Positions 1 to 64,000 of a DNA stretch of 64,000 bases are shown in pieces. The notes below the pieces were generated by a model. That model saw nothing but the letters and a program-made list of their open reading frames with translations, was not told where the DNA came from and did not search any database. The DNA is taken from NCBI GenBank assembly GCA_022828145.1, contig JAJEJA010000043.1:1-64000 (forward strand), written 5' to 3'. This stretch comes from Candidatus Poribacteria bacterium (GTDB lineage Bacteria > Poribacteria > WGA-4E > WGA-3G). Numbering within the stretch: position 1 is the first letter of the stretch; each line of letters starts with the position of its first letter. A program made the position numbers and the translations under genes.

Positions 1-141
1 GGTAGGGAGAAGGGTAATGAGGGATGAAGGGGGTTGGAGGAAGAAGCACAATCTAACAGAATGTGCTACAGGCAGGATCGCGGAAAGCGCGGAGGAGGTG
101 GATATGCTCCTGAATCTTCTGTGCAAAAACTTTACACACCC
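1..141. repeat. Right part of a dispersed terminal-inverted-repeat element
   Basis: The segment ends at 121-141 with a copy of the right terminus (consensus GACAAAAACTTTACACACCC; here it begins GTGC). It also holds one hairpin repeat (CACAATCTAACAGAATGTGC at 48-67) and a GATCGCGGAAAGCGCGGAGG block. Nearly the same 90-bp block precedes the right ends at 24962 and 27117. The left end lies outside the window. No gene is visible here. Confidence 0.75.
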
Positions 142-157
142 AGTTTTTATCATTGGA

Positions 158-186
158 TTGCAATTTTGCTTATGATGTGCTAAAAT
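158..186 (+). promoter_or_regulatory. Candidate sigma70 promoter of the AAA/nuclease gene
   Basis: TTGCAA (158-163), a 17-nt spacer, then TAAAAT (181-186). It lies 16 bp after the repeat-element terminus and about 75 bp before the start codon. The -35 box matches consensus at 4 of 6 positions and the -10 box at 5 of 6. Confidence 0.45.
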
Positions 187-260
187 ATCATGCAGGATTT
201 GAATAGACGATCCAAATTAACAGCAGAACGTTTGCGATTAAATGAAAATGGTACACCAAG

Positions 261-1844
261 ATGAGATGTTTTGAAACGCGCGGACCTGTAAATCCAGAAA
301 AAAACTACGTCGTGGCACGCACAGATGAACTTTCAGATTTTGTCAATCGTCTGGAAAAGGGACGGTATATCGTCCTTTTTGCACCACGGCAGACGGGAAA
401 AACCACATTCTTCCGAAGTGCCTTAGATAGGCTCGCATCCGAGACGTATTTCCCACTGCAGATTGATTTTCAAGCGTCCAACAATCTTGAACCTGCCGAG
501 TTTTACGAAGATATGTACGAGGAAATTCGTGAGGAGATAGAATATGTTTTTCAAAGAAGCGGCAACCCACTTTCTGAAGCGTTAGAACAACTTTTAGATA
601 CCACAAAACTCACCAATCATGTTTCTATGCGAAGGTTTTTTAGACGACTTTCAGATGTACTGGAAAATAAGAAGGTTGTTCTAATCATTGACGAATTTGA
701 TGCTATCCCTCGAACAGTTTTGAGCGATTTTCTATACACACTCCGTCACATCTACCTCTCTGATAGACATCAATGTCCGTATAGTGTCGGCATCGTCGGA
801 GTCAAGAGTATTACCCAACTGAACTATGATCGATCTATTTCCCCCTTCAACATCCAGGATGAATTCAAATTGCCCAATTTCACGCATGATCAGGTGCGTG
901 AACTGCTGACACAATACACAGACGAAGTTGGACAGCCCTTCCTTCCCCCGGTTATTGAATCCATTCACAAACAGACAGGTGGACAACCCGTACTCGTCAA
1001 TCGGTTTGCGCAAATTCTTACAGAGGAGATGGACATTCCGATAAGTGAACCCATCACAATGGGGCACTTTTCTAAGGCACACATCCAACTCCTTCGCGAA
1101 GGACATACGAACATTGAGCATCTGACGACCAATGTCCGTAGAGACCGGAGGTTTGAGTCGTTTCTTATGAAGATCGCCTCTTATGATGAGGGTGTAGACT
1201 TCAATTTGGATAGTGATATTATCAGTGAACTCGCCACCTATGGTGTTATTACCGAAGGTGAGGATGGTATGTGTGAAATTATTAATCCGATTTATCAGTA
1301 CCGAATCATGCGGACATTCAAACCGATAATGAATGGATTAGAGCAGGAATATCTGCCAGAAGACAGTCACGCAGGATTTCAGGACTACCTCACACCAGAT
1401 GGTCAGATTCAGATGACAGCACTGCTTGACAACTTCCGTGACTTTATTGCACGCGCAGGTTTCAAGATTCTACAAGTCCCAGAGACACCCCAGGAATATG
1501 TCGGACAATACCTTCTCTTTGCGTATCTTGAGCAGTTTGTACAGATTGTGGGTGGGACGTTATATCTGGAAGTCCAGACAGGTCGCGGCAGAATGGACAT
1601 CCTTATCCTTCATAATCAGAGAAAATACATCGTTGAAACAAAAATATGGAGTGGTGAAATGCGTTATCAGGCAGGCAAAAGACAACTTGCCGCGTATGTT
1701 AAGCTCGAAAAGGCAGTAGATGGGTACTACGTCGTATTTGACCATCGTAAAGAACCAGAGCCACGCGTAGAGACAGAGACACTGGATGGCATTACAATTC
1801 GGAGCTATGTAATTCTGGTCGTGCAAGAACGTCCTTCAACTTAG
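261..1844 (+). CDS. AAA-like ATPase with C-terminal PD-(D/E)XK nuclease-like domain
   Basis: The 527-residue protein opens with a segment typical of the AAA_35/AAA-ATPase-like group (RGPVNPEKNYVVART), followed by a Walker A motif APRQTGKTT at about residues 41-49. The Walker B motif VVLIIDEFD lies near residue 140. The last 100 residues contain GRGRMDILI and YIVETKIW; Asp446, Glu459 and Lys461 fit the D-ExK core of the PDDEXK_9 type nuclease fold. Proteins with this layout are common in multicopy families of uncultured and anaerobic bacteria, and their role is not established; mobile or defence-related DNA processing is plausible. The gene stands alone, downstream of a repeat element and a possible promoter. 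No clear Shine-Dalgarno sequence precedes the ATG. Family assignment is firm, function is inferred. Confidence 0.85.
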   Translation: MRCFETRGPVNPEKNYVVARTDELSDFVNRLEKGRYIVLFAPRQTGKTTFFRSALDRLASETYFPLQIDFQASNNLEPAEFYEDMYEEIREEIEYVFQRSGNPLSEALEQLLDTTKLTNHVSMRRFFRRLSDVLENKKVVLIIDEFDAIPRTVLSDFLYTLRHIYLSDRHQCPYSVGIVGVKSITQLNYDRSISPFNIQDEFKLPNFTHDQVRELLTQYTDEVGQPFLPPVIESIHKQTGGQPVLVNRFAQILTEEMDIPISEPITMGHFSKAHIQLLREGHTNIEHLTTNVRRDRRFESFLMKIASYDEGVDFNLDSDIISELATYGVITEGEDGMCEIINPIYQYRIMRTFKPIMNGLEQEYLPEDSHAGFQDYLTPDGQIQMTALLDNFRDFIARAGFKILQVPETPQEYVGQYLLFAYLEQFVQIVGGTLYLEVQTGRGRMDILILHNQRKYIVETKIWSGEMRYQAGKRQLAAYVKLEKAVDGYYVVFDHRKEPEPRVETETLDGITIRSYVILVVQERPST

Positions 1845-1907
1845 AAAAGGGGTTTGGTATAACAATACCTACACCAATAATAGATATTCTGTAAAATTAC
1901 TATTAAC

Positions 1908-1924
1908 GGCACACGGAGTGTGCC
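1908..1924. repeat. GGCACACGGAGTGTGCC palindrome between convergent genes
   Basis: A perfect 7-bp stem (GGCACAC/GTGTGCC) with a GGA loop, followed by TACTACTATTAA. The same motif with its TACTACTATTAA tail recurs at about 22370-22395 and as a tandem array at 39512-39690. Here it sits between two convergent genes, where it could act as a bidirectional terminator, though no long T tract is present. Confidence 0.6.
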
Positions 1925-1932
1925 TACTACTA

Positions 1933-3954
1933 TTAAATGAGAGTATCTACATTCCATAATATACATGTGCCATCAAAACCATTACTTGCCAGAAGTGTGC
2001 CATCAGGTGAGAAAGCGAGTGATTGAACGTCCGTAGTATGTCCCCAGAAGGTATGGATGTTTTCACCAGTAGCAACGTCCCATAATCGGATTGCCATGTG
2101 TTGCATTCCTTTATGCCACCAGGTCCCGGATGCAAGATACTGTCCACACGGTGAAAAGGCAAGTGCATAAGGTCTTGGACTGTCCTCAGGTTGTGATATT
2201 GTGTGCAGCAGTGTTAAATCCTTTGCACACCACACGTGAAGTTGACCAAACATTCCCCCGGCAATCACACTGCCGCAAGGCGAAAAGGCTAATGCCCTTG
2301 TTGTAATAGGTTCAGCTAAGGGTAACGAAGCAATTTCTTCTCCTCTCTCAACGTTCCATAGTCTTGCGGTTTTATCGCTTGATCCGCTCACAAGTCTTTT
2401 TCCATCTGGTGAAAACGTTAATCCCCAGATGTGGTCAGTATGTCCTATGAATGCTCTCGGTTTATCACTGTGGTTGAGATCCCACAGATATATTATGCCA
2501 CCTTTACCTGCTAAAGCAATTTGGTAATTTGAAAATGTATACGTTCCTCTTCCTAAGTCATTTGAAATCGTGAATTTACCGAGTGCAACTTCGTTTTCCT
2601 CGCTAACCTCCCATACCGTGAAGTCATCCCATTTTCTGTCAATAGCCAGTATATTTCCACAAGGTAAAAAGGCAAAAGTTTTAATAGACTGATCTTTGAT
2701 TACTATTTTTTGTTTCTGCTTGCTTTTAACATCCCATAAAACAATTCCCTTTGTATGTCCTCTACTTGCCAACAGGTCTCCATTAGGGGAAAAATGACCG
2801 GGATATAGATAACAGAGAACATCAGTAAGCATTGGAAAAGCATAAGTTTTTCCTTTTTCTTTACGGTTATTTGTCACGAAATGGGCAATCGGCAGCTTAG
2901 AACATTTTGTAAACCATTTATCACCAATACTTTCATTTTTTCGTTCATAAGTCCATAATTTCTCATGCTGTTCTACGTTCCACACTTCAATAGTCTTACG
3001 GTTAAACACTGTCGTTAATAGTGTTCCATCAGGTAAATAGTGGGGTCGTCCAGAGTCTGTATAAGTTTCTTTTAGCACCCCCTCTGTTAAGTTCCACACG
3101 CGTAGTGTTCGATTTCTTTCATAAGCCGCAAGGAATTGTCCACAAGGTGAGAATCTGAGGGTCATCACTAAATGCGTGGGTTCTGTAAAGTGGAAGATTT
3201 GTTCACCTGTGACTATGTTCCACACTAAGACAGTACTGGCAGCGCGAAGCGGTTCAGAATTCGGGACAAGATAAGGATGATGAAAGGCTAATAGACGACT
3301 ATCTGGGGAAAACACAAAATTTCTGCCTTCAAATGTGTCAACTATCACACTTGTATCTGAATTCCATAAGGAGGTCTGTTCATCTGTTGCAGCGGCAAGG
3401 AATTGTCCATCGGGTGAAAAATCGAGTTGGAAACTACTATTTATGACTTCAGATTCTCCCCAATCGATTTGTGCAATAAAACTGCCACGACTAATATCCA
3501 ACACGTCAATAACTTTCTTCTCATTTATGATAGTTATGATAGCGAGCTGCTTACTGTCAGGAGAAAAGGTTATATGTTTATAGACTACCCTGTTTATCTG
3601 CGTGACATGCTCTCCACTCTGAATATCCCGTACTTTAATGATACCGTCCCAATTAGCAAAAGCAATTAACTTACCATTAGGTGAAATATCTACAGAATTG
3701 ATTGTTCCTCTTTCTGTTTCCAACAATGCAATGGGAGACATTGAGTGGACATCATACCACCAGAGTCCTGTACGAGTGCCAACAGCAAAATATGTGTTAT
3801 CAGGAGAAAGTGCTATATCATTGTCGTCTTGATAAGGTTGTTGGAATCCTTTTCCTAATCGTGCAATTGCACCTGTGGGTAATTCCCATGTTGTTCCTTC
3901 GGTGTCGTTCGGGACAGTATTAAATGTTGCGGGTTTTGGGTTTTGCATCGTCAT
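1933..3954 (-). CDS. WD40 repeat protein, cytoplasmic
   Basis: The 673-residue protein is built almost wholly of WD40 blades. FSPDG, FSPCG or FSPDS turns and LWD, LWN or VWN strand ends recur at roughly 40-residue spacing, best preserved near the C-terminus (LAFSPDGTLLASNGFDGTCILWN). No signal peptide or catalytic domain is seen, so it is probably a scaffold. I place the start at the ATG at 3954, eight bases after AGGA. The longer reading frame up to 4002 would translate a degenerate copy of the dispersed hairpin repeat (AATCTAACAGATT), which is unlikely to be coding. Blades in the middle third are more divergent. Partners cannot be deduced from the neighbours. Confidence 0.88.
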   Translation of the reverse strand: MTMQNPKPATFNTVPNDTEGTTWELPTGAIARLGKGFQQPYQDDNDIALSPDNTYFAVGTRTGLWWYDVHSMSPIALLETERGTINSVDISPNGKLIAFANWDGIIKVRDIQSGEHVTQINRVVYKHITFSPDSKQLAIITIINEKKVIDVLDISRGSFIAQIDWGESEVINSSFQLDFSPDGQFLAAATDEQTSLWNSDTSVIVDTFEGRNFVFSPDSRLLAFHHPYLVPNSEPLRAASTVLVWNIVTGEQIFHFTEPTHLVMTLRFSPCGQFLAAYERNRTLRVWNLTEGVLKETYTDSGRPHYLPDGTLLTTVFNRKTIEVWNVEQHEKLWTYERKNESIGDKWFTKCSKLPIAHFVTNNRKEKGKTYAFPMLTDVLCYLYPGHFSPNGDLLASRGHTKGIVLWDVKSKQKQKIVIKDQSIKTFAFLPCGNILAIDRKWDDFTVWEVSEENEVALGKFTISNDLGRGTYTFSNYQIALAGKGGIIYLWDLNHSDKPRAFIGHTDHIWGLTFSPDGKRLVSGSSDKTARLWNVERGEEIASLPLAEPITTRALAFSPCGSVIAGGMFGQLHVWCAKDLTLLHTISQPEDSPRPYALAFSPCGQYLASGTWWHKGMQHMAIRLWDVATGENIHTFWGHTTDVQSLAFSPDGTLLASNGFDGTCILWNVDTLI

Positions 3955-4072
3955 TATATATATCCTGCATAATCTAACAGATTGTATGACAAACTTAATC
4001 ATGGTACATGCAATGCTTTTCTGATTATTGTATCAGAACTGACTCAGAAGATGCAACTCATAAATGACTGAA

Positions 4073-4166
4073 GGGTGTGTTAACTTATTGTTACCTTTTT
4101 TGTCAGAATCGCGGATTACGCGGAGGACACAGAAGACGCGGAAGGGGTTTCTGGTTCATTATATGC
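4073..4166. repeat. Left terminus of an incomplete TIR element
   Basis: A degenerate left end (GGGTGTGTTAACTTATTGTT) is followed by the usual subterminal block GTCAGAATCGCGGATTACGC and GGAGGACACAGAAGACGCGG. No matching right end is seen before the next gene; the space is taken by a hairpin array. Confidence 0.65.
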
Positions 4167-4176
4167 CTTTGATTAT

Positions 4177-4484
4177 CTACAAAGAGGCACAATCAAGGAT
4201 GAATGTGCTACAAAAGATGCACAATCTAACAGAATGTGCTACAAAGAAGCACAATCAAGGATGAATGTGCTACAAAGAGACACAATCTAACAGACTAACA
4301 GAATGATGTTCAAAGAGGCACAATCTAACAGAATGATGCTCAAAGAGGCACAATCTAACAGAATGATGCTCAAAGAGACACAATCTAACAGAATGATGCT
4401 CAAAGAGACACAATCTAACAGAATGTGCTACAAAGAGGCACAATCTAACAGAATGATGCTCAAAGAAGCACAATCTAACAGAAT
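4177..4484. repeat. 30-bp tandem array of the two-loop hairpin repeat (10 units)
   Basis: Ten units with a 30-bp period, each holding CACAATC, then a loop, then GAATG. Most carry the loop TAACA; the units near 4187 and 4249 carry AAGGAT. Spacers are variants of TGCTACAAAGAGG or ATGCTCAAAGAGG. Because 30 is a multiple of three the array is open in several frames and gives false ORFs. It ends about 95 bp before the UPF0261 start, so it probably forms part of the upstream untranslated DNA. Confidence 0.9.
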
Positions 4485-4578
4485 TCCTTAGGCACACGCC
4501 TCATTTAACTTGACAATTCCTCTGTTGGGGTATATAATCGGAAACACAATTAGAGCGATTATTGGGAGGATGCTGCTG

Positions 4579-5787
4579 ATGGAGAAAACAATTTGGATTG
4601 TTGGCACTATGGATACGAAGGGTATAGAATTCGGTTTCATCAAAGAACAGATTGAAGCTGCAGGGGTGACTACATGTGTAGTGAATACGGGTATTCTGGG
4701 AGAGCCGCAGTTAAGACCGGACATTTCTGCTGATGAAGTTGCACATGCAGGTGGATCGTCTCTGAATGCACTGCGAGATGAAGGTGATCGGGGTAATAGT
4801 GTGACTGTTATGGCACAAGGTGCTGCAAGGTTGATTGCTGAAAAATATGCTGCTGGAGAGGTAGATGGGATTATCTCTCTTGGTGGATCTGCTGGGACGA
4901 CGATAGGGACGACAGCAATGCGGGCATTACCGGTGGGGGTGCCGAAGATGATGGTTTCAACCTTGGCGTCAGGTGATACAGGTCCGTATGTGCAATCCAA
5001 AGATATTAGCATGATGTATTCTGTTGTTGATATTGCTGGGATCAACCGTTTGTCCCGACAGATACTTGCTAATGCTGCTGGTGCAATCGTAGGTATGGTC
5101 AATACTGCAGTGTCGGAGGTAGCAACAGACAAACCGCTCATCGCTGCGACGATGTTCGGTGTAACGACTCCGTGTGTGACAAGGGCGCGTGAAATACTTG
5201 AGGCTGCGGGGTATGAAGTTCTCGTGTTTCATGCAACGGGTACTGGCGGTCGTGCGATGGAAGACCTTGTGAAAGGTGGTTTTCTTGCGGGTGTGCTTGA
5301 TGTGACGACAACAGAACTCGCTGATGAACTGGTCGGTGGCATCCTCAGTGCGGGTGCTGAACGTCTGGAAGCTGCTGGAGAAGAGGGTTTACCTCAAGTG
5401 GTGGCACCGGGTGCTTTGGATATGGTGAATTTTGGTCCGCCAGACACTGTGCCTGAAAAGTTTCGTGATCGCCATTTCTATCAGCACAATCCGACTGTTA
5501 CGCTAATGCGGACGACTGCTGCAGAGACTGCTGAGTTAGGAAAAATAATGGCAGAAAAACTCAATGCAGCGAAGGGACCTACAACCGTTCTCATTCCTAT
5601 ACAGGGTGTATCTGCGATTGATAAAACAGGAGAACCGTTTGATTCATCTGATGCGCGAGATGCATGGCGGGAGAGTTTAAAGGCACATATCAGCGACAAT
5701 GTTAGGGTTATTGAGATGGATGCACATATCAACGATGACGAATTTGCAACGAAACTTGCAGAGACGTTACTGGAGAGTTTGAAGTAA
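4579..5787 (+). CDS. UPF0261 / Tm-1-like ATP-binding protein
   Basis: At 402 residues this matches the usual length of the UPF0261 family, related to the N-terminal domain of the tomato mosaic virus resistance protein Tm-1. Diagnostic stretches are IWIVGTMDTKGIEFGFIKEQ near the start, GIISLGGSAGTTIGTTAMRA around residue 100, and GVTTPCVTRAREILEAAGYE around residue 195. The function in bacteria is unproven; nucleotide binding is known for the fold. I chose the ATG at 4579 because GGGAGG ends nine bases upstream; the upstream ATG at 4570 abuts that ribosome binding site, and the longest frame (from 4510) would be poorly initiated. It lies nine bases before a PhyH dioxygenase gene, so the two are probably co-transcribed. 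This pairing suggests a small-molecule catabolic step. Confidence 0.9.
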   Translation: MEKTIWIVGTMDTKGIEFGFIKEQIEAAGVTTCVVNTGILGEPQLRPDISADEVAHAGGSSLNALRDEGDRGNSVTVMAQGAARLIAEKYAAGEVDGIISLGGSAGTTIGTTAMRALPVGVPKMMVSTLASGDTGPYVQSKDISMMYSVVDIAGINRLSRQILANAAGAIVGMVNTAVSEVATDKPLIAATMFGVTTPCVTRAREILEAAGYEVLVFHATGTGGRAMEDLVKGGFLAGVLDVTTTELADELVGGILSAGAERLEAAGEEGLPQVVAPGALDMVNFGPPDTVPEKFRDRHFYQHNPTVTLMRTTAAETAELGKIMAEKLNAAKGPTTVLIPIQGVSAIDKTGEPFDSSDARDAWRESLKAHISDNVRVIEMDAHINDDEFATKLAETLLESLK

Positions 5788-5796
5788 GAGGAATCT

Positions 5797-6687
5797 ATGG
5801 CAAAAACATACAAAACGTTGACAGAATCTGATGTTGAACATTTTATTCAAAAGGGACATGTTATCCTGAGGGATTGTTTCTCACGCGACTTGGCAGCGGA
5901 GTGGCGAGACTTTGCGTTTAAACGTCTCGGGTACGATCCAGATGATGCAAGTACTTGGGAGGAGCAGCGTGTACATTTACCCTCTATGAATCGTAAACCG
6001 ATACGTGAGATTGCGCCGCGTGCATGGGACGCTATCTGCGATCTGCTTGGAGGTGAAGATAGGATTGCTAATACAGCACCTTCGTGGGGTGATGGTTTTA
6101 TTATCAACTTTAAATTAGGTGGCGGTTTAGAATGGACTCCACCTGAGTCACATTACAACGGTTGGCATAAGGATGGTGATTTCTTCAGACACTTTTTGGA
6201 TAGTCCAGAACAAGGATTACTTACCATCATTGTGTGGTCAGATATTAGACCGAAAAGCGGCGGGACATTTGTTGCGTGCGATTCGGTGCAACATGTGGCA
6301 CAGCATCTGTATGCAAATCCACAAGGGTTACTGCCGGGAGAAGGGTTTGGTCAGTTATACGCGAAGTGTAAAGATTTCGCTGAGATTACGGGTAATGCGG
6401 GTGATGTTGTTCTTTTACATCCGTTCATCTTGCATTCTGCATCACAGAACCCATCGGGACGCGCCCGTTTTATCACGAATCCTCCTGTTGCGCTTAAGGA
6501 ACCGATGAATTTCAATCGTGAGAATCTGGATGATTTCTCACCTGTGGAGTTGGGTGTTTTGCGGGGATTGGGTAAAGATCGGTTGGATTTCAAACCGACA
6601 GCACAACGTGAACGGTTGGTACCTGAACGCGTCAAACGTCAAAAGAGGATGTTGGAAGAGCAGAAGAAACGACTTGCGATGGGATAG
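5797..6687 (+). CDS. Phytanoyl-CoA dioxygenase family protein
   Basis: A 296-residue member of the PhyH branch of Fe(II)/2-oxoglutarate oxygenases. The HxD iron motif is visible in GWHKDGDFF near residue 127, and the distal His probably lies in LLHPFILHSASQNPSGRARF, which also supplies the Arg for 2-oxoglutarate. A ribosome binding site AGAGGA precedes the ATG. It follows the UPF0261 gene by nine bases. The substrate cannot be read from the sequence; PhyH proteins are greatly expanded in Poribacteria-like genomes. The C-terminal 40 residues are rich in Arg, Lys and Glu. Confidence 0.9.
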   Translation: MAKTYKTLTESDVEHFIQKGHVILRDCFSRDLAAEWRDFAFKRLGYDPDDASTWEEQRVHLPSMNRKPIREIAPRAWDAICDLLGGEDRIANTAPSWGDGFIINFKLGGGLEWTPPESHYNGWHKDGDFFRHFLDSPEQGLLTIIVWSDIRPKSGGTFVACDSVQHVAQHLYANPQGLLPGEGFGQLYAKCKDFAEITGNAGDVVLLHPFILHSASQNPSGRARFITNPPVALKEPMNFNRENLDDFSPVELGVLRGLGKDRLDFKPTAQRERLVPERVKRQKRMLEEQKKRLAMG

Positions 6688-6697
6688 ATTGCATCGC

Positions 6698-7771
6698 TTA
6701 TTTTTTCTCTGCTTCTAACTGCTCTTTTTGCCATCCATAGTCAACATTACCATCATAAAACTTATCTGGATGTTCTACTGCCCAGATCTGCTTGTGGATG
6801 AGCCAATTCTTTGGGTCTAATTCTAATGCTTTCCGCCATTCTATTATTGCTTCCTGTTTTTTCCCTATTTTCAATAAGGTTAGCCCGAGTTGAAAGCGTG
6901 CATTCGCTTCGATGACTTTCGGGTTTTCCGATTTTTTCAAGGGTGTGATGTCCCTCAGTAGGCGCGTGTTATAGGTAGGATCCGATAACCACGTTTCCAG
7001 CATTTTAATTGTCTCTTTTTTAGCGACATTTATATTGAAGGGGTGTTTGACTAATCTGCCTGCTTCGTCTATCATGATGCCGTAGGGTATTGCTTTGAGA
7101 TTGTAAGTATTACCCGAAATGTTCTGTGAATCAATGAGTGTCGTGAATTCGGCATTGGCTTTGTCGTGCCACGGTTTTACCACAGATGCCCCTTGTGCAT
7201 CTATTGCGATGGAGATAATGTTCAGTTTATCACGATGTTTTGCATAAAACTCCTGCCATCCTGACAGTTGCTCACGGCATCCTCACCAGGAACCCCATAT
7301 ATAGAGGAGTGTTTTCTTTCCGCGAAAACTTTTCAGGGGTCTGGGGTTGTCTTCAAGGTCAGGAAGGGTAAAATTCGGTGCAAGTTGCTCTCGATGGATA
7401 ACTTCTAGCTGTGTTTCCGATGACTTGTATATTTCATAGCCGAATGGTTGCGTGATGCTTTCAATTTTAGCATAATTGACGTTGTTGATGCTAAAGACAT
7501 CTTCACCGAAGTTGATTGGAACACATAACTCCGCTTCTCCACCTCCACAGATTACTGCCATTTCTGTGCTGTCGGGGTATTCAACCTTTAATTCTAACTG
7601 TTTGCAAAAGGGTTCTATTGGGACTAACCAAACACCATCTTTTGATATGGGTGCTGGTGAAAAGGTTGTAGGTTGGTTATTTATTAGAATTTGTATTTTG
7701 TCGGTTTGTGCTGCTTGTAGTCCTACTGCGAAAGACATCATAAGGCAAGCGGTGAATATTAGTTTTATCAT
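6698..7771 (-). CDS. Thioredoxin-like (redoxin) protein with in-frame TGA, probable selenoprotein
   Basis: Read through the TGA at 7283-7285, this is a 357-residue exported protein. It has a signal peptide (ACLMMSFAVGLQAA), a copper-amine-oxidase-N-like stalk domain (about residues 27-115, with GVWLVPIEPF), a redoxin domain (about 130-285) and a C-terminal TPR-like helix pair (IIEWRKALELDPKNWLIHKQ). The TGA falls exactly where the active-site Cys follows Trp: LLYIWGSW-TGA-GCREQLSGWQEFY. The frame continues without any other defect, and a bacterial SECIS-like hairpin follows. Selenocysteine insertion is therefore more likely than decay. The motif is U-x-C rather than the usual C-x-x-C. Its ATG overlaps the stop of a membrane cytochrome c gene by four bases, so the two act together, perhaps in periplasmic redox. 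No selA, selB or tRNA-Sec gene is in the window to confirm the machinery. Confidence 0.72.
7248..7269 (-). promoter_or_regulatory. SECIS-like stem-loop downstream of the in-frame TGA
   Basis: On the minus-strand mRNA, AAC-UGUC pairs with GGCA-GUU, with a three-base bulge (GGA) on the 3' side, closing a five-base loop AGGAU. The loop starts 20 nt after the UGA, has G as its second base, and so fits the published bacterial SECIS rules (16-37 nt distance, small loop, G among its first two bases). The stem is short and includes one G-U pair, so folding alone is not proof. Confidence 0.5.
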
Positions 7772-8136
7772 TGTGTGTTTCTCTCCCGATGTTGTGAGTC
7801 GTATATAAGGAATTTTGTTATTTGCTCAGCAGTTTTAGGTGTGAGTCCTGATCCTGCTTTTCGCATCATTTTTTGAACATATTTTTTCCATTCTTCTGGT
7901 GTAAAGTCAGAATTGATGGGTCTTGCGACAGTATGGCATTTACTGCATCTTCGTGTGAAGATGTTGTAAAGCGTTTGCATCTCCTGTGGGTAGTTAGAGA
8001 CATCAATTTCGTTAGGTCCCTGATCTGCTGCATACGTTTTAGCAGGAGATCGGGTGACACGCATAGCGAAGAACATTGCTATGCCTACTAAAAGGATGAC
8101 GCATATTACTGAGATCCATATAATTGTTTGTTGCAA
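7768..8136 (-). CDS. Membrane-anchored monohaem cytochrome c
   Basis: The 122-residue protein starts with one transmembrane helix (IIWISVICVILLVGIAMFFA), which works as an uncleaved anchor. A periplasmic domain follows with a single haem c motif CSKCH and a possible distal Met ligand in YVQKMMRKAG. It resembles small diheme-like c-type domains found in Planctomycetes and Poribacteria. The start is TTG at 8136, with GAGG 11 bases upstream. The last four bases overlap the ATG of the downstream redoxin gene, so the two are translationally coupled, suggesting electron transfer between the cytochrome and the predicted selenothiol protein. Confidence 0.85.
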   Translation of the reverse strand: MQQTIIWISVICVILLVGIAMFFAMRVTRSPAKTYAADQGPNEIDVSNYPQEMQTLYNIFTRRCSKCHTVARPINSDFTPEEWKKYVQKMMRKAGSGLTPKTAEQITKFLIYDSQHRERNTQ

Positions 8137-8162
8137 TTTCTATTGATCCTCAATATCCATAT

Positions 8163-8540
8163 CTACAGAATTAGCAAGTGTGTATCTATCTTCACATCAC
8201 CGTTTTCCACTACATCTATAGTTATGCGACTTCCAAGAAGTAGAAACATACCAGAAATGGCATTACCATCTGTTTTCAATGCAGATACGCTGCGTTGTTC
8301 TTCATGCCATTTTACTTTTACAAGAAACTTTTCCATTGCAGCTGTAGTTCCATCTGCAAGAATCACTTCTTGGTCATCAACTTTTGGAAGTCTGAGACGG
8401 TTTATTAGATCACTCGGCAGAGCTAAATAGCCAGAGAATCCTGTATCAACAATACACTCTATTGTTTCACTATGACTTGAACCAATGATTTCTAATTCAA
8501 TGATTGTTTCAAGGTTAGCAGTAACTTTTCCAGTAATCAT
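8163..8540 (-). CDS. Retroviral-type (clan AA) aspartic protease
   Basis: The 125-residue protein has the single catalytic motif VDTGFSGYLALP (Asp-Thr-Gly) near residue 32 and the second conserved hydrophobic-Gly segment GMFLLLGSRITIDV near residue 97, as in soluble clan AA proteases that act as homodimers. No signal peptide is present, so it should be cytoplasmic. Its ATG overlaps the stop of the preceding 89-residue gene by four bases. Such two-gene cassettes are frequent in cyanobacteria and behave like toxin-antitoxin modules in their distribution, but no activity is established. Family call is firm, role is unknown. Confidence 0.85.
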   Translation of the reverse strand: MITGKVTANLETIIELEIIGSSHSETIECIVDTGFSGYLALPSDLINRLRLPKVDDQEVILADGTTAAMEKFLVKVKWHEEQRSVSALKTDGNAISGMFLLLGSRITIDVVENGDVKIDTHLLIL

Positions 8541-8806
8541 TTAGTCGGAGACGTAATTTTAAAACCCATACGATGTGCCGCTTGAAATCCGATGCGTAAA
8601 CTATAGATGACAGCATCGGGACGTTTAGCAAGTATTTGCATGGATGGGGATAAATCGTCGGTACCTATTTCGTAATCCCCTGTTTCAATATCAACAGATA
8701 AGAATTTACCGTTGTGAACTGGTTCAACTTTGTCCTGAATCTGCTTCTGATAGATCTCTTTACCCCGAGCAACAACATCTTCGGGTTTATAATGGACGCG
8801 TGCCAT
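8537..8806 (-). CDS. Small partner protein of the clan AA protease
   Basis: An 89-residue protein with the pattern GKEIYQKQIQDKVEPVHNGK, SVDIETGDYEIG and a central region ending RPDAVIYSLRIGFQAAHRMG. I recognise the same pattern in cyanobacterial small proteins that always precede an aspartic protease gene. AAGGA is eight bases upstream of the ATG at 8806. It overlaps the protease start by four bases. Function is unknown; an antitoxin or substrate-like role for the protease is only a guess. Confidence 0.8.
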   Translation of the reverse strand: MARVHYKPEDVVARGKEIYQKQIQDKVEPVHNGKFLSVDIETGDYEIGTDDLSPSMQILAKRPDAVIYSLRIGFQAAHRMGFKITSPTK

Positions 8807-8873
8807 AGTATTATTCCTTGATTGGCATATTCAAAAATTCATTAGGATATCCATAGTAGTTTTCATAAATCGG

Positions 8874-10712
8874 TTAGATGACATCCTTGACTTTCTGGAT
8901 AATAGCATTTGCGTTGATTCCGTGAAGTTCCAATAACTCATCGGGTTTGCCGGATCTCGGTATTCCTGTGACGGCAAGTTTGTGAACGTATATACCCTCA
9001 GTTGCGACAGCATCTAACACTGCATCTCCTAAACCGCCTTCTGGATAATGGTCTTCAACGGTGATGAGTGTATTGTTCGTATCGGCTGCTGCGGTGCGTA
9101 AGGTTTTTGCGTCAATAGGTTTGATGCTATACACGTCAATGATTCGGATTGAAATTCCTTCGGTGGAGAGTGTTTGGTGTGCTTTCAATGCTTCGTGAAG
9201 TGTTATACCTGCAGCGACAACAGTTACTTTGTCTTGAGCACTTTTCTTTATCACTTTACTTCCACCGATGGGGAAACTTTCATCTGCACCATAGAGTATT
9301 GCGGTTTTGGGTCGCGAAGTACGTAAGTAGACGATACCTTGGTGTGCGGCAGCTTCTGCGACAAGTCGTTCTGCAGATACGGCATCGCTTGGATATAGCA
9401 CGACTGCCCCTGGAATTGCTCGGAACATTGCGAGGTCTTCCAGTCCCATCTGTGAGGGGCCATCTTCACCGATTGAGACTCCGCAGTGTGATCCTGCATA
9501 TTTTATATTTGCCTGTGAAATAGCCGACATCCGTATATGGTCGTAAGCGCGCGATAGGAAGGCAGCAAATGTGGATACAAAAGGTATCTTTCCCCGTTTT
9601 GCTAACCCTATACCTGCGCCGACCAAATTCTGCTCTGCAATGAACATCTCAAAAAAGCGTTCTGGGTGACGTTTCATGAATTCTTCGGCATAGGTAGAGT
9701 TTTTTGTATCTCCATCTAAAGCGACGACATTGGGGTTCGCATCACCGAGTTTCGCGAGTCCGGTTCCGTAACCGCCGCGTGTTGCGACTTCTTCGTCCGG
9801 TTTATATTCTGGTGGGACAGACGGTTTAATAGTAGAGGCGTGCTTTTTTGTCGGTTTTGGAGATTCAATCTGCAAGGGTATGTCTGTATTCAGCGGACCG
9901 AGTTCGTTTAGAGCCTTATCAAGTTCTTCACCTTTGGGAACGGCTTTTCCGTGCCAGTTATCTTCATTCGCGAGAAATGAAACGCCTTGTCCTTTGAAGG
10001 TCTTTGCAACAATCATTGTCGGTTTATCGGTTGAGGCTTTTGCTTTATCAAGTGCAGGTAATATGTCATCATAATTGTGTCCATCAATACCGATGGTCTG
10101 CCATCCGAATGCCTCAAAACGTTTACAGTATGTATCTATATCAAATGCGTACATCGTGCGTTGGCTTTGTCCGAGTGCGTTGACATCTATAATACCAACA
10201 AGGTTATTCAGTTTATAATAGGATGCTAATGCTGCTGCTTCCCAGACACTTCCTTCAGCGATTTCACCGTCCCCAAGGAGGACATAGACACGATAATCGG
10301 ATTTATCCAGATATTTTCCATTGAGTGCCATCCCGAGTCCGAGTGATAACCCTTGACCGAGGGAACCGGTTGCGACTTCGGTCCAATCAAACCGTGGTGT
10401 AGGATGTCCTTCAAGGATGCTGTCAATCTGTCGTAGTGTCAGGAGATCGTCGGTTGGAATGATTCCTGCTTCAGCATAAGCAGCGTAAAGGAGGGGTGCT
10501 GCGTGTCCTTTTGATAAGATGAACCTGTCGTTGTTTGGGTTTTGTGCGTTTTCACAGTCATAGTGCATTGCGTGAAAAAATAGTGCAGAGACAATATCTG
10601 CTGCGGATAGACAGGTAGTTGGGTGTCCTGATCCTGCTTCTGAGGTGGAAACGAGTGAGTGAATTCGTAAGTTTGTCGCTTTCTGTTTAAGCGTATTCTT
10701 CAGATTATCCAC
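8874..10712 (-). CDS. tkt: Transketolase
   Basis: A complete 612-residue transketolase, slightly shorter than the E. coli enzyme (about 660). The N-terminal thiamine-diphosphate domain shows GSGHPTTCLSAADI, LSKGHAAPLLYA and GDGEIAEGSVWEA with the ThDP/Mg2+ aspartate, then IIDVN. The pyrimidine-binding domain (about residues 310-480) holds MFIAEQNLVGAGIGLA and THDGP-like GEDGPSQMGLEDLA. The C-terminal domain follows. It links the pentose phosphate pathway with glycolysis. The start is a GTG at 10712 with AAAGGA about 12 bases upstream. It follows an acidic hypothetical gene by 22 bases and probably shares its promoter. Confidence 0.95.
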   Translation of the reverse strand: MDNLKNTLKQKATNLRIHSLVSTSEAGSGHPTTCLSAADIVSALFFHAMHYDCENAQNPNNDRFILSKGHAAPLLYAAYAEAGIIPTDDLLTLRQIDSILEGHPTPRFDWTEVATGSLGQGLSLGLGMALNGKYLDKSDYRVYVLLGDGEIAEGSVWEAAALASYYKLNNLVGIIDVNALGQSQRTMYAFDIDTYCKRFEAFGWQTIGIDGHNYDDILPALDKAKASTDKPTMIVAKTFKGQGVSFLANEDNWHGKAVPKGEELDKALNELGPLNTDIPLQIESPKPTKKHASTIKPSVPPEYKPDEEVATRGGYGTGLAKLGDANPNVVALDGDTKNSTYAEEFMKRHPERFFEMFIAEQNLVGAGIGLAKRGKIPFVSTFAAFLSRAYDHIRMSAISQANIKYAGSHCGVSIGEDGPSQMGLEDLAMFRAIPGAVVLYPSDAVSAERLVAEAAAHQGIVYLRTSRPKTAILYGADESFPIGGSKVIKKSAQDKVTVVAAGITLHEALKAHQTLSTEGISIRIIDVYSIKPIDAKTLRTAAADTNNTLITVEDHYPEGGLGDAVLDAVATEGIYVHKLAVTGIPRSGKPDELLELHGINANAIIQKVKDVI

Positions 10713-10734
10713 AAATTTTGTGTGTCCTTTCCAT

Positions 10735-11310
10735 TTAGGATTGTTTAGCTTTTAAAATATCTGCGCGCCGTTGTGCAGATAAAGTTAGATAATGTTCTTT
10801 ACATGTTTTTGTAAGATATTCAAAAGTTTTAATTGCTTTTGGAATGTCTTGCGTTTTGACGTAGGATTCTGCTTGCCAATACAACGATTTTGCGACGATT
10901 TCGTTGTCTGCTAATTGTTTAACTCTTTTTCCTCTTTTTTCCTTTTTTATTGCTGCGTCGAATTTTTCTATTGCGACTTCATAGTTTTTCTCCTCATAGT
11001 ATGCCATCACTGCTTCTGCATAGGCGAAGTTGTCTTCTTCATTCTGGTTAAAACGGGGTACAGATATCCGTTGTTTTAGCATTAATGTGGAAAGATCTTC
11101 TGTTGTTTCGTATACATCGTCATCATTATCTTCATCGTCATTATCTTTTGGTTCTTCTGATGCGTCCGCTGTGCGATTAGCATCTTCGGATTCATCTTTT
11201 TCATCAAAACCGTAAGGCACATATTCCTCGTTTTCAATCTGGTCGTCTTCATTAGGAGGTGTAGTTTCTTCCTCGTCAATGACATCAATTTCGTCAAGTT
11301 TAAAGTTCAT
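10735..11310 (-). CDS. Acidic protein with TPR-like helical C-terminus
   Basis: In this 191-residue protein the first 80 residues are very acidic (many D/E, with EDNDDDVYETTED) and probably disordered. The C-terminal 100 residues form paired helices like tetratricopeptide repeats: AEAVMAYYEEKNYEVAIEKF, then YWQAESYVKTQDIPKAIKTF. No signal peptide or enzyme motif is seen. GAGGAG lies five bases before the ATG, and a candidate promoter is 60-95 bases upstream. It is first in the run that includes transketolase. No specific family recognised. Confidence 0.8.
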   Translation of the reverse strand: MNFKLDEIDVIDEEETTPPNEDDQIENEEYVPYGFDEKDESEDANRTADASEEPKDNDDEDNDDDVYETTEDLSTLMLKQRISVPRFNQNEEDNFAYAEAVMAYYEEKNYEVAIEKFDAAIKKEKRGKRVKQLADNEIVAKSLYWQAESYVKTQDIPKAIKTFEYLTKTCKEHYLTLSAQRRADILKAKQS

Positions 11311-11373
11311 TATTTCTCCTCTTGAGATGTTATTTTTTGAAACAGAACTAATTGTCGGTATAAAGGTAATTAT

Positions 11374-11403
11374 ATCCTATCAGATTTATGTGTAATATGT
11401 CAA
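11374..11403 (-). promoter_or_regulatory. Candidate sigma70 promoter for the acidic protein-transketolase run
   Basis: On the minus strand TTGACA (11398-11403), an 18-nt spacer and TAGGAT (11374-11379). The -35 box is perfect. It lies just outside the left end of the TIR element at 11427. Confidence 0.5.
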
Positions 11404-11426
11404 GAAAAACCGTGTTTGTTTTTAAT

Positions 11427-11827
11427 GGGTGTGTAAATATAAAGATGGAAGGGTGGAAGAGGGGAAGGGTGGAAGAGGGGAAGGGTGGAAGGATGGAAGA
11501 GGGGAAGGGTGGATATTAGATGTATTGGGAGGTGGTCTTGAATTTGTCTGAACCAGGATTTTTAGGATTTGCAGGATTTTTTCAGGATTAGACATCTGAA
11601 TTTGTCTGAACCAGGATTTGACCAGGATTTTCAGGATTATGGGATTATTTGATTATGTCTATCATGTCCAAATCAACGCCAAATGCGCGTTTGGCATTTG
11701 TCGCCAGTTAATATTTTATTGGCGCTTCGCTCTACCCGACCTACAAAATAGCTATTTGATCTAATGAGGAATATTCAATCCTGAGCATCCTGTGAATCTT
11801 GGTAGTGACAAAACACTTTACGCACCC
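11427..11827. repeat. TIR element, about 400 bp, between divergent genes
   Basis: The left end GGGTGTGTAAATATAAAG (11427) and right end ACAAAACACTTTACGCACCC (ending 11827) are complementary at their tips. Inside are a purine minisatellite (GGAAGAGGGGAAGGGTGGAA repeated, 11447-11512), two GTCTGAACCAGGATTTTTAGG blocks, and a hairpin CAAATGC-GCGTTTG-GCATTTG at 11690-11710. Here the inverted symmetry extends into the flank (TTTTTAATGGGTG against CACCCATAAAAA). No convincing target duplication is seen. No gene lies in 11311-11902. Confidence 0.75.
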
Positions 11828-11846
11828 ATAAAAACTATGGTATACT
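11817..11846 (+). promoter_or_regulatory. Weak candidate promoter upstream of the ParA-HEPN pair
   Basis: TTTACG (11817-11822), which is part of the TIR terminus, an 18-nt spacer and TATACT (11841-11846). The -35 matches consensus at 4 of 6 positions and the -10 at 5 of 6. If used, the repeat element supplies the -35 box. Confidence 0.35.
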
Positions 11847-11902
11847 ATAAATTGTGAATTATGTGATTAGATGAAAATCTGCACACTCAAGGAATATATC
11901 TA

Positions 11903-13006
11903 ATGGCAATACAGATAGCACTTTTCAACCACAAGGGTGGAGTCGGCAAAACAACTACTACCTTCAACCTCGGCTGGATGTTGGCAGAAAAAGGCAAGAA
12001 GGTAATTATTGTTGATTGTGACCCACAATGTAATCTTACTGGTATGGTGCTGGGTTTTAAGGATGGAGAAGACTTTGACTCTTTGTATCCATGTGATGAA
12101 GATAGGGTAAGGAACATCCGTGATGGTCTTGAACCTGCTTTTGAATCGCGTCCAGTGCTAATTGAACCAGTTGATTGTATGCCCATTAAAAGGCAGCCAA
12201 ACATGCTACTTCTGCCGGGACATATCGGACTTGCAGAGTACGAGGTCACTTTAGGTATATCCCAAGAGCTTTCTGGTTCATTGCGGACTCTCCAGAACTT
12301 GCCGGGTGCGATGCATTACCTATTATCCAAAACTGCAAAGAGGTATAATGCAGATTATGTTCTCGTTGATATGAGTCCAAGTTTGGGACCTATTAATCAG
12401 AACTTGCTGATGACAAGTGATTGTTTTATAGTTCCGATGTTTCCTGACTATTTTTCGGCGATGGCTACGGTTAGTCTTTCCTCTATCTTGCCGAAATGGT
12501 GTTCCTGGGCAAAACATGCTAAAACGTTACCTTTGCTGCAAGAGGCGATCTACCCTTTTCCAGATAAAACACCAAAATTTCTTGGAACGATCATTCAGAA
12601 TATTTACATAAAAAAGGGTGTCCCTGCCGCAGTGTTCCAACATTGGATTGACGAAATTAGATCTGGGGTTGTAGAGAATTTATTACCTGTGTTAGACGAA
12701 AACGATATGTTACTGCCAGATGAAGTGTATCATGAGGCGAGTCTGATTGGATCAGATCAGATGCAATTACCTTTGTTTTTCCGAGACACAGCGAGTCAAC
12801 CGATACTACAACTATCAGATTTTAACACTTTGATTGTACTTTCACAAGAACATCATGTCCCTGTTTATGATTTGGAAGACCATGAGTTGGGTAAAGCGGG
12901 TGATGTTGCAAAAAACATGAAGGAAAGTATGAATAGATTTAGAGCATTATTTTCAGATGGTGCTGACCGAATAATCATTCTCACTGAAAATGCTGAGTCC
13001 CATTGA
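11903..13006 (+). CDS. ParA/MinD-type ATPase paired with a HEPN protein
   Basis: The 367-residue protein has a deviant Walker A motif HKGGVGKTTTTFNLGWMLAE (residues 9-28), Walker A' VIIVDCDPQCNLTG and Walker B DYVLVDMSPSLGPINQNLL, all typical of ParA-like P-loop ATPases. At 367 residues it is longer than partition ParA proteins (about 260); a C-terminal extension of about 130 residues (from about 240, VVENLLPVLDENDMLLPDEV) is specific to this group. No parB or centromere-like repeats are near, so plasmid partition is unlikely. The next gene starts 17 bases inside this one and encodes a HEPN-domain protein, suggesting a toxin or effector with an ATPase controller. AAGGA is nine bases before the ATG. 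Confidence 0.88.
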   Translation: MAIQIALFNHKGGVGKTTTTFNLGWMLAEKGKKVIIVDCDPQCNLTGMVLGFKDGEDFDSLYPCDEDRVRNIRDGLEPAFESRPVLIEPVDCMPIKRQPNMLLLPGHIGLAEYEVTLGISQELSGSLRTLQNLPGAMHYLLSKTAKRYNADYVLVDMSPSLGPINQNLLMTSDCFIVPMFPDYFSAMATVSLSSILPKWCSWAKHAKTLPLLQEAIYPFPDKTPKFLGTIIQNIYIKKGVPAAVFQHWIDEIRSGVVENLLPVLDENDMLLPDEVYHEASLIGSDQMQLPLFFRDTASQPILQLSDFNTLIVLSQEHHVPVYDLEDHELGKAGDVAKNMKESMNRFRALFSDGADRIIILTENAESH

Positions 13007-13607
13007 ACAATTTCGAGAAAATATAGCCCGTGTAAATAACGTTGGTGGATTTCATGCGACGTTGAATAGTACTACCACTACTATTGTGGATTTAACTGAC
13101 CTGCTACGTGCACAAATCGTGATGATTGTAAGCGCACTTGACTTATATATTCATGAAATAGCAAGAATTGGTATGTTAGAAGTCTACAACGGGGATCGTC
13201 CTCATACGGATGCTTTTTTGCGATTTCAAGTGACGTTAGATTCTGCATTGAAAGGGATATCTAAACCCAGTGTGAGTGATTGGTTAGATACTGAAATTCG
13301 AGAACGTCATGGACACTTGTCATTTCAGGATCCAGATAGTATTGCTGATGCGGTAAGGCGTTTTTCTTCATGTGAATTGTGGCCGTCTGTCGCAGCAGAA
13401 CTGAACATGGATGTGTCGGATGTCAAAAATCAATTACGAGCAATCATCAAACGTCGTAACCAGATTGTTCATGAAGCAGACTTAATGCCTTCCTATCCTG
13501 GAACCATCACGCACTGGAATATTCTACCCGCAGACGTAGTGACGACCCTTGAGTTTATACTGAATGTATGTGAGGCAATTGATATGGTAACGAAACCGAT
13601 TTCATGA
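12990..13607 (+). CDS. HEPN-domain protein, probable RNase effector
   Basis: The 205-residue all-helical protein has the HEPN motif R-x4-H at Arg156-His161 in KRRNQIVHEADL, the arrangement that forms the RNase active site in HEPN dimers. The N-terminal helices (LLRAQIVMIVSALDLYIHEI) are like those of the RiboL-PSP/MAE-type HEPN family. Its ATG lies 17 bases inside the upstream ParA-like gene, so the two are translationally coupled. HEPN proteins are common effectors in toxin-antitoxin and abortive-infection systems. That this pair is such a system is inferred from the motif and the overlap. Confidence 0.82.
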   Translation: MLSPIEQFRENIARVNNVGGFHATLNSTTTTIVDLTDLLRAQIVMIVSALDLYIHEIARIGMLEVYNGDRPHTDAFLRFQVTLDSALKGISKPSVSDWLDTEIRERHGHLSFQDPDSIADAVRRFSSCELWPSVAAELNMDVSDVKNQLRAIIKRRNQIVHEADLMPSYPGTITHWNILPADVVTTLEFILNVCEAIDMVTKPIS

Positions 13608-13630
13608 GTTTTCATATCTGAAGCGTCATT

Positions 13631-13658
13631 GCATCGACAGACTCCGCAGATGCTTTTT
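13631..13658 (+). terminator. Weak candidate terminator after the HEPN gene
   Basis: GCATC (13631-13635) pairs with GATGC (13649-13653), followed by TTTTT. The stem is only five pairs with a long loop, so this is tentative. Confidence 0.3.
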
Positions 13659-13859
13659 GTGGAATACAACTTTGCTTTTTTAGCCAAGAGCTAAGTTAGT
13701 TTTTTAGTGTCTGTCGTAAGTTTCATAAGATATGCTTGAAAAACGTTCCACTTATACAATTTTCTCAGCTAACAACCGAAGGATCCATCTTGAATAACCT
13801 CTGGTGGGTCTGAGCAAACTAAAGCTATATTCAGATAGATTAATCCGCTACCGTTTTGA

Positions 13860-14150
13860 CTACAGCTTGCCCAAGATTGCTCCAACGAATAAAATGGGAA
13901 CAAGAATACTGATGATAATGCTCATAATGAGAAGTGGATGGCGTACCCACTGCTGTTTGGAAAGTTCTCCTTCTCTCAACCCCTCTCTCAAGGAATACCA
14001 ACTGAGCCAACCCCCTAAACAACATACAACTGAACAAAGTAAGACATTGATTAGTACCCCCGACCACACACCGATCAAAAGTAATAATCCACCATAAAAG
14101 TTGAAGCGTTCTGCTCGTGTGCCATGAACTTTGAATAATACTTTTTTCAA
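13860..14150 (-). CDS. Small integral membrane protein
   Basis: The 96-residue protein has three hydrophobic stretches: GGLLLLIGVWSGVLINVLLC, SVVCCLGGWLSWY and LIMSIIISILVPILFVGAIL, separated by a charged loop (REGLREGELSKQQW). The start is TTG at 14150, backed by AAAGGAG six bases upstream, which favours this frame over an overlapping ORF in another frame. It has no recognised family. It is transcribed convergently with the HEPN gene and stands alone. Confidence 0.6.
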   Translation of the reverse strand: MKKVLFKVHGTRAERFNFYGGLLLLIGVWSGVLINVLLCSVVCCLGGWLSWYSLREGLREGELSKQQWVRHPLLIMSIIISILVPILFVGAILGKL

Positions 14151-14175
14151 TGTAAACTCCTTTATTATAGCTCAA

Positions 14176-14586
14176 TTACAACTTATAGTTCAATTACAAC
14201 TTCAGCTTTAAATTCTGGGTGGATTTTCTTCGTTTTGCCATCGGATTTTTCCTTTTAATTAGATTGTAATTATATCACAATCTTGTTTTATGTAGTAGTC
14301 TAAATTTCCGATGGCAGTACATGTTGTAGATAAATATGGAATAAATACCTTAAAGAGTGCTATAATTTATTGCATGGGGATTGTCCAATCAAAGTTATTT
14401 GGCATTGTTTTTATAACTTTAGGACATCTTGCCAATTTATGCAACAATTTTGGTGAAGGTATTGATAAAGAATTCACGATTGATTTATCCGACTTGGATA
14501 ATCCTCGTTACACTATTACGTCTTCTACGAATGGAGTTTCGTAGGAACTTAGAAAAACGCATGAAACATTTATAAGGTGCAATTCG
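14176..14586. other. AT-rich intergenic stretch with one doubtful 77-codon frame
   Basis: It contains an AT-rich palindrome (AGATTGT and ACAATCT flanking AATTATATC, about 14263-14285), with T-rich flanks. An open frame at 14311-14544 (+) has no Shine-Dalgarno sequence and no recognisable domain; I do not regard it as a gene, though its last 25 codons (DKEFTIDLSDLDNPRYTI) look protein-like and it may be a remnant. Confidence 0.4.
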
Positions 14587-15531
14587 ATGAAACGCGAAAT
14601 GTTCTTGGGGATTCTGATCCCCATATTTTTAGTTGTTCTGAGTGGTGTATTTTTGTGGTATCCGAATCCAGTGTCGAAAGCGATCTGGTCTGGCAATAGC
14701 AACCTTCTTCAAAAAGTTATTCAGGGTGAGCTTCCTCCGAACACGTCTACTGAAACGTTCCGCCAGCGCATTCTCCGTGATCATCCGTATTCTGAAGCTG
14801 CACTTTTAGTGAGATTTCTTCAGGAGTCCTATGATCTAAGAGATGCTTTGAGATATCATCCAGAGTCCCCATTACTACTTTCCGAGTTAGCGGTAAGAAT
14901 GGATCATTGGGAACCGGCAAAAGCGGTTGCGTATGCGAAAAAAGCACTCAAACTTATCGCACATAGTGATGAATCTGCCGAACTTTCACGTTATGCCCCA
15001 TTTGAGTCTCCCCGTTTAGCGAGTCATTTGGCATTAGGAGAAGCATATCAGAGATTAGGCAATTACAAAGCAGCCGTGGTTCATCTTAAAACAGCAATAG
15101 GACAGATCACTCCTGAAATAGATTCAAGCCCTTTGGTAGAAGCCCCTGCCCTTTCTTCAACACTTGCCAAGGAGATAGCAGCGATAGTATCGTGGAAGTC
15201 GCTTAAGGGACCGGATCCGAAGCCACAGATGGGAACTGACGAACACGCTGCGGTACAGCAGGAGTTTGATGATTTTCTAAAGTGGATGCAAACGATAGAA
15301 AATGCAACATCGCCATCAGAGTTGGATGACTTTTTGATGCATGAGATGGCATGGCATCTTCAGGGCGGTGACATGCGTTTTACTGCGGATCGTTTAATCC
15401 GTGCGTATGAAACCTTAAATCATTATGGTGAAACAGAAGGTATCCTGCGCCTGAAAAAAATAGATCCCAACATTGTAAAAGCAATGTCAAAGCATCGTCT
15501 TTCTCGTTCTCAAAGGACAACTCGAAAATAA
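14587..15531 (+). CDS. Membrane-anchored TPR-like protein
   Basis: The 314-residue protein starts with one membrane helix (FLGILIPIFLVVLSGVFLWY), with the rest outside the cytoplasm or facing the periplasm. Helix pairs of TPR type are visible: EPAKAVAYAKKALKLIAHS, then HLALGEAYQRLGNYKAAVVH. The C-terminal third has no clear match. AAGGTG lies 8 bases before the ATG. It is followed at once by a hairpin terminator, so it is probably monocistronic or the last gene of its transcript. A protein-interaction role is likely. Confidence 0.8.
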   Translation: MKREMFLGILIPIFLVVLSGVFLWYPNPVSKAIWSGNSNLLQKVIQGELPPNTSTETFRQRILRDHPYSEAALLVRFLQESYDLRDALRYHPESPLLLSELAVRMDHWEPAKAVAYAKKALKLIAHSDESAELSRYAPFESPRLASHLALGEAYQRLGNYKAAVVHLKTAIGQITPEIDSSPLVEAPALSSTLAKEIAAIVSWKSLKGPDPKPQMGTDEHAAVQQEFDDFLKWMQTIENATSPSELDDFLMHEMAWHLQGGDMRFTADRLIRAYETLNHYGETEGILRLKKIDPNIVKAMSKHRLSRSQRTTRK

Positions 15532-15536
15532 TAACG

Positions 15537-15579
15537 GAAAGGATCGGAGGCAAAGGTAACTGATCCTTTCTCTATTTTA
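15537..15579 (+). terminator. Rho-independent terminator of the TPR gene
   Basis: GAAAGGATC (15537-15545) pairs with GATCCTTTC (15562-15570), a 9-bp stem with a 16-nt loop, followed by TCTATTTTA. It starts six bases after the stop codon. Confidence 0.7.
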
Positions 15580-15580
15580 G

Positions 15581-15706
15581 CAGGACTTACGCAAATTTGG
15601 CGTTCCTGTTTAGAATTGTGCTGTTTTATGGATTTTATGACCCGATTTTTTGCTATTTTTATGGATTTACCCCCTTTATCCCGCAAGCGGGGGAGCGTAA
15701 GTCCTG
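15581..15706. mobile_element. Miniature inverted-repeat element, 126 bp
   Basis: CAGGACTTACGC at 15581-15592 is repeated in perfect inversion as GCGTAAGTCCTG at 15695-15706. The interior is non-coding and T-rich, with an inner CCCGCAAGCGGG palindrome near 15680. The terminus CAGGACTTACGC is one I know from cyanobacterial transposon remnants, so this is probably a non-autonomous MITE. No transposase is in the window. Confidence 0.75.
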
Positions 15707-15900
15707 TATCAGTTCTAAATGGTAATGAACAGTTGCCGTTAACGGAGCAGAATCCACAACAACTTAGTCTATTTTAGAAAATCGGGTAAGGAACCCTCTC
15801 CTACAAGATCATTCACAAAATTAAGGGGTTTGAAGTGCTATCAAGATTTGTGGTGGATGTTACCCTATCTGGTTCATAGAAATAAATAACCTCTTATCCT

Positions 15901-16541
15901 GGGTGTGTAAATATTTTGTCACTCTATTTGTCTGGATCGCGGATTACGCGGATTACGCGCCAGTTAAATAGATGGACACGGAAGGGGTTTCTGGGTCATT
16001 ATAGTAAACATTGAAATTAAAGAGACACATTTCTGTAGGAGCGATCTCCGAATCGCGACGAAACTCACGGATAGTCGGGAATCGGAGTTCCCTCCTACAA
16101 CTCAAAATGTCCCGTTAATTCTAAAGTTCACTATATATGACTTAGATCGGCTACAAAGAAGCACAATCTAACAGAATGTGCTACAAAGAGACACAATCTA
16201 ACAGAATGTGATACAAAGAAGCACAATCTAACAGAATGTGATACAAAGAGGCACAATCTAACAGAATGTGATACAAAGAGACACAATCTAACAGAATGTG
16301 ATACAAAGAGACACAATCTAACAGAATGTGCTATAGTCCTGGTCTTGGCAATTGCTAAATTGACACTTATGGGTAGGGTTAGGAAACCGTACCTACCGGG
16401 TCTATGAGAGTACATAGCACTCCGCTGGAGTGCAGCCCGTTGACAATCCTTTTTCTATAGACATATTGCTCCGCTGGAGCAAGGGTTTAGCGATCCTTTT
16501 TTTATAGTGACAAACTTAGGGACAAAAACTTTACACATCCC
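15901..16541. repeat. TIR element, about 640 bp, with hairpin array
   Basis: The left end GGGTGTGTAAATATTTTGTC starts at 15901 and the right end ACAAAAACTTTACACATCCC ends at 16541. The flanks both read CTTATCCT, a possible target duplication. Inside are GGATCGCGGATTACGCGG, a pair of hairpins also found in the 123-bp element (16031-16100), six 30-bp hairpin-repeat units (16151-16335), and CTCCGCTGGAG palindromes near 16420-16490. No coding frame is supported here; an ORF on the minus strand is the repeat read through. Confidence 0.8.
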
Positions 16542-16592
16542 TTATCCTGCAAATCCTAAATAATCCTGTAAATCTTGGTTCAGACAGTAACA

Positions 16593-17366
16593 TCACTCCA
16601 CTAGTTCCTGTATTTGATGGGGTTTAACTGTTTCATATCCCTTATCAATTAGAGCTTGTGCCCACGCGCGTGTACCCGTTGCGATTTCGGTCATCCCTGC
16701 TGCTTCCATTTGATCAACTATTTTGACGTATTCTGATAAAATGAGTTCGCCATTTGAGTCTACTAATCGGTTCCCCATTGTAAATAAATTGCTGAAAAAA
16801 TTAAAGACTGGACGATCTTCGTCTTTTACACCCTCCTGCAGTATCTGGAATAATTCCGTTGTTAACTGCTGCATCTCACGCTTAATTTCAGGATCGCTAT
16901 AGGCGTTTACTCTACCACCAGCTTTAGCGATTAATGCTGCCATTTGTGATTGGATCTCTTCTACGCGTTTTCTAAGTTCACGTTCCCTTATTTCTTCAGG
17001 TGTGAGGTGTTCATCCTTGTCTAATTCCATTGTATTTACCTCATCTGTTGTCTTCTCTTGAAAATCTGGGTGTTCTAATTCATCACTGTCTATCTTATGC
17101 TTATCATCATGCGTATTAACCGTAGATTTAGTTTCTCCTATAGTAGATTCTGATATAGATGTACTTTTTTGATTTTCGGTTAAATTATCTATGGTATGAG
17201 AACCTGTGATATTCTCATGTAGACCTGTTTTCTCGTTTGTGTGAACATATTGTTGTCGGAAGTTTTTAAGATCATAGTGAATCCACAATAGACATCCCAG
17301 TCCTAAAATTAGAGTGATGCCGATGATTACGAAACCCCATCTGTTGTTATGCAATTGTTTAAACAT
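16593..17366 (-). CDS. Single-pass membrane protein with charged coiled C-terminal domain
   Basis: The 257-residue protein has an N-terminal helix WGFVIIGITLILGLGCLLWI, a Ser/Thr/Asp-rich linker (about residues 35-110), and a helical charged region TPEEIRERELRKRVEEIQSQ likely to be coiled coil. The last 60 residues are DSNGELILSEYVKIVDQM, then TRAWAQALIDKGYETVKP. I start at the ATG at 17366, where GGAG lies six bases upstream; the longer frame has no binding site. Its layout (short N-terminus, helix, polar linker) resembles the gene at 34360-35007. No known family. Confidence 0.75.
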   Translation of the reverse strand: MFKQLHNNRWGFVIIGITLILGLGCLLWIHYDLKNFRQQYVHTNEKTGLHENITGSHTIDNLTENQKSTSISESTIGETKSTVNTHDDKHKIDSDELEHPDFQEKTTDEVNTMELDKDEHLTPEEIRERELRKRVEEIQSQMAALIAKAGGRVNAYSDPEIKREMQQLTTELFQILQEGVKDEDRPVFNFFSNLFTMGNRLVDSNGELILSEYVKIVDQMEAAGMTEIATGTRAWAQALIDKGYETVKPHQIQELVE

Positions 17367-17465
17367 CTTTTTCTCCTTCTGTTGTGATACCATTTCTATT
17401 AATTAGCCTTTCATTACCGGCTGTTTAGAAATGAAACGGGGAACGGCACAAACTAAAAGTTTGTG

Positions 17466-17490
17466 GCAGAATACGCGTTTGGTATTCTGC
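17466..17490. repeat. Hairpin with GCGTTTG loop
   Basis: GCAGAATAC (17466-17474) pairs perfectly with GTATTCTGC (17482-17490) around the loop GCGTTTG. The same loop occurs at 11697-11703 on a different, also perfectly paired, stem. Confidence 0.6.
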
Positions 17491-17617
17491 ATTAATAAAG
17501 CAACATTTTCAATTAGAAATGGTATGAGTATTGATTGTTGTATACATAGAGGGATTTAAAAAGAAAAAGATAGTTTTTTCTAATTGGTGTTCAGAATCAG
17601 ACGTGCAGCATTATCCC

Positions 17618-18073
17618 CTAATACAATCTGCGGAGATATGCTGATAGGAATATTGTAATCAGTGCTAAGAGTATGAGTATGTTCAACCACGGTGTGGGTT
17701 TTTTCTGTGCTTCTGCAAAAACGGGATATGGGAATGTCAAGACGACTGCCAACGTGTAGATAACAAATACAATAAAGAATTTGATGCCTAAAACAAGTAT
17801 GTAGATTGAGTAATCTGCATCTGGCGTCACTGATGCGGTACTGCGGGCAGCTCTAAAGAAGGTAATAACGTTATAGAGACCTGATATGAGGGTTGTCAGT
17901 AGTGCAATCCAGACGATTGCACTAAAACGTCTAAGGGCTGCTGAGGTTATCTTTTTTGGGTCAGGGTTACGATTTGCGATTGGGATAAGTACGACCCGAA
18001 AAAAGAAAAATCCGCCAATCATTAAGACGACGGAACCGACATGTACCCACTGTATCAAAGGTTTGATTAACAT
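17618..18073 (-). CDS. CopD-like four-helix membrane protein
   Basis: The 151-residue protein has four transmembrane helices: WVHVGSVVLMIGGFFFFRVV, FSAIVWIALLTTLISGLYNV, LVLGIKFFIVFVIYTLAVVL and LNILILLALITIFLSAYL. The conserved His in QWVHVG and Arg/Lys at helix ends resemble CopD/HemJ-type putative haem or copper membrane proteins. A specific substrate cannot be given. It is on the same strand as the molybdenum hydroxylase genes, but a hairpin separates them, so it may be an independent transcript. Confidence 0.7.
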   Translation of the reverse strand: MLIKPLIQWVHVGSVVLMIGGFFFFRVVLIPIANRNPDPKKITSAALRRFSAIVWIALLTTLISGLYNVITFFRAARSTASVTPDADYSIYILVLGIKFFIVFVIYTLAVVLTFPYPVFAEAQKKPTPWLNILILLALITIFLSAYLRRLY

Positions 18074-18094
18074 GTTCAGAATATTTTAGAAATT

Positions 18095-18132
18095 GTTATC
18101 GGTTACCAGCAAGAAGTCTGATAACCGATAAC
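18095..18132 (-). terminator. Strong hairpin after the molybdenum hydroxylase genes
   Basis: GTTATCGGTTA (18095-18105) pairs perfectly with TAACCGATAAC (18122-18132), an 11-bp stem. On the minus strand AATTTCTAAAAT follows, so the T tract is imperfect. It sits between the 79-residue gene and the CopD-like gene. Confidence 0.5.
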
Positions 18133-18145
18133 GATTTTAGATTGT

Positions 18146-18385
18146 CTACACTATAGGTTTTCCACCGATAGGGTCGAAACAGGGCCGTGATTGCTTGCAA
18201 GCATTAGGAGACACGAAGTCGTCATCGGGACCAACGACCTGCATAGTGCAATTACACCAATAGTGGGTTCCCGGATTCTCTTTTACGAGGTTTTGTAAGT
18301 TTCCGCCGGGAATGTAAAGTGCTTTTGTGCGTAGGTTCTGACATATCGGACGTTTAAAGATTGGAAGTGTTTTTCCATCTAACAT
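18146..18385 (-). CDS. Small Cys-rich protein next to the molybdenum hydroxylase genes
   Basis: The 79-residue protein has cysteines in the patterns PICQN, YWCNCTM, NACKQ and RPCFDP. I do not recognise the family. The six cysteines could bind a metal or an Fe-S cluster. The ATG at 18385 has AGGAG seven bases upstream, whereas the ATG two codons earlier is only one base from it. It follows the FAD-subunit gene by 12 bases and is thus the last gene of the putative operon, suggesting an accessory role for that enzyme. Confidence 0.65.
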   Translation of the reverse strand: MLDGKTLPIFKRPICQNLRTKALYIPGGNLQNLVKENPGTHYWCNCTMQVVGPDDDFVSPNACKQSRPCFDPIGGKPIV

Positions 18386-18397
18386 ATTCATTCTCCT

Positions 18398-19378
18398 TTA
18401 GCTTATTGCCATCATTGCTGCACGACTGATAAGATTTTGGGTTAAGGTGACCTTATATTCGTTGTCAGTCAAGGGTTGTGCGTTTTTAACAGCTTCTTCA
18501 CCAGCGTTCATACTAAGTGATTCGTTAATGGTCTTGCCTGTCAATACTGTTTCGGCTTCTGGGGAGCGCCACGGTGCTGGTGCGACACCGCCAAGAACGA
18601 CGTTTGCACGTTGACATGTTTTTCCGGTCATCTCAAAAACGGCTGCGACGCTTGATAACGCAAAATCGGGTGCACCTTTCTCCCTTGCTTTCAGATAGAA
18701 GCTTTTTGTATTCGGATTAGGTGTTGGTACTTGCACTTCTACAACGATCTCGTTCGGTTGCAGTATGTTCTCCCGTATCAGGTTTGCTGCTGGTAGCGTG
18801 AAGAATTCCTCAACCTTCACCGTTTTATCGCCTTCTGGACCGACTATCTTGAGCGATGCGTTGAGTGCTATCAATGCGGGTGCTATATCAGAGGGATGGA
18901 CGATGTAGACAGGACCGTCCCCGAAGATGGCGTGGTATTTGTTTAAGCCGTCAACGGCGTAGCACATATCGCCACCTTTCTTGAAACAATTGACGGTTTC
19001 ATCTCTGTAGTACCAACATCTCGGACGTTGACAGAGGTTGCCACCGAGTGTGCCGACATTTCTTATCTGTGGCGTTGCGACTGATGCTGCCGCTTGTGAA
19101 AGCACACTGTAATGTTGCTGAATTGTCGGATGCATTGCAATATCAGAGACAGTGGTTAATGCGCCAATTGTTAATCCATTGGCATCCGCTTTGATGCTAT
19201 CCATACCCGGTAACGTCTTGAGATTAACAAGCGTTTTGGGAGTTTCTATGTATTCCTTAAGTTCAGCGAGCAGGTCAGTTCCACCTGCTATTACCATTAC
19301 CTCTCCCCATCTGCTGTCGCTGAGTAGTGAGGTAACCTGTTTAAGACTTGTCGCGTTGACGTAACTAAATTTATCCAT
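18398..19378 (-). CDS. Molybdenum hydroxylase FAD-binding subunit (PaoB-like)
   Basis: The 326-residue protein has the FAD-binding signatures VIAGGTDLLAELKEY near residue 30 and TIGALTTVSDIAMHP near residue 70, followed by the NVGTLGGNLCQRPRC segment. Cysteines continue: CWYYRDETVNCFKKGGDMC. In the E. coli aldehyde oxidoreductase PaoABC the FAD subunit has a Cys-rich loop at this place that carries an extra [4Fe-4S] cluster; the pattern here fits that type rather than a typical xanthine dehydrogenase. It lies between the molybdopterin subunit gene (12 bases) and the small Cys-rich gene. It passes electrons from the Fe-S subunit via FAD. Confidence 0.92.
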   Translation of the reverse strand: MDKFSYVNATSLKQVTSLLSDSRWGEVMVIAGGTDLLAELKEYIETPKTLVNLKTLPGMDSIKADANGLTIGALTTVSDIAMHPTIQQHYSVLSQAAASVATPQIRNVGTLGGNLCQRPRCWYYRDETVNCFKKGGDMCYAVDGLNKYHAIFGDGPVYIVHPSDIAPALIALNASLKIVGPEGDKTVKVEEFFTLPAANLIRENILQPNEIVVEVQVPTPNPNTKSFYLKAREKGAPDFALSSVAAVFEMTGKTCQRANVVLGGVAPAPWRSPEAETVLTGKTINESLSMNAGEEAVKNAQPLTDNEYKVTLTQNLISRAAMMAIS

Positions 19379-19390
19379 TGCTTACCTCCT

Positions 19391-21505
19391 TTATGCCTTT
19401 TCAGCAAGTGCGTTAAGGACTTTATCTGGTGTTATAGGGAGTTCCCTTATGCGGACACCGATTGCGTTATAGACTGCATTGGCTATTGCGCCGAGCGTGG
19501 GAATACATGGGGGTTCACCTACACCCGTAACTTTTCGATGTGTATCAAAAACGATAGACTTGATTTCAGGTATCTCATAAGTACCGGGGACTTTGTAGTC
19601 CTCAAGGTTAGCGTTGAGCATGCGGCCTGTCATTGGGTCCATGATACGTTCTTCAAGTAACGTTTGTCCGATTCCCATGATCACACCACCGTTTATCTGA
19701 CTTTCAGTTGTCAGTCGGTTGATAGCTAATCCACAATCTTGGACAGCGACGATTTTGAGTATTTTGACATGTCCTGTTTGTGTATCAACCTCAACCTCTG
19801 CGAACTGTGTACCTGCGACGCCCCCTTGTCGGAGTTCTCTGTCCCACTCTCCACCTTCACTAATGGTTTCCTGTCCGAGTAGACCTGTTGCCTGATGCCA
19901 AGTTACCGTTTTAGTTCGGTCAGAAGCGACATAGATGGTCCCTGTTCCGATACGGAGGTCATCTATGGGTGCTTGTAGTAGGGGTGCGACGTGTTCAAAT
20001 AGTTTCTGTTTCGCTTTAGCGGCTGCAGTTTTTATGACGGGTGCGACTGATGCGGTTGTTTGACTTCCGCCACTTCCACCGGAGGGTAATCCGGGGGCAC
20101 TATCACCGATTTTGACGATAATATCTTCCGTTGTGAGTCCAAATTCTTCTGCGACAATGATAGCGATGGCGGTTCTGATACCGGTTCCGATGTCTTGTGT
20201 ACCGGTGATGGCTTCAACGGTACCGTCAGCGTTGATATTCACCCGTGCTTGCGTATTTGCGCCGCCGCCGCCTCCCCATTGACCGCTCCCGACACCCATA
20301 CCCCGTTTCTTGATACCTGTGCCGGAACCGGCGACACTATTGCGTTTGTGCCATCCAATTTCTTGTGCTCCGAGTGTGTATTGTGCTTGTCGCACCTCAC
20401 TTTCATCGTTTAACCGCCGGAATTCAAGCGGGTTCATACCGAGTTGTTCTGCAAGTTCATCCATCAATGAATCCATTGCGAATGCACCTTGTGGGTGTCC
20501 AGGGGCACGCATAGCGCGTTGACTACCAGCATTGACTGCGATGTTAGTGCGTTCTGTTCGGATATTCGGGACGTGGTAGACGTAGGGACCTGTGAAACCT
20601 GCGCCTCCGCCTGTACCTCCCGTACCGTAGCCCCGCATATCGTAAGCGATAAGTCTACCGTCACGTGTTGCGCCTGCTTTTACGTGTTGTGTCATTGAGG
20701 GTCTGTTCCCTGCCACGAGGTGTTCAGCTTTTCGGGTCAACATCAGTTTTACGGGTCTTTCTGTCATGCGTGATAGTTGTGCTGCTGTGAGTCCTTCGAC
20801 ACCAGGGCTAAATTTACTACCGAAACCGCCTCCCATGTGTTCCGTAATTACCCGTACCTGATTCGCTGGTAATTCAAGCCGGCGTGCAAGATCATTTCTG
20901 ACACCGAAAACTGCCTGCGTAGATGCCCAAACAGTAAGGTTTTGTTCATCAGCCCATTCTACGACGTGCCCATGTGTTTCCAAGCAGACATGTGTTTGGA
21001 CAGGTGTGTGATATGTTGCTTCAACGGTGACAGCGGCTTCAGCGAATCCTGCTTCTATGTCTCCTTGTTCTCCTTTACTGGGGTTACTCCGATTTCCTTC
21101 CCAATCACGGATCTGTGGTGCGCCTTCAGCCATTGCATCAGCTTCAGTTGCGACAAAAGGCAGTTCTTCCAATTCAAGATAAATCACTCGTAGTGCATCC
21201 TTGGCGATGTCATCCGTTTCTGCTGCAACCGCTGCGATTTCCTGTCCTTGATAACGGATTTTTCTGCCGACTTCTATTAACGGTATAACAGCTTGGACGC
21301 CGGGCATTTCTTCCGCGTCTGTCAAATCTATTTCTGTGACGGTTGCATGTGGAACTTCAGCCCGAAGGATACGTCCGTATAACATTCCTGGTCGGTTAAT
21401 ATCGTAAGTATACTTTGCTTCTCCAGTAACTTTTTCCTTACCGGACAAACGGACAATGCGCTTACCGATAAGTCGAGACTGGCTTGCTTCTCCCCATGAT
21501 GCCAT
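19391..21505 (-). CDS. Molybdenum hydroxylase large (molybdopterin-binding) subunit
   Basis: The 704-residue protein of the xanthine dehydrogenase/aldehyde oxidase family starts with SRLIGKRIVRLSGKEKVTGE. Cofactor-binding regions include EHMGGGFGSKF, GSQRAMRAPGHPQGAFAMDS, QWGGGGGANTQARVNI, and the active-site region VTGVGEPPCIPTLGAIANA, where Glu in GVGEPP is the expected catalytic base. The substrate, an aldehyde or N-heterocycle, cannot be told. The gene starts 17 bases after the Fe-S subunit and is followed by the FAD subunit, the order T-R-S differing from E. coli paoABC (T-S-R). It probably folds in the cytoplasm and is exported by piggyback on the Tat signal of the small subunit. Confidence 0.94.
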   Translation of the reverse strand: MASWGEASQSRLIGKRIVRLSGKEKVTGEAKYTYDINRPGMLYGRILRAEVPHATVTEIDLTDAEEMPGVQAVIPLIEVGRKIRYQGQEIAAVAAETDDIAKDALRVIYLELEELPFVATEADAMAEGAPQIRDWEGNRSNPSKGEQGDIEAGFAEAAVTVEATYHTPVQTHVCLETHGHVVEWADEQNLTVWASTQAVFGVRNDLARRLELPANQVRVITEHMGGGFGSKFSPGVEGLTAAQLSRMTERPVKLMLTRKAEHLVAGNRPSMTQHVKAGATRDGRLIAYDMRGYGTGGTGGGAGFTGPYVYHVPNIRTERTNIAVNAGSQRAMRAPGHPQGAFAMDSLMDELAEQLGMNPLEFRRLNDESEVRQAQYTLGAQEIGWHKRNSVAGSGTGIKKRGMGVGSGQWGGGGGANTQARVNINADGTVEAITGTQDIGTGIRTAIAIIVAEEFGLTTEDIIVKIGDSAPGLPSGGSGGSQTTASVAPVIKTAAAKAKQKLFEHVAPLLQAPIDDLRIGTGTIYVASDRTKTVTWHQATGLLGQETISEGGEWDRELRQGGVAGTQFAEVEVDTQTGHVKILKIVAVQDCGLAINRLTTESQINGGVIMGIGQTLLEERIMDPMTGRMLNANLEDYKVPGTYEIPEIKSIVFDTHRKVTGVGEPPCIPTLGAIANAVYNAIGVRIRELPITPDKVLNALAEKA

Positions 21506-21522
21506 AATTTTTCTCCTTTCTT

Positions 21523-22161
21523 TTACATTTTCTCTGAGGCAGTTTCGACTGCGTCAAAGATGAACGGGTAAGTTCCGCAACGACAGGTGTTGCCCGATAA
21601 GCCTTCCTTTATTTCTGTGAGGGTTGGCTTTCTGTTTTCGTTCAAGAGTGCGACTGAAGATACGATGAATCCTGGGGTGCAGAATCCACACATCATTGCG
21701 TCGTGTTTGACGAATGCTTCTTGTATAGGGTGGAGGTTATCTCCGTTGGCAATACCTTCCACGGTGGTAATTTGCTTACCTTGTGCATCCATTGCGAGCA
21801 TCATACATGCGTAGACTGCTTTTCCGTCTACTAAGACGGTGCAGCCTCCGCATTCGCCTCTATCACAGATAAGTTTTGCGCCTGTTAAATCAACGTTATT
21901 TCCACCTGTATCTATACCGTCACGCAATACTGTTAAGAGTGTCGTGCGTGCTTCAACTTCAATTTCGTAGACGGTGTCATTAATGTTCAGCTGAATTTCT
22001 GCTTTGGAGATTGCTTGATCGGTTTGTGCTTCAGCGGTTTTCTCGTTACCGACTAATATTGCTGCTGGTACAACGGTTGCTGCAACTGTGCCGGTTCCTA
22101 CGCCTTTTATGAAGCTCCGCCGCGAGATGTTCGTGTCCTGTTTTTTGTCTTTATCCGACAT
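21523..22161 (-). CDS. Molybdenum hydroxylase [2Fe-2S] subunit with Tat signal
   Basis: The 212-residue protein starts with a twin-arginine signal (NISRRSFIKGVGTGTVAATV) and so is exported folded. The plant-type ferredoxin cluster is CDRGECGGCTVLVDGKAVYA, the second cluster CGFCTPG and CRCGTYP. A Tat signal on this subunit is found in periplasmic PaoA/YagT-type enzymes, not in cytoplasmic xanthine dehydrogenases. It is the first gene of the operon (Fe-S, Mo, FAD, small Cys-rich). AGGAGAACAGGT precedes the ATG. Confidence 0.94.
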   Translation of the reverse strand: MSDKDKKQDTNISRRSFIKGVGTGTVAATVVPAAILVGNEKTAEAQTDQAISKAEIQLNINDTVYEIEVEARTTLLTVLRDGIDTGGNNVDLTGAKLICDRGECGGCTVLVDGKAVYACMMLAMDAQGKQITTVEGIANGDNLHPIQEAFVKHDAMMCGFCTPGFIVSSVALLNENRKPTLTEIKEGLSGNTCRCGTYPFIFDAVETASEKM

Positions 22162-22194
22162 ACCTGTTCTCCTTAAAACTTCATACTTAAGTAG

Positions 22195-22223
22195 AATATA
22201 GCAGGATTGCTGTTTTTTAGCAA
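22195..22223 (-). promoter_or_regulatory. Candidate promoter of the molybdenum hydroxylase operon
   Basis: On the minus strand TTGCTA (22218-22223), a 17-nt spacer and TATATT (22195-22200). A perfect TTGACA also lies 13 bases further upstream, but with no well-spaced -10 box. Confidence 0.45.
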
Positions 22224-22327
22224 GTTAAAACTGTCAACGGGTATGTAAATTTCTGTTCCTTGTCTGAACCAGGATTTTCAGGATTTTGAGATTTGACCAG
22301 GATAAGACTCCCTCGATTAGATGAAAC

Positions 22328-22449
22328 GGGTGTGTAAGTATTCTGTCACCTTTTTTCATAAGAGACGGCACACGGAGAGTGCCTACTACTATTAAGAGCT
22401 TATGAAATCCCAAAATTGACGCTTATAGTGACAAAAACTTTACGCACCC
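22328..22449. repeat. Short TIR element, 122 bp
   Basis: The left end GGGTGTGTAAGTATTCTGTC (22328) and right end GACAAAAACTTTACGCACCC (ending 22449) are clear. The interior is a single GAGACGGCACACGGAGAGTG unit with its TACTACTATTAA tail and TTGACGCTTATAGT. This is the smallest complete copy in the window and shows that the inverted ends alone define the family. An isolated GTCTGAACCAGGATTTTCAG block lies just before it at 22262-22281. Confidence 0.8.
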
Positions 22450-22473
22450 CGGCCAACCTGAAAAACAATTAAC

Positions 22474-22502
22474 TTGACATAAGCAGAAGAATAAACTACA
22501 AT
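22474..22502 (+). promoter_or_regulatory. Strong sigma70 promoter of the copper monooxygenase-like gene
   Basis: TTGACA (22474-22479), a 17-nt spacer and TACAAT (22497-22502). It starts 25 bp after the TIR element ends. Expected start of transcription is near 22509, 36 bases before the ATG. Confidence 0.75.
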
Positions 22503-22544
22503 AATTAACACATATAGAGACATTAGGAGGAAAACCCTAGACCC

Positions 22545-23792
22545 ATGAAGAAGTTATTATTTGTATTTATCACGTTCATGCTCATAGCACCCCACATTCA
22601 AGCAGAAGATATTACCTACAGCGAACACATCGCGCCTATCATACAGAAGCAGTGTCAATCTTGTCATCGTCAAGGTGAAGTTGCGCCTTTCTCACTTACG
22701 GACTATAGTGATGCGAAGGCTTGGGCAACTGAGATTACTGAATATACGAAAGCTCGCCTTATGCCGCCTTGGAAACCCGCACACGGATACGGTAACTTTG
22801 AGAATGAACGGAGATTGACAGACAAACAGATACAATTGATAGCGGATTGGGCAGCAGCAGGGGCACCCGCAGGAGACCTATCCAAAACACCGCCTAATCC
22901 AAAGTTCCATCAAGGGTGGGCTCTCGGTGAACCTGACCATATCGTTGAAATGCCTGTTGAATACGAAATTGAACCGGAGGGTGAAGACGAATACAGACAC
23001 TTTATCATACCGACGAACTTTGATACGGACATATACGTTCAAGCCGTTGATGTGCAACCGGGTAACCGAAAAACTGTCCATCACGTCATTCTCTATCTTG
23101 ACACTGAAGGGGAGGCACGAAAATTGGATGCACAAGACCCAAAACCGGGGTACCTCACGCAAGGCACTGGTCCGGGTTTTGATCCCGTAGGGACACTCGG
23201 TGGATGGGCACCCGGATTACAACCTTATGTCTTGCCCGATGGGGTCGGGTATCAACTGCCTAAAGGTGCTGACATTGTTCTACAGGTGCACTACTACCGC
23301 ACAGGACATACGGAGAGAGATCAATCCAGAGTGGGGTTATACTTCTCTAAAACAGCGAAGACCACGAAACTACACATTGACTCAGCCATCAACACTAAAT
23401 TCGTCATCCCTGCTGGTGAGAAAAAGTACGGTGTCAACGCGACAAAACACATCAAAAGAGACAGTTACTTATTAGCTACAATGCCACACATGCATCTACT
23501 TGGACGCGATATGCGAATTATCGCGCATCCTCCTACGGGGAACCCCATTGACCTTATATGGATACAGGATTGGGATTTCAATTGGCAGGATATATATTAT
23601 TACAGTAAACCGATTTTTTTACCTGTGGGAACACGCATCTCACTTTTGGCACATTTTGACAACTCCGCTGACAACCCAGCTAATCCACATAATCCACCGA
23701 TTCCTGTTGGGTGGGGAGACAAAACGACAGATGAAATGTGCATCGGTTTTCTATACTTTGTTGATGCGACGAAGTATCAACCGAAGGAATGA
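22545..23792 (+). CDS. Secreted haem c / copper type II monooxygenase-like protein
   Basis: The 415-residue protein has a signal peptide (LLFVFITFMLIAPHIQA), then a haem c motif CQSCH at residues 37-41 with RLMPPWKP as the distal Met region, then a two-part fold of the ascorbate-dependent copper monooxygenase type (PHM/DBM). Copper ligands are suggested by KTVHHVILY (His-His), VLQVHYY and TMPHMHLLGRDM. The fusion of cytochrome c with this fold is common in Acidobacteria and Planctomycetes, where the substrate is unknown. AGGAGG is 14 bases before the ATG, an unusually long spacing, but stop codons prevent an upstream start. It stands alone behind a good promoter. Confidence 0.9.
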   Translation: MKKLLFVFITFMLIAPHIQAEDITYSEHIAPIIQKQCQSCHRQGEVAPFSLTDYSDAKAWATEITEYTKARLMPPWKPAHGYGNFENERRLTDKQIQLIADWAAAGAPAGDLSKTPPNPKFHQGWALGEPDHIVEMPVEYEIEPEGEDEYRHFIIPTNFDTDIYVQAVDVQPGNRKTVHHVILYLDTEGEARKLDAQDPKPGYLTQGTGPGFDPVGTLGGWAPGLQPYVLPDGVGYQLPKGADIVLQVHYYRTGHTERDQSRVGLYFSKTAKTTKLHIDSAINTKFVIPAGEKKYGVNATKHIKRDSYLLATMPHMHLLGRDMRIIAHPPTGNPIDLIWIQDWDFNWQDIYYYSKPIFLPVGTRISLLAHFDNSADNPANPHNPPIPVGWGDKTTDEMCIGFLYFVDATKYQPKE

Positions 23793-23811
23793 TAGGGTGA
23801 TCAGATAACAC

Positions 23812-24183
23812 TTATTGTCGGCGAATATCTGGAAGTATCACTTCAGGTTTGAATGTGACTCGGTAATGATACGTACTTAGTTCTATACCCTCTAACTGTT
23901 CTGCGAAATATGTGACATTGTCTGAGAGTCCAAGAAAATGTTTCTTATATGTTCCATCGCCTGTTTTGCACAACACTTCAAGTTGTCCCTCGTTATCGTT
24001 GATACTACACCTTCCTTCAATGGTCAATATATATTTATCTGTAATCCCGTTGTAAAAAACGATTCTTCTATTAACTTCAAAGTTATCTGCAGCTTTCGTG
24101 ACGTTTCTATCTGCTACCATCGCATCATCACAACCTATAGTAAATAGTAATAACATTCCTATAGCGAAAAATATATTTTTCAT
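23812..24183 (-). CDS. Phage-type beta-sandwich lipoprotein
   Basis: The 123-residue protein has a lipobox (LLFTIGCDD) and a beta-rich mature domain with FEVNRRIVFYNGITDKYILT, IEGRCSIN, EVLCKTG, KKHFLGLSDNVTYFAEQLE and HYRVTFKPEVILPDI. I recognise this pattern from small lipoproteins encoded by tailed phages of Proteobacteria. No other phage gene is nearby, so it is an isolated acquisition or a domesticated gene. The ATG at 24183 has AAGGAG seven bases upstream; a TTG two codons earlier is less likely. It is convergent with the copper monooxygenase-like gene. Confidence 0.75.
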   Translation of the reverse strand: MKNIFFAIGMLLLFTIGCDDAMVADRNVTKAADNFEVNRRIVFYNGITDKYILTIEGRCSINDNEGQLEVLCKTGDGTYKKHFLGLSDNVTYFAEQLEGIELSTYHYRVTFKPEVILPDIRRQ

Positions 24184-24335
24184 TGTCAAACTCCTTAGTA
24201 CTTGATTTGTTAGTCGTTTCTACTCTTCCACTGCCCGCAGGTGAATTGCCTGTAAAAGTTGAAGCAAACATCTGTTACAACTGGATAGGACTGTATCAGA
24301 TTTTAATGTTAAAGTCAATTTGTTTTTGCGGTGAG

Positions 24336-24962
24336 GGGTGTGTAAAGTTTTTGTCACCTATTTTGTCAGAATCGCGAAGGACACGGAGGACACGGAAGGA
24401 GGTTTTGGTAAGATGAAGTCCTTTGTAAGGTATTTACTGCATGTTGGAAAAAGAAGCACAATCAAGGATGAATGTGCTACGGTAGTGTCAAGATGGAGGG
24501 GGTAGGGAAAAGGGGAAGGTTGGAAGAGTGGAAGAGTGGAAGAGGGTATGGGTGGAAGGTTGGAAGGATGGAGGGTTGTATGGGTTGGGAGGAAGAAGCA
24601 CAATCAAGGATGAATGTGCTACGGAAGTGTCAAGATGGATGGGGTAGGGGGTATGGGAATGAAGGATGAAGGGGTTGGAGGAAGATAGCACAATCAAGGA
24701 TGAATGTGCTACGGAAGTATCAAGATGGAGGGGGTAGGGAAAAGGGTAATGAGGGATGAAGGGGGTTAGAGGAAGAAGCACAATCTAACAGAATGTGCTA
24801 CGGTAGTGTCAAGATGGAGGGGGTAGGGAAAAGGGTAATGAAGGATGAAGGGGTTGGAGGAAGAAGCACAATCTAACAGAATGTGCTACAGGCATGATCG
24901 CGGAAAGCGCGGAGGAGGTGGATATGCTCCTCAATCTTCTGTGCAATAACTTTACACACTCC
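24336..24962. repeat. TIR element, about 630 bp, with minisatellite
   Basis: The left end GGGTGTGTAAAGTTTTTGTC (24336) is perfect; the right end is ATAACTTTACACACTCC at 24962. Inside are the GTCAGAATCGCG block, and then five imperfect units of about 60-120 bp. Each unit has a purine-rich stretch (GGGGTAGGGAAAAGGG, GAATGAAGGATGAAGGGG), GTGTCAAGATGGA and a hairpin repeat with either loop (AAGGAT or TAACA). The open frames here are repeat artefacts. A weakly protein-like stretch (24222-24330, plus strand) just before the element may be a gene remnant. Confidence 0.8.
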
Positions 24963-25078
24963 TTCAGTCCCGTAGGGGTGCTATGTTTATAGATTTTAGT
25001 CCCTACGGGACTGAAGAGAGAGGTGGGGTACACATTTTTCTATAAACATATCGTCCCTACGGGACTGAAGAGAAAACA
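24963..25078. repeat. GTCCCTACGGGAC palindromes, three copies
   Basis: AGTCCCGTAGGG at 24966-24977, AGTCCCTACGGGACTGAAGA at 24998-25017 and GTCCCTACGGGACTGAAGAG at 25052-25071. The last is preceded by TTTCTATAAACATATC, which resembles TTCTATAGACATATTGCTCC before the palindromes at 16480 and 54110. A shared leader on different palindromes suggests one repeat type with varied stems. They lie downstream of the methyltransferase gene. Confidence 0.7.
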
Positions 25079-25092
25079 ATAATGGTAATAGA

Positions 25093-25803
25093 TCAATTAG
25101 ATTTGGTATAAACATCAATCAAACGCTGCTTTTGTCCAACAAAATAGACTGCAGAGGCTAAGACGTGTGCATGCGGATGCAACATTAATAGAAAATCTAA
25201 CCAGACAAGAGGAAACGTCAACCATCCGACCAAGAGGGACACCGCCTTGGCGATCAACAGACTGCCAAACGAACACACGAGTCCGACGTACTCACGTAAT
25301 ATCCAATGTAAGGCTGCTGTGGGTCCCGCACATGCCCCGGCTTCTGTCTTCTTGAATTCAGAGAATAGTGCCGAAAAACCTGTAGTCGTCCAACGTTGAT
25401 AATCGTGAGGAGATGCGTGATAACCCTGTAGGAAGGGTACGGCTGCACATACATATCCGCCAGGTTTTATGACCCGGTACATCTCCGCCACGACCTGTTT
25501 CGGGTTTTTCACATGTTCTAACACTGCTTCAGAAATAACTGCATCAAAGACTGCGTCGGCAAACGGTAAATTGTGTCCATCACCGACAACATCTACCATC
25601 AGTGTCTGCTCAATTTCAAGATTAACGACATTAGGTGCGCGACGGTGCATTCCTGAGCCGAGATCCAGGATTCGTGCCTCAGTACCCAAATTGCGAATTA
25701 CCCGCTTGACCGCGCGATTCCAACGCGGTGCGGGATACGGACATCCCATCAATGGGGCTAAAAAACGGTGTTTGCGTAACAGACGCTTAATACGATCAAC
25801 CAT
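25093..25803 (-). CDS. Class I SAM-dependent methyltransferase
   Basis: The 236-residue protein has a SAM-binding glycine loop RILDLGSGMHRRAP near residue 46, then the acidic motif IEQTLMVDVVGDGHNLPF, motif IV FDAVISEAVLEHVKNP and YRVIKPGGYVCAAVPF, as in methyltransferase type 11 proteins. The last 60 residues hold a hydrophobic stretch (LLIAKAVSLLVGWLTFPLVW), so it may touch the membrane. The substrate is unknown; lipid or glycan methylation is one possibility. It stands alone. Confidence 0.85.
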   Translation of the reverse strand: MVDRIKRLLRKHRFLAPLMGCPYPAPRWNRAVKRVIRNLGTEARILDLGSGMHRRAPNVVNLEIEQTLMVDVVGDGHNLPFADAVFDAVISEAVLEHVKNPKQVVAEMYRVIKPGGYVCAAVPFLQGYHASPHDYQRWTTTGFSALFSEFKKTEAGACAGPTAALHWILREYVGLVCSFGSLLIAKAVSLLVGWLTFPLVWLDFLLMLHPHAHVLASAVYFVGQKQRLIDVYTKSN

Positions 25804-25846
25804 AAAGGAAACCCACTCAGATCCCCGTCTATCTCGTGGACAATTT

Positions 25847-25878
25847 AAAACAAAAACGGGGTCAGAGTACTGACCCCG
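25847..25878 (-). terminator. Rho-independent terminator of the bS21-dsRBD operon
   Basis: CGGGGTCAG (25857-25865) pairs with CTGACCCCG (25870-25878) around AGTA, a 9-bp GC-rich stem. On the minus strand TTTTTGTTTT follows. It is 16 bases after the dsRNA-binding gene's stop codon. Confidence 0.9.
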
Positions 25879-25894
25879 CTATCAAGAGCTATGT

Positions 25895-26422
25895 TTATTT
25901 CTGAGGAAACTTTATATTTGCCTCATCTGCCGCCCGTGCTAAATCTCTAACAATCCGCATTGTCAACTGCGTCAGTTTCTGTGAATATTCTGTGTCCGAG
26001 ATGCCTCGGTATCGCGAGGGTTGCGAATATCCGAGTCTATCATTTGCAATTGTCAATGCGCTTGTAATCAATGGTAATGGCACCTCAAGCGTTTCTTCAG
26101 GTATAGACAGTTCAATAAGGTCAGAAAGGACTATATCTTGCTTGTTATTTTCACCTGTTAATAGTTGTTCACGGTTTTCATCAATTGCGTCCAAGACTTG
26201 TTTTGCGGCGATCTGTTGAGCTCCTTTTTTTCTGCCTGGGATGGCTTCGTTTGTCTGGTGAACTCTATCGCCATAATAAACAGTAACTTTCCATTTTGTT
26301 GCGTCTGATGTGCCGTATTGTGTTTCAGTGAATCGAGGTTGCCCTAATCCGCGTTCTTGACAGTATTGAATCAAAAGTCCTTTATAGTTTTGATCTACCT
26401 CTACAACATCCTGAACAGGCAT
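25895..26422 (-). CDS. Stand-alone dsRNA-binding domain protein
   Basis: The 175-residue protein has a double-stranded RNA binding domain at about residues 7-80: NYKGLLIQYCQERGLGQPRF for helix 1, then KWKVTVYYGDRV and the KKGAQQIAAKQVLDAI helix with the KK-x-AK-like RNA-binding residues. The C-terminal 80 residues (LTQLTMRIVRDLARAADEAN) are helical and unknown. No RNase III domain is attached. It follows the bS21 gene by 18 bases and shares its promoter and a strong terminator, so a role in ribosome or small-RNA function is plausible. Confidence 0.82.
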   Translation of the reverse strand: MPVQDVVEVDQNYKGLLIQYCQERGLGQPRFTETQYGTSDATKWKVTVYYGDRVHQTNEAIPGRKKGAQQIAAKQVLDAIDENREQLLTGENNKQDIVLSDLIELSIPEETLEVPLPLITSALTIANDRLGYSQPSRYRGISDTEYSQKLTQLTMRIVRDLARAADEANIKFPQK

Positions 26423-26440
26423 AGACTTCCTCCTTACAAT

Positions 26441-26662
26441 CTATCGGCTATGATCGTATCGGGGACGATATTCGGTTGTGCGCGGTTTTACTTTCCGTTG
26501 TCGTTTTAGTTCGATTCGTCTGCGTTTTTCGCTTGGTTTTTCATAAAAACTGCGTTTTTTTATTTCTGTGACGACTCCTGCTTTACCGCACATTTTCTTA
26601 AAACGAGCAAGTGCTCTATCAAAAGATTCACCTGCATCTACTGTAACTTCTACTTGAACCAT
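26441..26662 (-). CDS. rpsU: Ribosomal protein bS21
   Basis: The 73-residue protein matches bS21: VQVEVTVDAGESFDRALARF, KKMCGKAGVVTEIKKRSFYE, then EKRRRIELKRQRK. The small-subunit protein binds near the 3' end of 16S rRNA and helps initiation. I place the start at the ATG at 26662, where AGGAGG is nine bases upstream; the ten-codon extension in the longer frame has no support. It is the first gene of a two-gene operon with the dsRNA-binding protein. Confidence 0.95.
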   Translation of the reverse strand: MVQVEVTVDAGESFDRALARFKKMCGKAGVVTEIKKRSFYEKPSEKRRRIELKRQRKVKPRTTEYRPRYDHSR

Positions 26663-26714
26663 GTTTATAATCCTCCTATGATTAATATTCATATAAAAAT
26701 ATAATTACATTTGT

Positions 26715-26743
26715 AGTATACCATATCTTGGTGTGTATGTCAA
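26715..26743 (-). promoter_or_regulatory. Strong sigma70 promoter of rpsU
   Basis: On the minus strand TTGACA (26738-26743), a 17-nt spacer and TATACT (26715-26720). It lies 17 bp from the left end of a TIR element. Expected transcript leader is about 45 nt. Confidence 0.8.
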
Positions 26744-26759
26744 TTAATTAATGGGAAAG

Positions 26760-27117
26760 GGGTGTGTAAAGTTTTTGTCACTCTATTTGTTAGAATCGCG
26801 GATTACGTGGAGGAAGCGGAAGGGAAAAGGGATGGAAGAATGGAAGAGGGAATGGGTGGAAGGATGGAAGAATGTTTTACAATCTGTCTGAATCGCGGAA
26901 GGCACGGAGAACACGGAAGGGGTTGAAAGAAGCACAATCAAGGATGAATGTGCTACGGAAGTATCAAGATGGATGGAGTAGGGAAAAGGGTAATGAGGGA
27001 TGAAGGGGGTTGGAGGAAGAAGCACAATCTAACAGAATGTGCTACAGGCATGATCGCGGAAAGTGCGGAGGAGGTGGATATGCTCCTGAATCTTCTGTGC
27101 AAAAACTTTACACACCC
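26760..27117. repeat. TIR element, 358 bp, with 9-bp target duplication
   Basis: The left end GGGTGTGTAAAGTTTTTGTC (26760) is perfect and the right end AAAAACTTTACACACCC stops at 27117. The left flank ATGGGAAAG (26751-26759) and right flank ACGGGAAAG (27118-27126) match at 8 of 9 bases, as a transposition duplication would. Inside are a GAATCGCGG block, a purine minisatellite, and hairpin repeats with loops AAGGAT and TAACA. It lies between rpsU and the TSUP gene. Confidence 0.85.
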
Positions 27118-27125
27118 ACGGGAAA

Positions 27126-27962
27126 GTGAGAAACCCGATTAATTACACGTTGACAGGACTGCAAAAATACGCTAATATAAATCGCAAAAACATCGGGAGA
27201 ATACCTATTTACGAAATACTCATACTCTGTTTTGGCACATGGCTTACGGGTGTCAGCAAGGCAGGCTTTGGTGGTGGTATCGGCATGATAGTTGTGCCGC
27301 TGTTTGCCCAATTCCGACCTGCCCGTAACGTGGTTGCTCTGATGCTTCCACTGCTCTTTTCGACGGATGTCATTTCACTCGGACATTACTGGAAGCAGTG
27401 GCATCGCAAAAGTCTATGGCAACTGATACCGGGTGCTGTCATCGGTATCGTATTCGCAAGTTTCATTCTCAACGATATATCAGACAATCAGTTAAAAAAG
27501 GTTATCGGCGGGATCGCGTGTCTATTTGCAATATTAGAATTCGTAAGGTCTAAACGGATAAAACCGCAGAAGGTAGATACAGAAAAGATAGACAATCCAA
27601 TCAGCTTCAAAACATGGCATGGAGTGGTATTAGGTGCAGTAGCAGGTATCTTCTCAACACTCGCGCACATGGCAGGACCGGTTATCGTCATGTATCTGTT
27701 ACCCCAAAGGTTGGGAAATCGAACATTCGTTGCAACAACAACGATACTCTACTTTTTCATCAACCTGACAAAGATACCAGCATATATTCAGTTGGATCTC
27801 TTTACAACCGAAATAATTATTGAAGCATTCGCGTTACTGCCGTTTATAGGTCTCGGTGTTCAAGTTGGCGTATATCTCAATAGTAAATTTTCGGAACGCA
27901 ATTTTTCAAGAATTGTTCTTATTGTCTTATTTTTAACCGGTATTCATCTTCTATTTTGGTAA
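27126..27962 (+). CDS. TSUP (TauE/SafE) family membrane transporter
   Basis: The longest frame is 278 residues from a GTG. It has about eight transmembrane segments, with the family's repeated signature WLTGVSKAGFGGGIGMIVVP in the first half and GAVAGIFSTLAHMAGPVIVM in the second. The family exports sulfite, sulfonates or related anions. The start is uncertain: a consensus promoter (27150-27178) lies within the first 20 codons, and a GGGAG at 27195-27199 is followed seven bases later by an in-frame ATT (27207). If that promoter is real, the protein starts there and has 251 residues, the usual family length. It stands alone. Confidence 0.88.
   Translation: MRNPINYTLTGLQKYANINRKNIGRIPIYEILILCFGTWLTGVSKAGFGGGIGMIVVPLFAQFRPARNVVALMLPLLFSTDVISLGHYWKQWHRKSLWQLIPGAVIGIVFASFILNDISDNQLKKVIGGIACLFAILEFVRSKRIKPQKVDTEKIDNPISFKTWHGVVLGAVAGIFSTLAHMAGPVIVMYLLPQRLGNRTFVATTTILYFFINLTKIPAYIQLDLFTTEIIIEAFALLPFIGLGVQVGVYLNSKFSERNFSRIVLIVLFLTGIHLLFW
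27150..27178 (+). promoter_or_regulatory. Consensus sigma70 promoter inside the 5' end of the TSUP frame
   Basis: TTGACA (27150-27155), a 17-nt spacer and TAATAT (27173-27178). Transcription would start near 27185, after the annotated GTG start, which argues for a downstream start codon. Confidence 0.6.
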
Positions 27963-28044
27963 GAAGGTAACTACCTTCGCCATGTTTAAGTGCTTCGGTT
28001 GAATAAGAATATCGTGTTGACAATCTGACAGGATAGATTTTCCG

Positions 28045-28266
28045 CACAATCTAACAGAATGTGCTACAGACACGTGAAACGAGAAAGAATAGCACAATCA
28101 AGGATGAATGTGCTACAGGGACAACAATTACACAAACCTACTCACCACGGAGAAACACAATCTAACAGAATGTGCTACAGACACGTGAAACGAGAAAGAA
28201 TAGCACAATCAAGGATGAATGTGCTACAGGGACAACGATTACACAAACCTACTCACCACGGAGAAA
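28045..28266. repeat. 111-bp direct duplication upstream of the Gfo/Idh/MocA gene
   Basis: Two copies (28045-28155 and 28156-28266) that differ at one or two bases. Each holds one hairpin repeat of each loop type, ACAGACACGTGAAACGAGAA between them, and ends CTCACCACGGAGAAA. The end of the second copy supplies the ribosome binding site of the next gene. Confidence 0.9.
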
Positions 28267-28270
28267 CATA

Positions 28271-29251
28271 ATGACATTAAAATGGGGTGTCCTCGGTGCA
28301 GGAAGTGTTGCTCAGCGACGTGCGATGCCTGCTATTCATAAGGCGGACGGTGCAGAATTACATGCGCTTTTTTCAAGGGATGCAGCGCGTGCTAAAAATC
28401 TCGCTACAGAACACAAGGCAACAAAAGCATATAGCAACGTAGACGACCTGCTTAACGACACCGAACTTGATGCAATCTATATCTCAACACCTGTGAACCT
28501 TCACTGTGAACAGGTTATCGCTTCAGCGGAACGTGGACTGCATGTCCTTTGCGATAAACCTATGGCACTCACACCGCAAGAATGTCAACGGATGATAGAC
28601 GCGTGTAACGCTAACAGTGTGCATCTACAGGTCTGTTTTCTTTTTAGGTTCCATTCCTGTTTTCAGCAGATCAAGACGTGGGTTGACGACAATCGTTTCG
28701 GACAGATAGTCCACGGAAGGATGCCTTTCCTGAAAAAGTATCTATTAACGTCAGATGAATGGCGTGCGCAACCTGACAAAGGGGGTGGCGGGTGTTTGAT
28801 GGACTTAGGTCCGCATAGTGTTGATATGCTACGATACCTTATCGGTGAGGTGACAGAAGTTTCGGCATTTTGTGATACTGCGATCCATAACTACCAAGTT
28901 GAGGAGACTGGTGGTATTTTGATGCGGTTTCAGAATGGCGCGCAAGGGTTCACAGACCTGAGCTTCTCTGTTGCGCAGTGTGATGTTGTTCTGGAACTTT
29001 ACGGTACAGAAGGCACCGTTGTTGTGTTAAACGATGATGGTTGGAAAATTCAGACAAATATTGATGGTGAAAAGCGGGTCATTGCATCTCAATTCGAAGA
29101 CCTATATCAACACCAGTTTGAGCATTTTGCAGCATGCGTAGCAACAGGTATAGCACCACTTGCAAGTGGAGACGATGGATTAAGGGCAAACACCGTATTA
29201 GCTGCAGCTTATGAATCCGCAAAATCGGGTAAAGTCGTTGCTTGTGCATAG
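28271..29251 (+). CDS. Gfo/Idh/MocA family oxidoreductase
   Basis: The 326-residue protein has an N-terminal Rossmann fold (MTLKWGVLGAGSVAQRRAMP), then DAIYISTPVNLHCEQVIA and VLCDKPMALTPQECQRMID with the EKP-like Asp-Lys-Pro motif. The C-terminal domain holds GGGCLMDLGPHSVDMLRYL with the substrate-binding GxxxDxGxH pattern. It should oxidise or reduce a sugar or cyclitol with NAD(P). I start at 28271, where GGAG is seven bases upstream; the longer frame translates the duplicated repeat. Single gene, substrate not predictable. Confidence 0.92.
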   Translation: MTLKWGVLGAGSVAQRRAMPAIHKADGAELHALFSRDAARAKNLATEHKATKAYSNVDDLLNDTELDAIYISTPVNLHCEQVIASAERGLHVLCDKPMALTPQECQRMIDACNANSVHLQVCFLFRFHSCFQQIKTWVDDNRFGQIVHGRMPFLKKYLLTSDEWRAQPDKGGGGCLMDLGPHSVDMLRYLIGEVTEVSAFCDTAIHNYQVEETGGILMRFQNGAQGFTDLSFSVAQCDVVLELYGTEGTVVVLNDDGWKIQTNIDGEKRVIASQFEDLYQHQFEHFAACVATGIAPLASGDDGLRANTVLAAAYESAKSGKVVACA

Positions 29252-29263
29252 TTCGGCCTAATA

Positions 29264-29386
29264 GATAGTCCAGACTAAATATATAGGTCGCGATTCGGAG
29301 ATCGCTCCTACCAGTAGCCTGTTCTGTAGGAGGGAACTCCGATTCCCGACTATTGATTGTACCCACAAGTTTAGTTTGGACTATCC
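29264..29386. mobile_element. Second miniature inverted-repeat element, 123 bp (copy 1)
   Basis: GATAGTCCAGACTAAAT at the left is nearly complementary to GTTTAGTTTGGACTATCC-type sequence at the right end (29370-29386). The interior carries two hairpins, GCGAT-TCGGAG-ATCGC and GGGAA-CTCCGA-TTCCC. A 95% identical copy is at 42322-42443. The right end lies 30 bp before comEC and contributes a promoter box. Confidence 0.75.
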
Positions 29387-29404
29387 ACTAGATCATCGTA
29401 TAAT
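29376..29404 (+). promoter_or_regulatory. comEC promoter with -35 box from the repeat element
   Basis: TTGGAC (29376-29381, inside the element's terminus), a 17-nt spacer and a perfect TATAAT (29399-29404). Transcription would start at about 29411, only five bases before the ATG. Confidence 0.6.
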
Positions 29405-29415
29405 GCCATCGTATT

Positions 29416-31893
29416 ATGATCAAACTACGTCCTGCGGTTTATTTCCTCATACCTTTCCTGATCGGTATCATTACGGGAACCTACACGGCAATCCCACTGT
29501 TCTGGTTATGGTTGTTCATCGTGATCTGTCTCGTGGGTAGTATGGTAGCACGGCAACGGAAAAGGTACCTGTGTTATATCCTGCTTCATATCGCTGTTTT
29601 TACTTGTGGTATGCTGAGATTAGAGCTCGCTACCGTCCCCTTAATTCCGCCTCATTTTTATGACCAACCCGTTAGCTTCACTGGTAAGACAACCTATCAA
29701 CCTGAACGTGGAGAGGTATGGGAGGCATGCTACGTTGTCGGACAGGTACAACTTTTAGTTGATCCATCACAGACGGTTTCAACGAAGGTATTGATTAGGT
29801 TTGACGAACCTATTCCGCTACGATATGGTAGAAAGATTACGTTAACGGGTGTGTTACATCAACCTGATACGAAACGAAATCCTGGTGGTTTTGATTATCG
29901 TGCCTATCTTGCACGGCAGAATGTATCTGGTATTATTTCTCACCAAGGATTATTTCGCTTAGGAGAACAGTCAGGTTTTCCGCCTTTACGTTGGATAGAA
30001 GCCTTGCGTTTGCGAACTGAACGGACTATTGATGATGCTTATGTCAGTTTTAAAGAACCTTCAACTGAAAATGCCTCTACAAATGGATTGCATGCACAGT
30101 TGTTGAAGGGAATACTTCTCGGTAAACGGGGAGATGTGCCGACAGAGACTTTGGACATGTTTCGCAATAGTGGCACGTTCCATGTGTTAGCGGTGTCAGG
30201 TTTGCATGTAGGACTCGTTGCGATGTTCTGCTTTGTTGCTTTTTCAAAGTTTCGCGTTCCGATGCTGACATTTCGTATTCCGCCAAAGATCGTTTCATTG
30301 CTAACGATTGTAGCGATAATCATCTATGCCTGTTTGGTGGGTTTCCGTCCTTCTGTCTTTAGAGCTGCGCTTATGGCGAGTCTATATCTGTTCGCCAGAA
30401 TCATTGATCGCGATGCTGACATCTACAATCTACTTGCAGTCGCAGCGTTGGCACTTCTGCTGATAAATCCAACACAGGTGTGGGATGTCGGTTTTCAATT
30501 ATCTTTTAGTGCTGTTATCGCGATCGTCTATTTTGTTCCGAAAATGGAGAATCCGATACGGAAGTTGTGGGAAACCCCAGAAGATGCTAAATCAAGCAGG
30601 TTGGCGAGATACAGGAAGCAGGCTTTGAAATGGTTAGTTTTATCCTATTTGGTGACATTCGCGGCGCAAATTGGCACAGCACCCCTTATTGCTTATCACT
30701 TTTATAGCGGATATCCGCTTGGTATTATCGTAGGTCCCTTCGCTGTTGGACTTGTTTCGCTCATCGTTGGTGTCGGTATGGCATCTGTCATTGTCGGTTT
30801 TATCTTTCTGCCACTTGCCAAAATCTTGGCGGTCGTAAATCACACGATAATCTTCATCTTCCTAAAACTCATCGGTATGTTTGGACAGGAGTGGGGTATC
30901 ACGACGATAGCACCGCCAACATTAGGCCTCGTTGTCGTCTATATAGCCTTGATTTTAGGTGTTACCCATTGGCGTTTTGTCTATCAACATTGGAAAACTG
31001 CAAGTCTCATCGGACTTTCAGTCGTTGCGATGTGGGTATGGAACAGTGGCTTCCATGAACAGGGTCGTCTCTTAGAGGTGGTTACGCTTGATGTTGGACA
31101 AGGTGATGCGGCTATTGTCCGATTCCCTGATGGGATGACGATGCTGATTGATGGGGGTATTCAGCGGTCGTATTATGATGTAAAAAGGCAGAAACAGGTC
31201 GAATACGACGTTGGTGAACGGGTTATTGAACCTTACCTCAATAGTAATGGTATTCGGGCACTGGATTTAGTGGTGCTTTCACATCCCGATGTTGACCACG
31301 GTGGCGGTTTGGGTTATATTCTCAAAAATTATAAGGTTAAACGGGTTATCGGGATCGCGGACATGGAACTTGACTCTCAAACACATCGGCGGCTTCGCAG
31401 CATAGCGAAAGAACGCGGTATTCCGTATTCATTTCCTTATGCGGGTGAAATAGATTTGACCGGTACTGCCAGGCTTAACCTGCTACATCCGATTGACGTT
31501 GCCTCTACTGATCTGATGGATGCGAATAAGAACGCTGATTCACTTGTGATCAAGCTCAGTTATGGTGAAGTAGACATCCTGTTCACAGGAGATATAGAGG
31601 CTGAGGGTGAAACACGGTTAATCACATCGTTACAGGATTTACGTTCGGAGATTCTAAAGGTGCCGCATCACGGTAGTCGCACATCAAGCAGTGCTCAGTT
31701 CATAGATGCAGTCCAACCGCGTTTTGCTATCTATTCACTCGGACAGCGGAATCAGTTTCAATTACCTCATCCTGAAGTTGTGGAAAGGTATAAAGTACGG
31801 GATTGCAAGCAACTACGGACAGATCAATTGGGCGCGATTACGGTAAAAAGTGATGGGACTCGATGTTGGTTTAAGTATACTGTTTTGCCATAG
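29416..31893 (+). CDS. comEC: ComEC/Rec2 DNA internalisation protein
   Basis: An 825-residue polytopic membrane protein. It starts with two membrane helices, then the DUF4131-type domain (about residues 60-180, with GRKITLTGVL). The competence domain follows (about 220-510) with GLHVGLVAMF and LVGFRPSVFRAALMAS. The C-terminal metallo-beta-lactamase fold (about 550-820) has VTLDVGQGDAAIVRFP, LSHPDVDHGGGLG (HxDxDH-like) and LKVPHHGSRTSS. It carries single-stranded DNA through the inner membrane during natural transformation. No ribosome binding site precedes the ATG, and the promoter leaves almost no leader, so it may be translated leaderless. Confidence 0.94.
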   Translation: MIKLRPAVYFLIPFLIGIITGTYTAIPLFWLWLFIVICLVGSMVARQRKRYLCYILLHIAVFTCGMLRLELATVPLIPPHFYDQPVSFTGKTTYQPERGEVWEACYVVGQVQLLVDPSQTVSTKVLIRFDEPIPLRYGRKITLTGVLHQPDTKRNPGGFDYRAYLARQNVSGIISHQGLFRLGEQSGFPPLRWIEALRLRTERTIDDAYVSFKEPSTENASTNGLHAQLLKGILLGKRGDVPTETLDMFRNSGTFHVLAVSGLHVGLVAMFCFVAFSKFRVPMLTFRIPPKIVSLLTIVAIIIYACLVGFRPSVFRAALMASLYLFARIIDRDADIYNLLAVAALALLLINPTQVWDVGFQLSFSAVIAIVYFVPKMENPIRKLWETPEDAKSSRLARYRKQALKWLVLSYLVTFAAQIGTAPLIAYHFYSGYPLGIIVGPFAVGLVSLIVGVGMASVIVGFIFLPLAKILAVVNHTIIFIFLKLIGMFGQEWGITTIAPPTLGLVVVYIALILGVTHWRFVYQHWKTASLIGLSVVAMWVWNSGFHEQGRLLEVVTLDVGQGDAAIVRFPDGMTMLIDGGIQRSYYDVKRQKQVEYDVGERVIEPYLNSNGIRALDLVVLSHPDVDHGGGLGYILKNYKVKRVIGIADMELDSQTHRRLRSIAKERGIPYSFPYAGEIDLTGTARLNLLHPIDVASTDLMDANKNADSLVIKLSYGEVDILFTGDIEAEGETRLITSLQDLRSEILKVPHHGSRTSSSAQFIDAVQPRFAIYSLGQRNQFQLPHPEVVERYKVRDCKQLRTDQLGAITVKSDGTRCWFKYTVLP

Positions 31894-31963
31894 TGAACTT
31901 TACCATTTACTATTCTTCAGATAAAACTCCTGATTCGGTTGCAAGGTATTTTTCATCCGTTAA

Positions 31964-32116
31964 GGTCCTGACAAAGGCGCGAAGTTGGGACAGAAACCGG
32001 GTGATATGCAACAGAATGCTGCAGGAGGTGTTGCTCCTGATTTTCCACAAGGCACATTAACTTCAATAGAGTTCAAAATTGTCGGAGAAACGATGAATTT
32101 CCTGATGGGGTGGTAA
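31964..32116 (+). pseudogene. Possible gene fragment
   Basis: A 50-codon stretch between stops reads DKGAKLGQKPGDMQQNAAGG and PDFPQGTLTSIEFKIVGETM. It looks protein-like but lacks a start signal. The remaining part of the 31894-32204 gap shows nothing else. Origin unknown. Confidence 0.3.
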
Positions 32117-32204
32117 TCGTCCTTGGGGTTCAGCAGAACCGTGTTGTGTTAATCTTGTGATGAATGATGATGTCGTTCGCTCCGTTACCGGTGATAACCT
32201 TTTT

Positions 32205-33251
32205 TCATCGGCTAAGATTCCATTTGTCATCAATTATGAGTGTTTGAAGAATCTCACCTTTCTCTACATCCCACAGATGTGCTTCACGCCTACCTGCACT
32301 CGCGAGGGTCTTTCCATCAGGACTGAACGCTAAATCTTTTACCATACAAGGCAAACCAGTAGTCTTTTGGAATGTACGGATGAGCTGTCCTGTGTTTACA
32401 TCCCATAGGTTGATTTGAGCAGGAGCGGTACCTGCAATGGTCTTTCCATCAGGACTGAATACCAAATCTTTTCCATCAATTGCCCATTTGTCGACTGCAA
32501 GTGTTCTGATCCGTTGTCCTGTATTCACATCCCACAGATGAAAATTTTCATTGCCACGACTTGCAAGTATGTTTCCATCCGGGCTAAATGCCACACACTT
32601 GATTGGACTTGTTTGCTTTGTGAGTGTTTTGATTTGTTGTCCTGTGTTCACATCCCACAAGCGCACAGTTTTGTCACCACTTGCACTTGCAAGCATATTT
32701 CCATCTGGACTAAACACCACACCGTAGACGATATCTGCATGTCCAGATAGCGTGTGCAGCAGTTTTCCTGTGTTTGTATTCCAAAGACCGATGTTTTTAA
32801 CCCCATGCATATATGCTATCTTCGTACCATCCGGACTAAACGCCACCTGTCCCATAGGATTCATATACCCTATTGCTATTGTTCTGATTTGTTGTCCCGT
32901 GTTTACATTCCACAGTCGGATAGTACCGTCCTGATCTGTACTTACGAGTTTTTTCCCTTTTGGACTAAATGCCACGCTCCATGTTGAAAGCGAGTGTCCT
33001 TTAAATAGGTCAGGTTTATCATAAGTTTGTGTATCATAAAGTAAAACGCCGATGTCACTGGCGATAGCGAGGTGGGTGCCATCAGGTGAAAACTTTATAT
33101 CCCAGGTTCTTACTTTCCCCTGATGTGCTTTTGCACCATCGGGAAAAGTTCCTTGCTGCGGATCGTCCTGCAAGTTTTGGGCAAGAATGCTGAAGTTAAA
33201 TGTAAGTACGATCAACAGGATTGTCAAAATTGTAAGCAATCTATTTTTCAT
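32205..33251 (-). CDS. Secreted WD40 repeat protein
   Basis: The 348-residue protein has a cleavable signal peptide (LLTILTILLIVLTFNFSILA) and then seven WD40 blades, which would close a single propeller. Blades end with the near-identical LWDVNTGQQI or LWNTNTGKLL, and turns are FSPDGK, FSPDGN or FSPDGT. The very regular repeats suggest recent internal duplication. I start at the ATG at 33251 (AAAGGAG nine bases upstream). It is not closely similar in repeat wording to the WD40 protein at 1933-3954. It probably acts in the periplasm or on the surface. Confidence 0.9.
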   Translation of the reverse strand: MKNRLLTILTILLIVLTFNFSILAQNLQDDPQQGTFPDGAKAHQGKVRTWDIKFSPDGTHLAIASDIGVLLYDTQTYDKPDLFKGHSLSTWSVAFSPKGKKLVSTDQDGTIRLWNVNTGQQIRTIAIGYMNPMGQVAFSPDGTKIAYMHGVKNIGLWNTNTGKLLHTLSGHADIVYGVVFSPDGNMLASASGDKTVRLWDVNTGQQIKTLTKQTSPIKCVAFSPDGNILASRGNENFHLWDVNTGQRIRTLAVDKWAIDGKDLVFSPDGKTIAGTAPAQINLWDVNTGQLIRTFQKTTGLPCMVKDLAFSPDGKTLASAGRREAHLWDVEKGEILQTLIIDDKWNLSR

Positions 33252-33624
33252 GGTGGCGTTCTCCTTTGTCATCATTGATATGCATCATACAACCATTTAC
33301 TTTTTCAAAATATTGTGGCATATTTTTACGTGTTAGGCAAATTGACCTATTTAAACTATAGCAGAATTGCCTTTACAATTCTATTACTTCTCATTTTATA
33401 AGTCAACTGCTTATGATAAAAACACAGGGTTATTTAATTTTAAGTTTTAAGGCTTTATCGGTATGTCAGTTAACTTCGGATTAATATTAAGGATATGTTT
33501 ATATAGGTGTTCATGTGATATCCTGGTTCAGACAATAAACGCTGATTCACCGCATTTGAGCCTAACTTTCGGTCATCTCAATAACTGAAACTCTTAAAAC
33601 TAAATAACCTTGGATAGAAAGAGA
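33252..33624. other. Intergenic stretch without a recognisable gene
   Basis: AT-rich sequence upstream of the secreted WD40 gene. The only recognisable piece is a reversed ATCCTGGTTCAGACA block at 33519-33533 belonging to the GTCTGAACCAGGAT repeat. Confidence 0.5.
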
Positions 33625-33652
33625 AGACAGGTAACCGAAAGACTACCTGTCT
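33625..33652 (-). terminator. Hairpin terminator of the 34-35 kb gene pair
   Basis: AGACAGGTA (33625-33633) pairs with TACCTGTCT (33644-33652), a 9-bp stem with a 10-nt loop. On the minus strand TCTCTTTCTATCC follows. Confidence 0.6.
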
Positions 33653-33685
33653 GTTGTGATTCACAATCAAAAATGTGACGTAATT

Positions 33686-34378
33686 TTAATCTAACGATAC
33701 AGTTACGGTATAAGTTTCCTCATGTTCAGATGAATCTGATGACCATAAGTAATAGACCGCTGTTATCAGAAAATCCCCGGTATGCATTACACCACTGGGG
33801 AACGTGTAAGAAAACGTTGCCTCATTTATCGTGCCGTCACCGGGGTCATATTCTTCAAGTGTTCCACGTTCACTTGTGTCCCAAGGTGTCTTCACATACC
33901 AATTCACAAAATAGAAAGGCACTTCTGTGATAAGTCTGTACTCGTGTGTTTCGCCGGGAGAAGGCGTGTCACTTGGATCTACAGGTGATATGCCAGTTGG
34001 TGGTGGTGGGGAATCGGTGGCTTCTTGTGGAGGAGGAGGAGGAGGCATCGGTCCCACATATACATCAGCATAGGCGGAATGACGCTGTCCGTTTGTAGAT
34101 TGACCGCCAACATCTACATCAATATAACATGCATATTCTTCCCTAGGAAGATCTTTGTTTACGTATTCATAGAAATGGCCATCAATTAGACTGTTATGTG
34201 TCATCCAGTTGTCTAAGTAGCCAATTCGATCCCATCCACTAGGTGGTTCTCTAAATAATGCTATTTGAAACCAACCGTTTGTTCCTCTCAAAGAACTTCT
34301 AGCTCTACCGGTTGCGTTTGAGGCATTATTTACGCCTGTAGGTTCATACCTACCTTCAATCAAAAATAAGGCTTCCAT
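33686..34378 (-). CDS. Hypothetical protein with proline-rich linker
   Basis: The 230-residue protein is in two parts joined by a linker of prolines (GPMPPPPPPQEATD and SPPPPTG). The second part (about 140-230) is beta-rich, YVKTPWDTSERGTLEEYDPG then HTGDFLITAVYYLWSSDSSE, like an Ig or PKD-type fold. There is no signal peptide. Its start overlaps the end of the preceding gene by 19 bases, so the pair could be a frameshifted single surface protein: the upstream one has the membrane anchor. No known family. Confidence 0.65.
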   Translation of the reverse strand: MEALFLIEGRYEPTGVNNASNATGRARSSLRGTNGWFQIALFREPPSGWDRIGYLDNWMTHNSLIDGHFYEYVNKDLPREEYACYIDVDVGGQSTNGQRHSAYADVYVGPMPPPPPPQEATDSPPPPTGISPVDPSDTPSPGETHEYRLITEVPFYFVNWYVKTPWDTSERGTLEEYDPGDGTINEATFSYTFPSGVMHTGDFLITAVYYLWSSDSSEHEETYTVTVSLD

Positions 34379-35007
34379 CTTTCTGCTGTATCCCCGTCAC
34401 CCATTACACGTTCCGCATAACGTCGACCTGCGAAATCTGAGACACCTTCTTCAATGTAACTCCATTTCACGTAAATGACACCAGGAATAGATGGATAAAT
34501 GAGCCCATTATTATCAAACATGGCACCTTTAGTTTGTGTGCCCTGTTTCCATAACTTAATACGGACTCTAACTAACAACTCATGCTCTGGTGTGGCATTA
34601 TCCCAAAGTTGCACCGTTTCTCTAAACGGATAGTCAGTAGGAACTTCAGGATACGGACCAAATCCAAAGGGAGAGGTTAATGTGTCCGCAGTTAAATCTA
34701 TATTTGCGTTTTTATCAAAGGTGTCGGTTTTTGTTGTTGTCTCATCTGTGGGAACCGACATATCTTCCACAGATTTAGACTGATTATCCACAGTATCAAG
34801 AGACTTTGTTCGCAGCACATTTCTTTGAACCTTATTTTGTGCCTTTTGATACATATCCTCTTGAAGGATAATATCATCGGTAATTGACAATCGTTTTTTG
34901 AATGCTGCGATATTGTGTTGAGACCAGAAGTGGCAAAGTACCGCGAAAACAATCAGAAAAATGAAACTACCGATAAACCATTTGTTTGTAAGGATGTAGC
35001 GAAGCAT
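34360..35007 (-). CDS. Membrane-anchored hypothetical protein
   Basis: The 215-residue protein starts with one transmembrane helix (WFIGSFIFLIVFAVLCHFW), followed by a polar Ser/Thr/Asp-rich linker and a domain with PTDYPFRETVQLWDNATPEH and VYVKWSYIEEGVSDFAG-type sequence. Start at the ATG at 35007 (GAGG five bases upstream). Layout and linker resemble the gene at 16593-17366. The downstream gene starts within its last 19 bases. Family unknown. Confidence 0.7.
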   Translation of the reverse strand: MLRYILTNKWFIGSFIFLIVFAVLCHFWSQHNIAAFKKRLSITDDIILQEDMYQKAQNKVQRNVLRTKSLDTVDNQSKSVEDMSVPTDETTTKTDTFDKNANIDLTADTLTSPFGFGPYPEVPTDYPFRETVQLWDNATPEHELLVRVRIKLWKQGTQTKGAMFDNNGLIYPSIPGVIYVKWSYIEEGVSDFAGRRYAERVMGDGDTAERWKPYF

Positions 35008-35314
35008 ATTATCCTCTTTGCTGTATTGAACAACATTGAAAACCCAAAATAGAAGTATTTCAATGTAAGAACTCATAGCGAGTAACATCTAAGAATTGTT
35101 AAAAGTCACCCGAAAATTTCTGAACTGACGCAAAATGCGGCAAAAGGATTTTTCCAAATTGCTGCATAAAATTGCTTTCATAATATATAGCCACAGTATT
35201 AATTCCAAAAGAGTGTAAATCTCGAAAAAGTAAAACAGGCTCTATTTTTCTAATTCATCAAGAAAACTATTACAATGCGTTGATTAAGAAAATTACTCAA
35301 ACAACGAGATAGAA

Positions 35315-35625
35315 TACCCTCTATACTTAAAGACACAGGTTTCGACCTAAAAAGGGTGCAAATGAAGGAAAAAAATGAACTTTTTCTGACATTTTTACTA
35401 AAAATAGGTAAAAATCAATAAAATTCATTAAAATCACACATACCCTTTACAATTAATGACACAGGTTTCAACCTAAAGGGTGCAAGTGAAGGGAAAAAAA
35501 TGAACTTTTTCTGACATTTTACTAAAAATAGGTAAAAATCAATAAATTCATTAAAATCACACATACCCTTTACAATTAATGACACAGGTTTCAACCTAAA
35601 GGGTGCAAGTAAAGAAAAATAGTTT
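35315..35625. repeat. Tandem repeat, two and a half units of 123-126 bp
   Basis: GACACAGGTTTC begins at 35332, 35458 and 35581. Each unit contains ACCCTTT...AAAGGGT enclosing GGTT-TC-AACC, then TGAACTTTTTCTGACATTTT and AAAATAGGTAAAAATCAATA. Very AT-rich. It lies downstream of a pseudogene and upstream of the membrane-anchored hypothetical, in a 670-bp stretch with no gene. Confidence 0.85.
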
Positions 35626-35676
35626 ATTTTTAAAATCTTAGACAAAACAGGCAAAAGACGATAAATTTTTTGCAAA

Positions 35677-36130
35677 TCATTGACATGGAGTTCCACTGGC
35701 ACGTAGCAGTTGATTCGTTGGGAACTGGTGGGTATCTATTAAAATTGTTGGAGAAGCCTTAATTCCTAATTCCGCGGTTCGTTTGATGTTTTCTCTGAAA
35801 TCCTGTTCTGTTTCAGGTGTATCAAACAATCGTTGAATTTTAATGATTTGCAATCTCTCCATTTTCATCCAACCAAAATGCTAATACACCTAAAGTCTTA
35901 CCTTCAGGTTTAGAACCTACCTACACCGTTTTCGTTTCAGATTCCACTGTTTCGAGTTCTTCTGGTAGAATCACAATGTCAATATGTTCAGGTTCTTTAG
36001 GATGACCTAAAGCCACAATAATATCTGCTTCTGATACTGCTTGTTGAGATGCTTCCTTTACAACAAAGGCTATGGTATATTGATCTGCTTTCTGCGTTAC
36101 AAATGGCTGCGTGAAATTTTTCTGTATGGC
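35677..36130 (-). pseudogene. Decayed thioredoxin/DsbA-like gene
   Basis: Three consecutive pieces read as one protein if two defects are repaired. The first piece ends at an in-frame TAG (35921-35923): QPFVTQKADQYTIAFVVKEA. The second continues in the same frame: VGSKPEGKTLGVLAFWLDEN. The third, after a frame change near 35850, reads QRLFDTPETEQDFRENIKRT and ELGIKASPTILIDTHQFPTN, which is like the cis-Pro region and end of DsbA-type proteins (SPT). No intact N-terminus is found. I call it a remnant. Confidence 0.6.
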
Positions 36131-36183
36131 TTTTCGTGTTACCAGTGTATAGGATAGCAGAGAACATGGAAATTTATACTGAT

Positions 36184-36212
36184 TTGACAATAAAAGCGAT
36201 ATGACATAAAAT
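36184..36212 (+). promoter_or_regulatory. Strong sigma70 promoter of the dehydrogenase gene
   Basis: TTGACA (36184-36189), a 17-nt spacer and TAAAAT (36207-36212), about 57 bases before the ATG. Confidence 0.75.
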
Positions 36213-36268
36213 AGAGTTGTGGGAATTACGAAAAGAGATAAGCAATATACATGTACTGAGGAGCGATT

Positions 36269-37318
36269 ATGAGTCAAACAAGAAAAGTTGTGATGCGTAA
36301 TGATGCGGGACAGATCTGGACTGAGGAACAGGAGACACCCGCACCGAAACAGGGACAACTGTTGGTTGAAGTACACGCGTCTATGGTGAGCCCGGGGACA
36401 GAGTTGGGAGGTATCAAAAGGAGACGCGAAAAACAGGGTTCCGGAACAAGTCAACGTGCATTCGGGTATACTAACGCTGGTGTCGTGATCGGAAAAGAGG
36501 GAAATTGTGATGAATTTGAAATTGGGGACAGAGTTGCAGGTATGGGGGGTGGCTACGCACTACACGCGACTTACGCTTGTGTGCCACATAACTTGTGTGC
36601 TAAGATCCCTGATACCGTAAAGTATGAGGAAGCCGCATCTATCCACCTTGCGGCGACGGCACTGCACGCTGTGCAACGCGGACGTATTCGTATCGGTGAG
36701 AATGTGGTGATTGCGGGATTGGGTATTCTCGGACAATTTGCATTGCAGATTGCTAAAACTGCTGGTGCTTATGTTGTGGGTTTAGATCGGTTGCCGTTGC
36801 GATTAGGTATCGCTAAGAACGCGGGTATTGATATTGCAATCAATGTTTCTGAGACAGACCCTGTCCCGATTGCACAGGAATTCACGCGTGGTTACGGTAT
36901 GGATTGCGGGATTATCGCCTTTGGTGGGGATGCGACGAGTGCTTTCCAGCAGATACGTGCTATGCTAAAGACAGCTCCCGATACGCATAAGATGGGACGG
37001 ATTGTCATTGTTGGTGGGGCAAGTATCACACACGGGTTTGCAGCGGGGCTCGGTAATGTGGATGTGATTAGTGCCGCACGTACCGGTCCCGGATACCACG
37101 ATGAAGATTATGAACATGGAGCGGATTATCCACCTGTGTTTGTACCGTGGCCAACACAACGGAATTTGGAATTGGCACTTAGGTTGATGGCTGAGGGGAA
37201 AATCAGTGTTGAGAAGGTCATTACTGATATTGTATCGATTGACGAAGCTGCTGCGGCATGCGAAAAACTGATACAAGACCCAAATACAGCGTTAGGTGTT
37301 ATTTTCACAATGAAATAA
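36269..37318 (+). CDS. Medium-chain dehydrogenase/reductase (zinc-type alcohol dehydrogenase-like)
   Basis: The 349-residue protein has the GroES-like N-terminal domain (LLVEVHASMVSPGTELGG) and a Rossmann domain with VVIAGLGILGQFALQIAKTA. The catalytic Cys/His-Glu set of zinc dehydrogenases is not evident at the usual places (SPGTEL in place of CGSD), so it may be a zinc-free member, as in bacteriochlorophyllide- or sugar-related MDR proteins. GAGGAG lies five bases before the ATG. It is followed at 21 bases by a GNAT gene and then a methyltransferase, all on the same strand, and is probably the first gene of that operon. Confidence 0.88.
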   Translation: MSQTRKVVMRNDAGQIWTEEQETPAPKQGQLLVEVHASMVSPGTELGGIKRRREKQGSGTSQRAFGYTNAGVVIGKEGNCDEFEIGDRVAGMGGGYALHATYACVPHNLCAKIPDTVKYEEAASIHLAATALHAVQRGRIRIGENVVIAGLGILGQFALQIAKTAGAYVVGLDRLPLRLGIAKNAGIDIAINVSETDPVPIAQEFTRGYGMDCGIIAFGGDATSAFQQIRAMLKTAPDTHKMGRIVIVGGASITHGFAAGLGNVDVISAARTGPGYHDEDYEHGADYPPVFVPWPTQRNLELALRLMAEGKISVEKVITDIVSIDEAAAACEKLIQDPNTALGVIFTMK

Positions 37319-37339
37319 AAATGACATTAGGAATAGGGA

Positions 37340-38563
37340 ATGGAAATTAGATCAGCAAAAGAGTCTGAATTAGAGCAGGTTGTGGCGTTAAACTGCATCG
37401 CTTTCAATCCGAATCAACATGAACGGTATTGGCAGTATGTGCGAGGGGATAGCAGTTATCGACTTTCACAGACGCGAGTTGTTGTTGTGAATGATAGCGT
37501 TGTTTCAACGTTACGGGTGTGGGAACGGAGAATACGGATCGGTCCATCCCTTGTGATGATGGGTGGGATAGGTGGTGTTTGCACTGATCCCAAATACCGG
37601 GGCGTAGGATATGCGTCTGCACTGATGCGGGATACTATCGGATACCTGAAGACGAGAGGATATGATCTTGGTGTTCTGTTCACGATCATACCTGAAGCAT
37701 TTTATCACAGATTAGGGTGGACATCCCTACCCCTACACGGTTTCTCGGTGGCATGTGAAGTGGGAGGGGGAACAGTAGTGCCATCTGAATGGCAGGTTAG
37801 GGACTTCAACGTAGAAACGGATTTGGATGCTGTTGCTTCAATTCACAACATCGCTAATGCACATCAGAGCGGGACTGTTTCCCGTACTCGTGCTTATTGG
37901 GATATGAAGCCTTCGCGTATTCGTGGTATTCTGCCATCTGTCGTCGCAGAGAAGAACGGGGATATTGGCGGGTATTTGAACTTTCAGATAGAGGATAAAC
38001 GTGCGGAGGTACTTGAAGTAGGAAATATACCGGACAAGCCAGATGTTTTGGACATGCTTGTATCCTACCTTATGAAGACGTGTGCTGAAAACAGGGTTGA
38101 AGAGATTACGGGTATGTTCTCGTCAGAACATCCTTATGTGGAACGGCTTTTGGCAACGCGTAAGGGTGAAGCGAGGGTATGCACAGATACTGCAATGATG
38201 CTTTATGCGGTTAATCTACCTGTGATGCTTCGCCGGTTCGTCGTAGACTGGGAAACGCAAATTGCTGATGCGGATGAATCGTTTTCACGACTTGCTGTGA
38301 GATTTCCTGTGGTCAATAATCAGCAAGCGGTGTTGCGCTACGACGGGAGTAGCACGATCCAAATATTTGACGATGCATCGGATGCAGTGGATATAGATAT
38401 GAATGAAGAGGTGTTTTGGCAGCTGCTGTTCGGTGAACTTGGATGGGAACAGGTGCAGTTACAGGGAAAGGCGGTTTCATCGGTTTCTGCGGAGGTATCG
38501 ACTTTTTTGGAGGTGTTGTTTCCAAAAAGGGATGTGATTTTTTGGTATCCGGATCGGTATTGA
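37340..38563 (+). CDS. GNAT N-acetyltransferase (Eis-like)
   Basis: The 407-residue protein has an N-terminal GNAT fold: MEIRSAKESELEQVVALNCI, then the acetyl-CoA loop VCTDPKYRGVGYASALMRDT (R/Q-x-x-G-x-G/A) and YDLGVLFTIIPEAFYHRLGW. The total length and the C-terminal SCP2-like part fit the Eis family. The acceptor is unknown. It is the second gene of a presumed three-gene run; its stop codon overlaps the ribosome binding site of the next gene (GAGG at 38562). Confidence 0.9.
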   Translation: MEIRSAKESELEQVVALNCIAFNPNQHERYWQYVRGDSSYRLSQTRVVVVNDSVVSTLRVWERRIRIGPSLVMMGGIGGVCTDPKYRGVGYASALMRDTIGYLKTRGYDLGVLFTIIPEAFYHRLGWTSLPLHGFSVACEVGGGTVVPSEWQVRDFNVETDLDAVASIHNIANAHQSGTVSRTRAYWDMKPSRIRGILPSVVAEKNGDIGGYLNFQIEDKRAEVLEVGNIPDKPDVLDMLVSYLMKTCAENRVEEITGMFSSEHPYVERLLATRKGEARVCTDTAMMLYAVNLPVMLRRFVVDWETQIADADESFSRLAVRFPVVNNQQAVLRYDGSSTIQIFDDASDAVDIDMNEEVFWQLLFGELGWEQVQLQGKAVSSVSAEVSTFLEVLFPKRDVIFWYPDRY

Positions 38564-38572
38564 GGATAAAAT

Positions 38573-39502
38573 ATGCATGGTGGTAACAGGATGAAGAAAA
38601 AGAGCGAAATTGAGAAGAGTGGAACTCAGACAAGCGCGTTCGGGATATCTGGTAGGATCAATCACGACTCCAGTGAGTTTTATAAAGGAAAACTCTACGC
38701 TAATCAAGTACCTGCCGAACCTGAAACGTGGATTGAAAACACTGTTCCTGCTGAAAACCTTGATAAACTCTATTGTGCCTCCAGTGAAGATATGTCTGCA
38801 ATTCCGGATTGCAGTATTCATCTGATGGTTACTTCGCCTCCCTATAATGCTAAGAAAGAATATGATGATGATTTGTCGTTAGAGGAGTATAGGGGACTCT
38901 TACGTGCTGTGTTTGCTGAGACGTATAAGAAGTTGGTAACTGGCGGTCGGGCATGTATCAACATCGCTAATTTAGGTCGCAAACCTTATATCCCGTTGCA
39001 TAGTTACATTATTGAAGATATGCTGGCTATTGGTTACTATATGCGGGGTGAAATTATCTGGGATAAAGGGTCCAGTGCGGGGAGTTCAACGGCATGGGGG
39101 AGTTGGTTGTCTGCGGCGAACCCTGTGCTAAGGGATGTTCACGAATATATTCTGGTTTTTTCTAAAGATACCTTTACGCGTAAACGGAACGGCAAGGAGA
39201 ATTCCTTATGTAAGGAGGACTTCTTGGCGTGGACGAAAAGTGTCTGGACATTTCATGCTGAATCTGCGAAACGTATCGGTCATCCTGCGCCGTTTCCTGA
39301 AACGTTGCCGCATCGGCTAATACAACTCTATTCTTTCGTAGGGGATGTTGTATTAGACCCTTTTTGCGGGAGCGGTACGACTTGTCTGAGTGCGTTGAAA
39401 TTAGGTCGGCACTATATCGGTTACGATATTGAGGAAGAATATATCCAGTTGGCAAACGAGCGGATTGGCGCGTATGCTAATCAGACTCGTTTGCCGATTT
39501 AG
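38573..39502 (+). CDS. Site-specific DNA methyltransferase (beta class)
   Basis: The 309-residue protein has the catalytic motif SPPYNAKKEYDDDL near residue 83 and the SAM-binding motif VVLDPFCGSGTTCLSALKLG near residue 260, so motif IV precedes motif I as in the beta class. SPPY is most often an N4-cytosine signature, but N6-adenine enzymes also have it. No restriction endonuclease gene lies beside it, so it looks like an orphan. The ATG has GAGG seven bases upstream, placed across the previous stop codon. The first 45 residues have no clear match. Confidence 0.9.
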   Translation: MHGGNRMKKKSEIEKSGTQTSAFGISGRINHDSSEFYKGKLYANQVPAEPETWIENTVPAENLDKLYCASSEDMSAIPDCSIHLMVTSPPYNAKKEYDDDLSLEEYRGLLRAVFAETYKKLVTGGRACINIANLGRKPYIPLHSYIIEDMLAIGYYMRGEIIWDKGSSAGSSTAWGSWLSAANPVLRDVHEYILVFSKDTFTRKRNGKENSLCKEDFLAWTKSVWTFHAESAKRIGHPAPFPETLPHRLIQLYSFVGDVVLDPFCGSGTTCLSALKLGRHYIGYDIEEEYIQLANERIGAYANQTRLPI

Positions 39503-39511
39503 TAGGTATAC

Positions 39512-39690
39512 GGAGACGGCACATATTAAAGAGACGGCACACGGAGAGTGCCTACTACTATTAAGAACGTTAAAGAGACGGCACACGGAGAGTGCCTACT
39601 ACTATATAAGAACGTTAAAGAGACGGCACACGGAGTGTATCTGCTACTATGTAAGAACGGCACACGGAGAGTGCCTACTACTATTAAGGT
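39512..39690. repeat. Tandem GGCACACGGAG repeat, about 43 bp, four units
   Basis: Units GAGACGGCACACGGAGAGTG followed by CCTACTACTATTAAGAACGT start at about 39531, 39574, 39618 and 39656. One unit ends GAGTGTATCTGC, so the palindrome is broken in places. The last unit overlaps the stop region of the GH95 gene. Single copies of the unit lie at 1908 and 22370. Confidence 0.85.
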
Positions 39691-42011
39691 GATATTGTGT
39701 AGGTCTCTCCTGCTTTGGTGTGGAAGTTTACGACGTCTCTGGATTGTGAATACTTGATGCGTGATCCGTCACAGGTTACGTTGACTTGTCCGGGTGTTCG
39801 GACTCGGCAATCTTGTCCGAGGTTTGATACTATTTGCGCTTGCGTGAGTTTTCCATCTTTCCACGTCATATCCACTTCAAATCCACCGCGTGCGCGTAGA
39901 CCTTTGACATATCCGGTATTCCATGCTTTCGGCAGTGCGGGTAGCAGGTTAATTTCCCCATCGTGGCTCTGTAGTAACATCTCAGCAATACCTGAGGTTC
40001 CTCCGAAATTGCCGTCAATCTGGAATGGTGGGTGTGTATCAAATAGGTTCGTGAGTGTGCACCTTGCGAGTAATGTTTGTAGGTGATTGTATGCTTCTTC
40101 AGGTTCTTCAAGTCTGGCAAAGAAGTTGACTAACCATGCGCGGCTCCATCCTGTTCCGCCGCCTCCGTGTGCTAATCGGGTTTCCAAAGATTTCTTTGCT
40201 GCGGCTGCTAACTCTGGTGTACCCCGTAGTGTTATTTGACAACTGGGATGCAGTGCATATAGGTGCGACATGTGTCGGTGACCAGCCTTCGGTTCATGAT
40301 AGTCACATATCCACTCTTGCAGTCTTCCCGTTTTTTCACTGATTTGAAGTGGGACAAGGTTTTCAAGGGAAGTTGCCAATTCCTCACGAAAGTCTGCATC
40401 AACATTGAGAATATCAATACATGCGATGCAGTTTGTGAAGAGTTCATGGATTATCTCAAGGTCCATTGTTGCTGCATAGGTGAACATAGTGCGGGTTCCG
40501 TCAGGTGCGTCGAACACGTTCTCAGGGGAGTGTGAAGGATTTGTTACGAGTTTTCCGGGGAACGGTGTGTCTTCTGGTGCTTCAACGAGAAAGTCGAGAA
40601 TAAAACGGGCAGCACTTTTCATCAATGGATACGCGCGTTTTCTAAGGAAGTTTTCATCGCCACCGAAAAGGTAGTGTTCCCAGACATGTTCACATAACCA
40701 TGCGGCACCCATTGGCCAAACACCCCAGACTCCATCTGCTGGGGTGGTAAACCCCCAAATATCTGTAAGGTGATGGACAACCCATCCTTCGGCACCGTAG
40801 TGTGATTTCGCTGTTTTGTTGCCCGGTTCAACAAGTGATTCCATTAGGTCAAAGAGTGGGAGATGGCATTCTGGTAAGTTGCATATCTCTGGCACCCAAT
40901 AGTTCATTTGGACATTTATATTTGTGTGGTAATCGCTGTTCCAAGGGGCGTTCATGTGTTCGTTCCATACGCCTTGAAGGTTGGCAGGGAAACATCCTGG
41001 TCGTGAACTGCCCATCATTAGATAGCGACCGTATTGGAAATAGAGTGCTTCAAGTGCTGGGTCTGTTGTGCCTTGCTTGACTTTAGCTAAGCGTTCGTCA
41101 GTTGGCAGGTCTTCTGCTTCTGTAGAGCCGAGGTTCAGATCAACCCGTCTGAAAAGGGATTGATGGTCTGTGATGTGGTCTGACCGAATTGTTTGATATG
41201 TTTTTGTTTCAATCCTTTTCAGATAATTTTCGCATCGTTCATGTGGGTTGACACTTGCGTCTTTAGCGTTGATATAACTGGTTGCTGCTGCGAGGTATAG
41301 CGTAACGGCATCGGCATTGCTGACAGAGATGCTGTCGTTTTTTGCTTGTGAAGTACCGCCATCAACGTTTACTTGAAGATGCGCTGCAAAACGTATAACA
41401 CCTTCATCGCTGCAATAACCATCAAGTCGTAATAAACTGTCAGAAAGCGTGTCAATGGTTGCATTTTGCTCGCGTGTGAGGGTTATATCAAATGTGAGTT
41501 TACCTGGTGTGTCGCATTCAAGTTTAACGACGATAAGGTTGTCTGCTGCTGTAGCGAATACTTCTTTGGTGTAAGTGACATCCGCGCATTGATATGTTGT
41601 TTTTGCTATACCTGTATCTAAATCCAGTTCACGTCGGTAGTTGGAAACATCTGCTTGTTGTGCGGGGTCATTGTTATCGCTGGCAATGTATAGGTCGCCT
41701 AAGGACTGATAGGATTTGATGCGTTTTTCTATTCCGTGCATTGTGTCGCCAGCGAGTTGTGTTGCCTCTTCGTTTTTATCGTCAAAGAGGAGTTGTCGTA
41801 CCTTTGGGAGTGCTTCTAAAGCGTTTGGGTTGTTGTTATTGTTTTTGCGGGGACCGCCGTCCCATATTGTTTCTTCATTGAGTTGGATGCGTTCTCGGTT
41901 GATGCCGCCGAAGACCATTGCGCCGAGTCGTCCGTTTCCGACGGGTAGCGCGTCAGTCCACTGTTCGGCTGGTTTGTTATACCATAAGAGGTAATTATTC
42001 CTGTTTGTCAT
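39684..42011 (-). CDS. GH95 glycoside hydrolase (alpha-L-fucosidase type)
   Basis: The 775-residue protein matches GH95. The N-terminal domain opens [20 protein letters not shown] and has [20 protein letters not shown]. The (alpha/alpha)6 barrel has [15 protein letters not shown], where the two Asn correspond to the catalytic-water residues of the Bifidobacterium enzyme AfcA, and [17 protein letters not shown], with the other key Asp. It would remove terminal alpha-L-fucose or alpha-L-galactose from glycans. There is no signal peptide, so it is cytoplasmic or exported by another route. Start at the ATG at 42011 (GGAGG seven bases upstream). No transporter or other glycosidase is next to it. 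Confidence 0.93.
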
Positions 42012-42133
42012 CAAGTTGCCTCCGCTTTACTTTTACTTTCGTTATGACAGTTTTAATGTTTATTTTCTTGAAGCACATGTTATCAAAAATTAGATTTCGG
42101 TTCAAGTATAAAAATATCTTACCCCGTAGTGAA

Positions 42134-42468
42134 GGGTGTAAGTATTTTGTCATCTTTTTTCATAAGAGACGGCACATCGATAAAAAACAACGTTAATCTT
42201 TCTTAAGTTGACACCTATGGGTAGAGGAACGAAACCCAACACGTAAGGATTGTATCTATCATGTTGGGTTTCGCTTCGCTCAACCCAACCTACAAGTTTA
42301 ACTTAGACAGTCCACTAGTAGATAGTCCAGACTAAATATGTAGGTCGCGATTCGGAGATCGCTCCTACCAATAACCTGTTCTGTAGGAGGGAACTCCGAT
42401 TCCCGACTATTGATTATACCCACAAGTTTAGCTTGGACTATCCACTAGTGACAAAAACTTTACGCACT
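42134..42468. repeat. TIR element, 335 bp, with 9-bp target duplication and a nested element
   Basis: The left end GGGTGTAAGTATTTTGTCAT (42134, two bases short) and the right end TGACAAAAACTTTACGCACT (42468) are clear. The left flank CGTAGTGAA (42125-42133) and right flank CGTAGCGAA (42469-42477) match at 8 of 9 bases. The interior includes a GAGACGGCACATCG fragment and the 122-bp element at 42322-42443. Confidence 0.85.
42322..42443. mobile_element. Second miniature inverted-repeat element (copy 2), nested
   Basis: Nearly identical to 29264-29386, with ends GATAGTCCAGACTAAAT and TTTAGCTTGGACTATCC. Here it lies inside the TIR element and has no -10 box beside it. Confidence 0.75.
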
Positions 42469-42484
42469 CGTAGCGAATGTTGTA

Positions 42485-42514
42485 TTGACGAACACACATA
42501 CGTTCTGATATAAT
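42485..42514 (+). promoter_or_regulatory. Candidate sigma70 promoter of the 42551 gene
   Basis: TTGACG (42485-42490), an 18-nt spacer and a perfect TATAAT (42509-42514). It lies 17 bp after the right end of the TIR element. Confidence 0.7.
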
Positions 42515-42550
42515 ACTATCAGAAAAAATGTAAAGAATGAGGACTGCTTC

Positions 42551-43276
42551 ATGAAAAACAGAGAACCCGATTATGATGACTATATCAAACATTTGCAGAA
42601 GGAAAAAAAGCGGCTACTCACTTCCCCAGTCTTGCATACAGCTGCGGAAATTCCGACTATAGATTTTCTTGATATATGTGAACGGATTAAAAACGCGAAG
42701 GAAGAACCTGCACACTATGATACAAACCTGCCCTACTTCTTTTCTGAAAATCGATTTGATATAGAAGCATTGCAGGAACATCAAAATGAATACCCGCATA
42801 TCTTTGAAGAACAACGGCAGGGGGGATTATACAGAAGTGGGTTTTATAGATGGCAGTTGTCCTGGCTTGGACGTTCGTTTTTCAAAGAATATCCTTATCA
42901 GGTTGATATTGAATTGGAAGCAGGAAAAACAGTATCAAGGATAGAATGCAACTACCAAACAGAAACTGCTACAGGGATCCCGATTTGGATATTCGGATTT
43001 GTCACCGGTACAATAGAAAAGTGGTATCGGATATGTGCGTTTGAATATTTTGTGCTTGATATAGAGGAGGATTGGTCAACCGATTTTGAGTTCAAAGATA
43101 TTACGATTGAAACCGAACCTGTCTGCCAATTAAAGAACGGGCAGGAAGTCAAGGATGGAAAAGCATATACTGTCAATTTTCAGGTGGATGTTTCCAGCGA
43201 TTTGTATGAACCGTACGGTGAGATAGAATTAAAGAACGGGTTTCTCGGACTGGATGGCACACTCCAATCGCGATGA
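42551..43276 (+). CDS. Hypothetical cytoplasmic protein
   Basis: The 241-residue protein has no signal peptide and no membrane helix. The N-terminal 50 residues are charged and helical (DYIKHLQKEKKRLLTS); the rest appears beta-rich (GFYRWQLSWLGRSFFKEYPY, RIECNYQTETATGIPIWIFG). I do not recognise a family. GAGG is eight bases before the ATG and a good promoter precedes it. It ends against the SUMF1-like gene on the other strand. Confidence 0.75.
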   Translation: MKNREPDYDDYIKHLQKEKKRLLTSPVLHTAAEIPTIDFLDICERIKNAKEEPAHYDTNLPYFFSENRFDIEALQEHQNEYPHIFEEQRQGGLYRSGFYRWQLSWLGRSFFKEYPYQVDIELEAGKTVSRIECNYQTETATGIPIWIFGFVTGTIEKWYRICAFEYFVLDIEEDWSTDFEFKDITIETEPVCQLKNGQEVKDGKAYTVNFQVDVSSDLYEPYGEIELKNGFLGLDGTLQSR

Positions 43277-43300
43277 GTTTGTACTTGTAGCATAGAAGAG

Positions 43301-43321
43301 ATCATTAAACTATGATTTTTT
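43301..43321 (+). terminator. Candidate terminator between convergent genes
   Basis: ATCAT (43301-43305), loop TAAACT, ATGAT (43312-43316), then TTTTTT. The stem is short; it overlaps the last codons of the convergent gene. Confidence 0.4.
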
Positions 43322-44680
43322 TAGTCCAGCGTCCCATACACACCGGAACCCTATTTTGGGCACTAAATTTGATGGATACGATAAGGTTAGAAATGTAGTT
43401 ACCATAGGGTGACTATTGCACTTAGCAGTAGTTTGAACAGGTGATGCAGTGTCAAGTAGTGCGCCTCCGCGTAAGATGCGTCTTGTTTTCACCTCCCAGA
43501 AGTTTGATATGATGTGATCCAAATCCGCTTTCGTGTTTTCCCCTGCAATCAGTTTCTTTGTTGTTAAGGATTGAAAAGAATCTGGATCATACTCGTCCAG
43601 ACACCATTCCCATACGTTGCCTACCATGTCAAACAGTCCATAGTTGTTTGCTGGATATTTCCCTACAGAATAGGTTTCACCTACGGGCTTTTCTACGCTT
43701 GCTTTACTTGAATCCAGTTTATCTCCCCATGGGTATTTTTTTGCTGTTAACCCACCTCGTGCTGCCTTTTCCCATTCAACTTCTGTTGGCAATCGTTTAC
43801 CGATCCATCTTGCATACGCCATTGCAGCATACCAACTGATATTCGTTACGGGATGGTCATCTTTTCCTTCTGGATAGTTGTCCTCATTCCAATCTATTAG
43901 GTAGTATCTGTCAAAACTTTGATATTCCGGTTTAGTACGGGACTTTCTCTTTATTAACCTTTTTTGATATAGCCTTTTTGATGGTTTGTTCCATATTGGA
44001 ACTGCCATTATAAACCTTTTGTATTGAGCGTTTGTGACGGGATACTTATCCATAAAGAACGCGTCAACCTGTACTGTTTTGGCAAGATCGTCTTGTGTGT
44101 TATCATTTTCTTTTTTGCTTCCCATTTGAAATTCACCTGCGGGGATATGCACCATATCATTTGGCATAGCAGTGCTTATAGATGTTTTTTCTGGTGGTGC
44201 GATTGCATCGGTTTCAGAAATGGGGTGATCTTCTATCGGTATGGGGTCAATAGGTTGCGGTGTTTCTGTGTTGAGCGAGGTGATATGTTCTATACGTTTT
44301 TGTGGGTTTTTCAACGTATCGCGTGCTTGATTTAGGATATTTCGCCACTGTTCCTGTGTTTTGCCATCTGGGCGCGGGAGCCCGCCTGCGCGTAATGATT
44401 CTGTGTAGTATTTATTATGTGCGATGTCAACATTTATCGTTATCGCTTCTTCCGTTTGGTTTTCGATTTCTTCTATTGTAAATCCTAAGATTTCAAAAAA
44501 GTTGAGGTTTTCACCGACGGTTAGACCAGAGGCGTTTAGGATTTCTGATGCTTCATCAATGGATAGACCGTGTTCTTGAACGGCTTGCTGTAGTAACCCT
44601 TTCCGCTGTTCTTCGGTGATCGTTTGGGAAAGTGCTTTGAGTGTGTTGAGGGTTGTGATGAATTCTTCGAGCTTTGGCAT
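43310..44680 (-). CDS. SUMF1/FGE-like protein with N-terminal J-like domain (paralogue 2)
   Basis: The 456-residue protein has a helical N-terminal domain (about residues 1-55), a segment resembling a degenerate J domain (about 60-135, NFFEILGFTIEEIENQ then RDTLKNPQKRIEHI, without HPD), a linker, and a C-terminal formylglycine-generating-enzyme fold (about 170-455) with MVHIPAGEFQMGSKKENDN, GKRLPTEVEWEKAARGG and MVGNVWEWCLDEY. The active-site CxxxxC of true FGE, expected after the RRILRGGALL strand, is missing, so it is unlikely to make formylglycine. About 80 bases from its paralogue and probably co-transcribed with it. A binding or signalling role is likely. Confidence 0.85.
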   Translation of the reverse strand: MPKLEEFITTLNTLKALSQTITEEQRKGLLQQAVQEHGLSIDEASEILNASGLTVGENLNFFEILGFTIEEIENQTEEAITINVDIAHNKYYTESLRAGGLPRPDGKTQEQWRNILNQARDTLKNPQKRIEHITSLNTETPQPIDPIPIEDHPISETDAIAPPEKTSISTAMPNDMVHIPAGEFQMGSKKENDNTQDDLAKTVQVDAFFMDKYPVTNAQYKRFIMAVPIWNKPSKRLYQKRLIKRKSRTKPEYQSFDRYYLIDWNEDNYPEGKDDHPVTNISWYAAMAYARWIGKRLPTEVEWEKAARGGLTAKKYPWGDKLDSSKASVEKPVGETYSVGKYPANNYGLFDMVGNVWEWCLDEYDPDSFQSLTTKKLIAGENTKADLDHIISNFWEVKTRRILRGGALLDTASPVQTTAKCNSHPMVTTFLTLSYPSNLVPKIGFRCVWDAGLKKS

Positions 44681-44761
44681 GGATAGATATTAGGAGATAT
44701 AGTGTTGAGATTGAATACCCCTATTTTAGCATAGAATAAAGTATAAAACAATAAAAATGGG

Positions 44762-46177
44762 TTACAAAGAGTGATTGTGTTGAACATCTATATTTTTTAC
44801 ACAGCGGAACCCGATGCCGGCAAGTGTGCGTGTTGGGGTGTTTTTGTACCTGTAGGCTGTCCGTAGAAGTTGTGCTGCATCAAGCCATGAACCGCCCCGT
44901 AACACTCTCTGTATTGTGTTAGCTGTTACCTGATTATTTGCAGTACCGAGACTGTTGACATCTGCAATTGGGTTTCTGTGTATGGGGTTCGTATAGAAGC
45001 GGGGGTTATAGACATCAAGACACCATTCCCACACGTTGCCTGCCATATCGTATAGTCCATAACTGTTTGCCTGATATTGTCCGACAGGTGTAGTATCTCC
45101 GACATTGCAGTTATAGTTTGCTTTTGCGTTGTTTATAGCGTTTCCACACGGATATTCGTTTGCGTTTTTTCCTGCGCGAGCTGCTTTCTCCCATTCTGCC
45201 TCGGTAGGTAATCGTTTTCCTACCCACTCCGCATAAGCTCTGGCAGCATACCAGCTGACCCACGTTACAGGATGATTGGCTTTGTCTTGCGGATAACTTT
45301 TTTCGTCCCAGTGTTTGAGATAGTCTCCATCGTGATAACGTTTGGAAATAGCGGTTTTTCGGTTTCTTTTTATGCCGAACCAATCTGGTGGTTTGCCCCA
45401 CTGCGGATTGGCATTTATGAATGTCAGAAATTGTGCATTGGTGACTAAGTGTTCGTCCATATAAAATGCGTCCACATAGACGGTGTGTACAGGTTTTTCA
45501 GATTCGTCCGCATTTTCACCGTTGCTCCCCATCTGAAAATTGCCTTCGGGAATAAGGACCATGCCTTGAGGGGTATTGGGATTTGTAGGAATTTGTACCG
45601 ACTCATTCTGTGGGACTGTTGCCCGTGTTGTTTTCTGGGTTGTTGCCCGTGCTGTAGAAAATAAGGTTGTTCGTTGTCTATTTATATTTTTGGGATTTTG
45701 GGGTTGGTTTTTATCGGTTTTTGTTAGTATGGCTGGTGTTGCCAATTTGGATAGGTCTTCTTGGAACAGTATTGGGGTAATATGTTCACGTCGTTTGTGT
45801 GCGTCTTTTAGAGTATCCCTTGCACAATTGAGGAGTGTATGCCACTGTTCTTGTGTTCTGCCATCTTTACGGGGTAATCCTCCTGCGCGTAAAGATGCGG
45901 TGTATCGTTCGTTGTGTGCAGCGTCAACGCGTTTAGCAATTGTGTCTTCATTCTGGTTTTCAATTTCTGCTATGGTGAGTCCAAGCACTTGAAAATAGTT
46001 GACCTTTTCGCCGACAACTAAACCTGATCTGTTTATGATGTCAGTTGCCTCGTTTATTGTGAGTTCGTGTTCCTGTACGGCTTGTTGTAGGAGTCCTTTG
46101 TGCAGTTCAGGTGTTATTGTTTGTGAGGCTGCTTTGATAATATTGATTGCTGTGATGAATTCTTCGCGTTTAGACAC
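44762..46177 (-). CDS. SUMF1/FGE-like protein with N-terminal J-like domain (paralogue 1)
   Basis: The 471-residue protein shows the same three parts as the next gene: helical domain with SQTITPELHKGLLQQAVQEH, J-like segment YFQVLGLTIAEIENQ to RDTLKDAHKRREHI, and FGE fold with MVLIPEGNFQMGSNGENADE, GKRLPTEAEWEKAARAG, MAGNVWEWCLDVY, RVLRGGSWLDAAQL and GIGFRCVKN. The catalytic Cys pair is absent. The start is GTG at 46177 with AAGGA seven bases upstream. The linker differs most between the paralogues (Thr/Gln-rich here). Tandem duplication followed by divergence is evident. Confidence 0.87.
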   Translation of the reverse strand: MSKREEFITAINIIKAASQTITPELHKGLLQQAVQEHELTINEATDIINRSGLVVGEKVNYFQVLGLTIAEIENQNEDTIAKRVDAAHNERYTASLRAGGLPRKDGRTQEQWHTLLNCARDTLKDAHKRREHITPILFQEDLSKLATPAILTKTDKNQPQNPKNINRQRTTLFSTARATTQKTTRATVPQNESVQIPTNPNTPQGMVLIPEGNFQMGSNGENADESEKPVHTVYVDAFYMDEHLVTNAQFLTFINANPQWGKPPDWFGIKRNRKTAISKRYHDGDYLKHWDEKSYPQDKANHPVTWVSWYAARAYAEWVGKRLPTEAEWEKAARAGKNANEYPCGNAINNAKANYNCNVGDTTPVGQYQANSYGLYDMAGNVWEWCLDVYNPRFYTNPIHRNPIADVNSLGTANNQVTANTIQRVLRGGSWLDAAQLLRTAYRYKNTPTRTLAGIGFRCVKNIDVQHNHSL

Positions 46178-46285
46178 GGTTGGTTCCTTGACAAAGTGTG
46201 GTTAATGCAGAGGTTTCTGTTGTTTATATTATCATAGGTATTAGTTGGTATGCAAGGGATTGTAGGAATAAAGAAACAGATACTA

Positions 46286-46314
46286 TGGATAAAACCGGCA
46301 AACAGTGTTATAAT
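46286..46314 (+). promoter_or_regulatory. Candidate ftsY promoter
   Basis: TGGATA (46286-46291), a 17-nt spacer and a perfect TATAAT (46309-46314), 44 bases before the ATG. Confidence 0.5.
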
Positions 46315-46357
46315 GCACAACGCATTACCATACCCCATATATTTTGAGGAGTCATAT

Positions 46358-47347
46358 ATGTTAAAAAACTTATTTAAAGGTAAAAAAGACAGAACTGTTC
46401 CTGAAGAAACAGAGCAAAATGAGAACTGGTTTGATCGTCTCAAATCCAGTTTAGCGAAGACCCGTACTCGATTTATCTCTCAACTCTCAACTCTCCTACG
46501 CGTTGGCAGAAAAATAGACGAAGAACTGATGGAAGAGATTGAGGAGATACTTATACAAGCAGATGTTGGTGTTGAAACGACACTCAGACTGATGGACAGT
46601 GTCAGAGAAACGGTGAAAGAACAAGGCTTAGGTGATTCATCTGAACTTGAGGCAGTCATCAAGACAGAGATCATTAACCTACTCGGTGAAGACGATCCTT
46701 TAGAGATCACAGGTGAACCGCCTTATACCATATTAGTCCTTGGTGTGAACGGTGCAGGAAAAACGACGACCATTGGGAAGCTCGCCAGTAGATACAGAGC
46801 GTTGGGGAAAAAGGTACTCGTCGCTGCGGGGGACACGTTCCGTGCTGCCGCCGAAGACCAACTCGCTATCTGGTGTGAACGTGCAGATGCGGAACTGATT
46901 CGCGGTGGTGAAAAAGCAGACCCAGCCTCTGTCGTATATGATGCAGTGCATGCAGCAACACATCGCGAAGCGGATGTGTTGATTGTAGATACAGCGGGGA
47001 GGCTTCACACCAAAAAACCGCTGATGGATGAGTTGTCAAAAATCGGTCGGGTGATGGGACAAGCACATGCAGCTGCACCGCACGAGGTACTGCTTGTGAT
47101 TGATGGCACAGTAGGACAAAATGCATTGATGCAGGCGAAAATATTCAACGAGGCAGTTCCCATCACAGGTGTCGCTGTCACGAAATTGGATGGAACAGCA
47201 AAAGGGGGAATTGTTATTGCTGTCAAAGCAGAACTCGGGGCACCTGTAAAACTCATCGGCATCGGAGAAAAACTTGATGATCTGCGCGATTTTTCAGGAG
47301 AAGATTTCGTAGAAGCACTTTTCGCGACAGAGGAAACAGCGTTGTAG
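46358..47347 (+). CDS. ftsY: Signal recognition particle receptor FtsY
   Basis: The 329-residue protein has an acidic, charged short N-terminus, a four-helix N domain (about 30-110) and the G domain with G1 LGVNGAGKTTTIGKLASRYR, DTFRAAAEDQL, G3 VLIVDTAGRLHTKKPLMDEL, and G4 VTKLDGTAKGG. It docks ribosome-SRP complexes at the inner membrane. I start at the ATG at 46358, where GAGGAG is six bases upstream, rather than at 46250. It lacks the long acidic A domain of E. coli FtsY. It stands alone here, divergent from the SUMF1-like genes. Confidence 0.95.
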   Translation: MLKNLFKGKKDRTVPEETEQNENWFDRLKSSLAKTRTRFISQLSTLLRVGRKIDEELMEEIEEILIQADVGVETTLRLMDSVRETVKEQGLGDSSELEAVIKTEIINLLGEDDPLEITGEPPYTILVLGVNGAGKTTTIGKLASRYRALGKKVLVAAGDTFRAAAEDQLAIWCERADAELIRGGEKADPASVVYDAVHAATHREADVLIVDTAGRLHTKKPLMDELSKIGRVMGQAHAAAPHEVLLVIDGTVGQNALMQAKIFNEAVPITGVAVTKLDGTAKGGIVIAVKAELGAPVKLIGIGEKLDDLRDFSGEDFVEALFATEETAL

Positions 47348-47415
47348 ATGTACGCGTAGGTGTTAATTTAGGGATACACCAGTTACTGAACATGTCTTAC
47401 AATAATGTCTAATTA

Positions 47416-48723
47416 TCAAGCATCAGTTTTTCGTAGAATTAACAGGAATTCTGACTTCATGCCATCAGGGTTTTTATTCTTTCGCACACCGAAAAGTTGT
47501 CGTGTTTTTATCCTATCTTCATAGACTTTTTCGTGTGAAAACCCTTGTTCTGTGAAGTATTCCGATAGGATTCGCCATAGTTCAACGGTTATTCCATCAA
47601 TACGGGGATTGCCAACAAAAATACATGCAGCTGCGTGCGGTTTCAATCTGTTCATGGAATTTTCAAGTGCGTTTATCGTATGACAAAAGTAAGAGTCAAG
47701 TCTATGAATCAGATCTTTCCGAGTCAGTTTCTCTCTGACTTTATCCAATGTCTCGGTGTGAATTATCCTATCTGCCTTTCGATACGGTATTTCAAGACGT
47801 GATAATTCTCGAACCTCTTCCTCGGTGTGCCCTAACCAAAAGAGATCTAATTTTGTGGAACGGATGTATTCTTGTGCTTGGAGATAGGGAGGGGATGTGA
47901 TCAATGCATCACATTCACGTGGCATTTCAATATAGGAGGAATCAACGCCTCCCTGAAACTCAACCTGATTCTGATGATGTTGCGTATGCATCATAAAGTC
48001 ATTAATGCTTCCTAATGTTTTCAAGGCGTGGTCATAAACTATCTCTATTAACTGGTCTTGCCAATTTTCGCGTATTAGTTTTTCTATCGCTGCTAATTTT
48101 CGCTTGGATCTGGCTAATTTTGGGGTTCGGTGTTCGGTGTAAGAGAACCGTTTGCTTACCTTCAACAGTGATGTTTTTATAATGGTGGAATAGACTTCCT
48201 GTTCTATGCTGTAGATATAACCCCAGTATTGCGATAGCAGCTCTAAGATTTCAGGTGCGTACCAGTATTGGACATTGGACCAGGAAGGGTTAAAACGGTG
48301 CTGCGTACTTTCCTGCATGTCATCCAGTAATTTCAACAGATGTTCTTTGCTCAAACGTTCTTTGCCGCGGTATATTTTCAGCGGCATGATGTGATTTAGA
48401 AGTAGGTTGAGATCAAGTAAAACTGCATTGCGTTTGCATAGATACGCCTCAACGCCTACAGTGCCTGAACCTGCGAATGGATCTATGATCCAGTTATCTT
48501 CTTTTGTGTAGGTGTTTATTGCGTATCTGACGACTTGTGGGATGAATTTCGCGGGATAGGAGACGATGGCATGTGTCAAGTAGCCGGTATCGTTGATTTC
48601 GGGTACTAACTCTCTGAAAGAAACAAAATCTACCTCGTCACATGCAGCATCTTCTCTTAGTATTTGTGGAATATCACCAGTGTCAAAAAGTGAAACTTGT
48701 TCATTTTGATTGTAGTCTTTCAT
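47416..48723 (-). CDS. DNA methyltransferase-like protein (alpha/gamma motif order)
   Basis: The 435-residue protein has a SAM motif WIIDPFAGSGTVGVEAYLCK near residue 80 and the catalytic motif CDALITSPPYLQAQEYIRST near residue 275, so motif I precedes motif IV. SAM-binding and catalytic halves are separated by about 190 residues, as in DNA methylase / TRM11-like families. The substrate may be DNA or RNA. The start ATG (48723) directly follows the stop of cytochrome b (TAG-T-ATG), so it may be translated by coupling; the longer frame runs into that gene. No endonuclease is adjacent. Confidence 0.82.
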   Translation of the reverse strand: MKDYNQNEQVSLFDTGDIPQILREDAACDEVDFVSFRELVPEINDTGYLTHAIVSYPAKFIPQVVRYAINTYTKEDNWIIDPFAGSGTVGVEAYLCKRNAVLLDLNLLLNHIMPLKIYRGKERLSKEHLLKLLDDMQESTQHRFNPSWSNVQYWYAPEILELLSQYWGYIYSIEQEVYSTIIKTSLLKVSKRFSYTEHRTPKLARSKRKLAAIEKLIRENWQDQLIEIVYDHALKTLGSINDFMMHTQHHQNQVEFQGGVDSSYIEMPRECDALITSPPYLQAQEYIRSTKLDLFWLGHTEEEVRELSRLEIPYRKADRIIHTETLDKVREKLTRKDLIHRLDSYFCHTINALENSMNRLKPHAAACIFVGNPRIDGITVELWRILSEYFTEQGFSHEKVYEDRIKTRQLFGVRKNKNPDGMKSEFLLILRKTDA

Positions 48724-48724
48724 A

Positions 48725-49924
48725 CTATTGCGCTTCTTCTCCCACTTCTTTCGCACTTTCAATTTCTTCCTCAGTTAATTGGAAGTCAAAGACATCTTCC
48801 TCTTCGTCTGTATCTTCTGGTCCTGTATCCGTTGGCGTAACCTGCTGCACCTCATCTGCGGGTTGTGTCTCTTCCTGCGTTTCAAGTTTCGGAGCAGTTG
48901 CCCCAAGGATTGTCAATCCTACAATCGCTATAACACAAACACTTGTGACCGTCATTGCAATCGGGCGTTTCCAAAGCACCTTGCGTTCACTCCTGTCTAA
49001 GAAGGGAAGGAATAACAATAGTAACATACCGACTGTTGGGATGACAAATGTTCCGAGAATTTCAAAAGGACCTTGAAAATACTTGAGCAGTTGAAACAGG
49101 AACAGGAAATACCATTCAGGACGTGGGTCGTAATCTGCATTTGTCGGGTCAGCAACATCTTCCAAAGGGACAGGAGCGAAGAGTGCAGCACATGCCAGTA
49201 CAACGAAAAAAATCAGCATACCGACAACATCTTCAAAGACTTGATCTGGAAAGAACGGTTTACCCGAATGCATCTCCTCTGCTGTGTTGTTCGGTGTACC
49301 AGACGATCCGTAATATCTAACTAAGAAAAGGTGGATGCCTACAAGCGCGAAAGCCATCCAGGGTAACCAGATGGTATGAAGTGCATAGAATCGAGAGAGT
49401 GTCACTGCACCGACTTCTGCGCCGCCGCGTAGTATCTTCGCGACCCATTCACCTAATATTGGTGCTTTACCGGATATTTCAACACCGACTTTCGTTGCCC
49501 AATACGCTTTCTCGTCCCAAGGTAGCAGATATCCCGTAAACCCGAAACCGAGGGTAACCAATAGCAGCAGCACACCGAACACCCATGTGAGTTCACGTGG
49601 TGCCTTGTATGAGCCGTATAACACGACACGCAGCAGATGTAGGAAGACGATGACAACCATTGCACTTGCGCCCCAATGGTGCAACCCCCGCACGAATTTA
49701 CCAAACGGTACTTCTGCGGAGATATATTTGACAGCATTATAGGCGTGGTCAGGGGACGGGGTATAGGATAAAGCGAGGAAAGCACCCGTCGCCGCTTGAA
49801 GTAGGAGTAAGAACATCGCCAAACTACCGAGTGAGAATAGCAGATTGATATGTTTCGGTAGCGGTTTACGCAGATGCGCCATCACGCCATCAAAAGGCAG
49901 GCGATCATTCAAAAACTGTTTCAT
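48725..49924 (-). CDS. petB: Cytochrome b of a bc-type complex
   Basis: The 399-residue protein has the four haem-ligand histidines in GLHHWGASAMVV, VFLHLLRVVLYGSY, FYALHTIWLPW and VGIHLFLVRYYG. PEWYFLFLFQLLKYF is the quinol-oxidation PEWY motif of the C-terminal half. Eight transmembrane helices are present as in full-length cytochrome b, and the C-terminus adds an acidic tail of about 60 residues (PTDTGPEDTDEEEDVFDFQL), unusual for the family. The gene follows the Rieske gene with no gap. No cytochrome c1 gene is here. Confidence 0.94.
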   Translation of the reverse strand: MKQFLNDRLPFDGVMAHLRKPLPKHINLLFSLGSLAMFLLLLQAATGAFLALSYTPSPDHAYNAVKYISAEVPFGKFVRGLHHWGASAMVVIVFLHLLRVVLYGSYKAPRELTWVFGVLLLLVTLGFGFTGYLLPWDEKAYWATKVGVEISGKAPILGEWVAKILRGGAEVGAVTLSRFYALHTIWLPWMAFALVGIHLFLVRYYGSSGTPNNTAEEMHSGKPFFPDQVFEDVVGMLIFFVVLACAALFAPVPLEDVADPTNADYDPRPEWYFLFLFQLLKYFQGPFEILGTFVIPTVGMLLLLFLPFLDRSERKVLWKRPIAMTVTSVCVIAIVGLTILGATAPKLETQEETQPADEVQQVTPTDTGPEDTDEEEDVFDFQLTEEEIESAKEVGEEAQ

Positions 49925-50392
49925 TTACGCCTCCCTCACAAACAGAAGACCGTTATCCACTTTAACTTCAAGTTTCTGTAACGGTTTAGGAGGTGGTCCA
50001 GCAACAACCGCGCCGTCTTTGTCGAATACAGCCCCGTGGCAGGGACAGAGGAACGAATTTTCGCTCTCCTCCCATCTCACAAGACATCCGAGATGTGAGC
50101 ACGTCCGTGAAAATACGCTCCACTCACCGTTGCCTAAATCGGTCACGTAGACAGAACGTTTTTTGGTCGCTTTCACCCAACCGTCTTGTGCGGTGAACGC
50201 ATAATTGACCTTTTTAAAACGACTATTTTTTAGGTTATCTACAAATCCTAAGTCCACCCATTGTGTTTCCTCCTTTTTCCACGCGGGGGAAATTGCAAAC
50301 CCAATGAGCGGGATACCAGCAGCTAAACTTATCAATCCACCGATAAAGGCGGTTGCTATCTGCAAAAATGAACGTCTTCCATTATTTGACAT
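49925..50392 (-). CDS. petA: Rieske iron-sulfur protein
   Basis: The 155-residue protein has a Tat-like N-terminal anchor (RRSFLQIATAFIGGLISLAA) and the Rieske cluster motifs CSHLGC and CPCHGA. It transfers electrons from quinol to a c-type cytochrome. The stop codon is directly followed by the ATG of cytochrome b, so both are co-transcribed as a two-gene unit. Confidence 0.95.
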   Translation of the reverse strand: MSNNGRRSFLQIATAFIGGLISLAAGIPLIGFAISPAWKKEETQWVDLGFVDNLKNSRFKKVNYAFTAQDGWVKATKKRSVYVTDLGNGEWSVFSRTCSHLGCLVRWEESENSFLCPCHGAVFDKDGAVVAGPPPKPLQKLEVKVDNGLLFVREA

Positions 50393-50524
50393 GCATCCTT
50401 CTCCTTTCAGCGTAGGGACGCGGTTTCCTAATCCGTAATTGCCATATCCAGTTGGTCAGGAAATGCCATCCTTCCCTCTTCCATCGTAATCACTATACGC
50501 AATCGTGCGGGGAAACTCAGAAGT

Positions 50525-51583
50525 TTATCTTTTCCGAGTCTGTCCTTCAAACGGTGTCCTGAGATCATACCGTCCCTCTTCCAAAACGGGTAATGTCCCG
50601 TCGTTGACCATCAACTCCAACGGTAATTCCTTCGTTTCAAGAGGCATATTGACGACATCTTTGATACGTAGCGATTCATATATCGCCATCATAATCTCAA
50701 TCGTATATCGTGCCTGTTCACCTCTACCGCGATGTGTCGGGATTTTACCTTCAATCCACTCAATCAGTTCTTGGAACTGATTCTTAGGTTCCGGTGGGGG
50801 TGTAATAGTTTGCCAACCTTTAGCATCGTTATTTTGGATTAGCACGGTGCCGTTATCACCGTTGCGTATTTGTCCCTCAGTGCCAGCGACTCTCGGCATA
50901 GACACACCTGGATCGGGCAGGTCACCTTCATAGATAGCGCGTGCACCACCTTGAAAACAGATCAGTCCCATACAGAGGTCTTCACAGATCGTTCGGCGTT
51001 CCCATCGGTCTGTTGTTCGTGATGTCTGTCCAATCACCCATAACGTCTCTGGGTCAGATAGCAGAAAACGCCATCCGTCTATTGCGTGAGTGCCGGTGTT
51101 GAGTAAACCCGCGTGTGCTTTTGCGCGATGATGTAACGTTGTCGGTGTCCCGATAGCCCCGGCAGCCACAAGTCTTCTGATTTCTATGTTTTGCGCACTG
51201 TATCTACCTTGGTGTCCGATGACAAGTTTGACATCGTTCTGATTACAAGCATTGATCATAGCATCTGCTTGTCCGAGTGATGCGGACATGGGTTTCTCTC
51301 CCATAACGCCTTTTACACCAGCCTTTGCTGCAGCGACAGTTGCTTCAGCGCGCGGTCCTTGCCACGTTGTAATACTGACGATATCCAGTTCCTCTTTCTT
51401 CAACATTTCTTCAACATCAGTATAGGTGGCGGGGATACCGAATTCGTCAGCGACTCGTTTTGCGGATTCTTCATAGATATCCATTGCTGCGACGAGCTCT
51501 ACATTTTCTTGTCTCTGCCAAGATCGTGAATGCGATCTACCCATACCCCCACATCCGATAATTCCGATACGATATGTTGCCAT
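50525..51583 (-). CDS. Gfo/Idh/MocA family oxidoreductase
   Basis: The 352-residue protein has the Rossmann motif IGIIGCGGMGRSHSRSWQRQ, the cofactor-binding GEKPMSASLGQADAMINA and the downstream KLVIGHQGRYSAQNIEIRRL. The C-terminal domain contains NTGTHAIDGWRFLLSDPETL with the GxHxxD pattern. It differs in sequence from the gene at 28271. Substrate is probably a sugar or a cyclitol. It is divergent from the enolase-superfamily gene, 300 bases away. Confidence 0.92.
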   Translation of the reverse strand: MATYRIGIIGCGGMGRSHSRSWQRQENVELVAAMDIYEESAKRVADEFGIPATYTDVEEMLKKEELDIVSITTWQGPRAEATVAAAKAGVKGVMGEKPMSASLGQADAMINACNQNDVKLVIGHQGRYSAQNIEIRRLVAAGAIGTPTTLHHRAKAHAGLLNTGTHAIDGWRFLLSDPETLWVIGQTSRTTDRWERRTICEDLCMGLICFQGGARAIYEGDLPDPGVSMPRVAGTEGQIRNGDNGTVLIQNNDAKGWQTITPPPEPKNQFQELIEWIEGKIPTHRGRGEQARYTIEIMMAIYESLRIKDVVNMPLETKELPLELMVNDGTLPVLEEGRYDLRTPFEGQTRKR

Positions 51584-51665
51584 AATTCAATCTCCTTTGG
51601 TTAGACAGAACATTGATCCTATAGTTACTGTAACAACTAATACCGTTTTCGTCAACAAATTTCTA

Positions 51666-51708
51666 TTTTGTCTGAACCAGGATTTTCAGGATTACAAGAT
51701 TACCAAGA
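51666..51708. repeat. GTCTGAACCAGGATTTTCAG block
   Basis: GTCTGAACCAGGATTTTCAG then GATTACAAGATTACCAAGAT; the same block occurs at 11540-11645 (twice), 22262 and reversed at 16548-16588 and 33519. A single hairpin repeat with ends CCCCACAATC and GAATGTGG lies at 51775-51796. There is no gene in 51584-51879. Confidence 0.75.
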
Positions 51709-51879
51709 TAAGAGATTGGGAACATCAAAAAAATCGCAAAAACTGACCTTTACTAAGCTGGTGATACAAAGACCCCACAATCTAACAGAATGTGGTACAG
51801 TTCAAATCCAGAATATGAAAATGTTGACAAACTTTTGGAATCATGAAAAACTTAAAGAAAATCGAAAGGAGGAATTAAG

Positions 51880-52965
51880 ATGGCAGATTATGAAGATAAA
51901 GGTTCACAGATACGAATCACTAACCTTGAAGCTTACCCGATGGGTGAGAAAGCTTATGTCAAAATAGAGACTAACATGGATGTTACTGGATGGGGTGAGA
52001 TCAATAATATGGAGACAAACGTCACCTGTGAATTGGCACGTTCATTATCGCAACTGATTATGAACGAGAACCCGACACGTATTGAACACCACTGGCAACG
52101 TATGTATCGTGCATACCGTAATATTCGTGGTGGTGGACTGATGGTGCATACTATTTCCGCTATTGACATGGCGTTGTGGGATATTGCAGGAAAATTGTGG
52201 GGTGTACCTGTGTATCGTCTACTCGGGGGTCCCTGCCGAGATAAAATCTGGAAATATCCGAGTCCCAAAGCGATAAAGATAGGACCCGGTGGTGCTAAAA
52301 CTTTCGCTGGAACACGTGCCGAGATTGCGAATATGATACAACGGATTCACGAGGCACAAGAGAAAGTCGGTCCGGATGGCGCAGTTATGGTTGACGCACA
52401 TAGCGGCTTACCACCGCCGGTTGTAAAACAATTTGCTGGACGTCTGAAATCTGACGACCTACTGTTTTTAGAAGAAGCATGGGTGCCGGGAAACATTGAG
52501 GTCATGCGTAAAATTCGTGAAGCCGTTCCAGTCCCCTTAGCAACCGGTGAGCGCGACAGAACAATATGGGAAGTACGTGAAATCCTTGAAGCACAGGTGA
52601 TTGATATACTTCAACCTGATGTTGGACATGGGGGTGGTATTACGCAGGTGAAGAAGGTTGCTGCGTTAGCCGAAGCGCATTACGTGCCGATAGCACCGCA
52701 TTGTACGATGTCATATCTCGGTCTCACAGCGAGTTTTCATCTATCCGCATCCGTGCCGTTTTTCCTGATTCACGAAGCATACAATAGCAACCTACCTGCA
52801 CACAAAACATGGGAGATGGACGATGAGGGTTACGTCTCGCTACCGGAAGGACCAGGTTTAGGTGTTGAAGTAGATGAGGAAAGAGTGATTGCAATGAGTA
52901 CTCAGGGAAGAAAGTTCAATTGGCCTAATGCGCGGTTAGCAGATGGTTCTGTTGCTGATTATTAG
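51880..52965 (+). CDS. Enolase-superfamily dehydratase (mandelate racemase/muconate lactonising type)
   Basis: The 361-residue protein has the N-terminal capping domain and the TIM-like barrel of the MR/MLE family. Metal-ligand regions are visible: VMVDAHSGLP near residue 170, LFLEEAWVPGN near residue 196 and ATGERDRTIWEV near residue 222. PDVGHGGGITQVKKVAALAE and VPIAPHCTMSYLG follow. It probably dehydrates a sugar acid (D-galactonate dehydratase-like subgroup); the exact substrate is unknown. GGAGG is seven bases before the ATG. Confidence 0.92.
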   Translation: MADYEDKGSQIRITNLEAYPMGEKAYVKIETNMDVTGWGEINNMETNVTCELARSLSQLIMNENPTRIEHHWQRMYRAYRNIRGGGLMVHTISAIDMALWDIAGKLWGVPVYRLLGGPCRDKIWKYPSPKAIKIGPGGAKTFAGTRAEIANMIQRIHEAQEKVGPDGAVMVDAHSGLPPPVVKQFAGRLKSDDLLFLEEAWVPGNIEVMRKIREAVPVPLATGERDRTIWEVREILEAQVIDILQPDVGHGGGITQVKKVAALAEAHYVPIAPHCTMSYLGLTASFHLSASVPFFLIHEAYNSNLPAHKTWEMDDEGYVSLPEGPGLGVEVDEERVIAMSTQGRKFNWPNARLADGSVADY

Positions 52966-52987
52966 GGTTTTGGAGATGGAAGTAAGG

Positions 52988-53398
52988 CTATCCGCCTAAC
53001 AACTCGGTTTTGTATTCATCAACAATTGCATCTAAGACAAATTCAGAGATATTTTTTAGTTGCGATGTCAGTTCCTCTTCGACGTTGACCATCATGCTGT
53101 GGTCATAAGTTTCTCTTTCAGCACATGGGTCAAAGGATTCTCCGTGTGCTTCTAACAGTAGTGCTAAACGTGCGGGTGTTAAACCTTCGGAGATACCGTG
53201 CAATCCCCATGCAGTGCCTCGGTATCCTTTCTCATATTCGTCTCCGAGGTGTTTCTGTAAAATTGTCTCTCTTTGTGCACCTTGCGCGTTGCTATTCTCA
53301 AGTTCCTCTGCAGCAGCAACCGCATGCGGATCCAATTCCACTTGGAAAGCAGTTGAAGCATCTGCAGCTGCCACAGGATAAATCTTAAATGTTACCAT
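52988..53398 (-). CDS. Hypothetical protein
   Basis: The 136-residue protein has no membrane segment. It opens MVTFKIYPVAAADASTAFQV, has a helical middle part (DPHAVAAAEELENSNAQGAQ) and an acidic C-terminal helix. No family recognised. GAGG lies five bases before the ATG. It is convergent with the enolase-superfamily gene, 23 bases from its stop codon. Confidence 0.7.
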   Translation of the reverse strand: MVTFKIYPVAAADASTAFQVELDPHAVAAAEELENSNAQGAQRETILQKHLGDEYEKGYRGTAWGLHGISEGLTPARLALLLEAHGESFDPCAERETYDHSMMVNVEEELTSQLKNISEFVLDAIVDEYKTELLGG

Positions 53399-53506
53399 TT
53401 TTACCTCATTATTTTCAACTTTCGAACAAATGTCCCCGGATGCGATTGTTGCCGACTACTACGACATATCTTCCACCTTTACTTGGTTAATTATAACACA
53501 TATTTA

Positions 53507-54171
53507 GGGATGTGTAAAGTTCTTGTGAATGAAGGGTGTGTAAAGTTTTTGCCCTCTATTTGTCAGAATCGCGGATTACGCGGAGGACGCGGAAGGGGTT
53601 TCTTGTGCATTTCAAGTTTACTTATACACGTTGGCGTTGATTTTAGCAAAATCCCTTATGCGTCAATTTAGTACAGAGAAGGTTAATGAAGAATGAATGT
53701 GTTTGGTGAAAGAAGCACAATCAAGGATGAATGTGCTATAGCAGTATCAAGTTTTTTCCTGGGCGGAGAAAGGTTAATGAAGGATGCATGTGTTTGGAGA
53801 AAGAAGCACAATCTAACAGAATGTGCTACGAAGAAGGATTACATCTTGGATACTAAGTAGCACAATCAAGGATGAATGTGCTACAGCAATATCAAGATGA
53901 ATGGTGTAGGGAGAAGGTTAATGAAGGATGAATGTGTTTGAAGAAAGAAGCACAATCAAGGATGAATGTGCTACGGGCATGGTCTTGGGAATCGCTAAAT
54001 TGATGATTATAGGGCGATTTCAGCAAACCCTCTTATTCTGTGTTTTCTGTGTTCTCCGTGCCTTCCGCGATTCTGACAGTTAAGACAATCTTTTTTCTAT
54101 AGACATATTGCTCCGCTGGAGCAAGGAGTCAGCGATCCTTTTTACTTAAGTGACAAAAACTTTACACACCC
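53507..54171. repeat. TIR element, about 640-665 bp, with duplicated left end
   Basis: Two left ends lie in tandem: GGGATGTGTAAAGTTCTTGT (53507) and GGGTGTGTAAAGTTTTTGCC (53534). The right end GACAAAAACTTTACACACCC stops at 54171. GTCAGAATCGCGGATTACGC after the left end has an inverted counterpart near the right (CCGTGCCTTCCGCGATTCTG at 54057-54076), so there are subterminal inverted repeats as well. Four hairpin repeats (three AAGGAT, one TAACA) and a CTCCGCTGGAG palindrome are inside. Confidence 0.85.
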
Positions 54172-54186
54172 CATTACACAAAATGC

Positions 54187-54215
54187 TTGATATTTGACAA
54201 GAAAAATGATAGAAT
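54187..54215 (+). promoter_or_regulatory. Sigma70 promoter of the propeller-toroid operon
   Basis: TTGATA (54187-54192), a 17-nt spacer and TAGAAT (54210-54215). It starts 15 bp after the TIR element ends. Confidence 0.65.
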
Positions 54216-54285
54216 CTTAACTACAAATTCTATTGTGTCTACCTTTCATTAAACAAATCTATAGATGGAATGAGGAAAACGAGTG

Positions 54286-55245
54286 ATGAAAAAGATGATA
54301 TGGGTAGTGATGCTTTTTATGATGTGTGTCACTACTGGATACGGTCAATATAATGGAGAATGTTGGGTTGTTAGCGGTGGTGAATCTGTTTATAAATTAC
54401 ACGCAAACGGTGCGGCAGACCCGAATGCTATCCAAGATTTAACGAATGCGAGTGCTGTGGAAGTCAACCCGACAAATGGTATTGTTTGGATTGCGGCTTC
54501 GGCAGGTGACGCAGTTTTCAGATACGACCCTGCTGCGGGTTCCTTTACGCAAGCACCGGTAATCAAGAAACCCTCAGCGATTTCAATTAACCCCGCTGAT
54601 GGTACTGTCTGGATTGCTGGACTTGATGGGGTAAGGAAAATTTCTGCTGATGGTAAAAGTGTCCTTGCACAGGTAATTCCACCGGACGGTCCTGCCAATA
54701 TTGATGTCGGTAGGTTCAACGTAGCCGTGAACCCGAAGGATGGCAGCTGCTGGATAACAGATGGTAAAGGTCCTATCGGTCGGTATGATGCTGATGGTAA
54801 TAAGGTTGCCACTGGACCTCCTATGAAAGAACCTAAAGGCGGTTTATCTGTTGATTATCAAGGAAATGTATGGGTGGCAGACACAAGACATAATACCCTG
54901 GTACGGCTTTCTCCAACAGGTGATGTATTGGTTAAAAAAGAAGATATTATGGTACCCGTTTCTCCCAGTGTTAATCCAAAAGATGGCAGTGTGTGGGTTG
55001 CTGCAAATGGCAATATGTTGATTAACCTGTCTCCTACTGGTACGAAAGTCAAAGAATTTGAGGCAGGAATTACGATTGTTGCTGTTTCGTATTCTCCTGC
55101 AGATGGCGAGATATGGGTTGCTGATCTGCTCGGTCCAACTTTTGGCGGAGAGGTAAGCAAGTGGACTGCCAATGGACAGAAACGTTTCGCAAATAATATA
55201 CCGACTCCCTCAACGGTTTCAATCGGATTCTGGGAAGGAAACTAA
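54286..55245 (+). CDS. Secreted NHL/SMP-30-like beta-propeller protein
   Basis: The 319-residue protein has a signal peptide (MIWVVMLFMMCVTTGYG) and repeats of about 45 residues with a NPADGTVWIAGLDG, NPKDGSCWITDGKG or SPADGEIWVADLLG core, forming a six-bladed propeller similar to Virginiamycin B lyase-type or NHL proteins. No catalytic residue can be assigned. GTG at 54283 is an alternative start; GAGG is 7 to 10 bases upstream of the two. It is followed after 32 bases by the large toroid protein and may be its partner. Confidence 0.85.
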   Translation: MKKMIWVVMLFMMCVTTGYGQYNGECWVVSGGESVYKLHANGAADPNAIQDLTNASAVEVNPTNGIVWIAASAGDAVFRYDPAAGSFTQAPVIKKPSAISINPADGTVWIAGLDGVRKISADGKSVLAQVIPPDGPANIDVGRFNVAVNPKDGSCWITDGKGPIGRYDADGNKVATGPPMKEPKGGLSVDYQGNVWVADTRHNTLVRLSPTGDVLVKKEDIMVPVSPSVNPKDGSVWVAANGNMLINLSPTGTKVKEFEAGITIVAVSYSPADGEIWVADLLGPTFGGEVSKWTANGQKRFANNIPTPSTVSIGFWEGN

Positions 55246-55277
55246 TATGCCATGCGTATGTTTCTGGGAGGTGTGCT

Positions 55278-57668
55278 ATGAGAAGATTAATCGCATTTTC
55301 AATAAAATTGTTCTTTGTCCTTCTTGTTGTTGTGCCTGCTTATGCGCAACTCCCCGATTTTCAGGTGGACACCACAAGTATTACCTTCTCTAATCCAAAT
55401 CCCGTTGAAGGTGAAGAGATTACCATTTGGGTGGAAGTGAAAAACGTCGGTGAAGCGACTCCAACGATGAATGAAGATTTACGCGTTGATTTGTACGAAG
55501 GAGAACTACAGACAGACCCTCTCCAAATATTGGTTAATGATGTAATTTTGGATTTGAAAGTTGGTGAAACCAACCGTGTGTCTGTTCAGTGGCAACCTCC
55601 CGCAGGCACAACAGAGATATATGCTTATGTCAATCCTTCTGGTGAGAAGCATATTCAAGAATCTGATAATGCAAACAACGTTACCCATGCTGCAATAACA
55701 ACCACATCTATAACGTTTCCTCAGGTAACCCCTGAGGAAATTCAAGCGGCAATAGACAGAGGCGTTGCGTGGATAGAATCACGTCAAGGGAAAAGTAGCC
55801 GTACCTGTTTGCAGTGTGGTGTTGAAAACCAGATCATTCTATCATGTTTCAGCTGTAATGCCAGCCTGAAAGGTCTTGCGGAGAACTTTGTGCCGGGATC
55901 AAAATGGAATTTCGGTGAAGATCCGTTACAGGAAACTGCTTTGGCACTACAAGCATTACTGGCATCCGGACGAACAACAACGGACTATTCTGTCCAAAAA
56001 GGTGTTACATTCCTGCTGGAACAGGACTGGAATACGCTTGATGTTTACCAGTATGCTGTCCTCATACCTGTGCTGGTAGCGAGCAGAAATCCAGAATATA
56101 GGCGAAACGCGCAATTCGCTGTGAACCAATTGGTGAAAAAACAGCTTCCGGTTGAAGGTAACGAGTTTGCTGATCCCAGAGATGATGGCGGTTGGGGATA
56201 TGGGCTCTCAGCAGATGGTGCGCATATGAACATGGTAATCTATGCGCTATACGCTGCGAAACAGTGGGGACTTGAAATTCCGGAACAGACGTGGGATCGT
56301 GCTGAGAAATGGATTCGTCGCAACCAGACAAAGACAGGGGGGTGGCTCTATAATTTGGTTGACAACGGTTCGCCTTGGGCTATCGGAGTCTACGGCAGTA
56401 TGACAGCAACAGGGTTGTGGGCACTACGTGCATGTGGCGTTTCCACTGAAGATTCTCAGATACAAAGTGGGGTCGATTGGTTAGAAAAATATTGGTCACT
56501 TACCCGAAATCCAGGGTGTAATTCATGGCTTTACTATTATCTTCTCTCTCTACAACGTTTCTGTGATATCCCGCCCAAGTTGAAAACATTAGCAGGACAC
56601 GACTGGTATGATGAAATATGTCGGATGATGGTGGCAAGACAACATCCGGATGGTAGATGGCATGGTGCGGAGAGTGATTTTTTAGCGACCTGTTTCGCAG
56701 TGATGACACTGAGTCGTGCGCTCGTAGGTCCAACAGAACCTAATATCGTTGTTGTTCCACAGACGTTACGCTTTTCTCCACCTTCGCCGCGCGTTGGAGA
56801 ACCCGTTAGATTGAGTGCTACACTGAGAAATAACGGTACCCAGATAGATGAAACTTTGAGAGTAAAGTTCTTTGCTGATGACGAGGAGATAGAGACAGCA
56901 GAGGTATTCTGGACTTCCGCAATTAATGAAACAGTGGTTACAGTTGATTGGGTACCGGAACATGAGGGTGATACGACTGTTTCAGTCCAAGTGGACTTTA
57001 ATGATTCTGACAGTAGTGATAATTCGGACTCGGCTACGGTTACTGTGAATCCGAAATCAACCTCACCTATAGATGCTGCACTGGTAAAACCGAAGGAAAT
57101 CTCTAAAGGTGTTTATCAGGTTGGCAATGTGATTCTTGATACTAACAAAAAGGAGGTAGTGATTTCGGGTGAAATCAACATCGCAACGGGAGATACAACA
57201 ATTGAATTTTTTGCATGTGGACTGCTTGGACCGTCTCATGAAAGTATATTGATGCTTGATGCGGAACCACTTTCTCTATTTACTGCCCTCGGACTGTTAG
57301 AGCTTAAACCCGGGATGAACCTTGAAGTTCAAGGAGACCCGCACGACCCCGAGGGTTCTGATGTTCAAGTCTGGGTTGAATGGAAGCAGGGGGATAAGGT
57401 TGTCTCTAAGACTGCCCGCGAGTTGGTGTGGAATAAATTTACCAAACAACCGATGGAGAAAACACATTGGGTTTTTACGGGTGGACGGATTAGAACGGGT
57501 CAGTTTACCACACAACTCACACACAATATCATTGCAGTGCATCGTGACCCAGATTCAATTCTCAATCACCCGTTGCCTGGTGGGATTGATGATCGCACCT
57601 ATCGTGTCAATACGGATGTTGTTCCGCCTAAAGGGACAAAAGTTAAAGTGATTATTCGTCCAATCTAA
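55278..57668 (+). CDS. Large secreted protein: CARDB, alpha/alpha toroid, CARDB, YdjY domains
   Basis: The 796-residue protein has a signal peptide (LFFVLLVVVPAYAQ), a CARDB-type Ig domain (about 27-140), then a prenyltransferase/squalene-cyclase-like alpha/alpha barrel (about 150-475) with repeats such as DDGGWGYGLSADG, KTGGWLYNL and HPDGRWHGAESDFLATCFAV. At the start of the barrel a four-Cys insert, CLQCGVENQI to CFSC, looks like a zinc ribbon. A second CARDB domain (about 490-590) and a YdjY-like domain (about 610-796, FACGLLGPSHESIL) follow. The barrel lacks the terpene cyclase DxDD motif. It probably binds extracellular ligands. HolA starts six bases after its stop codon. Confidence 0.85.
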   Translation: MRRLIAFSIKLFFVLLVVVPAYAQLPDFQVDTTSITFSNPNPVEGEEITIWVEVKNVGEATPTMNEDLRVDLYEGELQTDPLQILVNDVILDLKVGETNRVSVQWQPPAGTTEIYAYVNPSGEKHIQESDNANNVTHAAITTTSITFPQVTPEEIQAAIDRGVAWIESRQGKSSRTCLQCGVENQIILSCFSCNASLKGLAENFVPGSKWNFGEDPLQETALALQALLASGRTTTDYSVQKGVTFLLEQDWNTLDVYQYAVLIPVLVASRNPEYRRNAQFAVNQLVKKQLPVEGNEFADPRDDGGWGYGLSADGAHMNMVIYALYAAKQWGLEIPEQTWDRAEKWIRRNQTKTGGWLYNLVDNGSPWAIGVYGSMTATGLWALRACGVSTEDSQIQSGVDWLEKYWSLTRNPGCNSWLYYYLLSLQRFCDIPPKLKTLAGHDWYDEICRMMVARQHPDGRWHGAESDFLATCFAVMTLSRALVGPTEPNIVVVPQTLRFSPPSPRVGEPVRLSATLRNNGTQIDETLRVKFFADDEEIETAEVFWTSAINETVVTVDWVPEHEGDTTVSVQVDFNDSDSSDNSDSATVTVNPKSTSPIDAALVKPKEISKGVYQVGNVILDTNKKEVVISGEINIATGDTTIEFFACGLLGPSHESILMLDAEPLSLFTALGLLELKPGMNLEVQGDPHDPEGSDVQVWVEWKQGDKVVSKTARELVWNKFTKQPMEKTHWVFTGGRIRTGQFTTQLTHNIIAVHRDPDSILNHPLPGGIDDRTYRVNTDVVPPKGTKVKVIIRPI

Positions 57669-57674
57669 TGCCAG

Positions 57675-59084
57675 ATGAAACAGAAACCTATAAACATACT
57701 TAGTGAAATAGAGAGAAACAAGGTTTTTCCCGTTTATCTACTCTGTGGGAAGGAGACCTTCCTAATTGAAGGTACACTCAAGCAGATATTGGATAAACTC
57801 TTAACACCTGACACCCGCGATTTCAATCTGACCTATTTTGATGGAAATACCGCTTCCGTTAGGGATATTCTTAGCAGTGTGGAAGTCTATCCTGTTATGT
57901 CAGAATGGCGTGTTACAGTAGTGGATGATTTTCCCGCTTTCAAGTCACAAAAACGAACTACATCTCCTCTAACAACACTCCGTAAAGCAATGCAAATTGA
58001 ATCTGAGGATGCTCAAAAATGTGTTACGGATATTGCTAAACTATTGGGTGTTCCTATAGAACAGATTGGGACTGGACATCCAGATTTTGACAACGCAATT
58101 GAAGAGATCAGTGAAACGCTGGGCGATGGCTTAACCGAAGATGTGCGTGCATTTCTGACGCGTTTACCGCAACTTGCCGCAAGTCTCCCACAACTGGCAC
58201 AACTGGATAGTCAGTCTGAAAGCAGAAGCTCCGGGAGCGATGCTGATCTATTATTGGAATGGCTTCAAGAGGATCTTCCAAAAACGAGTGTGCTTGTCTT
58301 TACAATAAAGGATGAGGTTAGCGAAAGGAATCGGTTTGCCAAAGCGATTCAGGATGTTGGTAGATATGTCGCCTTTAATCCTCAGGAGAGGCGGGGATCA
58401 CTCAACCAGGATCCGCTTTATAAAAAGGTTGTTGACAAGTTTGCGACGTATAATAAGAAGATTACACCGCGTGCTTTTGAACAACTCCGGCAACGCACCG
58501 GTGGTGATATGCAAACCATTGCTGAAGCGATTAACAAGATCACCAATTTTGTTGGTGACAAACATCAGATTGATGAGGCGGATGTTCGCAATTTAGTGCC
58601 TCAAAGCACTTATGACAGGATATTTGATCTCACCGATGCAATTGGAAAACGTTCACCACGGCAAGCGTTGAAAAGTCTACGTGAGATAGTATTGAGCGGT
58701 CAAGATCCGTTTCTCATTACTGCAGCGATCGTAAGTCACCTCCGTTTGACGCTTCAGGCGAAGTTGATAGCAGAGCGAAAAGGACTCAAGCCAATCGGTA
58801 GGCAAACGCGATACGAGAACTTCATAAAGAATATATTTCAACCGCTTGCTGAGGAGTTTGGTGAAATTTTGCCGCAATCCGCACCCCATAACATCATGAA
58901 ACGTAATCCTTATGTTGCGTTTAAGATATTCCAGTCTCTCCATGCGTTCACCACGTCGGAGCTGATGTGTGCGTTGGAGAAGGTTTTGTCGGTAGAAATC
59001 CAGATGAAGACGACGAGTGTTGATGGTGAACTGTTGCTTGAACAGTTGTTGTATGATATTTGTAGCAGTGCAAAACCGAGGTAA
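57675..59084 (+). CDS. holA: DNA polymerase III delta subunit
   Basis: The 469-residue protein matches HolA at both ends: FPVYLLCGKETFLIEGTLKQ at the start, then FDLTDAIGKRSPRQALKSLR and DPFLITAAIVSHLRLTLQAK. Typical HolA has about 340 residues. The extra length is mostly an insert of about 110 residues (about 97-210; QIESEDAQKCVTDIAKLLGV and LTEDVRAFLTRLPQLAASLP) between the Walker-like region and the rest of the N-terminal domain. It loads the sliding clamp as part of the clamp loader. Gene follows the toroid protein gene directly, with no clear ribosome binding site. Confidence 0.88.
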   Translation: MKQKPINILSEIERNKVFPVYLLCGKETFLIEGTLKQILDKLLTPDTRDFNLTYFDGNTASVRDILSSVEVYPVMSEWRVTVVDDFPAFKSQKRTTSPLTTLRKAMQIESEDAQKCVTDIAKLLGVPIEQIGTGHPDFDNAIEEISETLGDGLTEDVRAFLTRLPQLAASLPQLAQLDSQSESRSSGSDADLLLEWLQEDLPKTSVLVFTIKDEVSERNRFAKAIQDVGRYVAFNPQERRGSLNQDPLYKKVVDKFATYNKKITPRAFEQLRQRTGGDMQTIAEAINKITNFVGDKHQIDEADVRNLVPQSTYDRIFDLTDAIGKRSPRQALKSLREIVLSGQDPFLITAAIVSHLRLTLQAKLIAERKGLKPIGRQTRYENFIKNIFQPLAEEFGEILPQSAPHNIMKRNPYVAFKIFQSLHAFTTSELMCALEKVLSVEIQMKTTSVDGELLLEQLLYDICSSAKPR

Positions 59085-59094
59085 TATTGGTTTA

Positions 59095-59844
59095 TTAGTG
59101 TGTCAGCGTATAGATAACTGCGTTGATACCTATTTTCAACGCTATATTTGAATATTCTTTTGGATAGTAATCTTCTGCGGCGTGTTCCCATGCATCTCCG
59201 AGGTCAGAATTGTAACATATCATCATCATGAGTCGTCCTTTGTCATCAAAAACACCGAGATATCGGGCAGGATGTCCGTCAAAACGTTCATAGGTCTGTC
59301 CACTAAAGAGTGCGCGCAGTCCAGGAATTTGTATCAGCTTTTCGATTTTATAGAAACAGCGGAAAATCGGATGCGTGATCGGAATATCTACCGGTTCTCG
59401 GTTTGGGAATATCTTTTTGAATTCTTTATAGAACCACTTCCACTCTAATCCTCCGTGAAAATCATCTACAAAGATGAATCCTCCGCGTAATAGGTATTCG
59501 CGTAGGTTATTAGCATCAGTCTTGCTCAGTCTCATACTTCCGACTTCTAATACATAAGCGAATGGATACTTGAATAACTCCTCGGACCATACAGCGATTT
59601 TCTTACTATCAGGTGCTACGTTTATGTTGGTCTGCTTGCGTAGTTGATAAATGAAGTTACGATCGGAAGCGGGATAGTCTACCTCCCAATTGCTGAGTGC
59701 GGTAAGGTCTCCTCTATATTCAAGGCGAACGAATGTGAAATCGTGTTCAGGATCAGCAGCAGTATCCCGTACGACGTTTGGAAAAGAGATAATAAGCAGT
59801 GCTGAGAAGAGTATCGTAATTCGCATATTTTTTAAAATCTTCAC
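59095..59844 (-). CDS. DUF4159 protein, secreted
   Basis: The 249-residue protein has a signal peptide (ITILFSALLIISFPNVV) and a DUF4159 domain of class I glutamine amidotransferase-like fold: FTFVRLEYRGDLTALSNWEV near the start, then REYLLRGGFIFVDDFHGG and HPIFRCFYKIEKLIQIPGLR. No amidotransferase Cys is present in the GFIFVDDFHG nucleophile position, so it is likely a binding domain. Its ATG overlaps the stop of the PA14 gene by four bases. Confidence 0.88.
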   Translation of the reverse strand: MKILKNMRITILFSALLIISFPNVVRDTAADPEHDFTFVRLEYRGDLTALSNWEVDYPASDRNFIYQLRKQTNINVAPDSKKIAVWSEELFKYPFAYVLEVGSMRLSKTDANNLREYLLRGGFIFVDDFHGGLEWKWFYKEFKKIFPNREPVDIPITHPIFRCFYKIEKLIQIPGLRALFSGQTYERFDGHPARYLGVFDDKGRLMMMICYNSDLGDAWEHAAEDYYPKEYSNIALKIGINAVIYTLTH

Positions 59845-60941
59845 TTATTCATTCGTCGTCTTAGTTTTCTCAATTCTTCCTGTATATTGTGCCTTCCCGG
59901 TTGGAAAATGACTTCAGGTGGCACAATTTGTCTTTTTCCACCTGGGGGTGTATAGAACCACTGGAGTGCGATTTTATATCGTGGTCCTTGAAAATAGTGT
60001 ATTTCAACTGGATGAAAACCGACAGAGAGCGGTATTCGTGTTCGTCTTGTCTGTGGTTGATGGATGCCATCGTTATCTATGACCAATTGTCCATCAATAT
60101 ATAACTTTGAGCCGTCATCAGAGAGAATTTCAAATGTGTATGTTCCGGGTGTAGGTACAGCCAATTGTCCTTGAAAACGTATTGCGAAGTTTTCGAGGAT
60201 ATTCTGCTTTTGTGGTGTGGGAAATCCTTCAGTAAAATCCCTTGTGCGGACATCTAATTTTGATGTTGCAAAAGTATAAATAGAGTTGAAACCTTCAAAA
60301 TGAGGCATCATATAAATCGGACGCCCGAACACGTAGACCTGTCCGATCAATCCGTGTCCTGGTATTAGGTCGGTGTCAAAGATTCCGAGTCCTTGTATAC
60401 CTTCGTCTAAATTTATGTTTGCGAGGTCATCAATACCTTCCAGGTGTGATAATCTTTTTCCCATATCACTACCAACTCCGCTTCCTGAGCCGCCTCGTCC
60501 GGGGCCTTCTACGGTACCCCCTGATCCTCTCTTGATTGGATCAACAACTGGTCCAGATGATTCTGTGCCTTCTTCACCGAAACTTTTATTTTGGAGCGTA
60601 TAAAATTCCGTTTGTGGTATATCGGTATGTGTAACGATTTCTGGTGCAAAATCATCGTAGAAAAGTGCTTCTGGTGGGTTCATCTCTGGTGCGTGTTTTG
60701 GTGCAGCCTGCGTCTTTGTAGGAGAACCACTATCATAACTCCGTTTCTGCTGTGCAGTCTTATGCTGTCGTAATGCACGGCGTTTTAGTTGATCAGGTGT
60801 GCCTAACTTAAAGATCACAAGCGATAAATCATCATAGGGTTCGTGGAATTGTTTTAAGAGAAATGGTGAAATCAGTAGCATCAGAATGACATGTATCCCT
60901 AATGAGATAAGTAAAGATATTTTAGCTCTGTTTCTTTTCAT
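59841..60941 (-). CDS. Membrane-anchored PA14-domain protein
   Basis: The 366-residue protein starts with one membrane helix (ISLLISLGIHVILMLLISPF) as in TonB-type or anchor proteins. A long Gly/Ser/Pro-rich middle (GSGGTVEGPGRGGSGSGVGS) leads to a C-terminal PA14 domain (about 245-350) with TYTFEILSDDGSKLYIDGQL and VEIHYFQGPRYKIALQWFYT. PA14 domains bind carbohydrates. I start at the ATG at 60941 (AGGAG ten bases upstream). It overlaps the DUF4159 gene by four bases, so the two gene products probably work together at the envelope. Confidence 0.87.
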   Translation of the reverse strand: MKRNRAKISLLISLGIHVILMLLISPFLLKQFHEPYDDLSLVIFKLGTPDQLKRRALRQHKTAQQKRSYDSGSPTKTQAAPKHAPEMNPPEALFYDDFAPEIVTHTDIPQTEFYTLQNKSFGEEGTESSGPVVDPIKRGSGGTVEGPGRGGSGSGVGSDMGKRLSHLEGIDDLANINLDEGIQGLGIFDTDLIPGHGLIGQVYVFGRPIYMMPHFEGFNSIYTFATSKLDVRTRDFTEGFPTPQKQNILENFAIRFQGQLAVPTPGTYTFEILSDDGSKLYIDGQLVIDNDGIHQPQTRRTRIPLSVGFHPVEIHYFQGPRYKIALQWFYTPPGGKRQIVPPEVIFQPGRHNIQEELRKLRRRMNK

Positions 60942-61156
60942 AGCAACTTTTCTCCTGTTTATCTGTACGATGTTGAATGACACTATTCAGAGTGTACTGA
61001 AGATTTTATAGACTTGTGCCGAAATAGGTCGTTTTTATGAAGGCGTATGATTCATCTTTAACAACGGGATTTCTTACGAAGTGTTTACTATTTTAACAGA
61101 TTAAGTGCTTCGTTGTCAAATTGTATAGATGTGTTAATGCGGTAAACTAAAACCAG

Positions 61157-61185
61157 TTGATTGTTAGTGGTCTATATGGTATCAT
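61157..61185 (+). promoter_or_regulatory. Promoter of the DUF488-RecQ operon, giving a leaderless transcript
   Basis: TTGATT (61157-61162), a 17-nt spacer and TATCAT (61180-61185). The expected transcription start, near 61192, is only about three bases before the ATG at 61195, and no Shine-Dalgarno sequence is present. Confidence 0.5.
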
Positions 61186-61194
61186 TTATTTATT

Positions 61195-61749
61195 ATGGAA
61201 ATAAGAGAAGATACCATCCCAATTTATACGATAGGTTACGGGATCCGCTCAATAGAAGATTTCATTGCAGTGCTTCAGCAGTATAGGATTGCTTACCTGA
61301 TTGATGTCCGTTCTATTCCGCATTCCGGGTATAAACCGGAGTTTTCCAAGAAACCCCTTGAGACCAGACTGGAACGTCACGATATTCGTTATGTGTATAT
61401 GGGGGACTTGATCGGTGGGAAACCTGACGATGAATCTTGCTACGTGAACGGGATTGTTGATTACGAAAGGGTGAAGAGTGCGGAGTTCTTCCAACGCGGT
61501 ATTGAACGTCTAAGGACTGCTTTCTCACAACAGCAGCGCGTTGCGCTTATGTGTAGTGAGGGGAAACCTGAGCAGTGCCACCGAACTAAACTTATCGGTG
61601 CAACCCTCATTACACAGGATTTACCTGTCGTTCATATTGACGAAAATAGTCAGGAGATAACGCAAGAAGAGGTGATTGAACGAATTACGGGTGGACAGAT
61701 GAGTTTGTTTAGAGAAGAGACGTTTCATTCCCGGAAAAAGCATAAATAA
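61195..61749 (+). CDS. DUF488 family protein (first of two)
   Basis: The 184-residue protein has the DUF488 start IYTIGYGIRSIEDFIAVLQQ, then the middle VRSIPHSGYKPEFSKKPLET and the conserved Cys motif VALMCSEGKPEQCHRTKLIG. The Cys-x-Glu...Cys-His-Arg residues are the presumed active or metal site. The biochemistry of the family is unproven. There is no ribosome binding site; see the promoter entry. The stop codon directly abuts the second DUF488 gene, which in turn overlaps a RecQ gene, so all three form one operon. Confidence 0.9.
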   Translation: MEIREDTIPIYTIGYGIRSIEDFIAVLQQYRIAYLIDVRSIPHSGYKPEFSKKPLETRLERHDIRYVYMGDLIGGKPDDESCYVNGIVDYERVKSAEFFQRGIERLRTAFSQQQRVALMCSEGKPEQCHRTKLIGATLITQDLPVVHIDENSQEITQEEVIERITGGQMSLFREETFHSRKKHK

Positions 61750-62244
61750 ATGTCTATGAAAATAAAAATTGTCACCATCGGTGTATACGGCTTTGACGAA
61801 GTTGGTTTTTTTGAGGCATTATGTAAAACGAAGGTAGATACTTTTTGCGATATCCGCAGCAGACGAGGCGTCCGAGGGGCAACTTACGCATTTGCAAATA
61901 GTAAGCGGTTGCAGGCGCGGCTTGAAGAACTTGGTATCCGCTACATCTATCGTAAAGACCTGGGGCCAACGAAAACCGTTAGAGAAAAGCAGGCTGCAGC
62001 GGATAAAGCAACGAAAACTGCTAAACGTAAACGTACAGAACTCGGAGAAGCGTTCATTGAGGCTTACAACACAGAATGCCTTGCTGCGTTTGACCCGCAA
62101 AGTTTACTTGACGAATTAAAGCCAGAGGCACAGGTTGTTGCACTTTTTTGTGTGGAAACCGTACCAGAAGCATGCCACCGCTCATTAGTAGCAGACAAAT
62201 TGGTCAATACATTTAATTGGGAGGTAGAGGATATTTTACCGTGA
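61750..62244 (+). CDS. DUF488 family protein (second of two)
   Basis: The 164-residue protein has the same fold: IVTIGVYGFDEVGFFEALCK, FCDIRSRRGVRGATYAFANS and VVALFCVETVPEACHRSLVA. A basic stretch (KTVREKQAAADKATKTAKRK) is an insert absent from the first copy. The two copies are distant paralogues. Its last four bases overlap the GTG start of the OB/RecQ gene, a sign of coupled translation. Confidence 0.9.
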   Translation: MSMKIKIVTIGVYGFDEVGFFEALCKTKVDTFCDIRSRRGVRGATYAFANSKRLQARLEELGIRYIYRKDLGPTKTVREKQAAADKATKTAKRKRTELGEAFIEAYNTECLAAFDPQSLLDELKPEAQVVALFCVETVPEACHRSLVADKLVNTFNWEVEDILP

Positions 62245-64000
62245 GAGTTCTTATTGTTGCGAAAACTCGTATGGCAAAAGGAGCATGTATTGGTGCAATT
62301 ACGGAAACGGGAGAAAGTGTTCGACTTATTCCATTTAATGCTGACCCACACGACGGGGCAAACAGAGAATATAATGTCGGTGAGATTTGGGAGATAACCG
62401 CTGAACCTGTGCCAGAAACTTCGCTGATTCCACCGCATATTGAAGATATTGTGGTTCATGAGAACCGATTTATACATGCCGAACCAGATATGGGAAGTTT
62501 AGTTACCTCTATTGAACTCTTGATGCCTCCCAAAATTGGAAATCCTCAGATACTTTATGAGGGACTATTACAGACGACGCGTAATGGATCCCTTTATGTT
62601 CCTGCTGGAAGCAATGTTCCATCCCATAGTACGACCTTTTGGCGACCTGACCAACAACTTATACGGGACATAGACGATAAACGGATACGATATCGTTATC
62701 CTACAGTGAATGGTGGCTGTACCCTTACCTTCGTTGGTTTCCAAGAACCGATTGCGTTTATTCCGGAAGGGATGCTCCTGCGTGTGTCACTGGCACATCG
62801 TTGGAGACCCGAAGATCGACCTGATCTTGAAGAACGGCACTATGTCCAGATTTCAGGTTGGTTTCTTGAGCATGTGGAACAAACTGAATCGGAACGGTCT
62901 ACAGAAGCTGAAATCTCACCCTTACAGGTTTCAACCCAAAATCCGTTAGCAGTACTTCAGCGTGTTTTTGGACATGAGACGTTTCGTCCTTATCAGCATG
63001 TGATAATAGATAATATCCTTGAAGGACGAGATGCTTTAGTTGTGCTGCCGACAGGTGGCGGGAAGTCTCTCTGTTATCAATTACCTGCTCTTATTTTTGA
63101 TGGTATGACTGTCGTTGTTTCACCCCTGATTTCTCTCATGGAGGATCAAGTGGTGAAGTTGCGAAACAGGAACATCAATGCAGCTTTTCTCAACAGTATG
63201 CTTAGCCACTCAGCGTATTTAAAGACTATGCAGGCAGTTAGGAACGGGGACATCAAATTGCTCTATGTAGCACCAGAAACACTCGTACGACCTGAAATAC
63301 TTGTGATGCTTGATGAATCAGATGTTAAATGTATTGCCATTGATGAAGCGCACTGTATATCGCAATGGGGTCATGATTTTAGACCTGAATATAGAGACTT
63401 GGTTTCAGTACGTCAACGATTCAAAAGTGCCGTTTGTGTAGCATTAACTGCCACTGCAACTACCCGAGTTCAAAATGACATCCAGCAATTACTTAACATT
63501 TCTGCTGATAATACTTTTATTGCCAGTTTTGACAGGCAAAATCTATACATCTCTGTTGAACCGAAAGTTGAATTGTTAGAACAGACACTTGCTTTTCTCC
63601 GTAAACATCCCCAAGAATCAGGTATTATATACTGTCAAACGATAAAGCAGGTAGAATCGTTATGCCGCAATTTGGACGCCAGACGTTATGCTATACGTCC
63701 TTATCATGCAAAATTAGATAACGAAACACGAAAACAGAATCAGGAAGCCTTTATTAAAGGAGATATACAGATAATAGTAGCCACAGTTGCCTTCGGCATG
63801 GGAATAGACAAAGCAGATGTGCGGTTTGTGCTTCATGCGGGGTTACCGAAAGAACCTGAGTCTTATTATCAGGAGATAGGTCGTAGTGGTCGCGATGGAC
63901 TTCCAGCGGAGTGTCTGTTACTGTTTAGTTATGGAGATGTAGATACCATATTTCACTTCATAGGTAAGGGAGCAGCATCTGAAAGAAGGGGACGAATGGA
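62241..64000 (+). CDS. RecQ-type helicase with dual-OB-like N-terminal domain (partial, runs off the window)
   Basis: The frame opens at a GTG and is still open after 586 codons. The first 235 residues (MRVLIVAKTRMAKGACIGAI, EYNVGEIWEITAEPVPETSL) resemble the dual OB-containing domain found with DUF488 proteins. The helicase begins near residue 245: RPYQHVIIDNILEGRDALVV, Walker A VVLPTGGGKSLCYQLPAL, Walker B/DEAH AIDEAHCISQWGHDFRPEYR, TATAT motif LTATATTRV, and the C-terminal half with VATVAFGMGIDKADVRFVLH and YYQEIGRSGRDG. The domain order differs from RecQ, which has no such N-terminus. The C-terminus (RQC/HRDC or other) is not seen. Confidence 0.88.
   Translation, partial: MRVLIVAKTRMAKGACIGAITETGESVRLIPFNADPHDGANREYNVGEIWEITAEPVPETSLIPPHIEDIVVHENRFIHAEPDMGSLVTSIELLMPPKIGNPQILYEGLLQTTRNGSLYVPAGSNVPSHSTTFWRPDQQLIRDIDDKRIRYRYPTVNGGCTLTFVGFQEPIAFIPEGMLLRVSLAHRWRPEDRPDLEERHYVQISGWFLEHVEQTESERSTEAEISPLQVSTQNPLAVLQRVFGHETFRPYQHVIIDNILEGRDALVVLPTGGGKSLCYQLPALIFDGMTVVVSPLISLMEDQVVKLRNRNINAAFLNSMLSHSAYLKTMQAVRNGDIKLLYVAPETLVRPEILVMLDESDVKCIAIDEAHCISQWGHDFRPEYRDLVSVRQRFKSAVCVALTATATTRVQNDIQQLLNISADNTFIASFDRQNLYISVEPKVELLEQTLAFLRKHPQESGIIYCQTIKQVESLCRNLDARRYAIRPYHAKLDNETRKQNQEAFIKGDIQIIVATVAFGMGIDKADVRFVLHAGLPKEPESYYQEIGRSGRDGLPAECLLLFSYGDVDTIFHFIGKGAASERRGRM

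Follow-up and report, generated by a model that had tools for sequence, protein, structure and literature searches.

An in-frame UGA in a poribacterial redoxin gene is very probably read as selenocysteine in a tight U-x-C active site

Does a redoxin gene of a sponge-associated bacterium that appears to be broken by a stop codon yield two partial products, or one intact protein that carries selenium at its catalytic centre? The gene lies in the window, the whole 64,000-nucleotide stretch of Candidatus Poribacteria DNA that was analysed, in the minus-strand frame 7771–6698. Reading of this frame gave a single in-frame stop, a TGA at 7285–7283 that forms codon 163, as the first-pass annotation had claimed when it described a frame intact on either side of one TGA. 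Read through, the frame gives a product of 357 residues that includes WGSWUGCREQ. The standard reading (table 11) splits it into two ORFs, 7283–7771 and 6698–7183, and the standard code thereby turns what is very probably a selenoprotein gene into a truncated protein and a fragment. Sequence comparison led us to regard 6698–7771 as a genuine selenoprotein gene in which UGA163 is read as selenocysteine (Sec), with a probability of roughly 0.95; the seemingly broken gene would then almost certainly yield a whole redox protein whose active site contains selenium. The features referred to below are these:

6698..7771, minus strand: putative selenoprotein gene, 357 aa, with an N-domain, a redoxin domain with U-G-C, a C-terminal TPR and a HKQIWAVEHPDKFY tail.
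7283..7285, minus strand: probable Sec codon, TGA 163 (WGSW-U-GCR), the same codon in 47/47 active-site poribacterial orthologues.
7277..7279, minus strand: Cys165, which presumably acts as the resolving residue in U-x-C, invariant in alignments A1 (15 rows) and A3 (31 rows).
7523..7549, minus strand: Cys pair C75 and C83 of the N-domain (CGGGEAELC), from alignment A3.
7253..7267, minus strand: bSECIS-type hairpin CUGUC-AGGAU-GGCAG, with a loop of the form N1-GG-N-N2 that fits the bacterial SECIS rule.
7768..8136, minus strand: monohaem cytochrome c-like protein (CSKCH) with an N-terminal hydrophobic segment judged by eye; the upstream ORF.

The named close relatives are Candidatus Poribacteria metagenome-assembled genomes, and 50 poribacterial loci were read, 20 of them picked from the match list (mostly TGA-bearing) and 30 being the best-scoring matches. 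TGA was present at the active-site codon in all 47 orthologues that contain the active site, each within the motif W[AG]SWU[AG]CR; of the remaining 3 loci, L054 is a fragment from the N-terminal end, and L055 and L056 encode other proteins. L055, from another poribacterial genome (G083:C52), encodes a thioredoxin-like protein with an in-frame TGA in WATWUGSCRVE, which is of the U-x-x-C type and not an orthologue. A homologue with one TGA was found in 50 of the 58 genomes of the source bacterium's family (7 without any); within these 58 the G008 homologue was split over two frames and G012 held only a contig-end fragment. Phylum-wide, 59 of 84 poribacterial genomes carried the gene. The UGA is flanked on both sides by conserved coding sequence, with invariant residues before and after it, and the recurrence of the same TGA in 47/47 orthologues from many assemblies therefore excluded a sequencing error. 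The two table 11 ORFs would favour an ordinary stop, or an error, in a split pseudogene or a pair of genes, a reading that we consider extremely improbable: the TGA recurs across many assemblies drawn from several phyla, the coding sequence before and after it is conserved, and distant homologues place Cys at this codon.

The best 80 of 193 relatives from a scan of named genomes were analysed for the state of this codon, and 71 had TGA and 9 had Cys, with the same U/C-x-C spacing. Homologues thus hold Sec or Cys exactly where the TGA had been proposed to replace an expected Cys after WGSW, and two further Cys homologues (L153 and L158) also aligned at the UGA. Poribacteria accounted for 46 of the 71 TGA relatives, many from genomes already counted among the 50 loci. 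The 34 non-poribacterial relatives among the best 80 of 193 comprised 25 TGA forms, from Chloroflexota, Planctomycetota, Armatimonadota, Verrucomicrobiota, Acidobacteriota, Latescibacterota and KSB1, and 9 Cys forms. The middle residue of U-x-C in the TGA forms among the best 80 of 193 was G, A, V, S, T or I; in L146, a further relative, it was K. A scan of viral sequences found no relative.

Relatives were present in 73 of 393 genomes of one class, Dehalococcoidia, to which L119 belongs. At E<=1e-45 there were 78 places, with TGA in 75 and none in 3, a count that leaves out four weaker places, all without TGA; of 20 places read, 18 showed TGA in the active-site position, and Cys took its place in the other 2. 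Seven genomes of this class (G444:C74, G341:C117, G368:C45, G279:C4, G312:C4, G350:C27 and G359:C72) held two TGA-bearing relatives about 1.1–1.2 kb apart, suggesting tandem selenoprotein paralogues.

In a first tree all 8 remaining Cys forms fell in a separate clade, and in a wider tree (20 rows added) the clade of the window protein kept Sec in 44 of 46 rows. The sister group in the wider tree mixed 14 TGA forms with 9 Cys forms; Sec is therefore shared beyond the window protein's clade, and the idea that it was peculiar to that clade was rejected. The window protein's subfamily, in which Sec is nearly universal, occurs in Poribacteria, Chloroflexota, Planctomycetota and other phyla, and relatives in several phyla have the same unusually tight selenium–sulfur motif.

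A genome that reads UGA as Sec would be expected to encode the selenocysteine machinery, and SelA, SelB, SelD and tRNA-Sec were all found in the source genome. SelA matched with 525 bits; SelB is a 645-aa ORF, with a Pfam match to its C-terminal wing domain; and the tRNA-Sec (75.7 bits; anticodon TCA by ARAGORN) adjoins selB. The SelD gene (L064:1399-2445, minus strand) has an in-frame TGA of its own, in KCAGU near the N-terminus, and SelD is likely itself a selenoprotein. Across the phylum, tRNA-Sec and SelA were each found in 72/84 genomes, and 56 of the 59 carriers of the selenoprotein gene had a match to one or both; the three carriers with neither (G003, G006 and G034, listed as 81, 73 and 96% complete) may perhaps reflect assembly gaps. 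This phylum-wide co-occurrence was discarded as a test because each count also includes most non-carrier genomes, and the comparison was therefore moved to the named relatives outside the phylum. There, the 25 TGA-form genomes contained tRNA-Sec in 22, SelA in 23 and at least one in all 25, whereas the 9 Cys-form genomes contained tRNA-Sec in 3, SelA in 3 and at least one in 4 (25/25 against 4/9; Fisher p 4.5e-4, indicative only, given the relatedness of these possibly incomplete genomes, whose counts are not independent events).

The same data bear on the reading in which a near-cognate tRNA (inserting Trp, for instance) or an altered code, and not Sec insertion, accounts for decoding of the UGA. 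Nothing specific favours this, beyond the fact that a single internal TGA would be tolerated, and we give it hardly any credence: UGA alternates with Cys and not Trp among the best 80 of 193 relatives, a tRNA-Sec with anticodon TCA is present, and TGA ends 11 of the 37 long ORFs in the window and is therefore not reassigned. The proposal of selenocysteine insertion was thus supported by the Sec/Cys homologues, by the presence of SelA, SelB, SelD and tRNA-Sec and by conservation of the TGA across assemblies. On this conservation and gene content, UGA163 would be decoded as Sec by tRNA-Sec and SelB.

The same evidence suggests that decoding would be directed by the hairpin whose 5' arm runs from 7267, 15 nt past the TGA, and whose apical loop runs from 7262, 20 nt past it. 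The first-pass annotation had a hairpin with a G-containing loop beginning 20 nt after the TGA; the hairpin and its loop G were recovered, and the stated distance proved to be that of the loop and not of the arm. The bacterial SECIS rule, as worded in PMC13188914, places the loop 16–37 nt after the UGA, with a G among its first two positions and a stem of at least 4 bp; here the loop is A-GG-A-U, 20 nt after the UGA, on a stem of 5 bp. The conserved peptide, here L-P/S-G-W-Q, largely encodes this stem, and because L-P/S-x-W-Q encodes most of it the hairpin of any single gene is weak evidence. In a test that shuffled synonymous codons, the real hairpin outranked 95% of its shuffles in only 31 of the 84 distinct TGA forms (median rank 0.075). 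With 31/84 under 0.05 and LPxWQ encoding most of the stem, the hairpin was rejected as stand-alone evidence; evidence was retained solely from the synonymous positions free to vary and from the contrast with Cys forms, and the hairpin's significance comes from pair statistics over many genes.

At the free positions, the Leu codon ended in G in 84/84 distinct TGA forms compared to 33.5% of flanking Leu codons in the same genes. The Leu/Gln codon pairs in these 84 forms were CTG/CAG in 73, TTG/CAA in 10 and TTG/CAG in 1, and the pair-breaking CTG/CAA was never used, even though 59% of the flanking Gln codons are CAA. Among 78 distinct 39-nt sequences all 390 of 390 cells were paired, and both sides had changed in 10 cells compared to a mean of 1.5 in shuffles (0/500); this two-sided change occurred in only one of the five pairs, the synonymous pair, which covaries. 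All five pairs were kept in 102/102 TGA forms versus 4/11 Cys forms. An altered peptide was seen in 5 of the 7 pair-losing Cys forms; with the peptide held to L-P/S-x-W-Q, pairs were kept in 102/102 TGA versus 4/6 Cys forms (p 0.0026; the hairpin p-values are indicative, as the sequences are related and the counts not independent). The loop G was present in 101/102 TGA forms, the exception being L127. Codon choice, covariation and the contrast between TGA and Cys forms point to selection acting on the RNA.

What, then, might the protein do? Pfam domains were found at residues 30–79 (Cu_amine_oxidN1), 129–241 (AhpC-TSA/Redoxin) and 289–322 (TPR), and the first 22 residues form a signal-peptide-like stretch, judged by eye. 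The AhpC-TSA/Redoxin match and a predicted ResA-like fold place it with the ResA/TlpA-like thioredoxin folds, in a structure comparison that barely tested residues outside 126–269. We take the product to be, most likely, a thiol/selenol–disulfide oxidoreductase that has this predicted fold and is exported, and from fold and motif together the selenoprotein probably has a thiol–disulfide oxidoreductase role. By analogy with other thioredoxin-fold oxidoreductases, Sec163 would attack the substrate disulfide and Cys165 would resolve it through a U-x-C selenenylsulfide. Woycechowsky and Raines are said to have reported in 2003 that CXC motifs are functional as disulfide catalysts.

C75 and C83 were both present in 25/25 A3 rows that have the N-domain, in Sec and Cys forms alike; the N-domain was missing from 6/31 A3 rows, and short chloroflexotal forms lacked both this domain and an obvious signal peptide. 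The pair in the Cu_amine_oxidN1-like domain is a possible second redox or metal site and, speculatively, would most likely serve as an internal relay or bind a metal. Together, U-x-C and the second Cys pair pose the question of which substrate needs a selenol with such a tight resolving loop.

A further question is whether a cytochrome c could be the partner of a U-x-C selenoprotein. The stop TGA of the cytochrome ORF (8136–7768) shares bases with the selenoprotein ATG at 7771 (ATGA), and a CxxCH homologue lay directly upstream on the same strand in 41 of the best 80 of 193 relatives, all Poribacteria. L104 had its cytochrome homologue 1.3–1.7 kb upstream of the selenoprotein gene, and 38 of the best 80 of 193 relatives had none in the examined flank, which was short in some. 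Ten further poribacterial loci had the cytochrome in 2 (L045 and L053, from the genomes of L104 and L105) and not in 8. The haem motif and its surrounding sequence were conserved across 13 aligned cytochrome copies. Between the cytochrome and transketolase genes of the window, positions 8163-8806 hold two small ORFs, a clan AA aspartic protease and an 89-aa protein of unknown type, with no match in some relatives' loci.

The linkage to the cytochrome gene is real among close Poribacteria, as a lineage-specific gene arrangement; the cytochrome was rejected as a general partner, its adjacency being seen only among Poribacteria. The claimed coupling to a membrane cytochrome c therefore stood as regards the gene overlap and poribacterial adjacency and was not seen outside the phylum in the examined flanks. 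The small membrane cytochrome may, speculatively, be an electron partner or a maturation client of the selenoprotein. As a maturation reductase like ResA/CcmG, the selenoprotein would keep the CxxCH cysteines of the overlapping gene's apocytochrome reduced for haem attachment. This is doubtful in view of the 38 relatives without a cytochrome gene in the examined, sometimes short, flank, the distant cytochrome gene of L104 and the short chloroflexotal forms described above. A periplasmic redox couple, in which electrons would pass between U-x-C (or the N-domain Cys pair) and the cytochrome haem, draws on the ATGA overlap, the adjacency conserved among Poribacteria and the second conserved Cys pair, but that adjacency is lineage-specific, and such a selenium-dependent Se–haem couple is a guess that we hold to be on the unlikely side. 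The picture of an almost wholly selenium-dependent clade (44/46 rows), whose exported chain with U-x-C and a second Cys pair is wired in Poribacteria to a monohaem cytochrome c as a selenium-to-haem relay, is similarly tentative. A thiol–disulfide reductase is the likeliest reading, ahead of a Se–haem couple.

The U-x-C motif had been noted as one residue tighter than the classical CxxC; it is indeed at this site, and any suggestion that it lacks precedent fell to PMC2398784 and PMC13188914, in the portions available, and to NCBIfam NF041054. The ResA active site is Cys-x-x-Cys. Compared to ResA (1st9) and TlpA/CcmG, the window protein has Sec-x-Cys in place of the classical C-x-x-C, with an N-domain and a TPR domain in addition. 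The accessible text of the GOS survey, in print since 2008, lists 46 'Prx-like (UGC-containing)' selenoproteins and 855 Cys homologues (PMC2398784), and a 2026 review, again in part, names a UGC-containing TlpA disulfide reductase family with MDE0950781.1 as its example (PMC13188914). These families share with the window protein a Pfam00578-type redoxin domain with U-G-C; in the available portions they are known by descriptions of domain and motif, to which we add an architecture, a cytochrome link and a subfamily for the window protein; MDE0950781.1 may itself belong to the window protein's clade. The Sargasso Sea Prx-like selenoproteins, in the part of the source available, include one UxC sequence, like the window protein, and are mostly UxxC (21 sequences; PMC1088965). 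A literature search that misses most subscription papers found no paper for WAxxUGC, or for 'selenoprotein' with Poribacteria.

The closest described family is NF041054 (WAxxUGC_long, ResA-like), which shares the motif W-A/G-x-x-U/C-x-C. The window protein scored 141.8 bits against it, below the curated cut-off of 300 bits and thus outside the family, and nine other members of its clade (8 TGA, 1 Cys) scored 134.5–181.3 bits. The Cys form L137 (Pseudomaricurvus) scored above the cut-off, at 529.9 bits; it resembles the window protein in its N-domain Cys pair, redoxin domain and related tail, but its clade splits from that of the window protein (100/100 in the first tree; SH-aLRT 100 in the wider tree), and the tail reads HKQIWAVEHP in the window protein versus KRQAW in NF041054. 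Judged by sequence, NF041054 is the sister family of the window protein's subfamily. The U-x-C motif is thus not new, and what this locus appears to add is a separate subfamily that keeps Sec in 44 of 46 tree rows and in most cases has another conserved pair of Cys residues as well.
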